Positions 1 through 64,000 of a stretch of 64,000 bases of DNA are shown here, piece by piece (position 1 is the stretch's first letter; the number at the start of each line of letters is the position of its first letter). Source of the DNA: Rhodoblastus sphagnicola. GTDB taxonomy: Bacteria; Pseudomonadota; Alphaproteobacteria; Rhizobiales; Beijerinckiaceae. The notes beneath the pieces are model-generated. The model saw only the letters and a program-made list of their open reading frames with translations, ran no database searches and had not been told where the DNA came from. The stretch lies in assembly GCF_002937075.1 (NCBI RefSeq), contig NZ_NHSJ01000073.1, forward strand, positions 62,001 to 126,000. The letters run 5' to 3'. Position numbers and translations under genes: made by a program.

Positions 1-3000
1 TTTTTGCGCGTAATCTTCGAGGAAGGCGAGGCGCAGGGCGAGATAGAGCTGGTCGCGCGCGCCTTCGCTCAGCGCGGTCAGGGGCAGGGCGGCGCCGTCG
101 CGCCGCAGCGCCAGCAGATGCAGCTTGTCGTCCTCGGCGAAATCCTGCTTGAGGCCCTCGTAGCGGCCGGAGGTCAGGGTGGCGTAAATGGCGCCGGCGC
201 GGGCGAGCAAGGGGTCCTGCCGGCGCTGGCGATGGCGTTCGAGCCCGGCGCCGACCATGAGCGAGGCGATTTTCAGCACCGCCCAGCGCCGCGCCTCCCG
301 CGCCATCTCCGCCTTGGCGGCCTCGCGGTCGAATCCCGCCTGTTCCGCGCCGGTGCTGTCGTCATGGGCCTGCAATTGCTTGCTGGCGTCGTGTTGCGCC
401 AGCAAAGCCGCGTCGCGCAATTTGTCGCGGTCTTCGCGCGCGCGCGAAATTTCGGACAGGCGCAGCCGCGCCGCATCGGCGTCGAAATCGCGCGCTTGCG
501 CCGCGAGATCGGCCTCGTCCATCCCCTCCGCGACCGGCGCCAACCGCGCCAGTTCGGCTTCGATGGCGTCCGTCTGGGCGCGGCGCAGCAGCAGGCGCTC
601 GCAAAGCGCGGCGGGATCGCCATCAAAACCCGCCGCCGCGCAGAAATCGGCGAGACCCGCATCGGCGTCGGCGTTCGCCTGCGCGGCGGCGGCGAGGGCT
701 CTTTCCGCCTTGACCAGCAGTTCTTGCGCATGGTTGCGCGCGCTTGCCCGCTCACGCTCCGCGACAAGGCGCTTGTGCAGGACGCGCGCCACCTCGACCG
801 CCGGGCGCGCCGGCAGGCCGCGCCCGCAAAGAGCGAGCAGCGCGTCAAGTTTCTGCTCGAATGCGCCGAGGTTTTCGTTGATCGTCGCCACGCGGCGGGA
901 TTCGATCTCTTCTTTCTTCAATGTGCCGGGCAGGTCGCGCCACAGCGCGATCCGCGCCTGCGCCTCGTCGAGCGTGGCGTCGGCGTCGAGCCGCAATTGC
1001 GCCAGCGCCGCCACAAAATCGGCGCGCCACAGCGAATCCTTGTCCGCCAGCTCCGCAAGCGTGGCCTTCAGGGGGGCGATGCGTTCGGGCGCGCTGGCGA
1101 TTTTGGCGGAAAGCTCGCGCGCGTCGGCTTCCGCGCGCGCCAGTTCTTTCAAGCGCGCGGCGATGCGGCGCGCGAGCGCCCCGGCGTCGAGTTGCAGCGG
1201 GGCGAGGCCCGTTTCCGCCGCCAATTGCTCCAGACCCGGCGCGACCGCGCCCAAGCGGCCTTCGACGGAGGACAGCAGCGCCTGCCTCTGCTTGAGCGCT
1301 TCGCGCGCCGCCAAAAGGTTGTCGGCCTCGGCGCGCCATCGCGCCATCGCGCGCGGCGCCGCCGGGACCACGCCGCTGGCGCTCCAACTCTGCGTCCAGC
1401 GCGCATCGAAGCGCGCCGCCTGTTCCGCGAGGTTTTTCGCGGAGTCTTCCGCCTCGGCCAGGTCCACGCGGGCGGCCTCGCGGGTTTCGCGCGCGGCCTC
1501 CATCTCCACCACCCGGGTGGCGTTGTCGAACAGGGCGTCGGCGGCGGAATCCGCCTGGGCCTGCGCCGCGACGAATTGTTCCGACGCCGCCGCCCAGAAA
1601 GTCTGGTCGCTTCGCGCGGAAAGCAAGTCGGCCCAAAGCGCATCGCGCCGCGCCCGCAGCTCCGCGAGTTGCGCCCGGCTCACCAGAGGACCGGCCGTTT
1701 CGAGCGCCTTCGCGGAAACCTCCGCCGCCTTCAGTCGCGCGCGCGCCTCGTCCCGCCGGCGGCGGGCCTCGCTTTGTTGCGTGGCCAAGGCGTCGAATTC
1801 CTGCCCCGCCAGTTCGATGGCGGAAGCGTCGGGGCTCGGTGCGGCGGCGAAACGGTCGAGGTCGGGCAGGGCGGGGCTGAGCCGGGCGCGGCGCTCGTCA
1901 AGCTTGCGCGCCTCGTCGGCGCAGGCGAGGGAAAGTTCGGCGCGGCTTTCCTCGTCCTTTTCGACATTGCCGAACGCGGCGAGTTTTTCCGCCAGCGCCC
2001 GCGTGTCGGGCGGCGCGACGCCCTGTCGCGCGCGCAGGTTCGCCAGCGCTTTTTCCTCGCGCTCCAGCGCCGCCAGCGGCTCGATTTTCCGCGCCAGCAA
2101 GTCGCGTCCAGCGGCGATCAGCCGCTCCGCCCGCGCCAGCACGGCGGCGTCGGGCAGGGCGGCGCGCAGCTCCGCGCCATCGTTCAGGCCACAGGTGAGC
2201 GCCCGCAGGCGCAATTCGTCATTCGCCTCCCGCAGCGCCTCTTCGCGCCGGGGCAGGTCGTCGAGCGCCTTTCCGATCGCGCCGAGTTCGAGTTGCAGCG
2301 ATTCAATCGTCTCGCCATTGGCGATGACGTCCGCATCGACACAAAACTTATCGGCTTCCTCGCGCGCCTCGTCGCGGGCCTGCGCGGCGCGCGCGGCGCC
2401 CTCGCGCGCTTCTCGCCGCGCGCCGAGCAGGATTTCGAGCTTCGCCGCCCAGTCCGGCGCATAGGCGGACAAATCGTCGAAAGCGGCGAAGGACGCGCGC
2501 AGCCGCTCCAGGTTTTTCAGGATCGGCGCCGCGCGCAGCAGGCGATTCAGCCGGATCGACTCGGCCTCGTCGGCGCGCTCCCGCGCCTTGATGTCGGCGA
2601 GTGTGGCCTCGGCCTCCTCGATCTGGCGGCGCAGGCTTTTCAGGACCGTTTCGGAAAGCCGTGTGTCCTTTTCCGCCTTGCTGGCGTCGTCGAAACGCGC
2701 CTGCGCCTGATAGAATGTGCGATGGCTCGCCTTGCGCTCGCCGAAAATCTCGTCGGCTTCGCCCTCGATGCCTTTGCGCAGATCGATCAGCCCGCGCAGA
2801 CCGGAGGCGGCGGCGAACAGGCTGGCTCCGATCTCGCCCTCGGCGCGCAACATTTCGTCGCCGCCCCTGCGCAAGTTGTCCGCGTCGAGGCCGAAGGCGC
2901 GATGAAAAATGTCGCGGCTGGCGGCGCCGAGGAAGGGGGCGAGGCCATCGTCGGGCAAGGCGGCGCCGGAAGCGTCGAGCAGGGTCGCCTTGACTCCGCG

Positions 3001-3255
3001 CCGGCGAAAAAATTGCAGCATCTGGCCGTTGCGCGCCTCGACCGTCGCGCCGATACGCAGGTCCGCGGGGCGCAGGAAGGTTTTTTCCGCGCGCGAGGGC
3101 ACGCCATAAAACAGGTCGCCGATGGCGGCGAGCGCGCTGGATTTGCCAGCCTCGTTGGGACCGTGGACGATATGCAGCCGCGCCGCGCGGTCGAACTGCA
3201 ATTTTGCGCCGGCGAAAGGCCCGTAGGCTTCGAGCGCGAGGTCCAGCAGCCTCAT
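1..3255 (-). CDS. YhaN-like AAA/SMC-type ATPase (3' end outside window)
   Basis: A long ATPase with a Walker A motif GPNEAGKSS at residues 32-40 and a very long Ala/Glu/Arg-rich coiled-coil middle. An ABC-type signature region (LSEGARDQLYLALRLA) lies just before the window edge. The reading frame is open to base 1, so about 1085 codons are visible and the Walker B part is missing. This is the architecture of YhaN/SbcC/Rad50-like proteins, which pair with a SbcD-like nuclease to process DNA ends. The ATG at 3255 overlaps the stop of the upstream metallophosphatase by 4 bases (ATGA), so the two are translationally coupled. There is no zinc-hook CxxC in the visible part, which favours YhaN over SbcC. 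The DNA-repair role is inferred from the family. Confidence 0.85.
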   Translation of the reverse strand, partial: MRLLDLALEAYGPFAGAKLQFDRAARLHIVHGPNEAGKSSALAAIGDLFYGVPSRAEKTFLRPADLRIGATVEARNGQMLQFFRRRGVKATLLDASGAALPDDGLAPFLGAASRDIFHRAFGLDADNLRRGGDEMLRAEGEIGASLFAAASGLRGLIDLRKGIEGEADEIFGERKASHRTFYQAQARFDDASKAEKDTRLSETVLKSLRRQIEEAEATLADIKARERADEAESIRLNRLLRAAPILKNLERLRASFAAFDDLSAYAPDWAAKLEILLGARREAREGAARAAQARDEAREEADKFCVDADVIANGETIESLQLELGAIGKALDDLPRREEALREANDELRLRALTCGLNDGAELRAALPDAAVLARAERLIAAGRDLLARKIEPLAALEREEKALANLRARQGVAPPDTRALAEKLAAFGNVEKDEESRAELSLACADEARKLDERRARLSPALPDLDRFAAAPSPDASAIELAGQEFDALATQQSEARRRRDEARARLKAAEVSAKALETAGPLVSRAQLAELRARRDALWADLLSARSDQTFWAAASEQFVAAQAQADSAADALFDNATRVVEMEAARETREAARVDLAEAEDSAKNLAEQAARFDARWTQSWSASGVVPAAPRAMARWRAEADNLLAAREALKQRQALLSSVEGRLGAVAPGLEQLAAETGLAPLQLDAGALARRIAARLKELARAEADARELSAKIASAPERIAPLKATLAELADKDSLWRADFVAALAQLRLDADATLDEAQARIALWRDLPGTLKKEEIESRRVATINENLGAFEQKLDALLALCGRGLPARPAVEVARVLHKRLVAERERASARNHAQELLVKAERALAAAAQANADADAGLADFCAAAGFDGDPAALCERLLLRRAQTDAIEAELARLAPVAEGMDEADLAAQARDFDADAARLRLSEISRAREDRDKLRDAALLAQHDASKQLQAHDDSTGAEQAGFDREAAKAEMAREARRWAVLKIASLMVGAGLERHRQRRQDPLLARAGAIYATLTSGRYEGLKQDFAEDDKLHLLALRRDGAALPLTALSEGARDQLYLALRLAFLEDYAQK

Positions 3256-4475
3256 GGCGTCGATCTCTCCGCGCGCGCCAGCGCCAGATCGCGCGCTTCG
3301 GCGAGCAGCGCCGCAAAAGCGTCGGAGGGAAGCTCGCACTTCGGCGGCATCTTGTTTTCTATGGCCGAGACCGCCGCCCGCGCCTCTTCCGCGAAGGCCG
3401 GATCGGCCAAGACTTCGTCGAGCAAGGCGGCGAAATCGAGTTCGCTGTCGCGCTTGGCGGGCGCGTGAGGGGCGCGGGTCTCGATCAGCAGTTTTTCCAG
3501 CTCGATGGTCTCACCGGCATGGTGCAGGGCGTTCTCGACCTCGACGCGCCAGCCCGAGGGATCTGCGGCAAGGTGCAAGTGCAGCGGGCTGTCGCCATGC
3601 ACGCGCAGCCGCGCCGCCAGGAAACGGCCGGCGGCCCCCTCGATTTCCTGCATGGCGCGCGCGGAAATTTCGCGCAACAACTCGCCCGGCGTCTCGAACG
3701 GCGCGGCGTCCACGCAAATCTCGGCGAAACGGGCGCGATCGACGATCAGCCGGCGCAAATCCCGGATAACCCCGTCCTCGACATCGACGAGAACCGCGCC
3801 CTTTTCGCCACATTCCCGGATCGAGCGGCCCTGGAGATTGCCGGGATAGACAATGAAGGGGTCGCGGGCCACCACCTCATGGGCGTGGACATGGCCGAGC
3901 GCCCAATAATCGTAGTTTTTTACGCGCAAATCGTTCAGCGTGCACGGGGCGTAATTGGCGTGGCCCGGCCGACCGTCGAGCGAGCTGTGCAACACGCCAA
4001 TGTTCAGCCAACCGTCTCTAGGCTCCGGATAATCCGTGACGAAATTGCCGCTTTCGGCGCGATCGGCGAAACCGCGGCCATGCAGCGCCACGCGCAGGTC
4101 GGCGATCTCGAACGTCTTCGCCTTCCGCGACGGAAACTCAAACGCCAGATCCGGCAGCGACAGGCTCTTGGTCACCACGCTTTCGGCGTCGTGATTGCCC
4201 TTGAGCAGATAGACCCGCGCGCCCTCGCGGGTGAGGCGCGCGATCTGGCGGTTGAAGAACAGCGCGGCGGAGGCGTCGCGCCAATCGCCGTCGAAAATGT
4301 CGCCGGCGAAAACAGCGAAGGCGATGTTTTCTTCCAGCGCGCGGGTGATCAAATCCTCGAACGCCTCGCGGCTGGCGGCGCCAAATCGCTCGGCCATGCG
4401 GGGGTCGCGCAGGCTCAGGCCCTGGAACGGACTGCCCAGATGCAGGTCGGCGGCGTGGAGAAAGGTGAAACGCAT
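3252..4475 (-). CDS. YhaO/SbcD-like metallophosphoesterase
   Basis: A 407-residue calcineurin-like phosphoesterase related to the SbcD/Mre11/YhaO nuclease subunits. All metal-binding motifs are visible: DLH at residues 10-12, FAGDIFDGD, LKGNHDAE and ALGHVHAHE. Its length matches YhaO. It is the first gene of a two-gene operon with the SMC-like ATPase, and such pairs form ATP-driven DNA nuclease complexes. The start at 4475 (MRFTFLHAADLHLG) is fixed by the family N-terminus. The next gene upstream is divergent, with 143 bases between starts containing a 13-base tandem repeat. Confidence 0.88.
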   Translation of the reverse strand: MRFTFLHAADLHLGSPFQGLSLRDPRMAERFGAASREAFEDLITRALEENIAFAVFAGDIFDGDWRDASAALFFNRQIARLTREGARVYLLKGNHDAESVVTKSLSLPDLAFEFPSRKAKTFEIADLRVALHGRGFADRAESGNFVTDYPEPRDGWLNIGVLHSSLDGRPGHANYAPCTLNDLRVKNYDYWALGHVHAHEVVARDPFIVYPGNLQGRSIRECGEKGAVLVDVEDGVIRDLRRLIVDRARFAEICVDAAPFETPGELLREISARAMQEIEGAAGRFLAARLRVHGDSPLHLHLAADPSGWRVEVENALHHAGETIELEKLLIETRAPHAPAKRDSELDFAALLDEVLADPAFAEEARAAVSAIENKMPPKCELPSDAFAALLAEARDLALARAERSTP

Positions 4476-4530
4476 AAAATACCACAGGTGATTCGGTGCC
4501 TCATCTTAAGGGGCGGCGGGCGTTGACAGA

Positions 4531-4570
4531 AGCTTGGGCTTGCAGCTTGGGCTTGCAAGCCTGGGCTTGT
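4531..4570. repeat. 13-base tandem repeat, about three copies
   Basis: Two perfect adjacent copies of AGCTTGGGCTTGC (4531-4543 and 4544-4556) are followed by a degenerate third copy (4557-4570). They lie between the divergent metallophosphatase and nitrilase-like genes, 49 bases upstream of the latter's start. Confidence 0.8.
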
Positions 4571-4618
4571 CTTGCGGCGCGAAAATTGCAATTGGGATTA
4601 CATATTGAAGGAGGGCGA

Positions 4619-5440
4619 ATGAAAGTCGCGCTGATCCAGATGAACTCGCTCGCCGACAAGGCCGCCAATCTCGCGCAGGCGCGGCGGCTGATCGAGGAGG
4701 CCTGCGCCAGGGAGCGGCCGGACTGGATCGGTCTGCCGGAAGTGTTCGATTTCCTGGGCGGAACGCGCGAGGAAAAATTCGCCGCATCGGAAATTCTGCG
4801 CGAGGGGCCAGCCTATGCGCTCGCCGCCGAACTGGCGGAAAAACATGGCGTGTTCATCCATGCCGGCTCGTTGCTTGAGAAGAACGCCGGGGGCGACAGC
4901 CTCTCCAACACGACCGTCGTGTTTGACCGCAAGGGCAAGGAGATCGCTGTTTACCGCAAGATCCACATGTTCGACGTGGTGACGCCGGACGGCGCCGCCT
5001 ATCGGGAAAGCGCGCTGTTCACGCCGGGGACCGAGCTTGCGACCTATTCCGCCGAGGGCTTCACCTTCGGCTGCGCCATCTGCTACGATTTGCGCTTTCC
5101 CGCTCTGTTTCAAGCCCTTTCCGCGCGCGGCGTCGATGTGATCGCGCTGCCGGCCGCCTTCACGCTGCTGACCGGCAAGGACCATTGGGACGTGCTGTGC
5201 CGCGCCCGCGCCATCGAGACGCAAAGCTATTTTCTCGCCCCCGCGCAGATCGGCGCCCACAGGATCAAGGACGAGACGCGCCACACGTTTGGGCATTCGC
5301 TGGTGTGCGATCCCTGGGGCCATGTCGTCGCCAAGGCGTCGGACGCGCCGGGTTTCGTCACCGCGCGACTCGACCGCGCGCTGATCGAAAAAACCCGCGC
5401 CGCCAATCCGGTGGCGTCGCAAAGAAAGCCGTTTGCTTGA
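4619..5440 (+). CDS. Carbon-nitrogen hydrolase (Nit/omega-amidase type)
   Basis: A 273-residue nitrilase-superfamily hydrolase. The Glu-Lys-Cys catalytic triad is visible in LPEVFDF (Glu near residue 42), VYRKIHMFDV and CAICYDLRFP. The sequence is closest in character to Nit1/Nit2 proteins, which hydrolyse deaminated glutathione or omega-amides. The ATG at 4619 is preceded by GGAGGG at 4610-4615; in-frame codons further upstream read through the tandem repeat and are unlikely to be translated. The stop overlaps the TTG start of modB. The exact substrate cannot be told from sequence. Confidence 0.87.
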   Translation: MKVALIQMNSLADKAANLAQARRLIEEACARERPDWIGLPEVFDFLGGTREEKFAASEILREGPAYALAAELAEKHGVFIHAGSLLEKNAGGDSLSNTTVVFDRKGKEIAVYRKIHMFDVVTPDGAAYRESALFTPGTELATYSAEGFTFGCAICYDLRFPALFQALSARGVDVIALPAAFTLLTGKDHWDVLCRARAIETQSYFLAPAQIGAHRIKDETRHTFGHSLVCDPWGHVVAKASDAPGFVTARLDRALIEKTRAANPVASQRKPFA

Positions 5441-6150
5441 GCGATCTTCTCCCCACGCTGACGTCGGAACAACTCACGGCGATTTATCTGAGCCTGCGTG
5501 TCGGCTTCACCGCGACTCTGTTCAGCCTGCCTGTCGCGGTGCTGGTCGCCTTCATTCTGGCGCGCGGCACTTTTCCCGGAAAAACCCTGCTCGACGCCGT
5601 GGTGCATCTGCCGCTCGTCCTGCCGCCGGTGGTGACGGGCCTGATCCTGCTGCTGCTGTTCGGGCGGCGCGGCCCGATCGGCGCCTTCTTGTATGACCAT
5701 TTCGGCATTGTCTTCGCCTTCCGCTGGACCGGCGCCGCCCTGGCCTCGGCCGTGATGGGCTTTCCCTTGATGGTGCGCGCCATCAGGCTGTCGATCGAGG
5801 CGGTGGACGTGCGGCTGGAACAGGCCGCCGCGACGCTCGGGGCGCCGCGGCTCGCGGTGTTTTTCCTCATCACCCTGCCGCTGGCGGCGCCCGGCCTGAT
5901 GGCCGGGGCGGTGCTGGGCTTCGCCAAGGCGCTCGGCGAATTCGGCGCCACCATCACCTTCGTCTCCAACATTCCCGGCGAAACCCGCACCATTCCCGCC
6001 GAAATCTATGTTCTGACCCAGACGCCGGGCGGCGATTACGACGCCATGGTGATGTCGGCGGTGTCGGCGGCGCTGGCCATCGGCGCGCTGGTGATTTCGG
6101 AGTTTCTGGCGCGGCGGATGCGGATTGAATCGCGGGGGCTGTCGTCATGA
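5437..6150 (+). CDS. modB: Molybdate ABC transporter permease ModB
   Basis: A 237-residue inner-membrane permease with about five to six hydrophobic segments. The EAA loop EQAAATLGAPRLAVF and FAKALGEFGATITFVSNIPG are typical of ModB. The start is taken as TTG at 5437, which overlaps the previous stop (TTGA) and gives the usual ModB N-terminus and length; no in-frame ATG exists nearby. It overlaps modC by 4 bases. No periplasmic binding protein (modA) precedes it in this window. Confidence 0.88.
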   Translation: MSDLLPTLTSEQLTAIYLSLRVGFTATLFSLPVAVLVAFILARGTFPGKTLLDAVVHLPLVLPPVVTGLILLLLFGRRGPIGAFLYDHFGIVFAFRWTGAALASAVMGFPLMVRAIRLSIEAVDVRLEQAAATLGAPRLAVFFLITLPLAAPGLMAGAVLGFAKALGEFGATITFVSNIPGETRTIPAEIYVLTQTPGGDYDAMVMSAVSAALAIGALVISEFLARRMRIESRGLSS

Positions 6151-7235
6151 TTGCCGTCGATGTGAAGATTGCGCGCGGGGATTTCTCGCTTGAGATCGCC
6201 TTCGACAGCGCGTCGAAGATCACGGCCTTGTTCGGGCATTCCGGGTCGGGCAAGACGACGCTGATCGAGTTGATCTCGGGGTTGGCGCGGCCGGATTCGG
6301 GCCGCATCGAAGTGGCGGGCCGCGTCCTCGTCGATACGGCGAAAAAGGTGTTCATCCCGGCGCGCAAGCGCGGCATTGGCCTGGTGTTCCAGGACGCGCA
6401 ACTTTTCCCGCATTTCAGCGTCGCGCAAAACCTGCGCTTCGCCGCCTTCTTCGCGCCGAAGGACGCGCGAAAACTGCCGTTCGCGCGCGTCGTGGACACC
6501 CTTGGAATTGGCCATCTGATGAAGCGGCGGCCGGCGCAGCTTTCGGGCGGGGAGCGCCAGCGCGTCGGCGTCGCCCGCGCCCTGATGTCGGCGCCGCGCC
6601 TTTTGCTGATGGACGAGCCTTTCGCCTCGATCGACGTGAGCCGGCGCACCAAGGCGATGGAACTGGTCGAACGGGCGCGCGATGAATTCGACACGCCGGT
6701 GGTGCTGGTCTCGCACCAGATCGAGGAGGTGATGCGTCTCGCCGGAACCGTGGTGATGATCGAGCGCGGCCGGGTCGTGGAAGTCGGCGCGCCCGAAGAC
6801 ATTTTCGCCACGGCGCGCGAGGACACGCCGGCCGACCGTTTCGGCGTGGGCGCGAGCCTCGCCTGTGGCGCGGCGGATTTCGACGCGCGGTATCGCCTGA
6901 CCAGACTGCACCATCCCGCCGGGGACATTTTCATTCCCGACCGTATCCCGCCGGCGCGGGAGACGCGGGTGTTCATCAAATCCGTCGATGTGACGCTGGC
7001 GCGCCGCCCGCCGCCGGACACGTCGATCCGCACGATTCTGCGCGGCAAAGTCGCAAGCATTGCGACGGGCAAGGGGCCGCTGGCCATGGCCAGCATCGAA
7101 CTCGACGGCGGCGAGAAGCTCTTTTGCGCGCTCACGCGCATGGCGGTCGATGACTTGGGGCTCGTCCCCGGCGCCGAGGTTTTCTGCCTCGTCAAGGCGG
7201 TGGCGCTCGACGAACGGCAGGTCGAGACGGTTTGA
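6147..7235 (+). CDS. modC: Molybdate ABC transporter ATP-binding protein ModC
   Basis: A 362-residue ABC ATPase. Walker A GHSGSGKTT lies near residues 30-38, followed by the Q-loop FQDAQLFPHF, signature LSGGERQRV, Walker B LLLMDEPF and H-loop LVSHQ. A C-terminal TOBE/MOP-like domain (about residues 285-355) is typical of ModC and binds oxyanion for regulation. It couples ATP hydrolysis to molybdate or tungstate import with ModB. The start ATG overlaps the modB stop (ATGA). Confidence 0.9.
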   Translation: MIAVDVKIARGDFSLEIAFDSASKITALFGHSGSGKTTLIELISGLARPDSGRIEVAGRVLVDTAKKVFIPARKRGIGLVFQDAQLFPHFSVAQNLRFAAFFAPKDARKLPFARVVDTLGIGHLMKRRPAQLSGGERQRVGVARALMSAPRLLLMDEPFASIDVSRRTKAMELVERARDEFDTPVVLVSHQIEEVMRLAGTVVMIERGRVVEVGAPEDIFATAREDTPADRFGVGASLACGAADFDARYRLTRLHHPAGDIFIPDRIPPARETRVFIKSVDVTLARRPPPDTSIRTILRGKVASIATGKGPLAMASIELDGGEKLFCALTRMAVDDLGLVPGAEVFCLVKAVALDERQVETV

Positions 7236-7265
7236 CTTTTGCGCGCGAGCGCCTAGACCGCGCCG

Positions 7266-8072
7266 ATGGACGCCGAAAAATTCCTCGCGCGCATCGGCCG
7301 GAAACCGCTGGTCATGGGCATTCTCAACGTCACGCCGGATTCCTTTTCCGACGGCGGGCTTTTTTCCCACGTCGAAGCGGCCCTGGCGCATGCGCGACAC
7401 ATGGTCGAAGCGGGCGCCGACATCATCGACATGGGCGCGGAATCGACCCGCCCCGGTTTTGCGCCTGTCACGGTGGAGGAGGAATGGGCGCGGCTCGAAG
7501 CGCCGCTGACCGTCCTGCTGCGCGAAAAAATCGCGCCGGTTTCGGTGGACACCACCAAGGCGGAGGTTGCGCGCCGCGCCGTGGCGCTCGGCGCGGCGGT
7601 CATCAACGATGTGTCCGGCCTGCACGGCGATCCCGCGCTGGCGGATGTCGCGGCCGAGAGCGGCGCGGCTCTGGTGGTGATGCACCATTGCGCCGAGGTC
7701 GATCCCGCGCGCGACATTGTCGAGGACATGCGCGCCTTTTTCACCCGCGCGCTCGCCCGCGCGCGGCAGGCCGGGGTCGAGCGCGAAAAAATCATCCTCG
7801 ATCCCGGCGTCGGCTTCGGCAAGACTTTTGAGCAGAATCTGATCGCGGCGACGAGCGCGGCGGCCTTGAAAATGGCTTTTGGCTTGCCGGTTCTGGTCGG
7901 CCTGTCGCGCAAGCGTTTCATCGGCGCCCTCACCGGCATGCCGGTCGAGGGGCGTCTCGCCGGGACGCTTGCCGCCGATCTCGCCGCCTTGCGCGCGGGC
8001 GCCGACATTTTCCGCGTCCATGACGTCGCCGAACACGCGCAGGCCTTCAAGGTGTGGAGCGCTCTTGTCTGA
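7266..8072 (+). CDS. folP: Dihydropteroate synthase
   Basis: A 268-residue TIM-barrel enzyme that condenses 6-hydroxymethyl-dihydropterin pyrophosphate with p-aminobenzoate in folate synthesis. The two family signatures are visible: MGILNVTPDSFSDGG near residue 18 and DMGAESTRPG near residue 57. GLSRKRFIG, which binds pterin and sulfonamide, lies in the C-terminal third. It follows modC by 30 bases and overlaps folK. There is no folB between folP and folK, unlike many alphaproteobacteria. Confidence 0.95.
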   Translation: MDAEKFLARIGRKPLVMGILNVTPDSFSDGGLFSHVEAALAHARHMVEAGADIIDMGAESTRPGFAPVTVEEEWARLEAPLTVLLREKIAPVSVDTTKAEVARRAVALGAAVINDVSGLHGDPALADVAAESGAALVVMHHCAEVDPARDIVEDMRAFFTRALARARQAGVEREKIILDPGVGFGKTFEQNLIAATSAAALKMAFGLPVLVGLSRKRFIGALTGMPVEGRLAGTLAADLAALRAGADIFRVHDVAEHAQAFKVWSALV

Positions 8073-8553
8073 ACCTTATCTCGTCGCGCTCGGTTTCGGC
8101 GCCAATCTCGGCGACGCGCAAGCCAACATCCGCCGCGCCGTCGAGTTTTTACGCAAGCGCGGCGTGGATTTCGTCGCTTTGTCCTCGCTCTATGCGACAA
8201 AACCCTGGGGCGTCGAGGACCAGCCCGATTTTGTCAACGCCTGCGCCCTGGCGCGCACGGATCTGGCGCCGCGCGACCTGCTCGCGCTCACGCAAACCGC
8301 CGAACGCGCGCTTGGCCGCACGCCGGGATTGCGCTGGGGGCCAAGGATGATCGACATCGACATCCTCTTCTACCAGGGTCTCGACTGGCGTGACGACAAG
8401 CTGGTGCTGCCGCATCCGGAAATCACCCGGCGCGCCTTTGTTTTGCACCCTCTGGCTGAAATCGCGCCAGACATGATCGTATTCGGGGCGCCTATTCACC
8501 AGCTTTCCCGAAAGTTTGGTTCCGACGAGGTAAAAATACTGACGCCTTTTTAA
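8065..8553 (+). CDS. folK: 2-amino-4-hydroxy-6-hydroxymethyldihydropteridine pyrophosphokinase
   Basis: A 162-residue HPPK supplying the substrate of FolP. Family motifs are LGFGANLGD at the N-terminus, WGPRMIDIDILFY with the Mg-binding aspartates, and LPHPEITRRAFVLHPL. No ATG fits. TTG at 8065 overlaps the end of folP and gives the N-terminus LSEPYLVALGFGANLGD, which matches the family start. The gene ends a five-gene plus-strand series beginning at the nitrilase-like gene. Confidence 0.92.
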   Translation: MSEPYLVALGFGANLGDAQANIRRAVEFLRKRGVDFVALSSLYATKPWGVEDQPDFVNACALARTDLAPRDLLALTQTAERALGRTPGLRWGPRMIDIDILFYQGLDWRDDKLVLPHPEITRRAFVLHPLAEIAPDMIVFGAPIHQLSRKFGSDEVKILTPF

Positions 8554-8692
8554 CCGTCTTCTCAACCTGTAGTTGGGTTCACCTTTCGTACTCTTCAAAC
8601 AAAATCTTTTGGATACAGGACTTTAATTTATTTCGATGACATTGCATTCACGAACGTAGGTTGCAATTCAAGAACAACAATTAGGTACGGCA
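8554..8692. promoter_or_regulatory. AT-richer gap ahead of the signalling pair
   Basis: The 139 bases are clearly more AT-rich than the surroundings and probably carry the promoter of the REC/kinase pair. I could not fix a convincing -35/-10 pair. A short imperfect stem around AACC..GGTT follows the folK stop. It has no poly-T tail, so a terminator is not supported. Confidence 0.35.
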
Positions 8693-9973
8693 ATGTCGAT
8701 CATCGTTATCGTCGACGACCGGAGCATAAACCGGACGATCTACGCCAAGCTCGCACAGTCCATTGGGCCGGACGTACAGGCCCGCGACTTCGGCGATCCC
8801 GCCGAGGCGCTCAACTGGCTGGCGCACAACCGCGCCGACCTGATCGTCACCGATCACGACATGCCGCAGATCGACGGCGATGAATTCATCACGCGCTTTC
8901 GCACGCTGCCCCATGCCGACAGCGTTCCGGTGATGATGATCACGGTCAAGGACCAGCGCCTGCTGCGGCTGCGCGCCCTGGAGAGCGGCGCCAACGATTT
9001 CCTGCACTCGCCCATCGACCATTGCGAATTCGTGGTGCGCGCCCGCAATCTGCTCAAGCTGGCGCAGGCGGTGGAATTACGGGGCGATGTGGCGTCGGCC
9101 GGAACAGCAAGGGCGCCGGCTGAAACGGCAAGGGCGCCGGTCGAAACGGCAAGAGCGCGGGACGCCGGCCCGGAGGCCGCCCAGAAAACAGCCCCGGATT
9201 TGGAGCCGGTCGAGGATTTGGCCCAGCCCCCGATCCAGACCGCCGCGCCGGTCGCGAGGCTCGACGCGCGTCGCATGCGCGCGCCAAAGCGGACCAAGCC
9301 GAGAGACTGGCGCTTCGCGCTTCGACTCGATCTCAACACTGGACGCGTCGCGGGCGCGCAGGTGTTGCGCGATGGCGTTCCCGCCGATCTCGCCGACCCC
9401 GACGCCCTGCGCGTCGTGCTGGACAGCGCGGCGCCGCTCCAGGGCTTGAGGCGCGCGCCCATCCGCTTCACGCTGGCGGCGCGGCTCGACTCCAAGCCTT
9501 TGGCGCCGGCGGCCTTGCGCCTGCCGGGCTTATTGGCGGAGGCGAGGGTGGCGCCGGGCTGGCTCGACCTGCGCTTCGACGCCGAGCGGATTCTCGCGGC
9601 GCCCGACCGCGCGGAGGACGAGGCGCGGGCTTTCGCCGCGCTGGGCGCGGCGCTGTCGGTCGATCTCGGCGCTTTTTCTCGCGAGGCCGGAGAGGGGGCG
9701 TTGGCGGCGCCGCTGGAACAGTTCATTTCGAGCTGGGAGCCAGCGCTCGTTTTCGCTTGCGGCGCGCCGGAGGAGGCGCCGCGACTGGCGCGGGGGCGGG
9801 AGTCCGTTGCTCTTATCGCCGCGGGGGTCGGCAACGCGGCTCTGCTCACGCCGCTGCGACGCGCCGGCGTTCGTGAGGCGCAGGGCGCCTGTTTCGGCGC
9901 GCCCTTCGCGCCGCGCGACCTGTCGAACCTGTTTCCGCCCATGGAAAACAGCGCGCTCAAACGTCCGGCCTGA
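8693..9973 (+). CDS. Response regulator: REC domain plus degenerate EAL-like domain
   Basis: A 426-residue protein. Residues 1-125 form a receiver domain resembling RpfG: acidic pocket D8/D9, phospho-acceptor D54 in TDHDMP, T84. The usual conserved Lys is replaced (FLHSPI instead of FLxKPI). A linker (about 130-190) holds an ETARAP-type repeat and is Pro/Ala-rich. Residues 205-415 follow the pattern of an EAL phosphodiesterase domain (LDLNTGRVAGAQVL near 212, LALxxxL-type centre, AAGVGNAALLTPLRRAG near 377, QGACFGAPF near 398). The catalytic residues are gone: EAL is QVL, and the DDFG, Lys and AEGVE residues are lost. Such domains usually bind a nucleotide or a partner rather than cleave c-di-GMP. 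The gene stops 2 bases before the hybrid kinase, its likely partner. The EAL assignment is from my reading of spacing and motifs. Confidence 0.75.
   Translation: MSIIVIVDDRSINRTIYAKLAQSIGPDVQARDFGDPAEALNWLAHNRADLIVTDHDMPQIDGDEFITRFRTLPHADSVPVMMITVKDQRLLRLRALESGANDFLHSPIDHCEFVVRARNLLKLAQAVELRGDVASAGTARAPAETARAPVETARARDAGPEAAQKTAPDLEPVEDLAQPPIQTAAPVARLDARRMRAPKRTKPRDWRFALRLDLNTGRVAGAQVLRDGVPADLADPDALRVVLDSAAPLQGLRRAPIRFTLAARLDSKPLAPAALRLPGLLAEARVAPGWLDLRFDAERILAAPDRAEDEARAFAALGAALSVDLGAFSREAGEGALAAPLEQFISSWEPALVFACGAPEEAPRLARGRESVALIAAGVGNAALLTPLRRAGVREAQGACFGAPFAPRDLSNLFPPMENSALKRPA
9101..9163 (+). repeat. 21-base in-frame tandem repeat in the REC-EAL linker
   Basis: Roughly three imperfect copies of a 21-base unit around AACGGCAAGGGCGCCGG encode repeats of ETARAP(A/V). 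It keeps the reading frame and lengthens the flexible linker between the REC and EAL-like domains. Confidence 0.7.
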
Positions 9974-9975
9974 TC

Positions 9976-12210
9976 ATGACGACCTTCCTGTCGACCATCG
10001 GCGCGTCGTTGAGCGCGCGCTTCGAGGCCAAGGCGTCCGACGAGCGCGCGGTGATGCGCAATCGGTTCGGCCTCGCCGGCGTCGCCCTTTGCGCCGCTGT
10101 CGTCGCCTCTCTCCTGGCGCGGGGCGAGGGCGAGGCGGCGGCGTTCTTGCGCGCGGGCCTGCCGATCCTGCTGGCGCATCTGGTCGGCTCCGCGATCCTG
10201 ATGGCGCATATCGCCTGGCGTCCCGCGACCAGCGCGCCGCGTCTGGCGCTCGCCCTGACGCTGGATGGGCTGGCGATCACGGCGGCCATGATCCAGGGCG
10301 GCGGCGCCGCGGCCTATCTGTTTCCGCTGTACTGGTGGATGATCCTTGGCGCCGGCGCGCGGTTCGGCGCGGCGTTCCTGGCCTTCACGGTCGCGCTGGC
10401 GGCGCTTGGCTTCGCGGGGGTCGTCGCGACGACGCCGTTCTGGCGCGGCCAGGACGCTCTGGCGGCCAGCCTGATGCTGTCGCTCGTGGTCCTGCCGCTT
10501 TATGGCGCGCTTCTCCTGCGCCAGATCGCGATGGCGCGGGCCGGGGCCGAGCGCGCCAGTCGCGCCAAAACCCTGTTTCTCGCCAGCGTCAGCCATGAAT
10601 TGCGCACGCCGCTGACGGCGATCGTCGGCCTGACCGGCCTGCTGGAAAAAAGCCGGCTGGACAGCGAGCAGCGCGACATGGCCCGGACTCTTGGGGACGC
10701 GGCCGAGACGCTGCTGGCCCAGGTCGAACATTTGCTCTCCGGCGCCCGTGAAGAGTTTTCCCCCGAGGTTTCCCCCGAGATCGGCGAGGCCGCGCGGGAG
10801 GAAACAATCGACCTGTTCGCCCTGCTGATCACGCTGCGGGCCTTGCTGGCGGTCGAAGCGGAGGCCAAGGGCGTGAGCCTGGGCCTGATGATCGAAGCCG
10901 AAACGCCGCGCCACATTCGCGCCGACCGCCGCCGGCTCCAGGAGATTTTTCAAAATGTCGCCGGCAATGCGGTGAAATTCACCGGCGAAGGCGCGGTGGC
11001 GATCCGCGTCGGCGCCCGGCGCGAGGCGGGCGGACTCTGGCTGCATGTCGAAGTCCGGGACACCGGCCCCGGCGTCGCCCTGGAGGCGCAGGACCGCATT
11101 TTCGAGCCGTTCAGCCAGGGCGATCCGTCGATGCGGCAAAGATTCGGCGGCGCCGGCCTCGGCCTCGCCATCGTCCGCCGCGGGCTGGAGGCCATGGGCG
11201 GCGACATCGCGCTGGACAGCCGTCCTGGCCAGGGGGCCATGTTCCGCCTGCGCTGGCCGGTGGTCGAGGCGGAGGGGACGGCGGCGCCGGGAACGACGGG
11301 CTTGCCGGTCTGTCTGCCGCTGACGGAAGATTTCGACAGCCTGGAGGTCGCGCGCCGGCACGCCCTGGCGGTTCTGGCTTGTGGCGAGGACGCGCCGTCG
11401 CTGGCGCGCGCGCGGAAAATCGCCGCTGAGATCGCCGCTTTGCGCGGGGCGGCCAACCCGCGCGCGAAAATCCTGCTGGCCGAGGACAATGCCGTGAACG
11501 GCCGGGTGCTGGAGAAAATCCTGACGGGCGCCGGGCATGAGGCGCGCGTGGTTCGCGACGGCGCAGCCGCGCTGCTTGCGCTGCTGCGGGAAGACTTCGA
11601 CTTCGTTCTGCTCGATGTGAACATGCCGCGTCTCGGCGGCGTCGAGACGGCGCGCATCTACGCCGCCGCAAGCGGGCGCGCGCCGATGCTGGCGCTGACC
11701 GCCGACGACAGCGCCGAAACCCGGCGGCGGTGCCGCGCGGCGGGCATGGTCGCCTGCCTGCGCAAGCCGATCTCTCCCGAAGCCCTGCTCGCCGCCCTCG
11801 ACGCGGCCGCGACAGCGGCGCCCATGGAGGTCGAGGACGATGTCGCGCGCGCCAGAAAACGCGATTCGGCGACGCTCGATCCGGCGACGCTGGCGGCGCT
11901 GGGCCGGCTTGGCGGCGCCGAATTCGTCCGCGAACTGCTGGTGCAATTCGCCGGGGACGCCGCCCATCTCGTCGAGGACATTCACGCAAGTTTGGCGCGC
12001 GGCGACGTCGCATCCTTGCGCCGTCAGGCCCATGCGCTGGAAAGCATGGCCGGCAACACAGGCGCCGCCGCTCTGGCGCGCCTGTGTCGCGCGTGGCGCG
12101 AGATGAACGAACGAAAACTCGCCCTTTCGGCGGCGCGCGAGAGCGGCCGGTTGCGGCGGCGATGGCGGATGACGCTCGACGCCCTCGGCCGGGCCTTGGT
12201 CCAGACGTGA
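9976..12210 (+). CDS. RpfC-like hybrid sensor kinase (TM input-HK-REC-HPt)
   Basis: A 744-residue membrane hybrid kinase. Residues 30-185 hold about five transmembrane helices, with LFPLYWWMILGAGARFG, the hallmark of the RpfC (DSF receptor) input domain. HisKA: SHELRTPLTAIVGL with H207. HATPase: N-box IFQNVAGNAVKFT, DTGPGV, GGAGLGLAIV. REC: LAEDN near 501, phospho-acceptor D547 in LLDVNMP, RKPIS. HPt: QAHALES with H686, although the usual Lys after HxL is Glu. The order matches RpfC, and the upstream REC protein occupies the place of RpfG. No rpfF (DSF synthase) is in the window, so the ligand is unknown. It is likely co-transcribed with the REC-EAL gene. Confidence 0.85.
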   Translation: MTTFLSTIGASLSARFEAKASDERAVMRNRFGLAGVALCAAVVASLLARGEGEAAAFLRAGLPILLAHLVGSAILMAHIAWRPATSAPRLALALTLDGLAITAAMIQGGGAAAYLFPLYWWMILGAGARFGAAFLAFTVALAALGFAGVVATTPFWRGQDALAASLMLSLVVLPLYGALLLRQIAMARAGAERASRAKTLFLASVSHELRTPLTAIVGLTGLLEKSRLDSEQRDMARTLGDAAETLLAQVEHLLSGAREEFSPEVSPEIGEAAREETIDLFALLITLRALLAVEAEAKGVSLGLMIEAETPRHIRADRRRLQEIFQNVAGNAVKFTGEGAVAIRVGARREAGGLWLHVEVRDTGPGVALEAQDRIFEPFSQGDPSMRQRFGGAGLGLAIVRRGLEAMGGDIALDSRPGQGAMFRLRWPVVEAEGTAAPGTTGLPVCLPLTEDFDSLEVARRHALAVLACGEDAPSLARARKIAAEIAALRGAANPRAKILLAEDNAVNGRVLEKILTGAGHEARVVRDGAAALLALLREDFDFVLLDVNMPRLGGVETARIYAAASGRAPMLALTADDSAETRRRCRAAGMVACLRKPISPEALLAALDAAATAAPMEVEDDVARARKRDSATLDPATLAALGRLGGAEFVRELLVQFAGDAAHLVEDIHASLARGDVASLRRQAHALESMAGNTGAAALARLCRAWREMNERKLALSAARESGRLRRRWRMTLDALGRALVQT

Positions 12211-12288
12211 GCGCGTCCCTTGAAGCGCAATCTTTTCGGAACCAAATCTCCTGATGGCGCTTGTTCGCAAGCGACAGGAGGCGACCCA

Positions 12289-12939
12289 ATGGCGCAGGCG
12301 ATTTCCTATTACGGCTTACTGGCGATTGAAACCCTCTTCAACGTGTTCGGCTTGCGCCTTTATGAGGAGCCGCGCCACACGATCATCGACCGCGTGGAGA
12401 CCGTTGAAATCAGGCGCTACGATCCCCGCGTCGCCGCCGCAGTCGAGTTCTTGCCGGGCGAGGCGGGGCGGGGCGAGGCCTTCAAGCTGCTGTTCGCCTA
12501 TATCTCGGGCGCCAACACCAAGGCGGATCGCATCGCCATGACGGCGCCGGTCGCGGTCGGCGAGAACCTCGCGGCCAAGGACCAGGGCGCCAAGGACGAA
12601 GAGGGGGGGGCCAGGGAGCGCTTGGCCATGACCGCGCCGGTGCTGAGTTCGGACAGCAAGCTGGCGTTCTACCTGCCCGCCGCCTACGATCTGGCGACGG
12701 CGCCCACGCCGCTGGACGCCAGGGTGAAGATCGAGGCGGTTCCCGCGCAAACGGTTGCTGTCCTGCGCTTTTCCGGCTTCGGCGGCATCGCCTGGCTGCG
12801 CCAGCGGCAACTGGTGTCGACGCTGGCGCCATCGAAATGGAGGCCCGTCGGCGAGGCCTTCATGTTGTATTACGACGCCCCCTTCACCTTGCCGTTCCTG
12901 CGCCGCAACGAGGCGGCGGTGGTGGTGGAGGCGCGATAA
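12289..12939 (+). CDS. SOUL/HBP-family heme-binding protein
   Basis: A 216-residue protein of the SOUL family, whose members bind heme or tetrapyrroles. Family features are YEEPRHTIIDRVETVEIRRY near the N-terminus, the repeated IAMTAPV and LAMTAPVLSS strands, and a C-terminal PFTLPFLRRNE block. The ATG at 12289 has AGGAGG 7 bases upstream, which rules out in-frame starts further left. A short hydrophobic N-terminus (ISYYGLLAIETLFNVFGL) may anchor or export it. Bacterial function is unclear. It converges on the ferritin-like gene with an 11-base gap. Confidence 0.85.
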   Translation: MAQAISYYGLLAIETLFNVFGLRLYEEPRHTIIDRVETVEIRRYDPRVAAAVEFLPGEAGRGEAFKLLFAYISGANTKADRIAMTAPVAVGENLAAKDQGAKDEEGGARERLAMTAPVLSSDSKLAFYLPAAYDLATAPTPLDARVKIEAVPAQTVAVLRFSGFGGIAWLRQRQLVSTLAPSKWRPVGEAFMLYYDAPFTLPFLRRNEAAVVVEAR

Positions 12940-12950
12940 AAGGCGTCCCT

Positions 12951-13397
12951 TCAGGCGTGCAGGGAGGCCGACACGCGCGTCTCCAGCTCGGCGATCTTCT
13001 GTTGCAGCCTGTCGCGCTGCGCGGTCAGCAAGGCTTCGATCGGGATCGGGAAGGTCGCGATCTTCAGCGCCGCGTTGAATTTTTCAACATTGCGCCTTTC
13101 CTCCTCGATCAGGCCGGGCGGGACGCCGTCGTCCAGGCCCTGGAACAGCGCGCGCACATTCACGATCGCGCGATGAACCGCGCCCATGAAGGAGCCGTCG
13201 GGGCTGGCCTTTTCGCCGAACCCGGTCAGGACGGCGGCGATTTCCTGCGCATTCAGTTCGTGCAAGCCGATCATGTCGGTGAAGACCGGGATCAGCTTGT
13301 CGTCCTCGGCGTGTTCGTTCGCCGCCTCATAGCCGTCGCGGGCGTCGATTTCGCTGGTGTGAAGGATTTTCAGGTGTTCGAGAGCTTCCTTGTCCAC
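12951..13397 (-). CDS. PA2169-family four-helix-bundle (ferritin-like, DUF2383) protein
   Basis: About 148 residues of helical, Glu/His-rich sequence (HTSEIDARDGYEAANEHAED, then FTDMIGLHELNAQEIAAVL). This is the pattern of the PA2169/DUF2383 ferritin-like proteins, often stress-linked. GTG at 13397 is chosen because GGAGGT sits 4 bases upstream of it. An in-frame ATG at 13439 would add 14 residues and lacks a good ribosome site. It has no obvious operon partner. Confidence 0.8.
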   Translation of the reverse strand: MDKEALEHLKILHTSEIDARDGYEAANEHAEDDKLIPVFTDMIGLHELNAQEIAAVLTGFGEKASPDGSFMGAVHRAIVNVRALFQGLDDGVPPGLIEEERRNVEKFNAALKIATFPIPIEALLTAQRDRLQQKIAELETRVSASLHA

Positions 13398-13471
13398 GGG
13401 GACCTCCGTCGCTGCGCCATCGGCTGGATGGCGTTGCATAGGAAACGGCGGCGAACGGGGGTTGGTTCCAT

Positions 13472-14317
13472 TCAGAACTTGCCCGCCTGATAATCCGCAT
13501 AGGCCTGCATCAACTCCTCGCGCGTGGTCATCACGAAGGGGCCGCTCCAGGCGACGGGTTCGCGCAACGGCCGGGCCGCCAGCAACAGCGCTTTGGCGCC
13601 CGCCGCGCCGGCTTTGAGCCGCGCCGTCCGGCCCGGCCCCAGCGCCGCCAGCGTCAGCCCGCGCAGCGCGATGGCGCCGGTTTCGCCCGGCGCCTCCGCC
13701 TCGCCCTCATAAACCACGAAAAAACCTTCGTGGTCTTCGGGGAGATCGTGGACGAAGGCGGCGCCGGGGGCGAGGGCGATGTCGAGGTAAACGGCGTCCA
13801 CATGCGGCGCCCGCACCGGCCCCGCGACGCCATCAGCCGTTCCCGCGATGACTTTTATCGTCGCGCCCTCGCGCTGAACGACCGGAATTTGCGCCGCCTT
13901 GAACTCCTGATAGGCGGGATCGGACATTTTTTCCGCCGCCGGCAGGTTGATCCAAAGCTGAAAGCCGCGCATCAAACCTTCGGTTTGCTCGGGCATTTCG
14001 GAATGGATCAGACCGCGTCCGGCCTTCATCCATTGCACGTCGCCGGCTTCGATCACGCCGGAATGGCCGTGATTGTCGAAATGCCGCATTTTTCCGGCCA
14101 GCATGTAGGTGACGGTCTCGAAGCCCCGGTGCGGATGGTCCGGGAAGCCGCCGATATAGTCGCCCGGCCGCTCCGAGCCGAAGAAATCCAGCATCAGGAA
14201 GGGGTCGAGCGGCGGCTGGGCGCGGGAGCCGATCAGCCGGGTCATGCGGACGCCGGCGCCGTCGGAGGTCGCCTCGCCGTGGGACAGGGAAATGATTTTG
14301 CGATTTGTCGCGCTCAT
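13472..14317 (-). CDS. Pirin family protein
   Basis: A 281-residue bicupin. The pirin N-terminal metal site is visible in DHPHRGFETVTYML, followed by HFDNHGHSGVIEAGDVQWM and GRGLIHSEMP, giving the His/His/His/Glu set. The C-terminal cupin is present (LPEDHEGFFVVYEGEAEA). Bacterial pirins include quercetinases and redox-linked regulators of central metabolism. The start has AAGGAG upstream. It lies 79 bases after an ArsR-type regulator on the same strand and is probably its operon partner and target. Confidence 0.92.
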   Translation of the reverse strand: MSATNRKIISLSHGEATSDGAGVRMTRLIGSRAQPPLDPFLMLDFFGSERPGDYIGGFPDHPHRGFETVTYMLAGKMRHFDNHGHSGVIEAGDVQWMKAGRGLIHSEMPEQTEGLMRGFQLWINLPAAEKMSDPAYQEFKAAQIPVVQREGATIKVIAGTADGVAGPVRAPHVDAVYLDIALAPGAAFVHDLPEDHEGFFVVYEGEAEAPGETGAIALRGLTLAALGPGRTARLKAGAAGAKALLLAARPLREPVAWSGPFVMTTREELMQAYADYQAGKF

Positions 14318-14396
14318 GAGAAGTCTCCTTGAGCGCCAGATCGTGCCTTGTGCGAAAATAAGAAGGGTTCAGGGCAAGAGTTTGCAAAAACGCAAA

Positions 14397-14735
14397 TTAA
14401 ACACGGGGGCAAAAAGTCTCGTAGAGCACGCCGATCAGCCGTTCCACGCGGATGTCGGCCAGCGCATAGCGTATGCTCTGACCATCGCGGGTGGCGCGCA
14501 CCAGACCGTCCTTGCGCAGCAGGGCGAGGTGCTGGGAAATGAGGCTCTGCCGCGCCGCCAGTCGTTCGGTGATCTCGCCGACCGTGGCCTCGCCGTCGGC
14601 AAGCAGGCACAGGATGCGCAGGCGCACGGGATTGGCGAGCGACTTTAAAAACTCGCTCGCCTGTTCCGCCGCCACGCCCAAAGCGGCGGGATCGCTGATT
14701 GCGGGGTTGACTTCACTCTTTTTTGTGCGCGCCAT
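14397..14735 (-). CDS. ArsR-family regulator with BigR/SqrR-type cysteine pair
   Basis: A 112-residue winged-helix repressor. LKSLANPVRLRILCLLADGE is followed by the recognition region RQSLISQHLALLRKDGLV. It carries Cys43 (in LRILCLL) and Cys109 (in LYETFCPRV), the same positions and spacing as the two cysteines that sense persulfide in SqrR and BigR, and it lacks the metal-binding motif ELCVCDL. It therefore probably senses reactive sulfur or oxidants rather than metals. It precedes the pirin gene on the same strand and likely controls it and itself. Confidence 0.87.
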   Translation of the reverse strand: MARTKKSEVNPAISDPAALGVAAEQASEFLKSLANPVRLRILCLLADGEATVGEITERLAARQSLISQHLALLRKDGLVRATRDGQSIRYALADIRVERLIGVLYETFCPRV

Positions 14736-14892
14736 GCTCGAAAGTCCGCCAGTCCAAACATCTTGTCAATCGCGTCCGCCGCTGGGCCGGGCGCGCGGGA
14801 GCCTTTTCCACAGCATCGGTTTTGACCCCGCCGCGCGCCAGGGGTAAAAGCGCGCCCCTCACAGGGGCCGCACCACGAATCGAGATTGCGAC

Positions 14893-17238
14893 ATGAACGC
14901 CATCAACCGCCGAATCGCTCAGGAATTGCAGGTCGCGGAGACCCAGGTGACGGCGGCGGTCGATCTGCTCGACGCCGGCTCGACCGTGCCCTTCATCGCC
15001 CGCTATCGCAAGGAGGCGACCGGCGCGCTCGACGACACCCAATTGCGCAATCTCGAAGAGCGCCTGCGTTACTTGCGCGAGTTGGAGGAGCGGCGCAAGG
15101 CGGTGCTGGACTCGATCCGCACGCAGGACAAGCTGACGCCGGAGCTGGAGAAGCAGCTTTTGGGCGCGGAGACCAAGGCGCAGCTTGAAGACATTTACCT
15201 GCCCTACAAGCCCAAGCGCCGCACCAAGGCGACCATCGCCCGCGAGGCCGGCCTCGGCCCGCTCGCCGAGGGACTGCTCGCCAATCCCGCGCTCGACCCC
15301 CGCGCGGAAGCGGAGAAGTTTGTCGATGAGGCCAAGGGGATCAAGAGTGTCGACGAGGCGCTGGACGGCGCGCGCGCCATTCTGGTGGAGAAATTCACCG
15401 AAAAGGCTGAACTGGTCGGGCATTTGCGCGAGAATTTCTGGAACCGTGGGCGTCTTGTCTCGAAAGTTCGCGACGGCAAGACCCAGGACGGCGCCAAATA
15501 TTCGGATTATTTCGACTTTTTCGAACCTCTGACCAAACTGCCGTCGCACCGCATTCTCGCGCTGTTTCGCGGCGAGAAGGAGGAAATGCTCGACCTGACG
15601 CTGGAGCCGGAAGGCGCCGCCGAGACGGAGGCCAACGGCGAACGGGCCTATGAGCAGGCGATAGCCGCCAGTTTTGGCGTGGCCGAGCGCGGCCGTCCCG
15701 CCGACAAATGGCTGGGCGACGCCGTGCGCTGGGCCTGGCGCACAAGGCTGAAGATTTCGCTGTCGGTCGATCTGCGCGCAAAACTCTGGCAGAACGCCGA
15801 GGAGCAGGCGGTCAAGGTTTTCGCGGGCAATTTGCGCGATCTGCTGCTGGCGGCGCCGGCGGGGCCGCGCGCCACCATGGGACTCGATCCCGGCTTCCGC
15901 ACCGGCGTAAAAGTCGCGGTGGTCGACGCCACCGGCAAGGTGGTGGACACAGGCGTGATCTATCCCCACGAGCCGCAGCGGCGCTGGGACGACGCCCTCG
16001 CCATTTTGGGCGCGCTGTGCCTGAAGCACAAGGTGGAGCTGATCGCCATCGGCAATGGCACGGCCTCGCGCGAGACCGACAAGCTCGCAAGCGAATTGGT
16101 GGCGAAACTGCCGGGCTCGAAGATGACGAAAATCGTGGTCTCCGAAGCCGGCGCCTCGATTTATTCGGCCTCCGCCTTCGCCGCCGCTGAATTGCCCGAC
16201 CTCGACGTCACCTTGCGCGGCGCCGTCTCGATCGCGCGCCGCTTGCAGGACCCGCTGGCGGAACTGGTGAAGATCGACCCGAAAAGCATCGGCGTCGGCC
16301 AGTACCAGCACGATCTCGCGGAATTCAAGCTGTCGCGCTCGCTCGACGCGGTGGTGGAGGATTGCGTCAACGCCGTGGGCGTCGATCTCAACACGGCGTC
16401 GGCGCCGCTGCTGGCGCGCGTGTCGGGCCTGGGCGAATCGCTCGCCGGCAATATTGTCGCCCATCGCGACGCCAACGGCGTTTTTAAAACTCGGACGGAG
16501 CTGAAGAAGGTGCCCCGCCTCGGCGCCAAGGCGTTCGAGCAATGCGCCGGCTTTTTGCGCATTCGCGATGGCAATGACCCGCTCGACGCCTCGGGCGTCC
16601 ATCCCGAAGCCTATCCGCTGGTGCGCAAGATTTTGGCCGCCGCCAAGGCCGACATTCACGTGGTGATCGGCGATTCCAAGATTTTGCGCGCGTTAAAGCC
16701 GAAGGAATTCGCCGACGAGCAGTTCGGCCTCCTCACCGTCACCGACGTGTTCAAGGAGTTGGAAAAGCCCGGCCGCGATCCCCGCCCCGAGTTCAAGACC
16801 GCCACTTTCATGGACGGTGTGGAAAAACTCTCCGACCTCAGACCGGGCATGGTGCTGGAGGGCGTGGTCACCAATGTCGCGGCTTTCGGCGCCTTCGTCG
16901 ACATTGGCGTGCATCAGGACGGCCTTGTGCATATTTCCGCCATGTCGAAAACCTTCATCAAGGACCCGCGCGAGGCGGCCAAGCCCGGCGATGTGGTCAA
17001 GGTCAAGGTTTTGGAGGTGGATGCGCCGCGCAAGCGCATCGCCCTGACCATGCGGCTCGACGACGCCTTTGACGCCAGGGCGTCCAGTGGGGGGGCAGGG
17101 GCGGGCGGTCGCCCGCAACAAGGCCAGCGGCAGGATTTTGCCAAACATGCGCCGTCGCGCCCGGCGACGGGCAACGCCTTCGCCGAGGCCTTCGCCCGCG
17201 CCAGCAAGGACGCGCCGCCGCCGAAAAAGGGCAGATAG
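14893..17238 (+). CDS. tex: Tex-family RNA-binding transcription accessory protein
   Basis: A 781-residue Tex protein. It has the N-terminal helical Tex domain (VPFIARYRKEATGALDD), a YqgF/RNase H-like domain starting at MGLDPGFRTGVKVAV, and helix-hairpin-helix motifs (NTASAPLLARVSGLGESLA). A C-terminal S1 domain (VLEGVVTNVAAFGAFVDIGV) is followed by a low-complexity Gly/Ala/Gln tail. Tex binds nucleic acid and associates with transcription and translation. The length is normal and the gene stands alone. Confidence 0.96.
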   Translation: MNAINRRIAQELQVAETQVTAAVDLLDAGSTVPFIARYRKEATGALDDTQLRNLEERLRYLRELEERRKAVLDSIRTQDKLTPELEKQLLGAETKAQLEDIYLPYKPKRRTKATIAREAGLGPLAEGLLANPALDPRAEAEKFVDEAKGIKSVDEALDGARAILVEKFTEKAELVGHLRENFWNRGRLVSKVRDGKTQDGAKYSDYFDFFEPLTKLPSHRILALFRGEKEEMLDLTLEPEGAAETEANGERAYEQAIAASFGVAERGRPADKWLGDAVRWAWRTRLKISLSVDLRAKLWQNAEEQAVKVFAGNLRDLLLAAPAGPRATMGLDPGFRTGVKVAVVDATGKVVDTGVIYPHEPQRRWDDALAILGALCLKHKVELIAIGNGTASRETDKLASELVAKLPGSKMTKIVVSEAGASIYSASAFAAAELPDLDVTLRGAVSIARRLQDPLAELVKIDPKSIGVGQYQHDLAEFKLSRSLDAVVEDCVNAVGVDLNTASAPLLARVSGLGESLAGNIVAHRDANGVFKTRTELKKVPRLGAKAFEQCAGFLRIRDGNDPLDASGVHPEAYPLVRKILAAAKADIHVVIGDSKILRALKPKEFADEQFGLLTVTDVFKELEKPGRDPRPEFKTATFMDGVEKLSDLRPGMVLEGVVTNVAAFGAFVDIGVHQDGLVHISAMSKTFIKDPREAAKPGDVVKVKVLEVDAPRKRIALTMRLDDAFDARASSGGAGAGGRPQQGQRQDFAKHAPSRPATGNAFAEAFARASKDAPPPKKGR

Positions 17239-17308
17239 CTCAGGCGTCGCAGCAGAGCGAGGGCGCAAGAGGCTCCTCGCCCGAACCGTTGGCGCGAAAC
17301 CTATGGTT

Positions 17309-17323
17309 TACCACCTTGTGGTA
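17309..17323. promoter_or_regulatory. Inverted repeat TACCAC-CTT-GTGGTA upstream of hpnL
   Basis: A perfect 6+6 inverted repeat with a 3-base centre lies about 150 bases before the hpnL start in the only gap ahead of the hpn genes. It could be an operator; I could not tie it to a known regulator. Confidence 0.35.
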
Positions 17324-17473
17324 GCAATCATATGTCAATACCCGTTAAAGTTGAATCGTCAGGCGTCGAGCGCGGCCTTGAACGCCGGATTCATGCTGCT
17401 CCGGGTAGCAAAATTCCCATTCCGGCACAAAGGGAGGGCTGACTTTGCCCAAGATTCCGGCTAAGGCGAGGCA

Positions 17474-18481
17474 ATGAAAAAAGCCGCAGCGCTCGGACTG
17501 GTTCTCGGTCTCCTCCTGTTCGCCGCCCTGACCTTCTATGAAGGCGCAGGCGATGTCGCCAACGCCTTCGCGCGGATCGGCCTCTTCGGCGCGCTGCTGA
17601 TCACGGCGATCCGCTTCTTGCAGACGTTCGGGGCCGGTTTCGCCTGGCGCTTCATGATTCCAAAGCCGCGCCCGGCGCCGTGGATCTTCTGCCAGTTGCG
17701 CTGGGTGCGCGAGTCGATCAACAACCTGCTGCCGGTCGCCGCGGTCGGCGGCGACGTGTTTGGCGCGCGCCTGCTGAAAAAGCGCCGCGTCGGCGGCGGG
17801 CTGGCCGGCGCCAGCGTCATCGTCGATCTGCTGGCGCAGACGGCGACCCAGGCGATTTTCACCGTGATCGGCGTCATGCTGCTGTTTCACGCCGGCGTCG
17901 AGGCCGACCTGACCACGGCTGCGGGCGTGGGCGCCGTGATCATGGTCCCGGCCATAGCCGGATTCTGGCTGGCGCCGCGCCTGCTGTCGATGCCATGGCT
18001 CGACCGCCTCGCCGAAAAAATCGAGACGCAAACCGGATGGCCTTCCGTGGGCGGGTTGCCCGCCCTGCGCGACGGGCTCGACGCGATCCTGCGCAACCGG
18101 GCCGGTCTTGCCCGCGCCCTGGCGATTCACATGACGATCTGGTTCGTCGGCGCGCTCGAAATCTATGTCGCCTTGAATTTCCTCGGCGACCCCCGGTCGT
18201 TCGCCACGGCTGTGACCATCGAAAGCCTGGGCCACGCGGTCAAGGCTGCGGGTTTCCTCATCCCCGGCGCCTGGGGCGTGCAGGAGGGCGGCTTCATCGC
18301 GCTCTGCGCGGCTTTCGGCGTGGGTTCGGCGGACGCCATCGCCTTGTCGCTGATCAAGCGTATTCCCGATCTCCTCTGCGGCGCGCCCGGCCTGATGCTG
18401 TGGCGCCGCCTGGAGGGCGAAAGTCTGGCCGCCATGTTCTCGCGCGGCAAGCTCTCGAAGGAGGAAGCCAGCCATGTTTAA
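17474..18481 (+). CDS. hpnL: HpnL-like hopanoid-associated membrane protein
   Basis: A 335-residue polytopic membrane protein of the lysylphosphatidylglycerol-synthase TM (UPF0104) fold. Family features include LRWVRESINNLLPVAAVGGD and GAWGVQEGGFIALCAAFGV. Placement next to an HpnM-like and an HpnI-like gene identifies it as HpnL, implicated in hopanoid handling or transport in the membrane. The ATG follows GGCGAGG. The 3' end overlaps hpnM by 8 bases. Confidence 0.8.
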   Translation: MKKAAALGLVLGLLLFAALTFYEGAGDVANAFARIGLFGALLITAIRFLQTFGAGFAWRFMIPKPRPAPWIFCQLRWVRESINNLLPVAAVGGDVFGARLLKKRRVGGGLAGASVIVDLLAQTATQAIFTVIGVMLLFHAGVEADLTTAAGVGAVIMVPAIAGFWLAPRLLSMPWLDRLAEKIETQTGWPSVGGLPALRDGLDAILRNRAGLARALAIHMTIWFVGALEIYVALNFLGDPRSFATAVTIESLGHAVKAAGFLIPGAWGVQEGGFIALCAAFGVGSADAIALSLIKRIPDLLCGAPGLMLWRRLEGESLAAMFSRGKLSKEEASHV

Positions 18482-19055
18482 CCGCCGCGTCTTTCTCGCC
18501 TTTGTCGCGAGCCTGCCCGCATTCTCCGCCCATGCGGGCGAAGCCGACGAGGCCATCGCCGTCGTCCGGAAATTGCAGGACAGCCAGATCGACGTGCTGC
18601 GCCGCGCCGCCCAACTGACGCTAAAGCAGCGCTTCGCCGCGCTGCGCCCGGCGCTCGACGCCGCCTTCGATCTCGAAGGCATGGCCAAGCTCGCCCATGG
18701 CCCGGGTTTCGATGAACTGCCCGCCGCCGAGCGCGCCGACTGGATCAAAAGTTTCGGCGATTACGTCGCCGCCACCTATGCCCAGCGGTTCGAATTCGTC
18801 GAGGCCAAGGGTTTCGAGCGCGACGCCAAGGCCGAGCCGCGCGACGGCGCGCTGGTCGTGAGCACGCGCATGATTCCCGTCTCCGGCGAGCCGATGCCGA
18901 TCGATTATGTTGTGAAGTCCACGCCGCAAGGCTGGCGCATCGGCGATATTTTGGCTAATGGCTCCATATCTGAACTCACGCAATGGCGCCGCGCCTTGCG
19001 CGGATTGGCGCTGGCGGAGTTGCGCAAGCGGGCAGGCAATCTGCTCGAGCCCTGA
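18474..19055 (+). CDS. hpnM: HpnM, MlaC/Ttg2D-like periplasmic protein
   Basis: A 193-residue exported protein with a signal peptide (MFNRRVFLAFVASLPAFSAHA) and an MlaC-like fold (FDLEGMAKLAHGP, VAATYAQRFEFVEAKGF, YVVKSTPQGWRIGDIL). MlaC-family proteins carry lipids across the periplasm; HpnM is the hopanoid-cluster member of the family. It overlaps hpnL and is followed 11 bases later by hpnI, so the three genes are one operon. Confidence 0.82.
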   Translation: MFNRRVFLAFVASLPAFSAHAGEADEAIAVVRKLQDSQIDVLRRAAQLTLKQRFAALRPALDAAFDLEGMAKLAHGPGFDELPAAERADWIKSFGDYVAATYAQRFEFVEAKGFERDAKAEPRDGALVVSTRMIPVSGEPMPIDYVVKSTPQGWRIGDILANGSISELTQWRRALRGLALAELRKRAGNLLEP

Positions 19056-19066
19056 AGGAGAGGCGG

Positions 19067-20290
19067 ATGCTGACCCTATTGGACCGGGGCGATCTGTTCG
19101 ACGTCTCGCTGCCGCTTGGTCTCGTTTGCGTTCTTGCGTTGGCCTCCTGCCTCTATACGCTGCTGTCGATCTTCGCGCTGCGGCGATTTCCTCGTGAAAA
19201 CCGCGACGCCGCGCCAAGAATGGCGCCGAGCGTCACCATATTGAAGCCGCTGTACGGCGCCGAACCCCGACTCGCCGACCACCTCCTCACCTTCTGCCGC
19301 CAGAGCTATGACGGCCCCGTGCAGATTCTGTTCGGCGTCCACGATCCGCTGGATCCGGCGGCGGCGGTGGCGCGGCGGATCGTCAACGCCGTGCGCGCCG
19401 GCGAGATTTTGGGCGCGCCCGCCGGACTGACGGCCGAACTCGTGATCGAACCCGCCCGCCACGGCGTCAACGGCAAGGTGGACAATCTCATCAACCTGTC
19501 GCGCGCGATCGCCGGCGAAGTCGTGGTTCTGGCCGACAGCGACATCATCGTCGCGCCGGATTACCTCAGCCGGCTGACTGCGGCGCTGGAGCCGGAAGGG
19601 GTGGGCGCCGTGACCTGTCTCTATCGCGGCGTGGCCATGGAGGGGGTTTGGTCGCGGCTCTGCGCCATGGGCGTGAACTATGCCTTCCTCCCCAATGTGA
19701 CGACCGGTCTGGCGCTGAACATGGCCAAGCCCTGCGTGGGCGCCACCATCGCCCTGCGCCGTGAGGTGTTGGAACAAATCGGCGGCTTCGCGCCGCTCAA
19801 GGACCAGTTGGCCGACGATTTCATGCTCGGCGCCCTGGTGCGCGACCTCGGGCTGAAAGTGGTCGTCGCGGATTTCGCCGTGCTGCACGCCCACGGCGAG
19901 CGCAGCTTTTCGGACCTGTGGCGCCAGGAAATGCGCTGGGCGCGCACCATCCGTTCGCTCGATCCGGCCGGCTATTTCGGCACCATCGTCACCCATGCCT
20001 CGGGCTGGGGCCTGCTGGCCATGGTTTTCGCCGGCTTTGCACCCAGCGCCGCGCTGCTTTTCTTCGCCGCCGTGACGTGCCGGGTGATCTTGCACGACGA
20101 GGTCGACCTGAGATTCCCCGGGCAGGCCCGGCCGCTTCATCTGACGCTGCTGCGCGATCTTCTTGGCTTTTGCGTGTTCTGGGCGAGTTACCTGCCGGGA
20201 CAGCTCTATTGGCGCGGTCAGGATTTTTCCCTGCGCGACGATGGCGTGATGACTCCGGTCGAGGAGGAGCGCGCCGAGGTCGCGCGCTGA
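19067..20290 (+). CDS. hpnI: HpnI, bacteriohopanetetrol glucosamine glycosyltransferase
   Basis: A 407-residue family 2 / ceramide-glucosyltransferase-like enzyme with N- and C-terminal membrane helices. D..D and QxxRW elements are visible: ILKPLYGAEP, VVLADSDIIVAPDYL, QLADDFMLGALV and QEMRWARTIR. HpnI attaches an N-acetylglucosamine-type sugar to bacteriohopanetetrol. The ATG at 19067 is preceded by AAGGAGAGG. hpnK and hpnJ are not in the window. The next gene, msrB, is unrelated. Confidence 0.87.
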   Translation: MLTLLDRGDLFDVSLPLGLVCVLALASCLYTLLSIFALRRFPRENRDAAPRMAPSVTILKPLYGAEPRLADHLLTFCRQSYDGPVQILFGVHDPLDPAAAVARRIVNAVRAGEILGAPAGLTAELVIEPARHGVNGKVDNLINLSRAIAGEVVVLADSDIIVAPDYLSRLTAALEPEGVGAVTCLYRGVAMEGVWSRLCAMGVNYAFLPNVTTGLALNMAKPCVGATIALRREVLEQIGGFAPLKDQLADDFMLGALVRDLGLKVVVADFAVLHAHGERSFSDLWRQEMRWARTIRSLDPAGYFGTIVTHASGWGLLAMVFAGFAPSAALLFFAAVTCRVILHDEVDLRFPGQARPLHLTLLRDLLGFCVFWASYLPGQLYWRGQDFSLRDDGVMTPVEEERAEVAR

Positions 20291-20348
20291 AACTTGCGGG
20301 ACGGCCGCGCAACCTTATCTATGAGTCAGGTTTCGCCCGGAGATTTGA

Positions 20349-20756
20349 ATGGCCGACACGTACAAGACTACCCGTGAGGACGCCGAATGGCGCGCGCTGC
20401 TGACGCCCGAGCAATATGAAGTGCTGCGCGGTCATGGCACGGAGCGGCCGGGGTCCTGCGCGCTCAACCACGAAAAGCGCGCCGGAGTCTTCCGCTGCGT
20501 CGGTTGCGGCCAGGACTTGTTCCGCTCCAAGGAGAAATTCGAGAGCGGCACGGGCTGGCCGAGCTTCTTCGACCCCCTGCCGGGTTCGGTCGCGACCAAC
20601 CGCGACACATCCTGGGGCATGGTGCGCACGGAGGTGCATTGCAGCCAATGCGGCGGGCATCTCGGCCATGTGTTCGAGGACGGGCCGCCGCCCTCTCGCC
20701 TGCGTTATTGCATCAATGGCGTGGCGCTGGACTTCACGCCGGGCGAATCCGGGTGA
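20349..20756 (+). CDS. msrB: Peptide-methionine (R)-S-oxide reductase
   Basis: A 135-residue MsrB that reduces methionine-R-sulfoxide. Zinc cysteines are C50/C53 (CVGC) and C98/C101 (CSQC), and the catalytic Cys121 lies in RYCINGVALDF. GTGWPSFFDP is the substrate loop. Cysteines C37 and C98/C101 aside, no second-site resolving Cys is obvious. It is preceded by GGAG and stands alone after hpnI. Confidence 0.95.
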   Translation: MADTYKTTREDAEWRALLTPEQYEVLRGHGTERPGSCALNHEKRAGVFRCVGCGQDLFRSKEKFESGTGWPSFFDPLPGSVATNRDTSWGMVRTEVHCSQCGGHLGHVFEDGPPPSRLRYCINGVALDFTPGESG

Positions 20757-20869
20757 TCCGGCGGGAATTGCGGACTGGCGATTCGTAGACTGGCGATTCT
20801 CGCGAAAAAAAGCTATGCAGCGTGCGAAAACTTCAGGGCGTTCGCCGCCCGGATTGTCAGGACAGGTCA

Positions 20870-21319
20870 ATGCGCAAGGTTGTCGGCGCCAAGTTGCACG
20901 GTATCCACGTGACGGACGCCAATATCGATTATCACGGCTCGATCACGCTGGATCCCGATCATTGCGAGGAGGCGGGAATTCTGCCGCTCGAATTCGTCGA
21001 GATCTGGAACAAGAACTCCGGCGCGCGCATCTCCACCTATGTGATCCTCGGCGAGCGCGGCTCGCGCTGCTGCATCCTCAATGGCGCGGCGGCGCGCACC
21101 TGCCAACCCGGCGATTCCCTCATCATCTGCTCGTCGATCTATGTCGACGCCGAGGAAATCCCGAGCCTCAACCCCAAGGTGCTCGCCTTCGACCGCGACA
21201 ATCGCGTCATCGACCGGCTCTCCTATCAAGTCGATTTCGACGAGCAGGGCCGCTACCGCTTCGCCATTCTCGACGAAACCGGCGCGAAACAACCCATTCC
21301 ACTTAAATCCAAAGTCTGA
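20870..21319 (+). CDS. panD: Aspartate 1-decarboxylase
   Basis: A 149-residue PanD making beta-alanine for pantothenate. The self-cleavage site G23-S24 in [10 protein letters not shown], which generates the pyruvoyl cofactor, is intact. [13 protein letters not shown] and [12 protein letters not shown] are typical. The protein is somewhat longer than the 126-residue E. coli enzyme because of a C-terminal tail. Its terminator follows directly, so it is a separate transcription unit from serA. Confidence 0.94.
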
Positions 21320-21351
21320 TAGGACGCCCGCAAAGAGCGGCCCGACCCGTC

Positions 21352-21387
21352 GCGCGAAAGTGAAACGCTTTCGCGCTTTTCCTTTTT
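21352..21387 (+). terminator. Rho-independent terminator between panD and serA
   Basis: A perfect 9-bp stem, GCGCGAAAG / CTTTCGCGC, with a 7-base loop is followed by TTTTCCTTTTT. It sits 32 bases after panD and 39 bases before the serA ATG, so it could also act as an attenuator on transcripts reading into serA. Confidence 0.8.
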
Positions 21388-21425
21388 GTGGCGGCGGCGG
21401 ACCTTCGACGCACGAGGAGACCAAG

Positions 21426-22670
21426 ATGAACGCACGTCTTTCGCTGTCCAAGGACAAGATCAAAGTCCTGCTCCTCGAAGGCATCCACCACAGCGCGGTC
21501 GAACTGTTTGAAAACGCCGGCTACAGCAATGTCACGCGCCTGACCAAGGCGCTCGACGGCGACGCGCTGCGCGAGGCGCTGCAAGGCGTCCATATCGTCG
21601 GCATCCGCTCGCGCACCAAACTCACCGAACAGGTGTTCGAGGACGCCGACCGGCTGATGGCGGTGGGCTGTTTCTCGGTCGGCACCAATCAGGTCAAGCT
21701 GGCCTCGGCGGCGGCGCGCGCCATTCCCGTGTTCAACGCGCCCTTCTCCAACACCCGCTCGGTGGCCGAACTCACCATTGGCGAAATCGTGATGCTGCTG
21801 CGCCGCATCCCCTCGCGCCTGCTGGATTGCCATAATGGCGGCTGGGACAAGAGCGCCACCAACAGTTTTGAGGTGCGCGGCAAGACCCTCGGCATTGTCG
21901 GCTATGGCAATATCGGCAGCCAACTGTCCTATCTCGCGGAAGCCATGGGCATGCGCGTGATTTTCTTCGACATCATCGACAAGCTGCGCCACGGCAACAC
22001 CGAGCCGACCCACACTCTGGAAGACCTGCTGGCGCAGTCCGACGTGGTCAGCCTGCACGTGCCGGAAACGCCGCAGACCCAGCACATGATGGGCGCGGAA
22101 CAATTCGCGGCGATGAAGAAGGGCGCCTATTTCATCAACAACGCCCGCGGCACGGTGGTGGATGTCGAGGCGCTGGCGCAGGCGCTGACGAGCGGCCATC
22201 TGCTCGGCGCGGCGGTGGACGTGTTCCCCAAGGAGCCGGCGGCCAATGGCGAGAAATTCGTTTCGCCGCTGCAAGGCCTGGAGAACGTCATCATCACCCC
22301 GCACATCGGCGGCTCGACCGAAGAGGCGCAGGAGCGCATCGGCGCGGAAGTGGCGCGCAAGCTGGTGGATTATTCCGACATCGGCTCGACGGTGGGCGCG
22401 GTGAATTTCCCGCAGGTGCAGCTGCCGCCGCGCCCCAGCGGCACCCGCTTCATGCATGTCCACCGCAACGTGCCGGGCGTGCTGCGCAAGCTCAACGACG
22501 CCTTTTCCAGCCGCAACCTCAACATCGCCTCGCAGTTCCTGCAAACGGACGGCGAGGTCGGTTATGTGGTGATGGAGGCGGACGGCTCGTTTGAGGATTG
22601 CGAACTGGTTCTGGAGGAAATCCGCGCCATCGACGGCACCCTGCGCGCGCGCATCATTTACGAACGATAA
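21426..22670 (+). CDS. serA: D-3-phosphoglycerate dehydrogenase
   Basis: A 414-residue SerA of the E. coli type, making 3-phosphohydroxypyruvate for serine synthesis. NAD-binding LGIVGYGNIGSQLSYLAEAMG and the catalytic Arg (NNARGTVVD), Glu (FPKEPAANG) and His (ITPHIGGSTEEAQ) are present. A C-terminal ACT domain (HRNVPGVLRKLNDAF onward) suggests serine feedback. The ATG at 21426 follows GAGGAGACC, and the upstream open frame runs through the terminator. Serine supply links to the gcvPA/gcvPB genes elsewhere in the window. Confidence 0.95.
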   Translation: MNARLSLSKDKIKVLLLEGIHHSAVELFENAGYSNVTRLTKALDGDALREALQGVHIVGIRSRTKLTEQVFEDADRLMAVGCFSVGTNQVKLASAAARAIPVFNAPFSNTRSVAELTIGEIVMLLRRIPSRLLDCHNGGWDKSATNSFEVRGKTLGIVGYGNIGSQLSYLAEAMGMRVIFFDIIDKLRHGNTEPTHTLEDLLAQSDVVSLHVPETPQTQHMMGAEQFAAMKKGAYFINNARGTVVDVEALAQALTSGHLLGAAVDVFPKEPAANGEKFVSPLQGLENVIITPHIGGSTEEAQERIGAEVARKLVDYSDIGSTVGAVNFPQVQLPPRPSGTRFMHVHRNVPGVLRKLNDAFSSRNLNIASQFLQTDGEVGYVVMEADGSFEDCELVLEEIRAIDGTLRARIIYER

Positions 22671-23090
22671 GGCGCGCTGTCACGGCCGCGGGCGATCGCG
22701 GCCGATCGCAAAGGCCCGGTCGTCCGGCGCTTCGACAAGCTCCGCCAGTGAAGCCTCGGCGCGCGCGGTGGGGCCGTCGCCGCATGCGTTCGTGTCGGGG
22801 CTGTCTCGCGTAAAATTCGATAAATCTGGTGTTTTTTACGCTTCGACAATGACGGAGGCGGGCGGTTTTTCTCGCCGGCCGTTCCGCGCTCTCGCACGTC
22901 CCCCGATGGCTGCTCACGTTGCGCCGGCTGATGCGTCGCATCGGCATTCCAGTCACGATTGAGACGCTTGCGTCATAGCATGGTCGAATGAACTGGAAAA
23001 GCAATTGAAATTGACGTTCCTACTAGGAAAAAGGATTATTCGCCCGATTCAACCGGCCAATGCGATTGGCTTGAAGCGAAAAGGGGCCCC
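22671..23090. other. 420-base gap between serA and the radical SAM gene
   Basis: No supported gene is seen. The left part is GC-rich with a short GGCCGCG..CGCGGCC stem but no T-run. The right 100 bases are AT-richer and carry a good promoter candidate (annotated separately). A short low-confidence frame on either strand is not supported. Confidence 0.6.
23011..23039 (+). promoter_or_regulatory. Sigma-70-like promoter with a palindrome in the spacer
   Basis: TTGACG (23011-23016) and GATTAT (23034-23039) are separated by 17 bases, about 50 bases upstream of the radical SAM start. The spacer contains a perfect inverted repeat TTCCTA-C-TAGGAA (23017-23029), directly where a repressor or a MerR-type activator would bind. 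Confidence 0.5.
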
Positions 23091-24326
23091 ATGGTTTGCG
23101 TCTCTCCCATCCGGCTGCGAAACGAGGCTCCGTTCACCGAAGTCGTCGCCGGCCATCCAGAGTTTCCGCTGCTGATCGCCTTGAAGATCGACGTGCAGCG
23201 CAGGGGACTCAACTACACCAGGCGCGCCATGGACGCCGTCGATCCCGCGCGCCATCAGATCTATATGTGGGAGGGCGTCGCCTATCCCCATTCCATGCTG
23301 CTGCGCGACGGCACGACCATTCTCGCCTATCCCCAGCCTCGGGATCGCAACCCCTATGATGTCGATTTTCTCGACGGCCGCTTCGTGCTCATCGATGGCG
23401 GCGAGGTGGTCGAAACCGTCGATCTCTGGCCGAAACCGCTCTATTACGACAAGAAGACGCGCTCCGGCCTGCCGATGAAGGAAGTGGTTTCGGCGCGGCC
23501 GCAACGGCTCGATATTTTCGCCAGCAGTTTTTGCCACTTCGCCCATGTCGACGACCAGGGTTGCCAGTTCTGCCCGCTGCCGCACCACCACAGCCAATTG
23601 CGCGAGACCTACGACCTCCCGACCCGGCTGAAGTCCGAGGACGTCAAGGAATGCATCGCCGAGGCGCTCAAGGAGACCGGCCGTTTCACCAATATTCACA
23701 TCACCGGCGGCTCGGTGATCAAGGGCCACGAAATGCTCGACGCCGAGCTGGACTATTACATCAAGCTTTTGCGCGCGATCGGCGAACTCTTCGCCACGCC
23801 GCGATTCCCCAGCCAGTTGCTCGCCAGCCCCTTCAGCGAGGGACAGCTCATTCGCCTGCGCGAGCAAACCGGTCTCGGCAGCTACACCTCCAACATCGAA
23901 GTGCTGGACGAGGCGCGCTTCAACTGGATCTGCCCCGGCAAGGCCCATCACATCGGCTACCGGGAATGGAAGCGCCGGCTGGTGCGGGCGGTTGAGGTTT
24001 TCGGGCGCGGCAATGTCGGCACCGGCATTGTCGGCGGCGTCGAAACCGCGCCGCCCCACGGCTTTGTTTCGGAGAGCGACGCGCTGCGCGCCACGCTCGA
24101 CGAAGCCGAGGATTTGGCCCGCCAGGGCGTGACCACGGTCCACACCGTCTGGGCGCCGCAGAAGGGCTCGAAATTCCACGATCTGAAGACGCCCTCGCTC
24201 GATTATTTCATCCGCCTCGCCAGCGGCTTGCAGGCGATCCGCGCGCGTCACGGGCTCTCGGTGGATTTCGATGACTATCGCCGCTGCGGCAACCATCCCG
24301 ACAGCGATCTCGCCCGGCTTCAGTGA
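23091..24326 (+). CDS. Radical SAM-like protein with CX9CX2C motif
   Basis: A 411-residue protein. The putative 4Fe-4S ligands lie at about residues 149-162: SSFCHFAHVDDQGCQFC, i.e. C-x9-C-x2-C rather than the usual CX3CX2C. It is followed by HITGGSVIKG (the GGE-like SAM strand) and GTGIVGGVETA, giving a radical SAM barrel pattern. An N-terminal extension of about 145 residues precedes the motif. The next gene, an FMN split-barrel protein, starts 8 bases after the stop, so the two probably act together. Substrate and product are unknown, and I do not recognise a named family. Confidence 0.75.
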   Translation: MVCVSPIRLRNEAPFTEVVAGHPEFPLLIALKIDVQRRGLNYTRRAMDAVDPARHQIYMWEGVAYPHSMLLRDGTTILAYPQPRDRNPYDVDFLDGRFVLIDGGEVVETVDLWPKPLYYDKKTRSGLPMKEVVSARPQRLDIFASSFCHFAHVDDQGCQFCPLPHHHSQLRETYDLPTRLKSEDVKECIAEALKETGRFTNIHITGGSVIKGHEMLDAELDYYIKLLRAIGELFATPRFPSQLLASPFSEGQLIRLREQTGLGSYTSNIEVLDEARFNWICPGKAHHIGYREWKRRLVRAVEVFGRGNVGTGIVGGVETAPPHGFVSESDALRATLDEAEDLARQGVTTVHTVWAPQKGSKFHDLKTPSLDYFIRLASGLQAIRARHGLSVDFDDYRRCGNHPDSDLARLQ

Positions 24327-24334
24327 GGACAGAC

Positions 24335-24802
24335 ATGACGATTCGGCTCGACCCGGACGTGGCGGACCTGCTCGCGGACACCGACACGATCAAGATTCTG
24401 GCGACCGTGGGCGCCGATGGCGCGCCCCATGCGGTGGTGAAACAATCGATCCATCTCGGCGAGGACGGCAATATCCATTATCTTGAACGGCTGGAATCCT
24501 CCGTCACCAACAAGAACATGGTGCGGAGCATCTGGTTCAACCGCACGGTCGCGATCACGCTCGCCCATGGCGACGGACGCTCCGTGCAGATCAAGGGGCG
24601 TCCGGTCAAGGCGCATATCACCGGCGAACTGTTCCTGCGCCATTACCGCGCGGCGCGGGCTGGAGACCCCGAAGCCGATCTCGCGGCCGTCTGGGTGATC
24701 GAGCCACAGACAGTCACCAACCAGAACGCGCGCGCGCGCCGCGAGGCGGAGGCGGCGCTCCACCCGCATTTCATCCATCTGGACCGGCTGGCGCGGGCCT
24801 GA
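24335..24802 (+). CDS. Pyridoxamine 5'-phosphate oxidase-like FMN split-barrel protein
   Basis: A 155-residue protein with the split-barrel pattern (TIKILATVGADGAPHAVVKQ, then MVRSIWFNRTVAITLAHGDG and VQIKGRPVKAHITGELFL). Such proteins bind FMN, F420 or heme and commonly act as small reductases. The start ATG at 24335 has GAGGAC upstream. It directly follows the radical SAM gene and may serve as its redox partner (inference). Confidence 0.82.
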   Translation: MTIRLDPDVADLLADTDTIKILATVGADGAPHAVVKQSIHLGEDGNIHYLERLESSVTNKNMVRSIWFNRTVAITLAHGDGRSVQIKGRPVKAHITGELFLRHYRAARAGDPEADLAAVWVIEPQTVTNQNARARREAEAALHPHFIHLDRLARA

Positions 24803-24944
24803 GAAAACAAACGCCCTCGCTGGTTGGGCCTGCCCGAGCTTACATTGGCGGATGGCCGGCGGGAAGCTGTCGTCCATGGACGCTCCTGGAAAGGGCAAGG
24901 ATGCGCCATTTCCCGCCTGACCCATGCTTGATCCGGCCCCGAAC

Positions 24945-25574
24945 TTAAGCGGTCGTCGCCAACTGGCCAACGGCGAGCCGAACCAGGGCGTCCTCGAATT
25001 CCGGCGTCCCGATCAAGGCCGAATCTTCATGGACGGCGGCGCGGATGGCCCCGAGCACGCCTCGCGTCGCGACGAACATGGCTGCGTCGCTTGGCGGCGG
25101 AAAGGCCGGGTGATTGCGGCGGACAATGGCCAATTTGATCCGCGCCGCCAACGCCTGGGCCGAGGCTATCACCTCGGGCGAATGATCCAACCGCCAGCCG
25201 CGTTTCAGCAAGGGACGGAAAATTCGTGGCGCCACGCCAAAGCCATCGACGAGCGCGCGGACAAAAAGCCTGATCAGCAACAGAGGGTCGGTGTCGCTGC
25301 TTTCAGTATCCACAACAAACTGTTCAAGATGAGCCATCATGCGCTGGCGCTCGCTGGCGATCATCGCCAGGAGTATGGCGTCCATGTTGGGAAAATACTG
25401 GTAGAGCGTGCCAATGGAAAAGCCGGCGCGCTCGGCGACCCGATTGGTGGTCAGCGCCTTCTCGCCCTCCTGGTCCAGAATCTGAGCCGTCGCCTCAAAG
25501 ATCGTGAAAACGGTGCTCCGGGAACGCGCCTGCTTCGGCTTTTTCCTAACGCGTTCAGTCTGTTGTTCCTCCAC
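24945..25574 (-). CDS. TetR/AcrR-family regulator
   Basis: About 209 residues. The N-terminal helix-turn-helix (ATAQILDQEGEKALTTNRVA, then ERAGFSIGTLYQYFPNMDAI) is clear, with a helical ligand domain after it. GTG at 25574 is selected because AGGAGG lies 7 bases upstream; longer in-frame starts would extend into the divergent promoter region. It is divergent from the crtI-like gene across about 137 bases, so it may control that gene and itself. Confidence 0.85.
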   Translation of the reverse strand: MEEQQTERVRKKPKQARSRSTVFTIFEATAQILDQEGEKALTTNRVAERAGFSIGTLYQYFPNMDAILLAMIASERQRMMAHLEQFVVDTESSDTDPLLLIRLFVRALVDGFGVAPRIFRPLLKRGWRLDHSPEVIASAQALAARIKLAIVRRNHPAFPPPSDAAMFVATRGVLGAIRAAVHEDSALIGTPEFEDALVRLAVGQLATTA

Positions 25575-25711
25575 GACGGCGCCTCCTGGGAATGCGAGTC
25601 CAAAATGTGAGCCTTGCTCACTATTGTGACGAGGTCCAGCGCCTGACGTCCACGCATCTTTTCTCAGGGTGTGCGACGGCGGCGTTTCGATCAAAACCCC
25701 GAGGCGCCGTC

Positions 25712-27238
25712 ATGTCAGCCGATCCCGCGATCCCGTTTCCTTCAAACAAACCCCGCGCCGTCATCATCGGCAGCGGCTTTGGCGGATTGGCGGCGGCGGT
25801 GCGACTGGGCGCGCGCGGCTATGACGTTACTGTACTCGAACGGCTCGATCGGCCCGGCGGTCGCGGCCGCGCCTATGTGCAGGACGGCTTCACCTTCGAT
25901 TCCGGGCCGACGATCATCACCGCGCCCTTCCTGTTCGAAGAACTTTGGCGGCTCTGCGGTAAGACTTTTTCCGACGACATCGATCTGCGCGCATTGGACC
26001 CTTACTATCGAATCGTGTTCGACGCCGGAGGCCATTTCGACGCCTGTGCCGACGACGCGGCGATGAAGCAGGAGATCGCGCGCATCTCGCCGGAGGACGT
26101 CGAGGGCTACACGCGCTTCATGCAGCACAGCGAGCGGCTGTTCCGGATCGGATTCGAAAAATTCGGACACGTCCCGTTCGACCATCTGTCGCAGATGATC
26201 GGCATTGTTCCCGACCTCGTTCGGGCGCGCGCGGATCGCAGCGTTTACGCGACCGTTTGCGACTATGTGAAGCACCCGCATCTGCGCTTTGCGTTGAGCT
26301 ATCATCCCCTGTTCATCGGCGGCAATCCGTTCCGGGCCTCGTCGATCTATTGCATGATCTCCTATTTCGAGCGGCATTGGGGCGTTCACTTCGCGATGGG
26401 CGGCACGGGCGCGCTGGTCAAGGGCCTGGTCGGGCTGATCGAAGGCCAGGGCGGCGTCATCCGCACCAAAGCCGAAGTGGCGGAAATCACCGTCGAGAAC
26501 CGCCGCGCCACTGGCGTCCGGCTTGCCTCCGGCGAAACCATCGCCGCCGATATCGTGGTGTCCAACGCCGACACCGCCACGACCTATGCAAAGTTGCTGG
26601 CCAAGGCGCCGAGAAAATGCTGGACCGATCGCAAGCTCGATCGCGCCGCCTATTCGATGAGCGTCTTCGTCTGGTATTTCGGAACCCGACGGAAATACCC
26701 GCGGGTACAACCGCATACGATCCTGGTCGGGCCGCGCTACGGCGCGCATGTCGCCGATATTTTCGACCGCAAGGTTTTGGCGGAAGATTTCAGCCTCTAT
26801 CTCTATCGCCCGACCGCGATCGATCCGAGCCTCGCGCCCGAGGGCTGCGATACGTTTTATGCGCTGTCGCCGGTTCCGCACATGGACAGTGGCGTGGACT
26901 GGTCGAGCAAGGCCGAACCCTACCGGCAGGCCATCGCCCGGCGCCTTTCGGAGACGCTTCTGCCGGGCCTTGAAGACGAGGTGGTTACATCGCGGATCTT
27001 CACGCCTCAGAATTTTCAGGATGTCCTGCAATCGCGCAAGGGCGCCGCGTTTGGATTTGAGGCCGCGCTGACGCAAAGCGCGTGGTTCCGGCCACATAAC
27101 AAGAGCGAAGATATCGAACGTCTCTACCTGGTCGGCGCCGGCACGCATCCCGGCGCGGGCGTCCCGACGGTCCTGTCATCCGCCCGCGTCCTGGACGCTG
27201 TCACGCCCGATCCGCGTTCGATGCTGGAGACGTGCTGA
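25712..27238 (+). CDS. CrtI-like phytoene desaturase family protein
   Basis: A 508-residue FAD-dependent desaturase. The dinucleotide fold GSGFGGLAAAVRLGARGYDV and LERLDRPGGRG lie at the N-terminus, and the bacterial phytoene desaturase signature is at the C-terminus (LYLVGAGTHPGAGVPTVLSS). It likely introduces double bases-pairs of conjugation in a carotenoid precursor (phytoene or an apo-product). No crtB or other carotenoid gene is nearby. It is divergent from a TetR gene. The exact number of desaturation steps cannot be predicted. Confidence 0.88.
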   Translation: MSADPAIPFPSNKPRAVIIGSGFGGLAAAVRLGARGYDVTVLERLDRPGGRGRAYVQDGFTFDSGPTIITAPFLFEELWRLCGKTFSDDIDLRALDPYYRIVFDAGGHFDACADDAAMKQEIARISPEDVEGYTRFMQHSERLFRIGFEKFGHVPFDHLSQMIGIVPDLVRARADRSVYATVCDYVKHPHLRFALSYHPLFIGGNPFRASSIYCMISYFERHWGVHFAMGGTGALVKGLVGLIEGQGGVIRTKAEVAEITVENRRATGVRLASGETIAADIVVSNADTATTYAKLLAKAPRKCWTDRKLDRAAYSMSVFVWYFGTRRKYPRVQPHTILVGPRYGAHVADIFDRKVLAEDFSLYLYRPTAIDPSLAPEGCDTFYALSPVPHMDSGVDWSSKAEPYRQAIARRLSETLLPGLEDEVVTSRIFTPQNFQDVLQSRKGAAFGFEAALTQSAWFRPHNKSEDIERLYLVGAGTHPGAGVPTVLSSARVLDAVTPDPRSMLETC

Positions 27239-27368
27239 AAGCTCAGCGGATGGCGCCGGTGGCGACAACCGCGATACGGCATTGGAGTCGTTCGAGCCCA
27301 TCGCGGGCGACCTCGGGAAGGTCGCATAATGGAGTGGGGCGCTCGCCGGATAGGCGCGGAAGGCTGTT

Positions 27369-28685
27369 TCAAATGTCGCCAGCGGTCAAAGGGCGAGATC
27401 GGCGAGGCGACAGCGCGCGAAGCGCGACCGGCGCCAGCAGATAGGCGAGGGCGGAAACCATCAAGATGGGAAGATAGCCGCCGCCGCCCGAGAGGATGCG
27501 GCCTGTCGCGGCCAGCAGCGCCATGCCGCCGAGATTGCCGCACAGCGCGCCCAGCGCGGTGACGCGACCGACGCGCGAGGCCGGAACCGCATCGGTGAGC
27601 GTGGCGAACAGATTGACCGAAAAGCTCTGATGGCCCGCCAGCGCCAACCCGAGCACGGCGGTCGCCTGCCAGAGCTGATCGACGCAAAGCGCCAGCGGCA
27701 TGGAGGCGGCGAGGAGCGCCGACCCGGCCAGCACCCGGCCGCGCGCGACGCTGAGATCGGCCTGTGACCGCGCCAGCGTCGTCGAGAGCGCGCCGCCGAC
27801 GAAGGCGCCCGCCGCCGCCATCAGGTAGATGCAGGCCACCGGCCGTCCCAGGGCGGCGACGTCGAGATGAAACAGCCGGTTGAACAGGTCGGGCAGCCAG
27901 AACAGCAGCAGCCACCACGCCTGGTCCGAGAGCACCTTGGCGCCGACCAGCGCCCAGGTGGCGCGATCCGCGAGAATGACGCGCCAGGAGTCCCCTAGGC
28001 CGTCCCTCAGACCGTCTTTCGGCTCGTCCTTGCGCTCGTCCGCGTTGGTCTCGCGCGTGGGCCAGCTTATGCGCGCGGAAAAAACCATCCACGCCGCGCA
28101 CCAAAAAAGTCCGAGCGCGCCGACGCACAGGAAGCACATGCGCCAGCCGACCAGCAGCGCGAAGGCGGGCAGCGCCAGCGGCGTGACGATGGCGCCCACG
28201 CTGCTCGCGGCGTTCATCACCCCCAGCGCCAGGGCGCGGCCGCGCGAGTCGAACAGGGCCGCCAGCGTCTTGATCGCGGTCGGCGTGCCCATGGCCTCCG
28301 TCGCGCCCAGCGCCAAGCGCGCGGCGGCGAACTGGCCCAGCGTGACGGCGAGGCCGTGGGCGGCGGCGGCGAGGCTCCACGACCCGACCGCGATCAGGTT
28401 GGACGTCCTCGGCCCCAGCCGGTCGACCAGCCAGCCCACCAGCGGGAAGGCCAGCACGGCGCCGAACTGGAACACGGCGGCGAGATCGCCGTAATCCGCG
28501 TCGCTCCAGCCAAGCTCCCGCGCCAGAATCGGCTTGAGCACGGCGATCAACTGGCGATCGACATAGTTGAGGATTCCCGCGGTGACGACGAGGGCCAGCA
28601 GCCATTTCTGCTTAAACAGGCTCGGGGCGTGGCTTGGCGACGCGGCGCCGGACGAGGCCGCCCGACGCGCGTCGGAAATCGTCAC
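27369..28685 (-). CDS. MFS transporter (ACS/hexuronate-type)
   Basis: A 438-residue, 12-helix major facilitator. The first helix region NYVDRQLIAVLKPILARELGW and the loop GWLVDRLGPRTSNLIAVGSW follow the anion:cation symporter (ExuT-like) pattern. The cytoplasmic loop between helices 6 and 7 is charged (about residues 213-235). The GTG start overlaps the stop of the TonB receptor gene by 4 bases (GTGA), so it is the inner-membrane partner of that receptor. The substrate is probably an organic acid or sugar acid, not defined. Confidence 0.87.
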   Translation of the reverse strand: MTISDARRAASSGAASPSHAPSLFKQKWLLALVVTAGILNYVDRQLIAVLKPILARELGWSDADYGDLAAVFQFGAVLAFPLVGWLVDRLGPRTSNLIAVGSWSLAAAAHGLAVTLGQFAAARLALGATEAMGTPTAIKTLAALFDSRGRALALGVMNAASSVGAIVTPLALPAFALLVGWRMCFLCVGALGLFWCAAWMVFSARISWPTRETNADERKDEPKDGLRDGLGDSWRVILADRATWALVGAKVLSDQAWWLLLFWLPDLFNRLFHLDVAALGRPVACIYLMAAAGAFVGGALSTTLARSQADLSVARGRVLAGSALLAASMPLALCVDQLWQATAVLGLALAGHQSFSVNLFATLTDAVPASRVGRVTALGALCGNLGGMALLAATGRILSGGGGYLPILMVSALAYLLAPVALRALSPRRSRPLTAGDI

Positions 28686-31126
28686 AGCTCCTTGCGGATG
28701 CTGATGCCGAAATAGCGGCCGTCGTCGCGCGGAACCCAGCGGTAGACGTAGGCCGCCGTGCCCGGCGCGGCGGTGGCGCCCGAGCTTTGCAGATAGGAGG
28801 CGTAGGAGGTGTTGAGGATGTTCTTCACGAGAACGGTGAACTTCAATCCGGCGCTGGCGTTGGACAGCGTCACGTCCGCGTCCCAGATACCATAGGCTTT
28901 TTGAATCGTGTCGGGCGATTCGCCGAGGTCATACTGAACCTTACTTTGCCAGCGCACGGCCGTGCCGAAATCGAGCGCATATTGGTCCAGCCACGGCACG
29001 GTGTAGTCCGCGCGCAGGTTGGCCTTCCATTTCGGCGTGAACGGCAGGGCGCCGCCCTTGATCGGCCAGTTGCGCCCGACGACATTGGTGCTGGTGATGG
29101 CCGCGTCGGTGAAGGCCGCCGCGCCCTTGAGCGAGAGTTCGTCGGTGACGGCCGCGTTGAAATCGGCTTCCACGCCCTGACTTGTCACCGTCCCGGCATT
29201 GACCAGATTGGTCACCACCGCGCCGCCGATCAGATTGGGGAAATTCGCCTGGAAATTGTCGAAAACGGTGTGGAAGGCGGCGAGATTGAGCAGGACGCGA
29301 TTGTCGAACAGTTTTGACTTCAGCCCGAGTTCGAACGAGTTGGACGTCTCGGCGGCGAGCACCTGACCCTGCGTCGCCGGAACCATGTTGAAAAAGACGT
29401 TGTAGGCCGGCCCCTTGTAGCCGCGCGAATAGGTGGCGTAGGTCGTCGCCCAGCTTGTGGCGTCATATTCGAAGCCGGCGCGCGCGGCATAGCCCGTCTT
29501 GAAGACATGGCCGGTGGAATAGGGCGAAGAGGCGGCGATGCCGGTGTCGGCGGCGGTGGACTGGCGCGAATGATAATAGCTCAGGTCGTCGCCGATCAGG
29601 CGCCATCCGGCGATCGCCCGGAAGGTCGGCGCGAGGTTGAGCGTGTTCTCGTTGAAGGCGGCGATATTGTTGTTGCTGACGCCATAGGGGGCGACGCCGG
29701 TGTTGGTGACGGCGCCCAGCGTGTCCGTGCGCTGATAGGTTTCCTTGTCGTCGTCATGCAGGAAATAAAGTCCGGCGACATATTCCCAAAATTGCCCGCG
29801 CGCGGAGGCCAGCCGCAGCTCCTGTGAAACCTGGTTGAACGCCAGCTTGCCGTGATCGACGGTCTGCTTGGCCGAAGGCGTCGAGGTCCGGTCGAAGTCC
29901 TGGCGCTGCTCGTTGTTCCAGAAGCGATAGGCGGTGATCGACGTCAGCGTGTGGTCGCCGAGCTTCTTGTCGACCTGGATCGAGGCGCCGCCATTGTCGT
30001 CGTCCGCGTAGGTAAACGTGTTGGTGTTGATGAAGCGGTTGCCGCTGGAGGCGACCACCGGCGAGATCTGTTTGGCGAAGTTCGGGTTGGGCGTGATCAC
30101 GCCGCCGGGATAGGCGACGTTCGTGCTGGTGATGACGCCGGTGGGGTTGGTCTCGCGCGAATGCAGGTAGTCCAGCGTGATCAGCACGCGCAGGTCGGCT
30201 TCGGGGGTGATCTCGAATTTCGCCCGCGCGCCGTCATGGGTCGATCCGTTCACCTTGTCGTCGTTGTAGAGATTGGTGACGTTGCCGTCATAGCTGGTGG
30301 CCACCACGCTCAGCAGGCCGTTGACGACGCCGGGAACGATGGCGCCGGACACGCCGGTTTTCAGGCGAACCTCCTTGCCGGTGTAATAGGAGACGTCGCC
30401 ATAGGCGTGGAATTCCGGGGTCGGCTGCGCCGTCGTGACATTGACCACGCCGGCGGAGGAATTCTTGCCGAACAGGGTGCCCTGCGGCCCCTTGAGCACC
30501 TCGATGCGGTCGACGTCGAACAGGTCGAGCGTGGCCTGGCCCGGACGCGCCAGCACAACGCCGTCCACGACCGTGGAGACGGAGGGTTCGGCGCCGGGCG
30601 AGGTGGTCACGGTGCCCACGCCGCGAATGAACAGGCCCTGGTCCTTGTTCGAGGCGCCGTCGCGGAAATTGAGGCTCGGCACGAGCTGGCTGATATCGTT
30701 GATGTTGTTGAGATTGGCCTGCGCCGCCTGCGCGCCGTCGACCACGGTGACGGCCACGGGCACCTTTTGCGACTTTTCCGGCAACAGCGTGGCGGTGATG
30801 ACGACATCCTCGACATGGATCGATTCGGCCTGGAATTGCGCTGGCGCGACCGGGGGCTGTGTCGGCTGCGCCTGGGGTGCGGCTTGCGCTTGGGTTGCGG
30901 CTTGGGCTTGGCGCGGCGCGGTTTTGGCGCGCGCGTGCTTCGGCTTCTTGGCCTGCGCGTTCGCCTGGGGTTCTTGGGGACTCTCGACCTTGTCCTGCGA
31001 CCATGCGGCGGAGGTGGCGGCGACGATCATCGAGGCGGCCAGCAGCGCGCCAAGCGCTACCCCGGTCGCGAAGCGGTTCGGCCGCGTGGACGCGCCCCTG
31101 CACGGATTGTTGTTGTCGTTCTTCAT
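28682..31126 (-). CDS. TonB-dependent outer-membrane receptor
   Basis: An 814-residue receptor. It has a signal peptide (residues about 18-45), an unusual Gln/Ala/Pro-rich stretch (about 50-95), a TonB-box-like EDVVITATLLPEKSQKVPVA and a plug domain (VPSLNFRDGASNKDQGLFIR, DVDRIEVLKGPQGTLFGKNS). A 22-strand barrel ends in an aromatic-rich C-terminus (RYFGISIRKEL). The start ATG at 31126 has AGGAG 7 bases upstream. It is co-transcribed with an MFS gene and is divergent from a LysR gene, which suggests uptake of an organic compound rather than iron alone. Confidence 0.9.
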   Translation of the reverse strand: MKNDNNNPCRGASTRPNRFATGVALGALLAASMIVAATSAAWSQDKVESPQEPQANAQAKKPKHARAKTAPRQAQAATQAQAAPQAQPTQPPVAPAQFQAESIHVEDVVITATLLPEKSQKVPVAVTVVDGAQAAQANLNNINDISQLVPSLNFRDGASNKDQGLFIRGVGTVTTSPGAEPSVSTVVDGVVLARPGQATLDLFDVDRIEVLKGPQGTLFGKNSSAGVVNVTTAQPTPEFHAYGDVSYYTGKEVRLKTGVSGAIVPGVVNGLLSVVATSYDGNVTNLYNDDKVNGSTHDGARAKFEITPEADLRVLITLDYLHSRETNPTGVITSTNVAYPGGVITPNPNFAKQISPVVASSGNRFINTNTFTYADDDNGGASIQVDKKLGDHTLTSITAYRFWNNEQRQDFDRTSTPSAKQTVDHGKLAFNQVSQELRLASARGQFWEYVAGLYFLHDDDKETYQRTDTLGAVTNTGVAPYGVSNNNIAAFNENTLNLAPTFRAIAGWRLIGDDLSYYHSRQSTAADTGIAASSPYSTGHVFKTGYAARAGFEYDATSWATTYATYSRGYKGPAYNVFFNMVPATQGQVLAAETSNSFELGLKSKLFDNRVLLNLAAFHTVFDNFQANFPNLIGGAVVTNLVNAGTVTSQGVEADFNAAVTDELSLKGAAAFTDAAITSTNVVGRNWPIKGGALPFTPKWKANLRADYTVPWLDQYALDFGTAVRWQSKVQYDLGESPDTIQKAYGIWDADVTLSNASAGLKFTVLVKNILNTSYASYLQSSGATAAPGTAAYVYRWVPRDDGRYFGISIRKEL

Positions 31127-31630
31127 TCCACGCTCCTGAAAGTTGCGCGCCGTCCGAGCGCCGCGCGTCGAAATGGCGGTCGGGACAAGTGTCAAATATA
31201 TAGTAAATTGGTCAAATATAATTGATTATGATGCATATTCGCTCAAGCTATGCGTTGGGGGCTTGGCCGCGCGCCGGAGGAACGCAACGAAAGCCGCGGC
31301 GGACAGTTGGGGCGGCGTGGCGCCGGGATCTGTGCCTGTTTGCTGAAAATATGATTTTTTATGCTGTTGGCGCGCGCCGACTGAGAAAACGGTCTCTCTA
31401 GGCCAGCCTGTTCGATCCGCGCCCGCCGCAAGACCGCGGTGGACGGCCAAGGCAGGCATATGTTGAAATAATCACACTTTATAAGTAGATTTGTGGCTGG
31501 ATTTCGGGCGTTTTTCCGGGCGATCACGCCTCCGGCGCTGCGACCCTATGTCGCACCCGTCGCGCCGGCTTGCTCACGTAGAGAGGGGCCGAACAGTGAC
31601 GCTCCCGTTTGAAGGCAGGGCGAACGACCG
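31127..31630. other. 504-base control region between the TonB receptor and lysR
   Basis: No gene is supported. The left 100 bases hold AT-rich repeats (annotated separately) in the promoter position of the receptor operon. The middle is GC-rich, and the part just before lysR has another AT-rich block (about 31461-31490). It probably carries both promoters of the divergent pair. Confidence 0.6.
31191..31229. promoter_or_regulatory. Candidate operator: paired GTCAAATATA repeats plus a palindrome
   Basis: GTCAAATATA occurs at 31191-31200 and 31211-31220, exactly 20 bases apart, i.e. on nearly the same helix face. It is followed by the palindrome ATAAT-TG-ATTAT (31218-31229). Read on the minus strand, each repeat is TATATTTGAC, so each also carries a TTGAC -35-like core upstream of the TonB receptor. 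LysR-type regulators bind such AT-rich dyads; the neighbouring LysR is a natural candidate. Confidence 0.5.
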
Positions 31631-32554
31631 ATGTTGCAGATCCGGCAGATCGAAGCATTCCGAAGCGTGATGCTGGCGGGAGGCATCACCAATGCCGCGG
31701 CCATGATGCATATCAGCCAGCCCTCGGTCAGCCGCCTGATTGGCGATCTCGAACGCGCCGTCGGCTTTCCGCTGTTCGAGCGCAAGGGGCGACGGCTTGC
31801 GCCGACTCGCCGCGCCGAAGTGTTTTACGAAGCCGTGCGGAAAAGTTTCACCGGGCTCGACCTGCTGGAGCAGGCGGCGCGGCGCATTCAGGCCCATACG
31901 GTTGAAACCATTCGCGTCTCGGCGCTTTCCGCGCTCGCTGGCGGCGTTCTCCCCCAGGCCATCGCCGAATTCCAGGCCGAATATCCTGACGTCAAAGTGT
32001 CGGTTGACGGCCAGTCGCAACGCGGCGTCGAAGACCGCGTCTTTCTGGGGCAGGCCGATCTCGGACTCGGCGTGCGGCAGCCGTTTCGCGAAGGCGTCGG
32101 CGTGACCTCGCTGGCGTCGGCTGAATATGTCTGCGCGCTTCCCCCCGGCCACCGACTCGCCGATCGCGAATTGATCCACGCCTCCGATCTCGAGGGCGAG
32201 CGCTTGATCGGGCCGATGCACGAGGCCGACGCCCTGTGGGACGCCATCGACCGGACGTTACATGACGAGGGCGTCGCCGTCCGGCGCCCCGTCGAGACCG
32301 ATCTGTCGTTTCCCGCCTATTGTTACGTTGCGTCCGGGCTTGGCGTCGCCATCGTCGAGCCGTTTTCGGCGCCGCTGTTCGCCAAGCTCGGAATTGGCTT
32401 TCGCCGCTTCCGGCCGAAAATCACGCTGGATTATGTGCTGATCGAACCCACGCATCTCGGTCCCGCGCCGGAGGCGATGGTCTTCTTTCGTGACGCCGTG
32501 CGTCGCGCCAGCGACGACTTGCTGAAGAAAGCCGATCGGCTCGTCGCGCCTTGA
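31631..32554 (+). CDS. LysR-family regulator (OccR/NocR-like)
   Basis: A 307-residue LysR protein. The N-terminal HTH is clear (EAFRSVMLAGGITNAAAMMH, SQPSVSRLIGDLE, LFERKGRRL), and a periplasmic-binding-like effector domain follows. The N-terminus resembles regulators of opine or amino-acid catabolism. It is divergent from the TonB receptor-MFS operon and converges with the amino-acid permease cluster, so it could control either. The ATG at 31631 is the family start. Confidence 0.87.
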   Translation: MLQIRQIEAFRSVMLAGGITNAAAMMHISQPSVSRLIGDLERAVGFPLFERKGRRLAPTRRAEVFYEAVRKSFTGLDLLEQAARRIQAHTVETIRVSALSALAGGVLPQAIAEFQAEYPDVKVSVDGQSQRGVEDRVFLGQADLGLGVRQPFREGVGVTSLASAEYVCALPPGHRLADRELIHASDLEGERLIGPMHEADALWDAIDRTLHDEGVAVRRPVETDLSFPAYCYVASGLGVAIVEPFSAPLFAKLGIGFRRFRPKITLDYVLIEPTHLGPAPEAMVFFRDAVRRASDDLLKKADRLVAP

Positions 32555-32611
32555 GCGCGCGACGAGGATCGAACGTGGAGAGGCGGGTCGCCGCTCGCGC
32601 CAACGACAGAG

Positions 32612-32645
32612 AGTTTTCCCCGGTTCACTTGAAGCGGAGAAAACT
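32612..32645. terminator. Weak stem-loop in the convergent lysR/metY gap
   Basis: AGTTTTC (32612-32618) and GAAAACT (32639-32645) can pair across a 20-base loop between two convergent genes. It might stop transcription from both sides, but the loop is long and the T-runs are poor. Confidence 0.3.
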
Positions 32646-32680
32646 TTAACAGGCTGAAGTGGATGCTGACCCAGGCGCGT

Positions 32681-33964
32681 TCACAGACTGGCCGTGAATG
32701 CCTGCTCGATGTCCCAGATCAGATCGTCCGGGTCTTCCGTGCCAATGGAAAAGCGGATCTGTTCCGGCTTGACGCCGGCCAGTCTCTGTTCCGCCTCGGT
32801 CAATTGACCGTGGGTGACGGTGGCGGGATGGACCACCAGCGATTTGGAATCTCCGACATTGGCGAGGAACGAGAAAATCTTCAGCGCCTCGATGAATTTC
32901 TTGGCGCGCTCGAAGCCGCCCTTGATGCCAAAAGTCAGGATCGCGCCGGGTCCCTTGGGCAGATATTTCCGCGCCAGCGCGTGATAGGGGCTTGTCTTCA
33001 GGCCGGGATAATTGACCCACTCCACATCCGCGTGGGTCTGCAAAAATTCGGCGATGCGCTGGGTGGTTTCAACCTGCCGCCGCAGCCTTAGCGATAAGGT
33101 CTCCAGCCCCTGCAAAAACAGGAAGGCGTTGAACGGACTGAGGCAGGCGCCGAAGTCGCGGAGATAGTGCAAGCGGGCCTTCACGATGAAGGCCTGATTG
33201 CCCCATTTCTCCCAGTGGATGAAATTGCTGTAGGCGGGGTCGGGGGTGGTGAAGTCCGGGAATTTGCCATTGCCCCAGTTGAAATTGCCGCCATCGACGA
33301 TCAACCCGCCGATGCTGGTGCCGTGGCCGCCGATATATTTGGTCGCCGAATGGACCGAAATATTGGCCCCGTAATTGAACGGCAGGAACAGATAGGGCGT
33401 CCCAAAAGTGTTGTCGACGATCAACGGCACGCCGTGGTCCTCGGCGATACGGGCCACCGCCTCGAAATCCACGATGTTGATGTCGGGATTGCCGATGGTT
33501 TCGACAAAAATCGCCTTGGTCCGCTCGGTGAGCGCGCGGCGGAAGTTTTCGGGGTCGACGGGATCTACCAGGGTGGTCTTGACTCCGTGCTTGGGCAAGG
33601 TGTTGACGAACAGGTTGAAGCTGCCGCCATAGAGGGTTTTCGCCGCAACGATTTCATCGCCGGCATGGGTGATGTTCAGGATCGTGGTAGCCGTCGCCGC
33701 CGAGCCGGAGGCGACGGCCAGGGCGCCGCTGCCGCCTTCAAGAGCGGCGATCCGGTTTTCCAGCACTTCATTGGTCGGGTTGACGATCCTTGTATAGTCG
33801 TAGCCGGCCTCCTCCGCCGAACTGATCCCCTTGGCCTGGGCGAAATCCTTGAAGACAAAAGAGGTGGTCTGGTAGATCGGAACCGCCCGCGCCCCGGTGG
33901 TCGGGTCGGGAACCTGCCCTGCATGGAGTTGCAAGGTGTCGAAACTCAATTGACGTTGGCTCAT
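32681..33964 (-). CDS. metY: O-acetylhomoserine aminocarboxypropyltransferase (MetY family)
   Basis: A 427-residue PLP enzyme of the Cys/Met metabolism family. The PLP-lysine motif SVHSATKYIGGHG is present, with YTRIVNPTNEVLENRIAALE near the N-terminus and a long insert around IHWEKWGNQAFIVKARLHYL typical of MetY. It makes homocysteine or a thioether from O-acetylhomoserine and sulfide or methanethiol. It is the last gene of a four-gene minus-strand cluster. The start ATG is 18 bases after the CMD gene. Confidence 0.92.
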   Translation of the reverse strand: MSQRQLSFDTLQLHAGQVPDPTTGARAVPIYQTTSFVFKDFAQAKGISSAEEAGYDYTRIVNPTNEVLENRIAALEGGSGALAVASGSAATATTILNITHAGDEIVAAKTLYGGSFNLFVNTLPKHGVKTTLVDPVDPENFRRALTERTKAIFVETIGNPDINIVDFEAVARIAEDHGVPLIVDNTFGTPYLFLPFNYGANISVHSATKYIGGHGTSIGGLIVDGGNFNWGNGKFPDFTTPDPAYSNFIHWEKWGNQAFIVKARLHYLRDFGACLSPFNAFLFLQGLETLSLRLRRQVETTQRIAEFLQTHADVEWVNYPGLKTSPYHALARKYLPKGPGAILTFGIKGGFERAKKFIEALKIFSFLANVGDSKSLVVHPATVTHGQLTEAEQRLAGVKPEQIRFSIGTEDPDDLIWDIEQAFTASL

Positions 33965-33982
33965 GATGCAATCCTCGGCGCG

Positions 33983-34525
33983 TCAGGCGACGAAATAGGT
34001 TTCGGGGTCGATGCGGTAGGGATCGAGGGCTTCGTCCAACGGGATTTGCAAGGCGCTGTTGAATAGGTTGTTGACGATCATCAGCCCGCCGAACACCGTG
34101 AGTTCGACAATCTGCGCCGGCGTGAAATGCGCGGCCAGCCGGGCGTAAAGCGCGTCCGAAACCCGGTTGGCGTTGTCGGCCAGTTGGCGGCCGAAATCGA
34201 CCACCGCCTGCTCGCGTTCGTCCAGTTTCAGATTTTTCGGATCCTCGCCCCATTGGACGATCTCGCGCTTCATGAAGGTGGCGCAGAGCTCGCAGGCGTT
34301 CTGCCGCGAAATGGCGTCACAGAACAGGATCGCCAGACGCTCGCCCAGATAGGGTTTTACCTGAGCGAACAGGTCGTACCATTTCAAAACGGCGTCCAGA
34401 GCGACCGGCGAATGCAGCAGCGCCGCCTTCATGTTGGAGATGGCATGGGTTTCGGCGAGTTTTTCATAGTCGGCGCGCTGCGCCGGAGTGGCGGTTTCCG
34501 GAGTAATCGGGGGAATGCGGGTCAT
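33983..34525 (-). CDS. Carboxymuconolactone decarboxylase (AhpD-like) family protein
   Basis: A 180-residue CMD-fold protein. The redox CxxC motif is visible in QNACELCATF, but the His usually following the second Cys by three residues is Lys (CATFMKRE). Members act as alkylhydroperoxidases or thiol reductants. A C-terminal FGGLMIVNNLFNSALQIPLD block is family-typical. The ATG at 34525 follows the aminotransferase by 14 bases. Its role in the cluster (perhaps protecting from peroxide made by the pathway) is inference. Confidence 0.83.
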   Translation of the reverse strand: MTRIPPITPETATPAQRADYEKLAETHAISNMKAALLHSPVALDAVLKWYDLFAQVKPYLGERLAILFCDAISRQNACELCATFMKREIVQWGEDPKNLKLDEREQAVVDFGRQLADNANRVSDALYARLAAHFTPAQIVELTVFGGLMIVNNLFNSALQIPLDEALDPYRIDPETYFVA

Positions 34526-34539
34526 GTGAGCAAGTCCAT

Positions 34540-35964
34540 TCAAGCGAAGATGCTGTCGATGGCTTCGGCGACGGTGTCGGCGACGAAGTCGATGTGCAGT
34601 TCGCTGCTGATCAGGGGAGGGGCGAGGCAGATGATGTCGGTCAGGACCCGGGTGCATAGGCCCCGGTTCATCAGCTCCGCGCGCAATTTGGCGGCCAGGT
34701 CGGCCGAGGCGGGGAAAGGCGTCTTGCTGGCGCGGTCGGCCACCAGTTCGACGCCGGCCAGCAGACCCAGCCCGCGGATATCGCCGACATGACGATGGTC
34801 CGACAGATTGGATTTGAGCCGGCCCAGCAGCCGTTCGCCCAGGCTGGCGGCGCGCTCGACCAGCGATTCGCGTCGGATCAGCCCGATGGTGGCGAGCGCG
34901 ACGGCGCAGGCCACGGGATGAGCGGCGTTGGTATAGCCGTGCCACCAGCGCCCCGCCGGCGGGGCCTCGTCCAGAACCTGCTTGATGCGGGCGGACACGC
35001 CAATGCCGCCCAGCGGGATATAACCGCTGGTGACGCCCTTGGCGAACTGGACGATGTCCGGCTCCACCCCCCAATGCTCCAGCCCGAACCAGCGGCCGCT
35101 GCGGCCGAAGCCGGTGATGACGTCGTCGCTGATCAGCAGGACGTCATGCCGGTCGCAGATCTGGCGGATGCGGCGGAAATAGTCGTTCTGGGGAACGATG
35201 ATTCCGCCGCCGCCGCCCTGGACCGGCTCCGCGATGAAGGCGGCGACCGTGTCGGCGCCCTCGCGCAGGATCACCTCCTCCAGCAAATCGGCCGCGGCCT
35301 CGCCCTGACTGCGACCGTCGTCGGGGACGGGGAAGCGGTAGGGATCGGGCGAGCCGATATGTAAAAAGCCGGGCAAGCGCGGGCCGAAGGGTTGCGAAAA
35401 CTCCTCGACGCCGGTGGCGCTGGACGCCCCCATGGTCGAGCCGTGATAGGACAAGTCACGGGCGATGATCTTGCTCTTGTCCGGCTTGCCCTGGACCCGC
35501 CAGAAATAACGGGCGGTGCGGATCGAACTGTCGGTGGCTTCGCTGCCGCCGCTGGTGAAGTAGAACGCCTGGATTGACGGATAAGTCACCTCGGTCAGCA
35601 GCTCCGCCAGTTCGATGGCGGGGCGGTGGGTCGAGCCGGCATAGCAGGTGGCATAGGCCAGCGTGCGCAATTGCCGGGTCGCGGCTTCGACCAGCTCGGT
35701 CTGTCCATGGCCGAGATGGACGTTCCACATGCTGCTCAGGCCGTCGAAATAGCGCCGTCCCTGATGATCGATCAGGTAGGGGCCGTCGCCCGCCGCCCAG
35801 ATGGTGGGCTGTTGATGGTCGCTGGGGTGATGTTGGGGGTGAAGCAGGTGGAGGCGATCGGCCTCCACCCATCCCGCGGAATCGGATTCCCCCCGTCTGG
35901 TCTCCGCGCGATCCAAGATCGCGCGGCCGGCCAGGATCGGAAACTCCGCCTGATGCTGGCTCAT
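34540..35964 (-). CDS. Class III (omega-)aminotransferase
   Basis: A 474-residue PLP aminotransferase. The substrate-binding SMWNVHLGHG, the PLP-phosphate loop FTSGGSEATDSSIRTAR, ISDDVITGFGRSGRWFG (Asp binding pyridine N) and the lysine motif FAKGVTSGYIPLGG are present. This subgroup transaminates diamines, beta-alanine or other omega-amino compounds with pyruvate. The ATG overlaps the permease stop (ATGA), coupling import and transamination. The exact substrate is unknown. Confidence 0.88.
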   Translation of the reverse strand: MSQHQAEFPILAGRAILDRAETRRGESDSAGWVEADRLHLLHPQHHPSDHQQPTIWAAGDGPYLIDHQGRRYFDGLSSMWNVHLGHGQTELVEAATRQLRTLAYATCYAGSTHRPAIELAELLTEVTYPSIQAFYFTSGGSEATDSSIRTARYFWRVQGKPDKSKIIARDLSYHGSTMGASSATGVEEFSQPFGPRLPGFLHIGSPDPYRFPVPDDGRSQGEAAADLLEEVILREGADTVAAFIAEPVQGGGGGIIVPQNDYFRRIRQICDRHDVLLISDDVITGFGRSGRWFGLEHWGVEPDIVQFAKGVTSGYIPLGGIGVSARIKQVLDEAPPAGRWWHGYTNAAHPVACAVALATIGLIRRESLVERAASLGERLLGRLKSNLSDHRHVGDIRGLGLLAGVELVADRASKTPFPASADLAAKLRAELMNRGLCTRVLTDIICLAPPLISSELHIDFVADTVAEAIDSIFA

Positions 35965-37400
35965 TCGGCGGGTTGGGCCTTGGACAAGGCGGAGGACGCC
36001 TCCAGGTCCCGCTCGATCCGCGCCAGCGTTTCCGGCTGCCGGTGGCGGAGGTAGTTGAAGTACAACACGCCCAGCCAGAGCAACCCGACGAAGAGGTAAG
36101 GCAGCAGGTTCAGCGGGTAATCCGGCACCGGATAAAGCACGCCGACGAAGGGAATGCCGACCAGCACGACGGAAATCGCGGAAACCACGACGTGCCGCGC
36201 CTTCAGCTCGCCGCGCCGCTTCAGGAACACCGGGGCGCCGAGCGACACCAGCAGGTAGGACGCCAGGAAGCCGAAGGTCGAGACCGAGCCGAGATAGCCA
36301 TAGACATCCATCAGCTTGACGCCCAGACCGGCCAGGGGCGCGAACAGCACGAGGACGATCAGGGCCGAAATGGCGATGGCGATGTGCGGCGTCGAATGGT
36401 CCTCGTGGGCGTCGCCGGCCCTGTTGTGGAGGACGCCCTGACGCGACAGGGCGTAGATGATGCGGGCGCTGGCGTTGATGCAGCCGAGCACCGAGGCGAA
36501 GAAGCTGGCGATCACGCCGACGGCGATCACCGGACCCAGGAAGCTCAGGCCAATGCTGTCGGCGATGAAGGACAGCGGCGCGTCGGCCTTGTCCAGCGGG
36601 ACGGCCGCGCCCTGGAAGCCGGCCACCAGGGCATAGGTGGTGCCCACCAGGAACACGCCCAGCGCCAGCACGGTGGCGATCACCGCGCGGGGAATGACGC
36701 GCAGGGGTTGCTTGGCTTCATGGCCGAGGACGGAAGCGCTTTCAAAGCCGGTGAAGCTGAAGAAGGCGAGCACCAGACCGAGTTGAAGGTTGTTGAGGGT
36801 CACGCCCTCCAGCGCCAGTTGCGGCTTGTCGAAAGCCGTGCCGTGCTGGATGAAGACCCCCACCAATATGGCGACGATCGCGGTGGCGGTGATGCTCTCC
36901 AGGGAGAGGGACAGACGCGTGGACAGCTTGATGCTGCGCCAGGCGACGCCCCAGGCCAGGGCGACGAAGCCGAGCGACAGGATGAGCGACGGCGTCAGAT
37001 CGTCGAAGGCGCCAAAAACCAGATGCAGCAGCACCAGGGCGTAGTTGACCGCGCCTGACAAGACCGCGCCGGCGCAGAACAGGTAGGCGATGAGCAGGGA
37101 CCATCCGGCGATGCTGCCCCAGAAGACGCCAAGGCTCTGGCCGACGAAAGCGTAAAGCGCGCCCGGCGACGCCGACCTTTTGGCGAAGACATTGATGTTG
37201 AGCGACAGGAACAGAATGGCCAGCGTGGCGAACACATAGGCCAGCCACGCGCCGTTGCCGGCGTTAGCGAAAACCAGGGAGGCGACCAGAGCCGGCGTGG
37301 CCGTCGGCGCAACGACGCCAATGGCCTGCGCGACGACATCGGTGAAGGACAGATGATTCTTCTTGAGCGATCCGTGGGATTGGATAGGGGACGACGTCAT
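35961..37400 (-). CDS. APC-family amino acid/amine permease
   Basis: A 479-residue, 12-helix APC permease. FTDVVAQAIGVVAPTATPAL near residue 20 is the first-helix substrate site, FFSFTGFESASVLGHEAKQP is the helix-6 motif, and ARIIYALSRQGVLHNRAG follows. It likely imports the substrate for the adjacent aminotransferase. It heads the operon apart from a candidate leader peptide. Confidence 0.88.
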   Translation of the reverse strand: MTSSPIQSHGSLKKNHLSFTDVVAQAIGVVAPTATPALVASLVFANAGNGAWLAYVFATLAILFLSLNINVFAKRSASPGALYAFVGQSLGVFWGSIAGWSLLIAYLFCAGAVLSGAVNYALVLLHLVFGAFDDLTPSLILSLGFVALAWGVAWRSIKLSTRLSLSLESITATAIVAILVGVFIQHGTAFDKPQLALEGVTLNNLQLGLVLAFFSFTGFESASVLGHEAKQPLRVIPRAVIATVLALGVFLVGTTYALVAGFQGAAVPLDKADAPLSFIADSIGLSFLGPVIAVGVIASFFASVLGCINASARIIYALSRQGVLHNRAGDAHEDHSTPHIAIAISALIVLVLFAPLAGLGVKLMDVYGYLGSVSTFGFLASYLLVSLGAPVFLKRRGELKARHVVVSAISVVLVGIPFVGVLYPVPDYPLNLLPYLFVGLLWLGVLYFNYLRHRQPETLARIERDLEASSALSKAQPAE

Positions 37401-37482
37401 GCGTCTGCTCCTCGTGCGGGGGGTGCAGTTTAAATGGCGAAATTGTCTGGGAGGGGTTCGCCCGGGCGTTCACGGGCTTTTG

Positions 37483-37504
37483 GGCGATGGCCTAGGCCAT
37501 CGCC
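37483..37504. promoter_or_regulatory. Perfect 22-base palindrome
   Basis: GGCGATGGCCT followed by its exact complement AGGCCATCGCC, with no loop. It straddles the stop codon (37492-37494) of the candidate 37-residue peptide and lies 83 bases before the permease start. It may be an operator, or a stem at the mRNA level with a few unpaired central bases; no T-run follows on the minus strand. Confidence 0.55.
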
Positions 37505-37605
37505 TTCCTACACGGGTCGGCGGACCCTTTGACGGCGGTCAGGAATATGGCGAAGCCGGCAAAGCCGACCACCTCTTCCCAACCCATTTCGACATGCATG
37601 ACCAT
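37492..37605 (-). CDS. Candidate 37-residue membrane peptide ahead of the permease
   Basis: The frame encodes 37 residues with one hydrophobic helix (EEVVGFAGFAIFLTAV, about residues 10-25) flanked by charged ends. Support is a GGAG at 37613-37616, 7 bases before the ATG, and a promoter candidate just upstream (TTGACT/AATCAT). The orientation is the same as the permease operon, with a 91-base gap. Single-helix peptides of this kind often modulate transporters. Conservation is untested and the short length makes chance possible. Confidence 0.4.
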   Translation of the reverse strand: MVMHVEMGWEEVVGFAGFAIFLTAVKGSADPCRKAMA

Positions 37606-37629
37606 CAGGCCGCTCCGAATATCGAGCAC

Positions 37630-37658
37630 ATGATTGGCGACGGACGCGCGTTAGTCAA
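37630..37658 (-). promoter_or_regulatory. Candidate sigma-70 promoter of the permease operon
   Basis: On the minus strand TTGACT (37658-37653) and AATCAT (37635-37630) are 17 bases apart. The predicted transcript start near 37623 lies about 18 bases ahead of the 37-residue peptide's ATG. Confidence 0.4.
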
Positions 37659-38108
37659 TTAATTTTATCGACTATAAAGGCAAACAGGGTTCATGCAGTG
37701 TTGGTCGCTCACCCGGAGAGCCTTGCGCGCCTGGGAGATGCCGTGTGACTTGGCCTCTGGCGCGGCGGGTTCGCCGCGTTCCGATAGCTGCGGCTTCGTC
37801 CAGGCTAGTTGTTGCTAAAAACCTATATTTAATGTAGAAATATAAATGGGCATTGCGCCGAGCGGCCAGAGTCATTGTCACCGCGGGCATGGACGCTTGA
37901 GCTTGATCAGCGCGTCGTCAGTTTTGAATCGCAGTCGGCTTTGATGCGATGCGTGTTGCGATTGACCCGCCAAGCCTAGGCAGAGCTGGTCCCGGTTGGC
38001 GCGGCGCGCGGACGCCCGAGGGCGTTGTCACGCCGATGTTGATTATTTTCGCTGGCGCCGGCATTTTAGGCGCGCGTTCATCCCCACCCCCGATTTGAGG
38101 ATAGTAAA

Positions 38109-38603
38109 CTGACCCGCAAGCCAAGCTCCAACGCCGACGAAGCGGCCACGACGGATTCTTCGGAAGACAAGGCGTCCAAGCCGCGCGCGCGTAAAGCGGG
38201 GACGGCGGAGGTCAAGACCGCGGAACCCAGGCCCGAGGCGCCCGTCGAACTGAACGCGCTGCCGGCGGAGCTTCAGGCGGCGGTCACCGCCCTTGAGGAT
38301 CTGAAAGCCGAGGAAATTTCCCTGATCAATCTGGAGGGCAAGACCTCGATCGCCGACTGGATGGTGATCGCCAGCGGTCGCTCCACCACCCAGGTCGGCG
38401 CGCTTGCCGACCGAGTGGTGCGCGCGCTCAAGGACATGGGCGCGCCGACGCCCGCGGTTGAGGGCGTTCCGGCCTGCGACTGGGTGCTGATCGACGCCGG
38501 GGACGTGATCGTCCACTTGTTCCGGCCGGAAGTGCGCGCCTTTTACAATCTGGAGAAGATGTGGGGCGTGGATCGGCCGACGGAGGCGCGGACTTCGGCC
38601 TGA
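38109..38603 (+). CDS. rsfS: Ribosomal silencing factor RsfS, apparent CTG start
   Basis: The conserved RsfS core is present (VTALEDLKAEEISLINLEGK, IADWMVIASGRSTTQVGALA, DWVLIDAGDVIVHLF), which binds ribosomal protein L14 and blocks subunit joining. The frame is open only back to a TAG near 38068. Between that and the core there is no ATG, GTG or TTG. CTG at 38109 has GAGGA (38097-38101) 7 bases upstream and gives an Ala/Lys-rich N-terminal extension of about 58 residues. The first in-frame ATG (38361) would remove half the domain. rlmH follows 15 bases later. Confidence 0.85.
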   Translation: MTRKPSSNADEAATTDSSEDKASKPRARKAGTAEVKTAEPRPEAPVELNALPAELQAAVTALEDLKAEEISLINLEGKTSIADWMVIASGRSTTQVGALADRVVRALKDMGAPTPAVEGVPACDWVLIDAGDVIVHLFRPEVRAFYNLEKMWGVDRPTEARTSA

Positions 38604-38618
38604 GTCGGAGGCTGATGC

Positions 38619-39101
38619 GTGAAACTTCTGCTGGTGGGCGTCGGGCGCCTCAAGAGCGGGCCGGAGCGCGAGCTGGTGGCGCGCTATGGCGAGCGCTGCG
38701 CCGCCGGCGGCCGCAAGATCGGCCTGACCGCGTTCGATTTGCGCGAAATCGACGAATCGCGCGCGCGGCGGCCTGAGGACCGCAAGGCCGAGGAGGCTCA
38801 GGCCCTGAGGGCGCTGCTGCCGGCGGGCGTCAAACTCATCTGCCTCGACGAGCGCGGAAAACCCCTGGACAGCGAGGCCTTCGCGGCGCGGATCGGCGCA
38901 TGGCGCGACGCGGGCGCCCCCGCCTGCGCCGTGGTGATCGGCGGCCCCGACGGCCTCGACCCCGATTTTCGCGGTCGCGCCGACCTCGTTCTGGCCTTCG
39001 GCGCCATGACTTGGCCGCACCAGCTGGTGCGGGCGCTCGCGGCGGAGCAATTGTTTCGCGCCATGACAATTCTCGCGGGTCATCCCTATCATCGCGTGTG
39101 A
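38619..39101 (+). CDS. rlmH: 23S rRNA pseudouridine-1915 N3-methyltransferase
   Basis: A 160-residue SPOUT methyltransferase acting on 70S ribosomes. The knot region is typical: [50 protein letters not shown] and the C-terminal GHPYHRV. The start is GTG at 38619 with GGAG at 38607-38610. It is paired with rsfS as in most bacteria. Confidence 0.95.
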
Positions 39102-39184
39102 CAAGGCGGCGGCGGCGCTCGAATACTGTGGTCTTGTTGCGGCAAGGCGGGCAAGACGTTTGAATCTCAGGTGTATTCCTGCGA

Positions 39185-39216
39185 GGAAAGCTCCAAATGA
39201 TCTGATGGAGTTTTCC
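39185..39216. other. Imperfect stem-loop after rlmH
   Basis: GGAAAGCTCCA (39185-39195) and TGGAGTTTTCC (39206-39216) pair with one mismatch across a 10-base loop. With only CCAA following, it is a weak terminator, or an operator of the downstream kinase gene. Confidence 0.35.
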
Positions 39217-39313
39217 CCAATTCGCTGTTCACAAAAAGTTGTTTCATATTTTCTTGGAAATCGTGCAACAAAGCGACCTGGGCGCATCGGGCGGGAAGAA
39301 GACCAAGAGCCGC

Positions 39314-40690
39314 ATGATTCATTCAGGACTGATCGAAGCCGACCTGTTCGAGCTCGCGCCTTGCGGTCTCGCGGTCGTCGCGCCGAGCGGAGAGATTCTT
39401 CGCGCCAATCGATTGTTGCGCGGGTGGATCGGGGTTCGCAGTGGGAGCGAAGGCCAAAACCTCGCGGCCTGCCTGGCGGGCGAAGGCCAGGCGTTTTTTG
39501 CATCCCTGATCGAAAGCCTGCGCCAGGACGAACCGGTGGAAGAGGTGTTCGCCCTGCTTCAGCGCGGCAATGGCGCGATCCTTCCGGTCTATCTGAACGC
39601 CGTGCTGCGCCGGGAGACGGGCGCCGCCGCGCGGGGCGCCGAAACCGTTCATCTCAGTTTCATCAGCGCATGGCGACGCACCGAATATGAGGCGGAATTG
39701 CGCCGGGGCAAACGGGCCGCGGAACAATTGGCCGCCATCGTCTCGCATTCGTCGGACGCCATCGTCAGCGTCGACGCGGCCGGGCGCATCCTCAACGCCA
39801 ACAGGGCCTTTGGCGAAATCTTTCAGTTCGAGCGCGCCGAGATCATGGGCGCCAAGCTCGCGGATCTCATCGTTCCCGAATCCTTTCGCGAACAGTTCGC
39901 CGAGAAGTTGAAAAGGGCGGCGCTGCGGCCGATCAAGGGCGAAATCGTTCGTCGCCGTCGCAAGGATGGCGTGTCTTTCGACTTCTCCTTGTCGCTCGCC
40001 CCCATCCGCGACGAGCGTACGGGCGCTACGGTCGCGATTTCGGCGATTTACCGCGACGTCACGACCGTGACCCGCGCCGCCGAACACATCGAATTCCTGC
40101 TGAGGGAAGTCAACCACCGCTCCAAGAACATGCTCGCGGTGGTGCAGGCCGTGGCGCGGCAGACGGCGCGGTTCGCGGAGAGCCCGGAAGCCTTTACGGA
40201 TGGTTTCATGGCGCGGCTCACGGCGATCGGCGCCAGCCACGACATGCTGGTTTCGCGCGAATGGCGCGGAGTCGAGATTGCCGAACTCACCCGCATCCAA
40301 TGTTGCGAGTTGATCGAATCCGAGGAATCTCGGATTTCCGTGTCTGGCGACCTGATCGAAATCAACCCGCGCGCAGCGGAATGCTATGGCTTGGCCTTGC
40401 ATGAACTGGCGACCAATGCGGTCAAATACGGCGCCCTCTCGACGCCGGACGGCTGGGTGGAGCTGGAATTCGCGCTGGAACAGGACTCCGGGCTCTATCG
40501 TTTCACCTGGCGGGAGCAGGGCGGTCCCCCGGTCAGCGCGCCCGAGCGCAGCGGTTTTGGCGTCTGCGTCCTGACGCGCACGGCCCCGCAATCCATCGAG
40601 GGCGAAAGCCGCCTGGACTTCCCGCCGGAGGGCCTCACCTATAGCCTGTCCGCGCCCCTGACCCAGGTCGCCATGGCCGGCGCGGAATAA
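39314..40690 (+). CDS. PAS-domain HWE/HisKA_2 sensor histidine kinase
   Basis: A soluble 458-residue kinase. There are two PAS-like regions, about residues 8-115 and 135-255 (the second is clear: SSDAIVSVDAAGRILNANRA). The phospho-acceptor His268 is in REVNHRSKNMLAVVQAVA, and the N-box HELATNAVKYGALS is of the HWE/HisKA_2 type common in alphaproteobacteria. No response regulator is adjacent, so the partner is elsewhere. The start ATG at 39314 lacks a strong ribosome site; an upstream in-frame TTG at 39239 is possible. It splits the usual rlmH-envC neighbourhood. Confidence 0.85.
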   Translation: MIHSGLIEADLFELAPCGLAVVAPSGEILRANRLLRGWIGVRSGSEGQNLAACLAGEGQAFFASLIESLRQDEPVEEVFALLQRGNGAILPVYLNAVLRRETGAAARGAETVHLSFISAWRRTEYEAELRRGKRAAEQLAAIVSHSSDAIVSVDAAGRILNANRAFGEIFQFERAEIMGAKLADLIVPESFREQFAEKLKRAALRPIKGEIVRRRRKDGVSFDFSLSLAPIRDERTGATVAISAIYRDVTTVTRAAEHIEFLLREVNHRSKNMLAVVQAVARQTARFAESPEAFTDGFMARLTAIGASHDMLVSREWRGVEIAELTRIQCCELIESEESRISVSGDLIEINPRAAECYGLALHELATNAVKYGALSTPDGWVELEFALEQDSGLYRFTWREQGGPPVSAPERSGFGVCVLTRTAPQSIEGESRLDFPPEGLTYSLSAPLTQVAMAGAE

Positions 40691-41013
40691 AGACGCTCGA
40701 AGTCCGTCTCATTCAGCGCGACAATGACGCTGGGATCGACGCGCGCGCACGGAGGGCGCCAGACGGGGAAAATGGCGGGGATGGGTAAGTTCCGCATGGA
40801 CGGCGGCGATGATGAACAGGCTGGCGAACAGCATGGGAAGGAGTATGGCCGCGTATGCCATGGCGTCATTCCGCGTCGTTTGAGTTCGATGTCGAGAACA
40901 AATAAGGAACAATCGGCGGCTTGTCAAGGGAAAATGCATTGCGCCGGGGCGTCGCCCCATTGCCGTCGCTTCGCGCGGCTTTAATCTGAACGCGGCGAAT
41001 CGGCGGGAGCGGG
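40691..41013. other. 323-base gap between the HWE kinase and the EnvC-like gene
   Basis: Apart from a weak small frame on the minus strand, I see no gene here. The final 100 bases must hold the promoter of the envC-ctpA operon; no convincing -35/-10 pair stands out. Confidence 0.5.
40709..40861 (-). CDS. Possible 50-residue membrane peptide (weak)
   Basis: A minus-strand frame with a hydrophobic N-terminal helix (AYAAILLPMLFASLFIIAAV) and a basic C-terminus. The ribosome site is poor (GGA 8 bases before the ATG). It ends just beyond the 3' end of the kinase gene. It may be a real small membrane protein or a chance frame. Confidence 0.25.
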   Translation of the reverse strand: MAYAAILLPMLFASLFIIAAVHAELTHPRHFPRLAPSVRARRSQRHCRAE

Positions 41014-42420
41014 ATGGCGCGAGGACGAACAACAAGGGGATGGCTCGTCGCGGTCGCGTTCGCCTCGCTTCCGGCGGCGGCGCAAACGGCCGCGCCGCAA
41101 ACGGCCGCGCCAAAAACCCCCGTCGCCGCCGCGCCGGAGTCCAAGGCCGCCGATCCGAAAGCCGCCGATCTCGACCGGCAGAAGGCCGAATTCAAGGGTG
41201 TGCGCGACACGTTGGCGCAGTCGGAGGCGCAGCGTAAAAAGATAGAAGCCGAAATCGACTCCATCCAGAACGACCGCGCCAAGCTGACTGCGGCGTCGAT
41301 GGACGCGCGACTCAAGGTTGAGGAGGCGGAGACGCGGATGGCGGCGACGGCGGCGCGCCTCGAAACGCTGGCGGGTTCGGAGACCGCGATCCGCAAGTCG
41401 CTCGACGGGCGGCGCGACGTGCTGGCCTCCGTGCTGGCGGTGTTGCAGCGCATGGGCCGCAAGCCGCCGCCGGCGCTGCTGGCCCAGCCCGAAGACGTTT
41501 TACGCGCGATCCGGGCTTCCATGATGCTCGGCGCCGTGCTGCCGCAATTGCGCGCGGAAACCGAGGCTCTCGCCAGCGATTTGCAGGATCTGGTCTCGCT
41601 GCGCGGCGCGATCGCCGGGGAACGCGTGAAACAGGCGGCCGAAGCCGAGGCGCGGCGCAACGAAAGGTCGCGGCTCGACGCCCTGATCGCGGCGCGGCAA
41701 AAGGCGATCGGGCAGGCGCAGGAGGCGCTGGCGGCGGAGCGCAAGCGCGCTGAAGCTTTGGCGGGGCAGGCCGCCAGCCTGCAAGATCTGATCGCGCGCA
41801 TGGAGGGAGAACTCGCCGGCGCCCGCGCGGCGGCGGAAAAGGCTCAGGCGGCGGAGGCGGCGCGCGCCCGGCAGACCGAAAAGGAAGTCGAGGAGGCGCG
41901 AAATAAATTCGCCGACGCGCAAAAGCGCGATCCCGCCCGCCTGACGCCGGCCATCGCCTTCGCCCAGGCCAGGGGCCTGCTGTCCCTGCCGGCCGGCGGA
42001 ACCGTGATCAAATATTATGGCGCGCCCAGCGCTTTCGGCGGCGCCGAAAAAGGACTTTCCCTCGCCACCAGGCCGCAAGCCATTGTTTCGTCTCCATGTG
42101 ATGGCTATATCGCCTTCAGCGGTCCCTGGCGGTCCTACGGACAACTCTTGATCGTCAACGCCGGTGGCGGCTACTATGTCGTGTTAGCCGGCATGGCGCG
42201 AGTCGATGTGTCGGTGGGACAATTCGTTCTCGCGGGCGAACCTGTGGGGTCCATGGGCGACGGGGCGGCGCTATCAGCCGCGTCGGTGGCCATTGCGGCA
42301 GCGCAGCCGGTGCTTTATGTCGAGTTTCGCAAGGATGGTGCGGCGATCGATCCGGGACCTTGGTGGGCCAAGGGATCGAGCGGATCAAGCACTCCGGAAA
42401 ACATGAGGGTTCGCGGATAA
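41014..42420 (+). CDS. EnvC/LytM-like murein hydrolase activator, non-catalytic
   Basis: A 468-residue exported protein. A signal peptide ends around AAAQTA. Long coiled coils span about residues 55-155 and 195-305, and a C-terminal LytM/M23 domain covers about 330-455. The M23 zinc ligands (HxxxD and HxH) are not present (YYGAPSAFGGAEKG; YYVVLAGMARVDVSVGQFV). It therefore probably activates amidases for septal peptidoglycan splitting, as EnvC does, rather than cutting itself. Its TAA overlaps the ctpA ATG by one base, so the two are coupled. Confidence 0.85.
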   Translation: MARGRTTRGWLVAVAFASLPAAAQTAAPQTAAPKTPVAAAPESKAADPKAADLDRQKAEFKGVRDTLAQSEAQRKKIEAEIDSIQNDRAKLTAASMDARLKVEEAETRMAATAARLETLAGSETAIRKSLDGRRDVLASVLAVLQRMGRKPPPALLAQPEDVLRAIRASMMLGAVLPQLRAETEALASDLQDLVSLRGAIAGERVKQAAEAEARRNERSRLDALIAARQKAIGQAQEALAAERKRAEALAGQAASLQDLIARMEGELAGARAAAEKAQAAEAARARQTEKEVEEARNKFADAQKRDPARLTPAIAFAQARGLLSLPAGGTVIKYYGAPSAFGGAEKGLSLATRPQAIVSSPCDGYIAFSGPWRSYGQLLIVNAGGGYYVVLAGMARVDVSVGQFVLAGEPVGSMGDGAALSAASVAIAAAQPVLYVEFRKDGAAIDPGPWWAKGSSGSSTPENMRVRG

Positions 42421-43925
42421 TGCGCAAGACATCTCTGGTTCTGCTCGGCGTGGTCGTTGGCGCATCCGTCGCCTCGATCGGCGCGCGCGTTCCCTTTTCT
42501 ACCCCTTGGGCGCCGGCGGGCGCCCATGCGGCGTCGTCCGACGTCTATCGCAGTCTCAATCTGTTCGGCGACGTCTTCGAGAAGGTCCGCACCGATTACG
42601 TGGAAAAACCCGACGACAAGAAGATGGTCGAGGCGGCGGTGTCGGGCATGCTCGCCTCGCTCGATCCGCATTCTTCCTACATGGACGCCAAGAGCTTCCA
42701 GGACATGCAGATCCAGACGCAGGGCAAGTTCGGCGGGCTCGGCATCGAGGTCATGCAGGAAGACGGCCTCGTCAAGGTGGTCGCGCCGATCGACGACACG
42801 CCGGCCGCGCGCGCCGGCATCCTGTCGGGCGACTTCATCACCGCCATCGACGACGAGGCGGTGCAGGGCATGTCCCTCAACCAGGCCGTCGACAAGATGC
42901 GCGGCGAGGTCAACACCAATGTCAAGCTGACGCTGGCGCGCGGCGCCAAGAAGGACAAGGTCGAGGTCACGCTGACCCGCGCCGTCATCCAGATCAAGTC
43001 GGTGCGCTCGCGCGTCGAGGCCCCCGATATCGGCTATATTCGCGTCACCCAGTTCACCGAACAGACCTATGAGGGCCTGAAGGACGCGATGCAGAAGCTC
43101 CAGAAGGACATTCCTGCGGAAAAATTCAAGGGCTTCGTCATCGATCTGCGCAACAACCCCGGCGGCCTGCTCGACCAGTCGGTGGCGGTGGTCAACGCCT
43201 TCATCGATCATGGCGAGATCGTCTCCACCCGCGGCCGCAACGCCGACGAGACCCAGCGCTACAACGCCCGCCCGATCGATCTTTCCAAGGGCAAGCCGGT
43301 GGTGGTGCTGATCAATGGCGGCTCCGCCTCGGCCTCCGAGATCGTCGCCGGCGCGCTGCAGGATCACAAGCGCGCTACGCTGATCGGCACGCGCTCGTTC
43401 GGCAAGGGATCGGTGCAGACCATCATCCCGCTCGGCATGAACAACGGCGCCCTGCGCCTGACCACGGCGCGCTATTACACGCCCTCGGGCCGTTCGATCC
43501 AGGCCAAGGGCATCGAGCCTGACTTGACGGTGCTGGAGGATGTGCCCGACGACTTGAAGGGCAAGGACAAGACCGAGGGCGAGGCTTCGCTCAAGGGCCA
43601 TCTCAAGAATGGCGACGACGAGGCGCATGGCTCCCAGGCCTATGTGCCGCCGGACGCGGCCAAGGACAAGGCGCTGCATGCCGCGCTCGACCTGCTGCGC
43701 GGGGTGAAGACCGCCGAGGCCATCAAGGCGGAAAACGCCAAGCCGGTCGCCGACGTCGCCAAGCCCAATTCCGAGGACAAGCCCGCCGACAAGTCCGAGA
43801 ACAAGTCAGCCGACAAGCCCTCGGGCCGGCCGGCCGAGGCGCCTCCGGCGGCGCCCCCCGTCAGGCCGCAGGGCGAACCGGTGTTGAAGCCTGCTCCCAC
43901 GCCCGCTCCCGTTCCGGAAAAGTGA
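42420..43925 (+). CDS. ctpA: Carboxy-terminal processing protease (S41)
   Basis: A 501-residue periplasmic S41 protease. An N-terminal signal/anchor is followed by a PDZ domain (about 100-180, with FGGLGIEV and APIDDTPAARAGILSGDFI). The catalytic Ser lies in GGSASASEIVAGAL (about 306), and Lys329 in GTRSFGKGSVQT. The C-terminal about 70 residues are Lys/Pro/Ala-rich low complexity (DKPADKSENKSADKPSG). It processes C-termini of envelope proteins and turns over peptidoglycan enzymes. It is coupled to the EnvC-like gene and followed by a terminator. Confidence 0.94.
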   Translation: MRKTSLVLLGVVVGASVASIGARVPFSTPWAPAGAHAASSDVYRSLNLFGDVFEKVRTDYVEKPDDKKMVEAAVSGMLASLDPHSSYMDAKSFQDMQIQTQGKFGGLGIEVMQEDGLVKVVAPIDDTPAARAGILSGDFITAIDDEAVQGMSLNQAVDKMRGEVNTNVKLTLARGAKKDKVEVTLTRAVIQIKSVRSRVEAPDIGYIRVTQFTEQTYEGLKDAMQKLQKDIPAEKFKGFVIDLRNNPGGLLDQSVAVVNAFIDHGEIVSTRGRNADETQRYNARPIDLSKGKPVVVLINGGSASASEIVAGALQDHKRATLIGTRSFGKGSVQTIIPLGMNNGALRLTTARYYTPSGRSIQAKGIEPDLTVLEDVPDDLKGKDKTEGEASLKGHLKNGDDEAHGSQAYVPPDAAKDKALHAALDLLRGVKTAEAIKAENAKPVADVAKPNSEDKPADKSENKSADKPSGRPAEAPPAAPPVRPQGEPVLKPAPTPAPVPEK

Positions 43926-43937
43926 TTTTTGCTCGAT

Positions 43938-43968
43938 CGGCCCGTCGCTCGCGGCGGGCCGGCTTTTT
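43938..43968 (+). terminator. Rho-independent terminator after ctpA
   Basis: CGGCCCGTCGC pairs with GCGGCGGGCCG (one G-T position) around a 3-base loop and is followed by CTTTTT. It lies 12 bases past the ctpA stop and 10 bases before the yibQ-like ATG. Confidence 0.75.
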
Positions 43969-43978
43969 CTGACGGGCC

Positions 43979-45148
43979 ATGCTGGACGACCTTGACCGCC
44001 CGCTGGGGCTTGATCGAACAGAACAGCCGGAGGGCGGGCGCAAGCCGCTTTGGTCGGTCGGCGCTGTTGTGGCCATGACCGTGGCTGCGGGCGGGGCTTG
44101 GCTGGCCGCGCAGCAGGGCGTTGGTTTGTCGGGCCTCGGCCAGCAGGCGCCGGGCGGCGAACCCGAGGCGCGCGCGTCGATTCAGCCGCTGCCGCCGCCC
44201 GCGCCCCCGGCGCCTCAGGTTCAGGTTCAGCAGGCCGCGCCGGAAGCCGCGCAACCCGGCCAGCAAGGGGAGATCGAGAACGGCGTCCGCGTGATCCGCG
44301 GCGGCGGCGCGGCTGGTCCCGCCATCATCCGCGTGCCCGACGGCGCCGCCGCGCCGCTGGCGCCGGCCCCCGATGCGCGCCTCGTCGAAAAGAGCCGGTT
44401 CGGCCTGCTGCCCAAGCGCGGCAAGGACGGCGCGACCCCCGCGCAGGTCTACGCCAGGCCGCGGCCGGCGGTTACGGCGCCGCGCATCGCGATCATCATC
44501 GGCGGCATGGGGCTCAACGATGTTGCGACCCAATCCGCGATTTCGCGTCTGCCGGCGGCGGTGACGCTGGCCTTCGCGCCCTACGGCGCTCATCTCGAGA
44601 GTCTTGCCGGTTCAGCGCGGGAGGCCGGCCACGAAATCCTGCTCCAGGCGCCGATGGAGCCCTTCGACAACGCGGATAGCCCGGGGCCGCATGTGATCCC
44701 GGCCGGCGACGCGCCCAGGGCCGAGGACGAGTTGCATTGGCAGATGAGCCGGATGGTCGGTTATTTCGGCGTGATCAATTATCTCGGCGGCAAGCTGACC
44801 GCAGATCGCGAATCCGTGTCCGCCCTGATGGCGGAATTTTCGCGGCGCGGCCTGAATTATGTGGATGACGGCTCCTCGCCGCAAAGCCTCGCCGGCGAGG
44901 CGGCGGCGGAGAAAGGCGTGAATTTCCTGAAGGTCGATGTCAGGATTGACGAAACGCGCAAGCCGGAAGCTATTGACGCCGCGCTGATCAAGCTCGAAAA
45001 CTTGGCTAGACAGAACGGCGTCGCCGTCGGATTCGCTTCGGGACTGACAATGACCAGCGAACGCATCGCCAATTATCTCGCCGACATCCGGCGCGGCGGC
45101 GTGGTTTTGGCGCCAGTCTCGGCGGCTTTCGCCGGTGACAAGAGGTGA
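43979..45148 (+). CDS. Divergent polysaccharide deacetylase (YibQ/DUF610) family
   Basis: A 389-residue protein. One N-terminal transmembrane helix (about 26-44), a Pro/Gln/Ala-rich periplasmic linker (60-150) and a deacetylase-like barrel starting at PRIAIIIGGMGLNDVAT are visible. LLQAPMEPFDNADSPGPHVI, NYLGGKLTADRE and YVDDGSSP follow the YibQ pattern. It probably acts on envelope polysaccharide or peptidoglycan; the catalytic status is unsure because the family is divergent. It sits between ctpA and rppH, as in many alphaproteobacteria. Confidence 0.85.
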   Translation: MLDDLDRPLGLDRTEQPEGGRKPLWSVGAVVAMTVAAGGAWLAAQQGVGLSGLGQQAPGGEPEARASIQPLPPPAPPAPQVQVQQAAPEAAQPGQQGEIENGVRVIRGGGAAGPAIIRVPDGAAAPLAPAPDARLVEKSRFGLLPKRGKDGATPAQVYARPRPAVTAPRIAIIIGGMGLNDVATQSAISRLPAAVTLAFAPYGAHLESLAGSAREAGHEILLQAPMEPFDNADSPGPHVIPAGDAPRAEDELHWQMSRMVGYFGVINYLGGKLTADRESVSALMAEFSRRGLNYVDDGSSPQSLAGEAAAEKGVNFLKVDVRIDETRKPEAIDAALIKLENLARQNGVAVGFASGLTMTSERIANYLADIRRGGVVLAPVSAAFAGDKR

Positions 45149-45150
45149 GA

Positions 45151-45654
45151 ATGGATGCTCTGACTTACCGGCCCTGCGTCGGTATCATGCTGCTCAATGC
45201 GGAAGGTTTGGTTTTCGTGGGACGGCGCAAAGCCCGGCGTGGCCCGGACGTTCACCCGCTCGAACACGAATGGCAGATGCCGCAGGGCGGCATCGACGAG
45301 GGCGAGACGCCCTACAAGGCGGCCATGCGCGAATTGCGCGAGGAAACCAATGTGCGCAACGCCGATTTGCTCGGCGAGGCGCCGAACTGGCTGAGCTACG
45401 ATCTTCCGACCGACGTCGGCAGAAAAAACTGGCGCGGCCGGTTTCGCGGGCAGACGCAAAAGTGGTTCGCGCTGCGGTTCACTGGCAAGGACTCCGAGAT
45501 CGACATCGACACGCCGGACAATGGCAAGCATCGCGCCGAATTCGACGCCTGGCGCTGGGAGCGCATGGACCGGTTGCCGGAATTGATCGTGCCGTTCAAG
45601 CGGCAGGTCTATGTGCAGGTGTGCTCGCATTTCGCGCATCTGGCGGGGGGGTGA
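45151..45654 (+). CDS. rppH: RNA pyrophosphohydrolase (Nudix)
   Basis: A 167-residue Nudix hydrolase that removes pyrophosphate from mRNA 5' ends, starting decay. The Nudix box is GGIDEGETPYKAAMRELREE. YRPCVGIMLLNAEGLVFVGRR at the N-terminus and the C-terminal FDAWRWERMDRLPELIVPFK are typical of RppH/NudH. The ATG at 45151 has AGGTGAG upstream. It follows the yibQ-like gene by 2 bases. Confidence 0.93.
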   Translation: MDALTYRPCVGIMLLNAEGLVFVGRRKARRGPDVHPLEHEWQMPQGGIDEGETPYKAAMRELREETNVRNADLLGEAPNWLSYDLPTDVGRKNWRGRFRGQTQKWFALRFTGKDSEIDIDTPDNGKHRAEFDAWRWERMDRLPELIVPFKRQVYVQVCSHFAHLAGG

Positions 45655-45710
45655 GCGCATCGGGTCACCTCCCCTCGGATTTGTCCCCGAAGCTCGCGAA
45701 GCTGAATCGC

Positions 45711-46874
45711 CTATTCATCCCACGCGACGGCGTCAAGACAGGCCTTGAATTTGCCGTCGATGCAATGGCGATCGGGGTCAAAGGTCAGCACCCGGTCTCG
45801 CCCATACCACCAATTTGTGTTGATCGGATGCAGATGCCGAAATGAATAAAATAGGGAGGGCACGTTGCGCGCAAACCATCCGGCGAAACGGTGCGTGCGC
45901 CATTGGGCGCGCTCCGGGCAGCGCGCGGGCGCAACGGCCCACTTGCGGCGGCAACTGTTGGGATGCTTGGGAATGACGCCGAATTGCATATTCGGTTTTT
46001 CCGCGACGAAATAGTCGCGATGGCGGGCGCGCTCTTGCGGCGGCGTGTCAAGGCCGCCGCCGCTAATTCCATACAACCAGTGGCCCTGGCAGGTGATCGC
46101 GCCCAGCGGCGATGATTCCGCCGCCGCAAAAATACTGCCGGGACCCACGACCAGTTCGTCAATGTCGCAATTCAACGCGCTGCGGGCGCGCGCGAGGAAG
46201 CGCCAGCGCGCATGCTCCAACATGCCGGATTGACAAAAATCGGAATCCCACGGCCGGTCGCCTCCGCCCAACGGGCCGTATTTGAATGGCCATTCGACGA
46301 TGGCCGATGCTTTCAATCCGCCGACTTCCGCGATGGCTTGCGCCAATGCGTGGACATCGTAGTCGGTCGAACCGTTGTCATAGAGAAGCAAGGCGTCGGC
46401 GCCATGATTATCGCGATGATAGCGAATCCAATCCTGAATCCAGCTCAGCTTGTTGTTCTTTGACAGAGTGAACAGAACACGTCTGCCAGCAAATAACTCT
46501 GCACCCGATGGCGAGGCGACGCATTCAACGGCGCCGAGGCTGGACTCCAGGCGCGCGCTCTCGGTTGCAACATCCACGTGCATGCGTATTGCCCGGTCAA
46601 GGGGGATTATCCTTGCAGGATGGCGCGCTCCTTCGGCGCACATCTGTAGATGTTCCATCAGCGGTCCAAGATTAAACAATGGCGGCCCGATCATAATGGT
46701 CGATTTGCCCGAATTGAAAACGTCATAAAATAAAACGTCATTGTCGAAGCGTTCGTTGAAATCAGCGTCGCGTAAGACAATTGGTCGTGTGGGTTCGCGC
46801 CGAACGTGTGAGAACGCGCTGAGCATCACGGGAGTCGGGGAGAAAATGCGTGTTTGAAATTGCAAGGTCTTCAT
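45711..46874 (-). CDS. Glycosyltransferase (GT2/GT92-like)
   Basis: A 387-residue protein. FTLSKNNKLSWIQDWIRYHR, ALLLYDNGSTDYD and LNCDIDELVVGPG give a GT-A-like pattern (DNGSTD; D-x-DE metal site) as in GT92/DUF23 and related enzymes. The N-terminal about 110 residues are unassigned. Base composition is less GC-rich than its neighbours, especially toward the 5' end, and the start has no clear ribosome site. Both points suggest acquisition by transfer. It is isolated between rppH and gcvPB. Confidence 0.72.
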   Translation of the reverse strand: MKTLQFQTRIFSPTPVMLSAFSHVRREPTRPIVLRDADFNERFDNDVLFYDVFNSGKSTIMIGPPLFNLGPLMEHLQMCAEGARHPARIIPLDRAIRMHVDVATESARLESSLGAVECVASPSGAELFAGRRVLFTLSKNNKLSWIQDWIRYHRDNHGADALLLYDNGSTDYDVHALAQAIAEVGGLKASAIVEWPFKYGPLGGGDRPWDSDFCQSGMLEHARWRFLARARSALNCDIDELVVGPGSIFAAAESSPLGAITCQGHWLYGISGGGLDTPPQERARHRDYFVAEKPNMQFGVIPKHPNSCRRKWAVAPARCPERAQWRTHRFAGWFARNVPSLFYSFRHLHPINTNWWYGRDRVLTFDPDRHCIDGKFKACLDAVAWDE

Positions 46875-46964
46875 GAGTATCGATGTTTTCTACGCGGAGG
46901 CGCTGGGGATCCCGTAGGCGTCGGACGCTCCCCGCCGGGAGGCGTCGGGCATCGACAACTGCGC

Positions 46965-48515
46965 TCAACCCGCATTGGGTTCGCGCTCGCCCACCGGCTT
47001 CTTGTAAGTCAGCACCGGTTTTCGCGCGGCGGCGGTTTCGTCGAGCCTCGTGCGCGGCGCGTAATAGGGCGCGCCGGTGAAACGCTCGACCTCGCCGTTT
47101 TTCACGCTGAAGGCGAGATCGCGCAAAGTGGCGATGAACATTTCCAGGAAGGCGGCGGATTCCGATTCCGTCGGCTCGATCAGCATGGCGCCATGCACCA
47201 CCAGCGGGAAATAGACCGTCATCGGGTGGATGCCCTCGTCGATCATCGCCTTGGCGAAATCCAGCACGGTGACGCCTGAGTCCTTCATCCAATGGTCGTC
47301 GAACAGGGCTTCGTGCATGCACAGGCGCTCGGCGAAGGGCGAGGACATCACGTCCTTGAGGCAAACGCGGATGTAGTTGGCCGACAGTACGGCGTTTTCC
47401 GAGGCCATGGCCAGGCCGTCGCCGCCATGGGAGAGAATGTAGCTGAGCGCGCGGACGAACATGCCCATCTGGCCGTGGAAGGCCGCCATGCGGCCAAAAC
47501 TTTGCGTGCCCTCTTTGTCCTCGACCAGCACAAATTTATCGCCGTCGCGGCGCAGGAAGGGCACGGGGGCGAACGGGGCGAGCCGGCTCGACAGCACCAC
47601 CGGGCCGGCGCCGGGACCGCCGCCGCCGTGCGGCGTGGAAAACGTCTTGTGCAGGTTGATGTGCATGGCGTCGACGCCGAGGTCGCCCGGCCGCACTTTG
47701 CCGACGATGGCGTTGAAATTGGCGCCGTCGCAGTAAAAGTAAGCCCCGGCCTCGTGGACCAGCCGCGCGATTTCGACAATGTCGCGCTCGAACAGCCCGC
47801 AGGTGTTGGGATTGGTCAGCATGATCGCGGCGACATCGGGGCCGAGCGCGGCGGCGACGGCTTCAGGGTGCACCAGCCCGTCCTCGCCCGCCGGGATCAC
47901 GCGCACCGAGAAACCGAGCGCGGCGGCGGTGGCGGGATTGGTGCCATGGGCCGATTCCGGCGCCAGCACCACTTTTCGCGTCGCGGCTTCGCCCCGCGCG
48001 GAAATCGCGGCCTTGATTGTCATCATGCCGCACATTTCGCCGTGCGCCCCGGCCTTGGGCGACAAAGCCACCGCTTCCGTCCCGGTGAGTTCGATCAGCC
48101 AGCGCGACAAGTCCGCCATCAGCTCCAGCGCGCCCTGCACGGTGTAGAGCGGCTGCAACGGGTGGATGTCGGCAAAGCCGGGCAGCCGCGCCATTTTTTC
48201 GTTGAGGCGCGGGTTGTGCTTCATGGTGCAGGAGCCGAGCGGATAAAGCCCGGCGTCGATGGCGTAATTCTGCTGCGACAGCCGCACGTAATGGCGCAAG
48301 GTTTCCGGTTCGGACAGGCCGGGCAGGCCAAGCGGCGACTTGCGCTCCAACCCGCCGAGGCGCGGCGTGAACTCTTTCGGCGGGTCGATGTCCACGCCGG
48401 TGAAATCCTCGCGGCCGTGCTCGAAAATCAGCCCGGTCTCGTGGGCGAGGCCGTGATGGCCAGAAAACGTGCGCGGCAGTTTCTTCTCGGAAAAACGCGG
48501 GTTTTCCTCAGTCAT
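46965..48515 (-). CDS. gcvPB: Glycine dehydrogenase (decarboxylating) subunit 2
   Basis: A 516-residue PLP-binding half of the P-protein of glycine cleavage. The PLP lysine is in [36 protein letters not shown] and [12 protein letters not shown] are family signatures. It overlaps gcvPA by 4 bases (ATGA). With GcvPA it decarboxylates glycine and passes the aminomethyl group to GcvH. gcvT and gcvH are not in the window. Confidence 0.95.
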
Positions 48516-49855
48516 CGCGCGGCCTCCTCGCGTAAAGCCGCGATGAGAACCGCGCGGTCGTCGTCGGTGTTGATCTCGCTGCTGGCGACCAGCAGCAGGT
48601 TTTCCAACCCGGCGCCGGGTGAAAGCCGCGACACCGGCACGCCCGCGAGCAGCTTTTGGGTCGCCGCCCGTTCAACAAATTCAGCAGCCGAACCGGGCAA
48701 TTCGATGCAAAATTCGTTGAAGAAACTTTCATTCAGCAGTTTGACGCCGGGGATCGTCTCGATTTCGCCGGCGAGCGCCACCGCATTGGCGTGATTGACC
48801 AGCGCGAGTTCGCGCAAGCCCTTTGCGCCCAGCAGCGACAGGTGGATGGAAAAGGCCAGCGCGCACAGGCCGGAGTTTGTGCAGATGTTGGAGGTGGCCT
48901 TTTCGCGGCGGATATGCTGCTCGCGGGTCGAGAGCGTCAGCACGAAACCGCGCCGTCCCTGGCTGTCGAACGTCTGGCCGCACAGGCGTCCCGGCATTTG
49001 CCGCACATATTTTTCGCGGGTGGCGAACAGGCCGAGATAGGGGCCGCCGAAATTCAGGCCGTTGCCGATCGACTGGCCTTCGGCGACGACGATGTCGGCG
49101 CCCTGCGCGCCCGGACTTTCGATCAGGCCGAGCGAGAGGATTTCGGTGACGACCGCCACCAGCAGCACGCCCTTGGCCTTGCACGCCGCCGCCAGCGGGC
49201 GCAAATCGCGCAAATGGCCTGATACGTCGGGCGATTGCACGACCACGCAGGCGAGGCTGTCGTCGATCCGCGAGACGAGGTCTTCTTGCGCCAGCGGATC
49301 GGGCGGCAGAATCGTGATTTCGTCGTCGGCCATGTCCGACAGCGTGCGCGCCGTCTCGGCGTAATGCGGATGCAGACCGCCGGAGAGCAGGGCTTTTCGC
49401 CGCCGCGTCACGCGATGCGCCATCAGGACGGCTTCCGCCGTCGCCGTCGAGCCGTCGTACATGGAGGCGTTGGCGACCTCCATGCCGGTGAGCCGCGCCA
49501 CCTGGGTCTGGAACTCGAACAGGACTTGCAGCGTGCCCTGCGAAATTTCCGGCTGGTAGGGCGTGTAGGAGGTCAAAAATTCCGAGCGCTGGATCAGGTG
49601 ATCGACGCTGGCGGGGACGTGGTGCTTGTAGGCTCCCGCGCCAAGGAAGAAGGGGACCGCGCTGGCGGAAATGTTCTTCGCCGCCAGCGCGCCGAGCGCG
49701 CGCTCGACTTCAAGTTCGGTCTTGCGGCGCGGCAGATCGAGCGGCGTCTTCAACAGCTTGTCGGCCGCGTCCGTAAAAAGATCGTCGATATCGGCGAGGC
49801 CCATGCGGGTGAGCATGTCCTCGCGCTCGGTCGGACTGAGCGGCAGATAGCGCAT
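48512..49855 (-). CDS. gcvPA: Glycine dehydrogenase (decarboxylating) subunit 1
   Basis: A 447-residue N-terminal half of the split P-protein. [38 protein letters not shown] and [15 protein letters not shown] are conserved. It starts 8 bases after the dsbA-like gene, so it is transcribed with it and with gcvPB. The usual partners gcvT-gcvH do not precede it. Confidence 0.95.
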
Positions 49856-49863
49856 GAACGTCC

Positions 49864-50532
49864 TTATTTCAGATAGGGCGCGAGCACGGCGTCGAGCTCG
49901 GAAGCCGGGATTTCGCCGGGGCGCCTGTCGCCGTTGATGTAGAAGGTGGGGGTGGCGGTGACGCCGAACTTGGTCTCCGCCACGCGACGCATGGCGTCGA
50001 TCTTCTTGAACATAGCCTCGTCGTTGAGGCAGGCTTCAAAAGCGCTCTGGCTCATGCCGGTCTGTTTCAGGGTCGTGGTCAGGGCGTCCAGCGGGTTGTT
50101 GCCGAAGGCCCAGCCGCGCTGGGTCTGAAACAGCAGTTCGACCACCGCCTCGCGCTTGTCGCCGGAGCAGCGCGCCAGCATGGCGGCGGCGGCGGCCAGC
50201 GGGTCGAGCGGGAATTCGCGCAGGACATAGCGCGCCTTGCCCTTGTCGATGTAATTGGCCTTGAGCTTGGGCAGGGTCTCGGTCGTGAAGGCGGCGCAAT
50301 GCGAGCAGGTCATCGAGGCATATTCGACGATCGTCACCGGCGCCTTGGGGTCGCCGATCCAGAGATCGGGCAGGGCCTGTTCCGCCATCAATTGATCGAG
50401 CGGAATTTTCGCGGGGCCTTCCTCGGCGGCCAAGGCGGGGTGGGCGCCCAGACCCAAGGGGGCGACGACAAGAGCGGCGGCGCTGAAGGCGAGAAGGGCG
50501 CGGCGGTTGAGGCCGGGTCGGAAAGGCGGCAT
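49864..50532 (-). CDS. DsbA-family thiol:disulfide oxidoreductase
   Basis: A 222-residue periplasmic thioredoxin-fold protein. A signal peptide with twin arginine ([20 protein letters not shown]) is followed by the active site [12 protein letters not shown] (CSHC) and the cis-Pro loop [12 protein letters not shown]. The group resembles alphaproteobacterial DsbA/BdbD proteins found next to dciA and smc. It likely forms or isomerises disulfides in exported proteins. Here gcvPA rather than smc follows. Confidence 0.9.
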
Positions 50533-50600
50533 GGGGAAGTCCTGCGTGAAAAGGCGACGGTCTATATAAACGGCGGCGCCGCGCCGCGAAAGCCCCGCGC

Positions 50601-51134
50601 TTACACGCCGCCGGCGCGGCCGCGAATCGCACGCGCCCCGAGCAGGGTCAGCGCCTTGCGCAAGCCTTCGTCTAAAACCCCTTCGGTGGCGCGGCGCGCT
50701 TCTTCCAGCGCCTCCGGGTCGGGCGGGGCGATCCGAATCGGGCCGGCGGCGCGCTCCAGCGGCCCCTGGCGAATCGCCAGCCGTCCCACGGCGCGCCAGC
50801 CGAGATGGGCGTTGACCCGCTGCACGATCTGCGGCGCCATGTGCTGCACCTCGATCGCCATCGCCCCGATCACGCGTAAAACCAGGGTGGCCGGCTCCAC
50901 GGCCGCGTTGGGGTCGCGCTCGCGCGGACGCGGCGGCCATTGCAGCTTGATCGGCTCGCAGCACTCGGCGAGCCTTTGGCCGATGATGTCATCCCAATGC
51001 AGGATCAGGCTCGATTGCCCGAACCCCTGTTTCGCCAGCACAGGATCGACAGCGCCGCCGATGAGGTCGGCGAGCGGTTTGGGATAAGAGGCTTTCTTTC
51101 GCGGGTTCACCAAGCCATTGTGAGGCTGTGACAC
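50601..51134 (-). CDS. DUF721 / DciA-like protein
   Basis: A 177-residue DUF721 protein. The conserved core is LILHWDDIIGQRLAECCEPI, followed by ATLVLRVIGAMAIEVQHMAP and IVQRVNAHLGWRAVGRLAI. DUF721 includes DciA, the ancestral helicase loader. The start is GTG at 51134, which overlaps the divergent mutY GTG by 7 bases. A shorter start in the region 51110-51113 (TTG/GTG) is possible. dsbA follows 68 bases downstream on the same strand. Confidence 0.85.
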   Translation of the reverse strand: MSQPHNGLVNPRKKASYPKPLADLIGGAVDPVLAKQGFGQSSLILHWDDIIGQRLAECCEPIKLQWPPRPRERDPNAAVEPATLVLRVIGAMAIEVQHMAPQIVQRVNAHLGWRAVGRLAIRQGPLERAAGPIRIAPPDPEALEEARRATEGVLDEGLRKALTLLGARAIRGRAGGV

Positions 51135-52240
51135 GCAAAAGCAAGAGCGAAATCGGCAAGTCCTCTCTCTCCAAGTCCTTGCTCGTCTGGTACGACCGGG
51201 CGCGGCGCGATCTGCCGTGGCGCGCGGCGCCGGGCGAACGGCCGGATCCTTATGCGGTCTGGCTGTCGGAAATCATGCTGCAGCAGACCACCGTCGCGGC
51301 GGTGAAAGCCTATTACGAAAAATTTCTCGCGCTGTGGCCGCGCGTTGATGATCTCGCTGCGGCGTCGCTTGAACAGGTTTTGCAAGCCTGGGCGGGCCTT
51401 GGCTATTATTCCCGCGCGCGCAACCTCCACGCTTGCGCGCAACGCGTGGTCGTGGAGCATGGCGGCGTCTTTCCTCCGCGGGAGAGCGAGTTGCGCCGCC
51501 TGCCGGGGGTCGGGCCCTACACGGCCGGGGCGATCGCGGCCATCGCCTTCGACCAGCCGGCGCCCGTGGTGGATGGCAATGTCGAACGGGTCGTGGCGCG
51601 GCTCTTGGCGCTGGAAACGCCCTTGCCGGCGGCCAAGAAAGAGATTTTCGCCTTCGTCGCCGACATTTTGCCGCATGACCGTCCCGGCGATTTCGCCCAG
51701 GCGATGATGGATCTCGGCGCGACCGTGTGCGCGCCGCGCGCGCCGGGCTGCCTGATCTGTCCGCTGGCGCGGTTTTGCGCCGCCAGGGGCGGCGATCCCC
51801 GGGATTTCCCGAAAAAGCCGCCGAAAAAGGCGCGGCCGTTCCGGCGCGGCGCGGCTTTCGTGCTGCGCCGCGCCGATGGCGCCGTGCTCGCGCGGCGGCG
51901 GCCCGAGCGCGGCCTGCTCGGCGGCATGACCGAATTTTTCGGCTCGGACTGGCGCGAGGGCCGCGCCGAGGACTGGCCGGAAAAACGCGGGCGCGAGCGG
52001 GCGCCCTGCGCCACGGCGAACTGGCGGCTGGCCGGCGAGATCGACCATGTCTTCACCCATTTCGCTCTGAGACTGGCGGTGTTCGTCGCCGCCGCGCCGG
52101 CGGATTTTTCCGCGCCCGAAGGCGGCTTCTGGCTTGCGGCCGACGATTTGCGCGCCGCCGCCTTCCCTAGCGTCATGCGAAAGGTCGAGGCTTGCGCGTT
52201 GAAGGCATGGGACTTGCCAGCGCCGGCAAAGCCGGCATGA
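51128..52240 (+). CDS. mutY: A/G-specific adenine DNA glycosylase
   Basis: A 370-residue MutY. The catalytic Glu lies in WLSEIMLQQTT, the HhH in LPGVGPYTAGAIAAIAF, and the catalytic Asp in VVDGNVERV. The 4Fe-4S ligands C-x6-C-x2-C-x5-C are at APRAPGCLICPLARFC. A C-terminal Nudix-like domain recognises 8-oxoG. It removes adenine opposite 8-oxoguanine. The start GTG overlaps the divergent dciA start, so one of the two may begin slightly later. Confidence 0.94.
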   Translation: MTRKSKSEIGKSSLSKSLLVWYDRARRDLPWRAAPGERPDPYAVWLSEIMLQQTTVAAVKAYYEKFLALWPRVDDLAAASLEQVLQAWAGLGYYSRARNLHACAQRVVVEHGGVFPPRESELRRLPGVGPYTAGAIAAIAFDQPAPVVDGNVERVVARLLALETPLPAAKKEIFAFVADILPHDRPGDFAQAMMDLGATVCAPRAPGCLICPLARFCAARGGDPRDFPKKPPKKARPFRRGAAFVLRRADGAVLARRRPERGLLGGMTEFFGSDWREGRAEDWPEKRGRERAPCATANWRLAGEIDHVFTHFALRLAVFVAAAPADFSAPEGGFWLAADDLRAAAFPSVMRKVEACALKAWDLPAPAKPA

Positions 52241-52275
52241 TGCCGCCCGTGATTACGAAAGGTCGGGGAGCGTCC

Positions 52276-52545
52276 ATGTCCAAGAAACGCGGCGACAGGC
52301 CCGAGGTTGCGCTGACGGAAGGCGCGATCCGCGTGAGCTGGAAAGGCCGGGTGCGCACCATCCTGCCATCGCCCAAACCGCAGGACGCGGAAGACGAGGC
52401 GGATTTTTTCGTCGATCTCGACGATGTCGTGTGCTGGGATCCGCCAGACGACGAGACCGAGATCGAGATGCACGAATTGCAGCGCATCCTCGAAGCCATC
52501 GACGAGGCTTTCGAGCGCATGGGGCTGGTGGTGGCTTATGAGTGA
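52276..52545 (+). CDS. Imm74-like small acidic protein
   Basis: An 89-residue acidic protein. The pattern ALTEGAIRVSWKGR, FFVDLDDVVCWDPP and LQRILEAIDEAFERMGLVV matches the Immunity protein 74 family as I remember it. The ATG at 52276 follows GGGGAG. No toxin or polymorphic-effector gene is nearby, so an immunity role is uncertain; it may be a domesticated orphan. Confidence 0.6.
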   Translation: MSKKRGDRPEVALTEGAIRVSWKGRVRTILPSPKPQDAEDEADFFVDLDDVVCWDPPDDETEIEMHELQRILEAIDEAFERMGLVVAYE

Positions 52546-52624
52546 GCCAAAGCCGTCCTTGCGCTTTTCCAAAGCCGATGCAGCCTGCTAATACCGCGAC
52601 AAAGCGTAACCGGAGTGCGCCGCG

Positions 52625-53515
52625 ATGAAATGGGAAGATTTCCGCCAGTCCGACAATATCGAGGATCGCCGTGGCTCCGACGACACGGGCGGCGGCGGCA
52701 TGATGGGCGGATCGTCCGGCCATCTCGGGCTTGGCGCCATGATCGTGCTGGGCATCATCGGCTACGCCTTGGGGATCGATCCGAGGGTGCTGATCGGCGG
52801 CGCGGAAATGGTGTCGCACGTGTCTTCGGGCGCGCAGCACCAGAGCGCCGCGCCGCGCGGCCAGGTGGGCGCGCCAAAAGACCGCATCGGCCAGTTCGTC
52901 GCCGCCATTCTCGCCGAGAACGAGGATGTGTGGAAGGACGTGTTGCCACAGCAGGCCAATGTCCGCTTCGTTCCCGCGCCGGTCGTGCTGTTCAACGGCC
53001 AGACCCGTTCGGGGTGTGGCAAGGCGCAATCGGCCATGGGGCCGTTCTATTGCCCCGAAGACAAGAAAATCTATCTCGACACCTCGTTCTTCCGCGAGAT
53101 GCAACAAAAATTCGGCGGCGGCGGCGATTTCGCCTACGCCTATGTGATTTCCCACGAAATGGGCCACCACATTCAGGACCAGCTCGGCATTCTCTCGAAA
53201 TGGCAGGACGCGCAGCAGAACGCCGGCAGCAAGGCGCAGGCCAACGCCATATCGGTGCGCATCGAATTGCAGGCCGATTGCCTCGCTGGCGTCTGGGCCG
53301 CCAACGCCAACCAGAAATGGCAGGTGCTCGAAGCAGGCGACGTCGAAAAGGCGATCGCCACGGCCCAGGCCATCGGCGACGACAAGTTGCAGGAGGCCTC
53401 GCGCGGCTATGTCGTGCCGGACAGCTTCACCCACGGTTCGGCGGCGCAGCGCGTGCAATGGCTGCAACGCGGGCTGCAATCGGGCAAGATCGCCAGTTGC
53501 AACACCTTTAACTGA
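52625..53515 (+). CDS. Neutral zinc metallopeptidase (YpfJ family)
   Basis: A 296-residue membrane-anchored protein with a hydrophobic helix at about 36-52 and zinc motif ISHEMGHHIQDQLG (HExxH). The family-typical CGKAQSAMGPFYCPEDKKIY and ELQADCLAGVWA (the third-ligand Glu region) are present. The length is normal for PF04228. The physiological substrate is unknown. Confidence 0.92.
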   Translation: MKWEDFRQSDNIEDRRGSDDTGGGGMMGGSSGHLGLGAMIVLGIIGYALGIDPRVLIGGAEMVSHVSSGAQHQSAAPRGQVGAPKDRIGQFVAAILAENEDVWKDVLPQQANVRFVPAPVVLFNGQTRSGCGKAQSAMGPFYCPEDKKIYLDTSFFREMQQKFGGGGDFAYAYVISHEMGHHIQDQLGILSKWQDAQQNAGSKAQANAISVRIELQADCLAGVWAANANQKWQVLEAGDVEKAIATAQAIGDDKLQEASRGYVVPDSFTHGSAAQRVQWLQRGLQSGKIASCNTFN

Positions 53516-53538
53516 GCTGGCGCGAATCGTGCTTTGGC

Positions 53539-53639
53539 GCATGATCCCAAAAAGTGGACACCGGTTTTTGGAAAAGATCATGCGAAAACCAAGAGGCTAG
53601 AGCGCGATGCGTTTCCGTGGAGACGCATCGCGCTCTAGC
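53539..53639. repeat. Interspersed palindromic repeat, copy 1, with a strong hairpin
   Basis: The left part (53539-53583) is flanked by GCATGATC/GATCATGC and contains the core AAGTGGACACCGGTT within an outer palindrome. The right part (53596-53639) is a hairpin with perfect 17-bp arms (GCTAGAGCGCGATGCGT). It lies between the metallopeptidase and the next small gene and is related to copies at 59977 and 63901. Confidence 0.75.
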
Positions 53640-53657
53640 GTTGCGAAAGGAGCGCCC

Positions 53658-53945
53658 ATGCCGTCGATTCCCGTCGCCAATCTCACCGAACAGGGCCAGG
53701 ACATGGTGATCGTCATCATGGACCCGCGTTTCGTCCAGGCCAATCCAAGCCAGCAGGAGGCGGTCATCGGGCAGTTGCAGGCGCGTTCCGACGCCTGCGG
53801 GCTCAAGGGGACCGTCGCTTTGGTCTGGGATGGCGGAGGTTGGATGGATTATCTGGCGCCGCAGCCCTGGCATGATTTTTTTCGCGGCGTCACGCTCGAC
53901 GACGTGCGCGCGCGGATCAACGCCGCGATTACCTGGCAAAGTTGA
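53658..53945 (+). CDS. Small conserved-looking protein, unknown function
   Basis: A 95-residue soluble protein (MVIVIMDPRFVQANPSQQEA, LVWDGGGWMDYLAPQPWHDF) with no recognised family. The ATG at 53658 follows AAAGGAG. Codon use is like the neighbours. It lies between a repeat element and purD and is probably expressed, but I assign no function. Confidence 0.6.
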   Translation: MPSIPVANLTEQGQDMVIVIMDPRFVQANPSQQEAVIGQLQARSDACGLKGTVALVWDGGGWMDYLAPQPWHDFFRGVTLDDVRARINAAITWQS

Positions 53946-53992
53946 CCTGAAGCGCCGCCTCGCCCTAAAGACAGCGCCGAAACGAGGCGCAC

Positions 53993-55258
53993 ATGAACGT
54001 TCTTCTCATCGGCTCCGGCGGGCGCGAACATGCGCTGGCTCTGGCGCTCGCAAAAAGCCCGCTGCTGACAAAACTGTTCGCCGCGCCCGGCAATCCCGGC
54101 ACGGCGCAAGTCGCCACGAATGTCGCGCTCGACGTCGCCGACGCGCGGGCCGTGATCGCCTTCTGCCAAATCCAGAACATCGGTTTTGTCGTGATCGGGC
54201 CGGAGCAGCCGCTGGTCGATGGCCTTGTGGACGCGCTCGAAGCCGCCGGGATCAAGGCGTTCGGGCCCTCAAAACTTGCGGCGCGGCTCGAAGGCTCCAA
54301 GGGCTTCACCAAGGATCTTTGCGCCAAATATGGCATTCCCACCGGCGCCTATGCGCGTTTCACCGACCGCGACGCCGCCTTGGCCTATTTGCGCGACAAG
54401 GGCGCGCCCATCGTGGTCAAGGCCGACGGCCTCGCCGCCGGCAAGGGGGTCACGGTCGCGCTGACGCTAGCCGAGGCGGAAAGCGCGGTGAACGACCTGT
54501 TCGGCGGCGCGTTTGGCGCGGCCGGGGCGGAATGCGTGATCGAGGAATTTCTCGACGGCGAGGAGGCTTCGTTCTTCGCTTTGTGCGACGGCGACAAGGC
54601 TTTGGCGTTTGCTTCGGCGCAGGACCACAAGCGGGTCGGCGACGGCGACACCGGGCCGAACACCGGCGGCATGGGCGCCTATTCGCCCGCGCCGGTCGTG
54701 ACCGACGCCATCGCCGCGCGGGTGATGGACGAAATCGTCAATCCGACCGTCGCGGCGATGAAGGCCGAGGGCTGCCCGTTCAAGGGGGTGCTGTTCGTCG
54801 GGCTGATGATCGGCGAGGACGGCCCAAAACTGATCGAATTCAACACGCGATTCGGCGATCCCGAATGCCAGGTGATGCTGGCCCGGCTTGAGGACGATCT
54901 GTTGGGGGCGCTGCTCGGCTGCGCCGTCGGGAACCTGCCGGAAAAGGTCCATCTCTCGCCGAAAACCGCGCTGACCGTGGTGATGGCGGCGCGGGGCTAT
55001 CCCGGAACGCCGAAAAAGGGCGGGGTCATCGCCGGGATCGCCGAGGCTGAAACAATCGCCGGCGTCAAGATCGTCCACGCCGGCACCAAAATGCACGGCG
55101 AAAACCTCGTCGCCAATGGCGGCCGCGTGCTGAACGTGGTGGCGCTGGCCGACAGCGTTTTCGACGCCCAAAACCTCGCCTACCGGGGCGTGGACGCGCT
55201 CGACTTCCCCGATGGCTTCTGCCGCCGCGATATCGGCTGGCGGGCTATTGGCCATTAG
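53993..55258 (+). CDS. purD: Phosphoribosylamine-glycine ligase
   Basis: A 421-residue ATP-grasp enzyme of purine synthesis. The N-terminus [48 protein letters not shown] and [13 protein letters not shown] are signatures of PurD. Its length is normal. It is monocistronic, starting 47 bases after the small gene. Confidence 0.96.
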
Positions 55259-55309
55259 GGAACAGCCGCGCCGGGTGGCGGAGAATTCAGCAAGACGGGA
55301 CAAGCGATC

Positions 55310-56290
55310 ATGCAAGCCTTGGTGTTCGACAGGACCGGCGACCTCTCCGCCCTGACCCTGGCCGAGCGGCCAGATCCGGTCGCCGGGCCGGGCGAGGCCG
55401 TCGTCGAGGTGATGGCCGCCGGCCTGAACCCCAGCGACGTCAAGAACGTGCTTGGCTTCTTCCCGGCCTACACCACGCCGCCGCGCATTCCCGGTCGGGA
55501 TTTCGCCGGCGTTTTACGCCAGGGGCCGCCGGAGCTGATCGGCAGAAAAGTGTGGGGCACGGGCCTCGGTCTCGGCTTCACCCAGGACGGAACCCATGCG
55601 GATTTCGTCAAACTGCCCGCCGCCGGCTGCGCGCCCATGCCGGCAAAACTTTCGTTCGCGGAGGCGGCGGCCTGCGGCGTGCCCTACACCACCGCCTATG
55701 ACGGCCTCGTCCGCGCTGGCGTCGGTCCGGGGAAAAATCTTGTGGTGATCGGCGGCAATGGCGCGGTCGGCCGCGCCGCTCTGGCGCTGGGCAAGGCCAT
55801 GGGCGCGCGGGTGGTGGCGGCGGTTCGGCGGCAAGCCCAGGCGGAAAAGCTCGACGCGCTCGGATACGAAACATTGGTTCTCGGCGCGCCCGACGCTTTC
55901 GCCGCGCTGGTCGCGCAAAAATATTCCGGCGGCGCCGACGTGATTTTCGAAACCACCGGCGCCTGGCTGCCGGCCGCCGTGCGCGCCTGCGCCAAACACG
56001 GCTCGATCTGCGTGATCGCCCCGCCCGGCGCGGGCCAGTTGACCGTGGATTTCCCGGTGCTGGATTTTTACCGGCGCGGACTGACGCTGATCGGCGTCAA
56101 CTCGCTGCTGCACGACACCGTCGCCTGCGCCAAAATGCTGACGACTTTCGCCGGCTGGTTCGACAGCGCCGCCCTGCCGCCGCCGCCCCGGGCGGAAAGC
56201 CGCCCGTTGAGCGAGGGATTGGCCGCTTATGCGGAGGTCAAGGCCGGCTTTTCCGAAAAGATCGTGCTGGTCCGGGCCGAGGCGCGCTGA
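55310..56290 (+). CDS. MDR-family quinone oxidoreductase-like protein
   Basis: A 326-residue medium-chain dehydrogenase/reductase. GLNPSDVKNVLGFFP and PRIPGRDFAGV at the N-terminus and the NAD(P) fold LVVIGGNGAVGRAALALGKAMG are present. It lacks the catalytic zinc cysteine cluster, so it is closer to quinone or enone reductases. It follows purD by 51 bases; substrate unknown. Confidence 0.85.
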   Translation: MQALVFDRTGDLSALTLAERPDPVAGPGEAVVEVMAAGLNPSDVKNVLGFFPAYTTPPRIPGRDFAGVLRQGPPELIGRKVWGTGLGLGFTQDGTHADFVKLPAAGCAPMPAKLSFAEAAACGVPYTTAYDGLVRAGVGPGKNLVVIGGNGAVGRAALALGKAMGARVVAAVRRQAQAEKLDALGYETLVLGAPDAFAALVAQKYSGGADVIFETTGAWLPAAVRACAKHGSICVIAPPGAGQLTVDFPVLDFYRRGLTLIGVNSLLHDTVACAKMLTTFAGWFDSAALPPPPRAESRPLSEGLAAYAEVKAGFSEKIVLVRAEAR

Positions 56291-56469
56291 CGCCTCGGCT
56301 CAGATCGGCCATCCGACCTTGAACGGGTCCAATTCGGCGGGATGGCTGGCCGCGGCGCGCTTGTTTCGGAATCATTCGCGGTCGCTGCGGCCCAGAGCAT
56401 ATGGTCGCTGGAAACAGCATCGTAAAGACAAGACAAAAGCCGGCCTTTGCGAAGACTTTTTTGAAAACT

Positions 56470-57150
56470 TTACCCGAGCAGGCGTAACGCGGCCTTCGGC
56501 AATTCGCTGAAATGCGAGATCACCTGGTCTGGCGAGTATTCCTGCACGGGGCGATCCGTATAGCCGAAATCGACCGCGATCACTGGCACGCCCGCCGCCT
56601 TGGCCGTGGCTATGTCGGTCTTGCTATCGCCCACCATGATCGTTCTCGCGGGTGCGCCGCCCGACGCCGCAATGGTGCGCAGCAGCGGCGTCGGATCGGG
56701 TTTCGCCACGCCGAACGTGTCCTGGCCGCAGATGAAGGCGAATCGCTCGATCACACCGAGTTTTTCCAGCAGAATCTTGGCCGGGCGCTCGATCTTGTTG
56801 GTGCAAACCGCGAAAAAGCCGCCCGTCCGCTCCAGTTCATCGAGCGCCGCCTCGACGCCGGGATAGAGCAGGGTTTCGTCGGCGATGCGGGTCTCGTAAT
56901 GGGCGAGAAACAGGCGGAACATTTCGTCTTCGCGGGCTGCGTCCACGGTCGCGCCCTGCTGGCGCAAGGCGCGCTGGATCAGGGCGCGCGCCCCGGCGCC
57001 GAGCAGCGAGCGGGCGTCCTCGGCCGGCGTCGTGGCGAAACCCGCCTGCGTCATCACATGGTCGAGCGTTCCCATCAGGTCGGGCGCCGTGTCGGCCAGC
57101 GTGCCGTCGAGATCGAACACATAAAGAATCTTGTCCGCCTGTTGCAACAA
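56470..57150 (-). CDS. gph: Phosphoglycolate phosphatase-like HAD phosphatase
   Basis: A 226-residue HAD enzyme. Motif I is FDLDGTLADTAPDLMGTLDH, a cap domain follows, motif II is CTNK, and the conserved HAD end is KPDPTPLL plus VGDSKTDIATAKAAGV. It matches Gph, which hydrolyses 2-phosphoglycolate. No ATG is present; AGGAGG precedes TTG at 57150 by 5 bases (a second TTG at 57147 is equally placed). Confidence 0.87.
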   Translation of the reverse strand: MLQQADKILYVFDLDGTLADTAPDLMGTLDHVMTQAGFATTPAEDARSLLGAGARALIQRALRQQGATVDAAREDEMFRLFLAHYETRIADETLLYPGVEAALDELERTGGFFAVCTNKIERPAKILLEKLGVIERFAFICGQDTFGVAKPDPTPLLRTIAASGGAPARTIMVGDSKTDIATAKAAGVPVIAVDFGYTDRPVQEYSPDQVISHFSELPKAALRLLG

Positions 57151-57279
57151 TTGCGCCTCCTCGCGATTTGTCCCCTATAGCATCGACGTCCCGCTCCGGC
57201 CACGCCCGCGCGACGGTTGACAAAGCCGGAGGGCCGGGGAAATTGCTTCCGGGCGGCGATTCGCGCGGAGCGAGGGAAC

Positions 57280-57657
57280 ATGGCGAAGCGTTCAAGGTTT
57301 TTCTTACCGATCGTTGTCGCGGCGTGCGCCGCGACGGCGGCAGGGGCGGCGCACGCCGGCAATTTCGAATTCCTCGCGGCGCCGGCGACCGATCTCAACC
57401 GCATCTTCCGGCTCGACAAGGCCACGGGCGAGATCGGGGCCTGCCAATATGGCCTGACCGACGAGGGCTCGATCGGCGTGACCCTTTGCTACAGGTCTGG
57501 CGACGGGGCCGGGCCGCAGGCGCCCAGCGAATACGGTCTGGTCGCCTCGCGCCACGAACGCGAGGGCGGCGTGTTCCGCGTCGATCTGCGCACGGGCGCC
57601 ATGTCGATCTGCTATGTGCTGAAACAGGCCGTGGTCTGCACCCCGCCCAACAAATAG
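57280..57657 (+). CDS. Secreted small protein, unknown function
   Basis: A 125-residue protein with a signal peptide (about 1-25, ending near GAAHAG) and several cysteines (GACQYGL, TLCY, ISICYVL, VCTPP) suited to disulfides. The mature part is beta-rich (FRLDKATGEI, GVFRVDLRTGAM). The ATG at 57280 follows GAGGGA. No known family is recognised. Confidence 0.65.
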   Translation: MAKRSRFFLPIVVAACAATAAGAAHAGNFEFLAAPATDLNRIFRLDKATGEIGACQYGLTDEGSIGVTLCYRSGDGAGPQAPSEYGLVASRHEREGGVFRVDLRTGAMSICYVLKQAVVCTPPNK

Positions 57658-57791
57658 GGTTTCATGCGGCGCGGCGATCCCGATCCGCAGCAGACGCAAA
57701 ATCTCATGGGCGGCGCCTTGGCGCGGCAACCATGGCGAGACCATTCCCTCGCCCTGGCGGGCCGCGCGCATCCTCACACCTCGCGCTGGTC

Positions 57792-58901
57792 TCAAAACAA
57801 ACTCAGCTGCACCCCTCCGGCTTGCGGGCTGATGAACAGGTCGCTGCGCAGCTTCGTCTTGTGCTTGCCAAACCCCAGCCGTTCGCAGGCGAGTTCGAAG
57901 CGCCGGCCCAGTGTCCAGGCGTAGGGTCCGGTTCCCGTCATGCGCTTGCCCCAGCTCGAGTCGTAGAGCTTGCCGTCGCGGGTCGAGCGCAGCAGCGACA
58001 GAACCTTGCGATATTTGTCCGGAAAATTCTCCAGCAGCCAGGCGCCGAACAGGTCCTGCGTTTCCAGCGGCAGGCGCAGCAGGATATAGCCGGCCTCGCT
58101 CGCCCCGGCGGCCTGGGCGCGGGTGAGAATCGTTTCCATTTCGTGGTCGGTGACGCCGGGGATTACCGGCGCGACCATCACCGCCGCAGGCACGCCGGCG
58201 CACGCCAGCGCCTTGATCGCATCGAGCCGCCGCTCCGGCGTGGAGGCGCGCGGCTCCATGGTGCGGGCGAGGCCCCGGTCCAGGGTCGTCACCGACAGCG
58301 CCACCTTGACCAGTCCCTTGGCCGCCATTGGCGCAAGCAGATCGAGATCGCGCAGCACATGGGCGGATTTGGTGACGATGGCCACGGGGTGACAGGCCTC
58401 CGCAAGAACCTGCAAGACCTCGCGCATCACCCTGTGGCGGCGCTCGGTGGGCTGGTAGGGGTCGGTGTTGGTTCCGATGGCGATGGTCTTGGGCTGGTAG
58501 CTTGGCGCCGACAATTCGCGGCGCAGCAGATCGGCGGCTCCGTCCTTCACCGTCAGCCACGTTTCGAAATCCAGCCCCGGCGACAGGCCGAGGAAGGCGT
58601 GGGTCGGGCGGGCGAAACAATAGACGCAGCCGTGTTCGCAGCCGCGATAGGGGTTGATCGAGCGCTCGAAGCCGATGTCGGGAGATTCGTTGCGCGTGAT
58701 CAGGCTGCGCGGACGCTCGTGGGCGATTTGCGTGGCGAAGGCCGGCAAATCCTCCAGCGCGCCCCAGCCGTCGTCGAAATCCTCGCGGCTTTCGCGCTCG
58801 AACCGTCCGCTTCGGTTCGCCGGCGCGCCGCGACCGCGTCGGCGAGCCGGCGCGACATCGGCGGGCGCCACGCTGTCGAGAGGAAGGGGGCAGGCGGTCA
58901 T
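57792..58901 (-). CDS. PA0069-type radical SAM protein
   Basis: A 369-residue radical SAM protein. The cluster motif CEHGCVYC (CX3CX2C) is preceded by NESPDIGFERSINPYRGC and followed by CFARPTHAFLGLSPGLDFET. IGTNTDPYQPTERRH and VALSVTTLDRGLARTMEPRA are typical of the PA0069/Rv2578c group, related to spore-photoproduct-lyase-like proteins. ATG at 58901 has GGGAG 6 bases upstream. Function is unproven. Confidence 0.88.
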   Translation of the reverse strand: MTACPLPLDSVAPADVAPARRRGRGAPANRSGRFERESREDFDDGWGALEDLPAFATQIAHERPRSLITRNESPDIGFERSINPYRGCEHGCVYCFARPTHAFLGLSPGLDFETWLTVKDGAADLLRRELSAPSYQPKTIAIGTNTDPYQPTERRHRVMREVLQVLAEACHPVAIVTKSAHVLRDLDLLAPMAAKGLVKVALSVTTLDRGLARTMEPRASTPERRLDAIKALACAGVPAAVMVAPVIPGVTDHEMETILTRAQAAGASEAGYILLRLPLETQDLFGAWLLENFPDKYRKVLSLLRSTRDGKLYDSSWGKRMTGTGPYAWTLGRRFELACERLGFGKHKTKLRSDLFISPQAGGVQLSLF

Positions 58902-59000
58902 GTCTCGCTCCCGGAACAAATCATAAACGAACAATCGGAGAACATTAACCTTCTGTCAAGGCCTTTTGCGCCGGGCCAGAAAAGAGGCTAAAGCTGCGCC

Positions 59001-59528
59001 ATGATCTCGGTCGTGCTGCTCTCCCCCTCGCTTCGCGCCGCCGCGCCCGACCCGCGCGCCGCCGAGGCTTTGGCGCGCAGCCTGGGCGCGTTGGTGCGGG
59101 CCACCGTGGAGGGCGTGGTGCGCGACGCCGCGCTGATCGGCCCGGCGGGGGAAGACCTTGCCGCGATCGCCGATTACGCCGGCTGCGCCTATGCGGAGGC
59201 CCAAAACCTCGGCGAGGGTCTGGCGGGCGCCTTGAGCGAAACGCGCGGCGACATCGTCTTCGTGTTCGAGGGCGGCTATGCGCCGCAAACCGGCTTCATC
59301 GAGGAGGCGAGCGATCTCCTTTTGGAAGGCGCTAACTTTTCCGGCGCGCTGCTGCGGCGCGCGCCCCACACTCTGGCGACGCGGTTGGCGCCCAATCTCG
59401 CCCGCCCGGTCGGCCTGCTGGCGCAACGCGTCGCCCTGCGCGGGGCGCGGGCGCGCGACCTCGACGCGCTGATCCGCCATGTCAGGCCATCGCGCACCTT
59501 AAACGTGCGCGCCGTAAGGACGGTATGA
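59001..59528 (+). CDS. GT-A-like hypothetical protein
   Basis: A 175-residue protein. VVRDAALIGPAGEDLAAIAD, AEAQNLGEGLAGALSETRGD and FVFEGGYAPQTGFIEEASDL resemble a reduced nucleotide-diphospho-sugar (GT-A) fold, but a clear DxD is absent. It may be a degenerate glycosyltransferase or a binding protein. It ends exactly where the DUF985 gene begins (TGA then ATG), so they share a transcript. Confidence 0.55.
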   Translation: MISVVLLSPSLRAAAPDPRAAEALARSLGALVRATVEGVVRDAALIGPAGEDLAAIADYAGCAYAEAQNLGEGLAGALSETRGDIVFVFEGGYAPQTGFIEEASDLLLEGANFSGALLRRAPHTLATRLAPNLARPVGLLAQRVALRGARARDLDALIRHVRPSRTLNVRAVRTV

Positions 59529-59969
59529 ATGGATCTTGATCTGCGCGACCCCACGCTTGCGGCGGCGGACGTCATCGCCGCGCTGCGGCTGCGGGCCCAC
59601 CCCGAAGGCGGCCATTACCGCGAAATTTTCCGCGACCGGCCCGAAGGCGGGACGCGCGGCGCCGCCACCAGCATCTATTTCCTGCTGGCCGAGGGCGAGG
59701 CGTCGCGCTGGCATCGCGTCGATGCGGCGGAAATCTGGCTCTGGCACGCCGGCGCGCCGCTGCGGCTCAATATTGCCGACCCGGAAGGCCAGCGCGAACA
59801 AAAGCTCGGCCCCGATCTCCTGGCCGGCGAAACCCTTCAGGCGACCGTGCCCGCTGGCGACTGGCAGGAGGCGCGAAGTTTTGGCGCCTGGACGCTGGTT
59901 TCCTGCATCGTGGCGCCGGCCTTCGACTTCGCGGGCTTCGAACTCGCGCCGCCGGACTGGACGCCGTAG
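59529..59969 (+). CDS. DUF985 cupin-fold protein
   Basis: A 146-residue Cupin_5 protein. LRLRAHPEGGHYREIFRD, TSIYFLLAEGEASRWHRVDA and ETLQATVPAGDWQEARSF are the DUF985 signatures, with His/Glu residues that could bind metal. It follows the GT-A-like gene without gap. Function is unknown. Confidence 0.82.
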   Translation: MDLDLRDPTLAAADVIAALRLRAHPEGGHYREIFRDRPEGGTRGAATSIYFLLAEGEASRWHRVDAAEIWLWHAGAPLRLNIADPEGQREQKLGPDLLAGETLQATVPAGDWQEARSFGAWTLVSCIVAPAFDFAGFELAPPDWTP

Positions 59970-59976
59970 CGCATTG

Positions 59977-60024
59977 TCAAGCGAAGTGGACACCGGTTCG
60001 CGTGAAGAAAATGCGTTAAAACAA
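59977..60024 (+). repeat. Interspersed repeat, copy 2
   Basis: A 48-base element starting TCAAGCGAAGTGGACACCGG and ending TTAAAACAA. It differs at only two positions from the inverted copy at 63901-63948. It lies between the DUF985 gene and xseA and is followed by a TCTAGAGCAT motif also seen at the other copies. Confidence 0.85.
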
Positions 60025-60089
60025 TATTCTAGAGCATATTCCCGAAAAGGGTCTCGCCAAGGCCGGGGCGAATTGATTAACTTGGCACA

Positions 60090-61658
60090 ATGGCCGATTC
60101 CTCTCCCACCAACGCCCTCGAAATCAGCGTTTCCGAACTCTCCGGCGCGCTCAAGCGCGCCATCGAGGATCAGTTCGGGCATGTGCGGCTGCGCGGCGAG
60201 ATTTCCAATTATCGCGGGCCGCATTCGTCGGGCCACGCCTATTTCAGCCTGAAGGACGCCAACGCCCGCATCGACGCGGTGGTCTGGAAAGGCGTGTTCC
60301 TGCGGTTGAAGACCAAGCCGCAGGAGGGGCTCGAAGTCATCGCCACCGGCAAGATCACCACCTTTCCGGGGAAAAGTTCGTACCAGATCGTCATCGAGCA
60401 GTTGGAGCCGGCGGGCGTCGGCGCGCTGATGGCGCTGTTGGAGGAGCGGCGCAAGAAACTTGCCGCCGAGGGCCTGTTCGATGAGGCGCGCAAGAAGAAA
60501 CTGCCTCATCTGCCAGGGGTGATCGGCATCGTCACCTCGCCGACCGGGGCGGTGATCCGCGATATTCTGCACCGGCTCGCCGAGCGCTTCCCCCGCCGCG
60601 TGCTGGTCTGGCCGGTGCGCGTGCAGGGCGAAACCTCGGCCGCCGAAGTCGCGGCGGGCATCCGGGGCTTTAACGCCCTGACGCCCGGCGGCAAAATCCC
60701 GCGCCCGGACCTGCTGATCGTGGCGCGCGGCGGCGGCTCGCTGGAAGATCTGTGGAGCTTTAACGAGGAAGAGGTTTTGCGGGCGGCGGCGGAGTCGCAA
60801 ATCCCGCTCATCTCCGCCATCGGCCACGAGACCGACTGGACCCTGCTCGACCATGTCGCCGATCTGCGCGCGCCGACCCCGACCGGCGCGGCGGAAAAGG
60901 CGGTGCCGGTGCGCGCCGAACTGTTGGCGAACGTCAACGCGCTGGCGCGGCGCCACGACGAGGCGATCCTCCGGCTGATCGAGCGCCGCCGCAATGATTT
61001 GCATTCGCTCGCCCGCGCCTTGCCGCAGGCGGAGGCCCTGCTGTCGACGCCCCGGCAGCGCCAGGATCGCGCAGCGGAACGCCTCGCCTCGGCGCTGCGC
61101 GGTTTTGTCGGCGCGCGGCGGCTCGCGTTGGCGGAAGCCTCCCGCCTGCTCGCCCGCCACGCGCCGCAGGCGGAGTTGCAGCGCGTCGCCGGGCGGCTGA
61201 ACACGCTGAAATTTCGGTTGGAGTCGGCAGGCCGGGGGATGGCTGACCGCCGTCGTGAGCGATTCGTCACGCTCGGCGCCCGGTTCGATGCGGCTTTCGC
61301 CGGGCGCGTGCGGTTGCTCGGCCATGAACTCCAGGGGCGGCGCGAACGCGCGCAAAATCTCAGGCTCAGGCTCGACGGCGCCTTTGTCGCCGCTCTGGCG
61401 CGCCGCCGCGACCGCCTCGCCCACGCCACACAGTTGCTTGGGGCGGTCGGGTATCAGGCGGTGCTGCAACGCGGTTTCGTCCTGGTGCGCGACGCCGAAG
61501 GCGGCGTCGTCCGCTCGGCGCGGCAGGTGGGGGCCGGCGATTCGCTGCATCTCCATTTTGCGGACGGTCAGGTGGACGCGATCGTGAAAGGCGAGGAACC
61601 CGTCAAAAAACGCGCGCCGGCCAAAAAAACGCCGGGCGGGCAGGGCAGCCTGTTTTGA
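60090..61658 (+). CDS. xseA: Exodeoxyribonuclease VII large subunit
   Basis: A 522-residue XseA. The N-terminal OB fold has VRLRGEISNYRGPHSSGHAY, and the nuclease core has IGIVTSPTGAVIRDILHRL, LIVARGGGSLEDLWSFNEE and ISAIGHETDWTLLDHVADL. Long coiled coils follow, and a basic C-terminal tail (EEPVKKRAPAKKTPGG). It degrades single-stranded DNA with XseB, which is not in the window. The stop overlaps the next gene's TTG. Confidence 0.95.
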   Translation: MADSSPTNALEISVSELSGALKRAIEDQFGHVRLRGEISNYRGPHSSGHAYFSLKDANARIDAVVWKGVFLRLKTKPQEGLEVIATGKITTFPGKSSYQIVIEQLEPAGVGALMALLEERRKKLAAEGLFDEARKKKLPHLPGVIGIVTSPTGAVIRDILHRLAERFPRRVLVWPVRVQGETSAAEVAAGIRGFNALTPGGKIPRPDLLIVARGGGSLEDLWSFNEEEVLRAAAESQIPLISAIGHETDWTLLDHVADLRAPTPTGAAEKAVPVRAELLANVNALARRHDEAILRLIERRRNDLHSLARALPQAEALLSTPRQRQDRAAERLASALRGFVGARRLALAEASRLLARHAPQAELQRVAGRLNTLKFRLESAGRGMADRRRERFVTLGARFDAAFAGRVRLLGHELQGRRERAQNLRLRLDGAFVAALARRRDRLAHATQLLGAVGYQAVLQRGFVLVRDAEGGVVRSARQVGAGDSLHLHFADGQVDAIVKGEEPVKKRAPAKKTPGGQGSLF

Positions 61659-62407
61659 GGCTCGCCCTGCTTACCGACATCCACGGCAACCGCGAGGCTT
61701 TTGACGCCTGCCACGCCGAGGCGCGGCGGCTCGGCGCCGAAAATTTCGCCTATCTCGGCGATCTCGTCGGCTATGGCGCCGAGCCCGCCTATGTGGTCGA
61801 TCGCGTCGCCGAGGATTTTTCAAGAGGCGGCTTTGGCGTGATGGGCAATCACGATCTGGCCGTGGTCGAGCCGAAGGCGCGGCGCATGTATGACGAAGCC
61901 CGCCGCGCCGTCGAATTCGCGGCGCGCCAACTCGACGCGGCGCAGCGGGGATTTCTCGCCGCTCTGCCCTTCACGGCGACGCGCGCCGGCGTCTCGGGTT
62001 CGGTCTTGTTCGTCCATGCCGAGGCGAGCTTTCCGCAACGTTTCCGTTATGTGCAATCGGCGGAGGATGCGACGCTGTCCATGGATGCGACGACGGCCCA
62101 TGTCACCTTCTGCGGCCATGTCCATCGTCCCATGCTTTACCACCGCAGCGGGGACGCGCCGGCCATTTCCTTCGCGCCGACGGAGACCCCGACGCCGCTG
62201 GCGCGCAGTCGGCGCTGGCTGGCGACGCTCGGCTCTGTGGGCCAGCCGCGCGACGGCGACCCGCGCGCCGCCTTCGCGCTTTACGACCTGGACCGCGCCA
62301 TCCTGACGTTTCACCGCGTGGACTATGACGTGGAGGCGGCGGCGCGAAAGATTGTCCGCGCCGGCCTGTCGGAGTTTTTCGCGGAGCGCCTGTTTGCGGG
62401 GCGTTAG
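61655..62407 (+). CDS. Metallophosphoesterase (YfcE/DevT-like)
   Basis: A 250-residue calcineurin-like phosphoesterase. RLALLTDIHGNREAF, YLGDLVGYGAEP, VMGNHDLAV and FCGHVHRPM carry the metal ligands. TTG at 61655 overlaps the xseA stop (TTGA), which sets the start. Its role is unknown; it is unrelated in sequence style to the YhaO-like protein at the left end. Confidence 0.85.
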   Translation: MRLALLTDIHGNREAFDACHAEARRLGAENFAYLGDLVGYGAEPAYVVDRVAEDFSRGGFGVMGNHDLAVVEPKARRMYDEARRAVEFAARQLDAAQRGFLAALPFTATRAGVSGSVLFVHAEASFPQRFRYVQSAEDATLSMDATTAHVTFCGHVHRPMLYHRSGDAPAISFAPTETPTPLARSRRWLATLGSVGQPRDGDPRAAFALYDLDRAILTFHRVDYDVEAAARKIVRAGLSEFFAERLFAGR

Positions 62408-62440
62408 ATCTCGTTAATCGCGATCTGCTATGGGCGGCTC

Positions 62441-63067
62441 ATGACCTATTCCCTTGTCATCTTCGATCTCGACGGCACGCTGGCCGACAGTTTTCCTTGG
62501 TTCACCCGCCATGTGAACGCGGCGGCGGAAAAATTCGGCTTTCGGCGTGTCGAAAATTTCGAGGCGCTGCGCCATGCGGATTTTCGCGAGACCTTTGACC
62601 GGCTGGAGGTTCCCCGTTGGAAATGGCCGGCGATCGCGCGGCACATGCGGCAGGTGAAGACGCTGCATCTCCATGAGATCGCGCTGTTTGCGGGCGTGGA
62701 GCCGATGCTGCGGGCGCTGTCCGGGGCGGGCGTGCGGCTGGCTCTGGTCAGTTCCGACAGCGAGGCCAATGCGCGCCGGCAGCTTGGCGCTCTCGCGGAC
62801 CTGTTTTCGCAGTTCGATTGCGGGGCGTCGGTGTTCGGCAAGGCGCGGAAGTTTCGCCGGGTGACGCGGCTGGCCGGGGTGGCGCCCGACGCCGTCCTCA
62901 GCATTGGCGACGAGATCCGCGACATCGAGGCCGCGCGCGACGCCGGCATCGCCTGCGGCGCCGTGTGCTGGGGTTACGCCGCGCCCGAAGTTTTGCGGAC
63001 GCGGGAACCCGATTTCATTTTCACGCGGATCGACGACATTGTCGAAGCCTTGCTGAAGTCGGCCTGA
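62441..63067 (+). CDS. HAD-family phosphatase
   Basis: A 208-residue HAD hydrolase. Motif I is VIFDLDGTLADSFPWF, motif II LVSSDSEANAR, motif III Lys in GKARKFRRV and motif IV SIGDEIRDIEAARDAGI. It resembles the PGP/Gph-like branch but lacks a confident substrate call. It follows the phosphoesterase by 33 bases. Confidence 0.85.
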   Translation: MTYSLVIFDLDGTLADSFPWFTRHVNAAAEKFGFRRVENFEALRHADFRETFDRLEVPRWKWPAIARHMRQVKTLHLHEIALFAGVEPMLRALSGAGVRLALVSSDSEANARRQLGALADLFSQFDCGASVFGKARKFRRVTRLAGVAPDAVLSIGDEIRDIEAARDAGIACGAVCWGYAAPEVLRTREPDFIFTRIDDIVEALLKSA

Positions 63068-63068
63068 T

Positions 63069-63827
63069 TCACCCGTACTGCCGCCAGAACACCAGCGCCA
63101 CGATCACGCTGTTCAGGCCGATGATCGCCAGCCGCGCCTTGGCTGGTTCGAGACGGCGGCCGTAATGGCCGGCGACATAGCCGCCGATCGCCGCGCCGAT
63201 GAGCAGAGCCGCCATTTGGCGCCAGTAGATCAGCCCCCCGAAGATGAAGAACAGCGACGCCGTGGCGTTCATCGCGGCGTTGAGCAGGTTGCGCGAGGCC
63301 TGCATCATATTGATGCTGGCGCGGGTGAGCACGCTCCAGACCGCCAGCATCATCACGCCGACAGCGCCGCCGAAATAGCCGCCGTAAATGCCCAAGACGA
63401 ATTGCGCGACGGGCAGCGCCGCCGGGTGGACGGATATGCGTGTGTGCAAGAAATCGCCGAGCTTGCGGCCGAAGGCGAACACCAGCACGCCAAACAGGAG
63501 CAGGAAGGGAAAAATGTCATCGAATACGCGCTGCGGCGTCGAGATCAGCAGCAGCGCGCCCAAAACACCGCCGACAACGCTGAGGGCCGCCATGGTGGAG
63601 AATTTGACCGATTCAAAATTCTGGAAATCCTTGCGATAGGCGAAGGCCGTGGCGAGCGCGCTTGGCACCAGCGCGACGGTGCTGGTGGCGTTGGCGTTGA
63701 GCGAGGGCACGCCGGCCGCGACCAGCGCCGGCAGAGTCACAAACGAGCCGCCGCCGGCGATGGCGTTCATCGCGCCGCCCAACAGGCCGGCGCCGGCGAT
63801 CAGAACGAGATCCTGCACGTGAAGCAT
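63069..63827 (-). CDS. TauE/SafE-family sulfite/organosulfonate exporter-like permease
   Basis: A 252-residue membrane protein with about eight helices. The family repeat is seen in GGAMNAIAGGGSFVTLPALV and GIYGGYFGGAVGVMMLAVWS. Such permeases move sulfite, sulfoacetate or related anions; the direction and substrate are unknown. It converges on the HAD gene with one base between stops. Confidence 0.88.
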   Translation of the reverse strand: MLHVQDLVLIAGAGLLGGAMNAIAGGGSFVTLPALVAAGVPSLNANATSTVALVPSALATAFAYRKDFQNFESVKFSTMAALSVVGGVLGALLLISTPQRVFDDIFPFLLLFGVLVFAFGRKLGDFLHTRISVHPAALPVAQFVLGIYGGYFGGAVGVMMLAVWSVLTRASINMMQASRNLLNAAMNATASLFFIFGGLIYWRQMAALLIGAAIGGYVAGHYGRRLEPAKARLAIIGLNSVIVALVFWRQYG

Positions 63828-63856
63828 CCTGAGTTAAAAATGGTGAGGCCAAACTA

Positions 63857-63893
63857 GAGCTTTTTCACGTTTCGTGGAAACATGAAAAAGCTC
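63857..63893. repeat. Hairpin beside repeat copy 3
   Basis: GAGCTTTTTCACGTTTC pairs with GAAACATGAAAAAGCTC (16 of 17) around a 3-base loop, upstream of the TauE/SafE start. It is the counterpart of the hairpin next to copy 1. Confidence 0.65.
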
Positions 63894-63900
63894 CAGATCT

Positions 63901-63948
63901 TTGTTTTAACGCATTTTCTTAACGCGAACCGGTGTCCGCTTCGCTTGA
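63901..63948 (-). repeat. Interspersed repeat, copy 3 (inverted)
   Basis: The reverse complement matches copy 2 at 46 of 48 positions, again with the GGACACCGGTT core, and is flanked by CTCTAG on the right. Confidence 0.85.
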
Positions 63949-64000
63949 AAATGCTCTAGCAGAGTCGCCATGGCCCACAACTTGCCTCGCTCAGTCAACT

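Follow-up and report, generated by a model that had tools for sequence, protein, structure and literature searches.

The locus considered here raises the question of what a radical SAM protein and a small split-barrel protein, encoded side by side behind a palindromic promoter, do for Rhodoblastus sphagnicola, a purple bacterium with a genome of 5.09 Mb. The window, which is the whole stretch of DNA that was analysed, is 64,000 nucleotides long. The initial annotation described the pair and regarded it as a small biosynthetic or cofactor-modifying unit. The observation was confirmed: both open reading frames, the match of the first protein to NCBIfam family NF045502, the two folds and the palindrome were all found. 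The interpretation as a whole was partly supported.

The radical SAM protein and its split-barrel partner

The first gene of the pair (23091-24326, + strand) codes for a protein of 411 amino acid residues and is followed after 8 bp, on the same strand, by the gene of a PNPOx/HupZ-like protein of 155 residues (24335-24802, ATG at 24335). The 411-residue protein belongs to the radical SAM superfamily on the basis of its cluster motif C148-X9-C158-X2-C161, its match to NF045502 (182.3-182.8 bits, cut-off 125) and its predicted fold (model from 44 sequences, mean pLDDT 91.4). The closest folds form a near tie of lipoyl synthase (Z 17.2), HydE (17.1), NifB (16.1) and biotin synthase (15.8). The score to Pfam PF04055 is 18.5, under the cut-off of 29.5, and a search of PDB sequences gave nothing useful. 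The protein also stays outside the MSMEG_0568 family (model TIGR04043, 48.3 bits, cut-off 303.7), a name that had no match in the open-access literature search. The nearest named relative is the protein of Rhodoblastus acidophilus DSM 137, with 89% identity.

The cluster cysteines C148, C158 and C161 are unchanged in 44 of 44 rows of alignment A1, which holds the window protein and 43 copies. Fragments, near-copies and most second copies were omitted from A1, as they were from alignment A2 (23 rows). Two more residues, C281 and C399, are likewise invariant in all 44 rows of A1; they could be ligands of a second cluster or have a part in catalysis. The uncommon cysteine spacing noted initially is present in the window protein but is not a trait of the family: CX9CX2C is limited to 8 of 54 rows, which fall into two distinct parts of the tree, while the remaining 46 have CX8CX2C. 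The spacing of the window protein is thus a one-residue variant of the usual form and not a defining oddity. Similarly, the 145-residue N-terminal extension, initially taken as a special trait, belongs to the family, since the NF045502 match starts at residue 30.

The predicted model of the partner (mean pLDDT 91.5) has a split-barrel fold. Its best match is HupZ (Z 17.1, rmsd 1.7 over 117 residues), followed by the FMN-binding protein of D. vulgaris (Z 13.5) and HutZ (Z 10.8), at identities of about 13-23%. The assignment is weak by sequence, with a score of 21 to PF01243 under the cut-off of 28.1 and weak HupZ matches of the partner profile among PDB sequences. The fold is shared with HupZ/HutZ and the FMN-binding split-barrel proteins; the gene neighbours differ. 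The F420-type character initially suggested for the partner was not borne out by its sequence, which scores 16.1 bits against a cut-off of 79.05 for the F420-dependent PPOX model TIGR03618.

The tight linkage of the two genes extends well beyond the window. A split-barrel gene lies directly 3' of the radical SAM gene (same strand, -150 to +300 bp from its stop) in 42 of 54 distinct copies, or 43 of 55 rows; both counts omit the window itself (L001), and the former also omits L002, which is the same place as L008. Among the 12 rows without this arrangement, locus L011 is cut behind the gene, the first copy in L030 has a split-barrel gene just upstream, and L026 and L044 have one a single gene further downstream; no split-barrel gene was found directly behind the radical SAM gene in the remaining copies. 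Non-conserved cysteines and unlinked genes had been named at the outset as observations that would speak against the pair, and conservation and linkage were found in their place.

Gene neighbourhood across the family and in the window

The neighbourhood of the pair was surveyed in its relatives. One genome per species was scanned and 50 loci were found, of which 47 carry close family members (at least 42% identity). These 47 loci, many of them metagenome bins, are labelled as eight phyla: Pseudomonadota, Chlorobiota, Thermodesulfobacteriota, Myxococcota, Bacillota, Spirochaetota, Synergistota and Acidobacteriota. Neighbours were counted within 8 kb as clusters of mechanical open reading frames, each cluster being named from one or few members (NIR_SIR, TusA, JAB and DUF2292 from single members by Pfam). 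An SsuA-type binding protein is found in 34 of the 47 loci, the permease in 30, the ATPase in 35 and all three ABC parts in 29. The split barrel is present in 38 loci by this count. MetK occurs in 14 loci; in 10 of them its gene lies no more than 250 bp upstream of a copy of the radical SAM gene. Other sulfur genes are those of MetY (12 loci), CysK (5), a sulfite-reductase-type protein (4), DUF2292 (4), TusA (3) and ThiS (3). NifH-type genes are near in 10 loci and NifDK-type genes in 6.

Taken together, 37 of the 47 loci have the binding protein or any of MetK, MetY, CysK, sulfite reductase, TusA, ThiS and DUF2292. The 10 loci with neither include the three closest to the window, L008, L009 and L010. 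All nine binding proteins scanned, from the 34 loci having one, passed the aliphatic-sulfonate cut-off of TIGR01728. The SsuD equivalog cut-off (518.2) was passed in two of the 47 loci, L014 (582.0) and L015 (587.6), where SsuD lies among the neighbouring ABC genes and an opposite-strand open reading frame stands between these and the pair. One locus, L032, has TauD (469.6, cut-off 313) downstream on the same strand. The setting of the family as a whole is one of SsuABC-type sulfonate assimilation.

The 30 loci of the 47 that hold at least 15 kb were compared with 20 arbitrary 17-kb stretches from six alphaproteobacterial genomes. The target loci themselves supplied the queries, and a single class supplied the controls, so that the comparison gives a direction and not a precise enrichment: 22 of 30 against 0 of 20 for the binding protein, 28/30 against 0/20 for the split barrel, 22/30 against 1/20 for the permease, 24/30 against 5/20 for the ATPase, 8/30 against 1/20 for MetK, 11/30 against 1/20 for MetY, 5/30 against 0/20 for CysK and 3/30 against 0/20 for sulfite reductase. 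The recurring neighbours are importers and sulfur-assimilation enzymes, which suggests nutrient scavenging and departs from the biosynthetic or cofactor-modifying role initially proposed.

Several other genes were observed in part of the loci. In L016, L018, L019, L020, L051 and L054 the importer is followed by genes for an acyl-CoA:6-APA-acyltransferase-like hydrolase, an acyl-CoA ligase and parts of a 2-oxoacid:ferredoxin oxidoreductase, and these may process the carbon part of the substrate. In 7 of 47 loci (L013, L014, L015, L021, L022, L025 and L052) the pair or its importer is closely followed by a gene for a B12-binding radical SAM protein. Genes resembling the D-component of 2-hydroxyglutaryl-CoA dehydratase and its ATP-driven activator lie near the pair in L028, L029, L033 and L038; a low-potential electron supply is a possible role for them. 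Arylsulfotransferase-like genes are near the radical SAM gene in L036 (563-11054) and L026 (9364-10803); in L036, a Granulicella bin, genes for an outer-membrane barrel and an MFS carrier lie to either side as well, and a radical SAM/SPASM protein is also encoded. L027 and L030 each have three copies of the radical SAM gene and several binding proteins, and there may be one copy per substrate. In L011 (6196-7926) and L012 (6196-7884) a gene for a TPP enzyme of acetolactate-synthase type separates the binding-protein gene from that of the radical SAM protein. The enzyme was considered as Xsc and rejected, the best model being PRK08199 with Xsc absent from the best 25 of 50 models.

The family is rare and patchy in the genus of the window. 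A full-length close match among 60 relatives was found only in the genome itself and in G008, 2 of 11 genomes of the genus. In a sample of 385 alphaproteobacterial genomes at E <= 1e-60, no genome other than its own was matched.

The window differs from most of the family in its transport genes. No SsuA, SsuC, SsuD or TauD gene is present beside the pair, and the only ABC part matched in the window is an ATPase at 6144-6770. Uptake genes of another type are found instead: a TonB-dependent receptor (28682-31195, - strand; PF00593, PF07715) and an MFS transporter (27369-28685, - strand; PF07690, 156.7 bits), both likely part of the uptake. Their orthologues lie near the pair in R. acidophilus (L008; 84% identity for the receptor and 76% for the carrier), in Telmatospirillum (L009; 67% and 58%) and in L010 (60% and 52%), where both genes immediately precede the radical SAM gene in the same orientation. 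These three loci and the window form one clade (SH-aLRT 100), and in this subclade the TonB receptor and MFS carrier replace the ABC importer. The proposed sulfur role of the window pair therefore rests on its relatives and on the TonB/MFS genes. The pair is separated from these genes by TetR and CrtI-like genes (24945-27238), a stretch that had no match in the R. acidophilus block, although matches flank it on both sides. An O-acetylhomoserine sulfhydrylase (MetY) gene (32681-33964, - strand; TIGR01326, 603.3 bits, cut-off 495.1) lies beside a LysR gene in the window; its membership of the unit is uncertain, and it had no match in the R. acidophilus stretch L063.

Promoter, palindrome and candidate regulator

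A promoter-like site, TTGACG-17-GATTAT, precedes the pair at 23011-23039 on the + strand. It matches the consensus at 9 of 12 positions, and its core is identical in R. acidophilus DSM 137. One such site was found where 0.5 would be expected from shuffled sequences, so that taken alone it is weak. Inside its spacer lies the perfect palindrome TTCCTA-C-TAGGAA (TTCCTACTAGGAA, 23017-23029), a possible operator. It is the sole site in the 5.09-Mb genome at up to one mismatch, compared with three sites for the reversed control pattern, and so is not a genome-wide repeated motif. It sits in a block of 24 consecutive bases (GAAATTGACGTTCCTACTAGGAAA) that is unchanged in R. acidophilus DSM 137; many positions differ between the two species in the 5' flank and in the leader. 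The conservation of this block in the sister species makes the conditional expression initially proposed plausible. Among 11 loci surveyed, only L002 and L008, both from one species, have the same palindrome upstream of the gene.

The likely regulator of the unit is a LysR-type protein (31631-32554, + strand; PF03466, PF00126). Proteins 83% and 66% identical to it are encoded in L008 and L009, respectively; no orthologue was found in L010. In L009 the LysR and radical SAM genes are divergently oriented, and the region between them contains TAGGAA in the same register behind TTGAC. In the 17.2 kb of L008 the half-site GTAGGAA or its complement has two occurrences, one in the promoter of the radical SAM gene and the other between the LysR and TonB genes. 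L009 has three, one of them in the LysR/radical SAM gap. However, the half-site is absent from the LysR/TonB gap of the window itself, which counts against a LysR operator. The palindrome is a plausible operator for the LysR protein, subject to this contrary result and to the post hoc nature of the comparison.

Relation to isethionate reductase and proposed function

Among known proteins, IsrB is a close comparison. According to Morimoto et al. 2024 (PMC11423573), IsrBHDK together with SsuCAB allow Rhodobacter capsulatus to use isethionate as a sulfur source without oxygen, and IsrB is a radical SAM protein essential for this anaerobic use. The paper allows two roles for it: IsrB may break the C-S bond, or it may be an activase of IsrHDK and not the C-S lyase.

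The genome of the window carries both the pair and, on another contig (C140), an IsrBHDK-like locus (L061, 2275-13329) with ABC importer genes, a radical SAM protein and NifH-, NifD- and NifK-like proteins. Its radical SAM protein scores 427.1 bits to NF045502. The cysteines of this locus lie approximately at the positions given in PMC11423573 (IsrK C12, C37 and C101 against 12, 37 and 99; IsrH C97 and C133 against 99 and 135), and the IsrD-like protein has a single cysteine in its whole length, in agreement with the conserved cysteines described in that paper. The binding protein of the locus fails the SsuA-family cut-off (129.5 against 163.5). An arylsulfatase-type gene (13975-16440) follows the locus.

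The window radical SAM protein is 25-29% identical to IsrB-like copies. In a tree made by a quick method, with long branches flagged and with L001, L002, L007 and open reading frames below 340 residues omitted, the 54 rows of the window family are split from the 9 IsrB-like rows, with SH-aLRT values of 99 and 100, respectively. The comparison rows are called IsrB-like by gene order and cysteine pattern, the R. capsulatus sequence itself being outside the tree. The own clade and the low identity indicate that the window protein is a relative of IsrB encoded in a comparable context, and not IsrB itself. The window family and IsrB have in common a radical SAM protein of family NF045502 beside SsuABC-type import, in a context of oxygen-free sulfonate assimilation. 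They differ in that the window family has a split-barrel partner in place of the NifHDK-like one, and a CX9 or CX8 spacing where the 9 IsrB-like rows have CX8. No NifH- or NifDK-type cluster was matched in the window; with no NifHDK and a separate clade, the pair was rejected as an isethionate reductase. The window family is, by this sequence comparison, a sister clade of the IsrB-like proteins without the nitrogenase-like partner.

These features allow us to propose that the pair is an oxygen-independent unit of organosulfur assimilation, most likely a sulfonate desulfonase, with a probability of about 0.6. The sulfur role is drawn from the family-wide context, and it counts against this reading that the SsuA family may bind compounds besides sulfonates. 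The substrate would enter through the TonB receptor and MFS carrier in the window lineage and through an SsuABC-type importer in most other lineages. The radical SAM enzyme would cleave SAM and abstract a hydrogen atom adjacent to the C-S bond of the substrate; beta-scission would then break this bond and release sulfite. Beta-scission to sulfite has been proposed for the glycyl-radical sulfite lyases. The MetK genes found nearby in 14 of 47 loci are consistent with a high demand for SAM. The split-barrel protein, presumably a flavin carrier, could give or take one electron, for example in reducing a sulfite radical. The sulfite would be reduced and fixed via MetY or CysK. The LysR protein would act at the palindrome to induce the unit whenever preferred sulfur sources run short.

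Glycyl-radical activases are radical SAM enzymes that activate another enzyme. It is conceivable, if rather unlikely, that the radical SAM protein activates or matures another enzyme, with the split barrel as target or helper, in a unit that still serves organosulfur assimilation. The maturases HydE and NifB are among its best folds, NifH-type genes are near in 10 of 47 loci and NifDK-type genes in 6, and IsrB may likewise be an activase, as PMC11423573 allows. However, NifH-type genes are lacking from the counted range in the other 37 loci and none was matched in the window, and the split barrel (38/47) is more frequent than any other catalytic gene.

The idea of a small biosynthetic or cofactor-modifying unit with coincidental neighbours fares considerably worse. 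Pairs of a radical SAM protein and a flavoprotein do occur in biosynthesis, and genes for the B12-binding radical SAM protein (7/47), the acyltransferase-like hydrolase (6/47), the acyl-CoA ligase (8/47) and the 2-oxoacid:ferredoxin oxidoreductase parts (7-8/47) would be in accord with it; importers and sulfur-assimilation genes are more widespread (37/47), and SsuD or TauD is present in three loci. The least probable reading is oxygen-free heme utilisation as in the HutWXZ systems, which the HupZ and HutZ fold matches of the partner (Z 17.1 and 10.8) and the nearby TonB receptor, with weak hits below cut-off to hemin and siderophore receptor models, would suit, but neither Pfam nor NCBIfam gave a HemN- or HutW-type model at E up to 1 for the radical SAM protein, and the neighbours across the family are sulfonate and sulfur genes.

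The desulfonase reading also has to be compared with the established routes. Desulfonation by SsuD and TauD requires oxygen. The window family shares with these systems the SsuABC-type importer and the sulfur-assimilation genes, and SsuD or TauD even lies beside the pair in L014, L015 and L032; the difference is that its enzyme is a radical SAM protein and presumably oxygen-sensitive. In the isethionate sulfite lyase system (PMC6453916, PMC6386719, PMC8473560) the glycyl radical enzyme IslA works with the radical SAM activase IslB. If the organosulfur reading is right, radical cleavage of a sulfonate C-S bond without oxygen is common to both, but there the glycyl radical enzyme does the chemistry, and none was recognised among the scanned neighbours of the window family. 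We suggest tentatively, at somewhat less than even odds, that the family is a radical-SAM-only sulfonate C-S lyase with a split-barrel, probably flavin-containing, electron partner, performing direct desulfonation that needs no glycyl radical enzyme, TPP enzyme, oxygen or nitrogenase-like complex.

No report of the stand-alone family was found in titles and abstract openings among the matches listed from the open-access literature. If the proposal is true, a radical-SAM-only lyase would be the oxygen-free counterpart of SsuD and TauD in eight phyla. It would also suggest that C-S cleavage by isethionate reductase is likewise the work of its IsrB component. As a nitrogenase-independent sister branch of the IsrB-like proteins, found near sulfonate importers in several phyla, the family may offer a simpler system for the question, raised by PMC11423573, of whether such a radical SAM protein cleaves the C-S bond itself.
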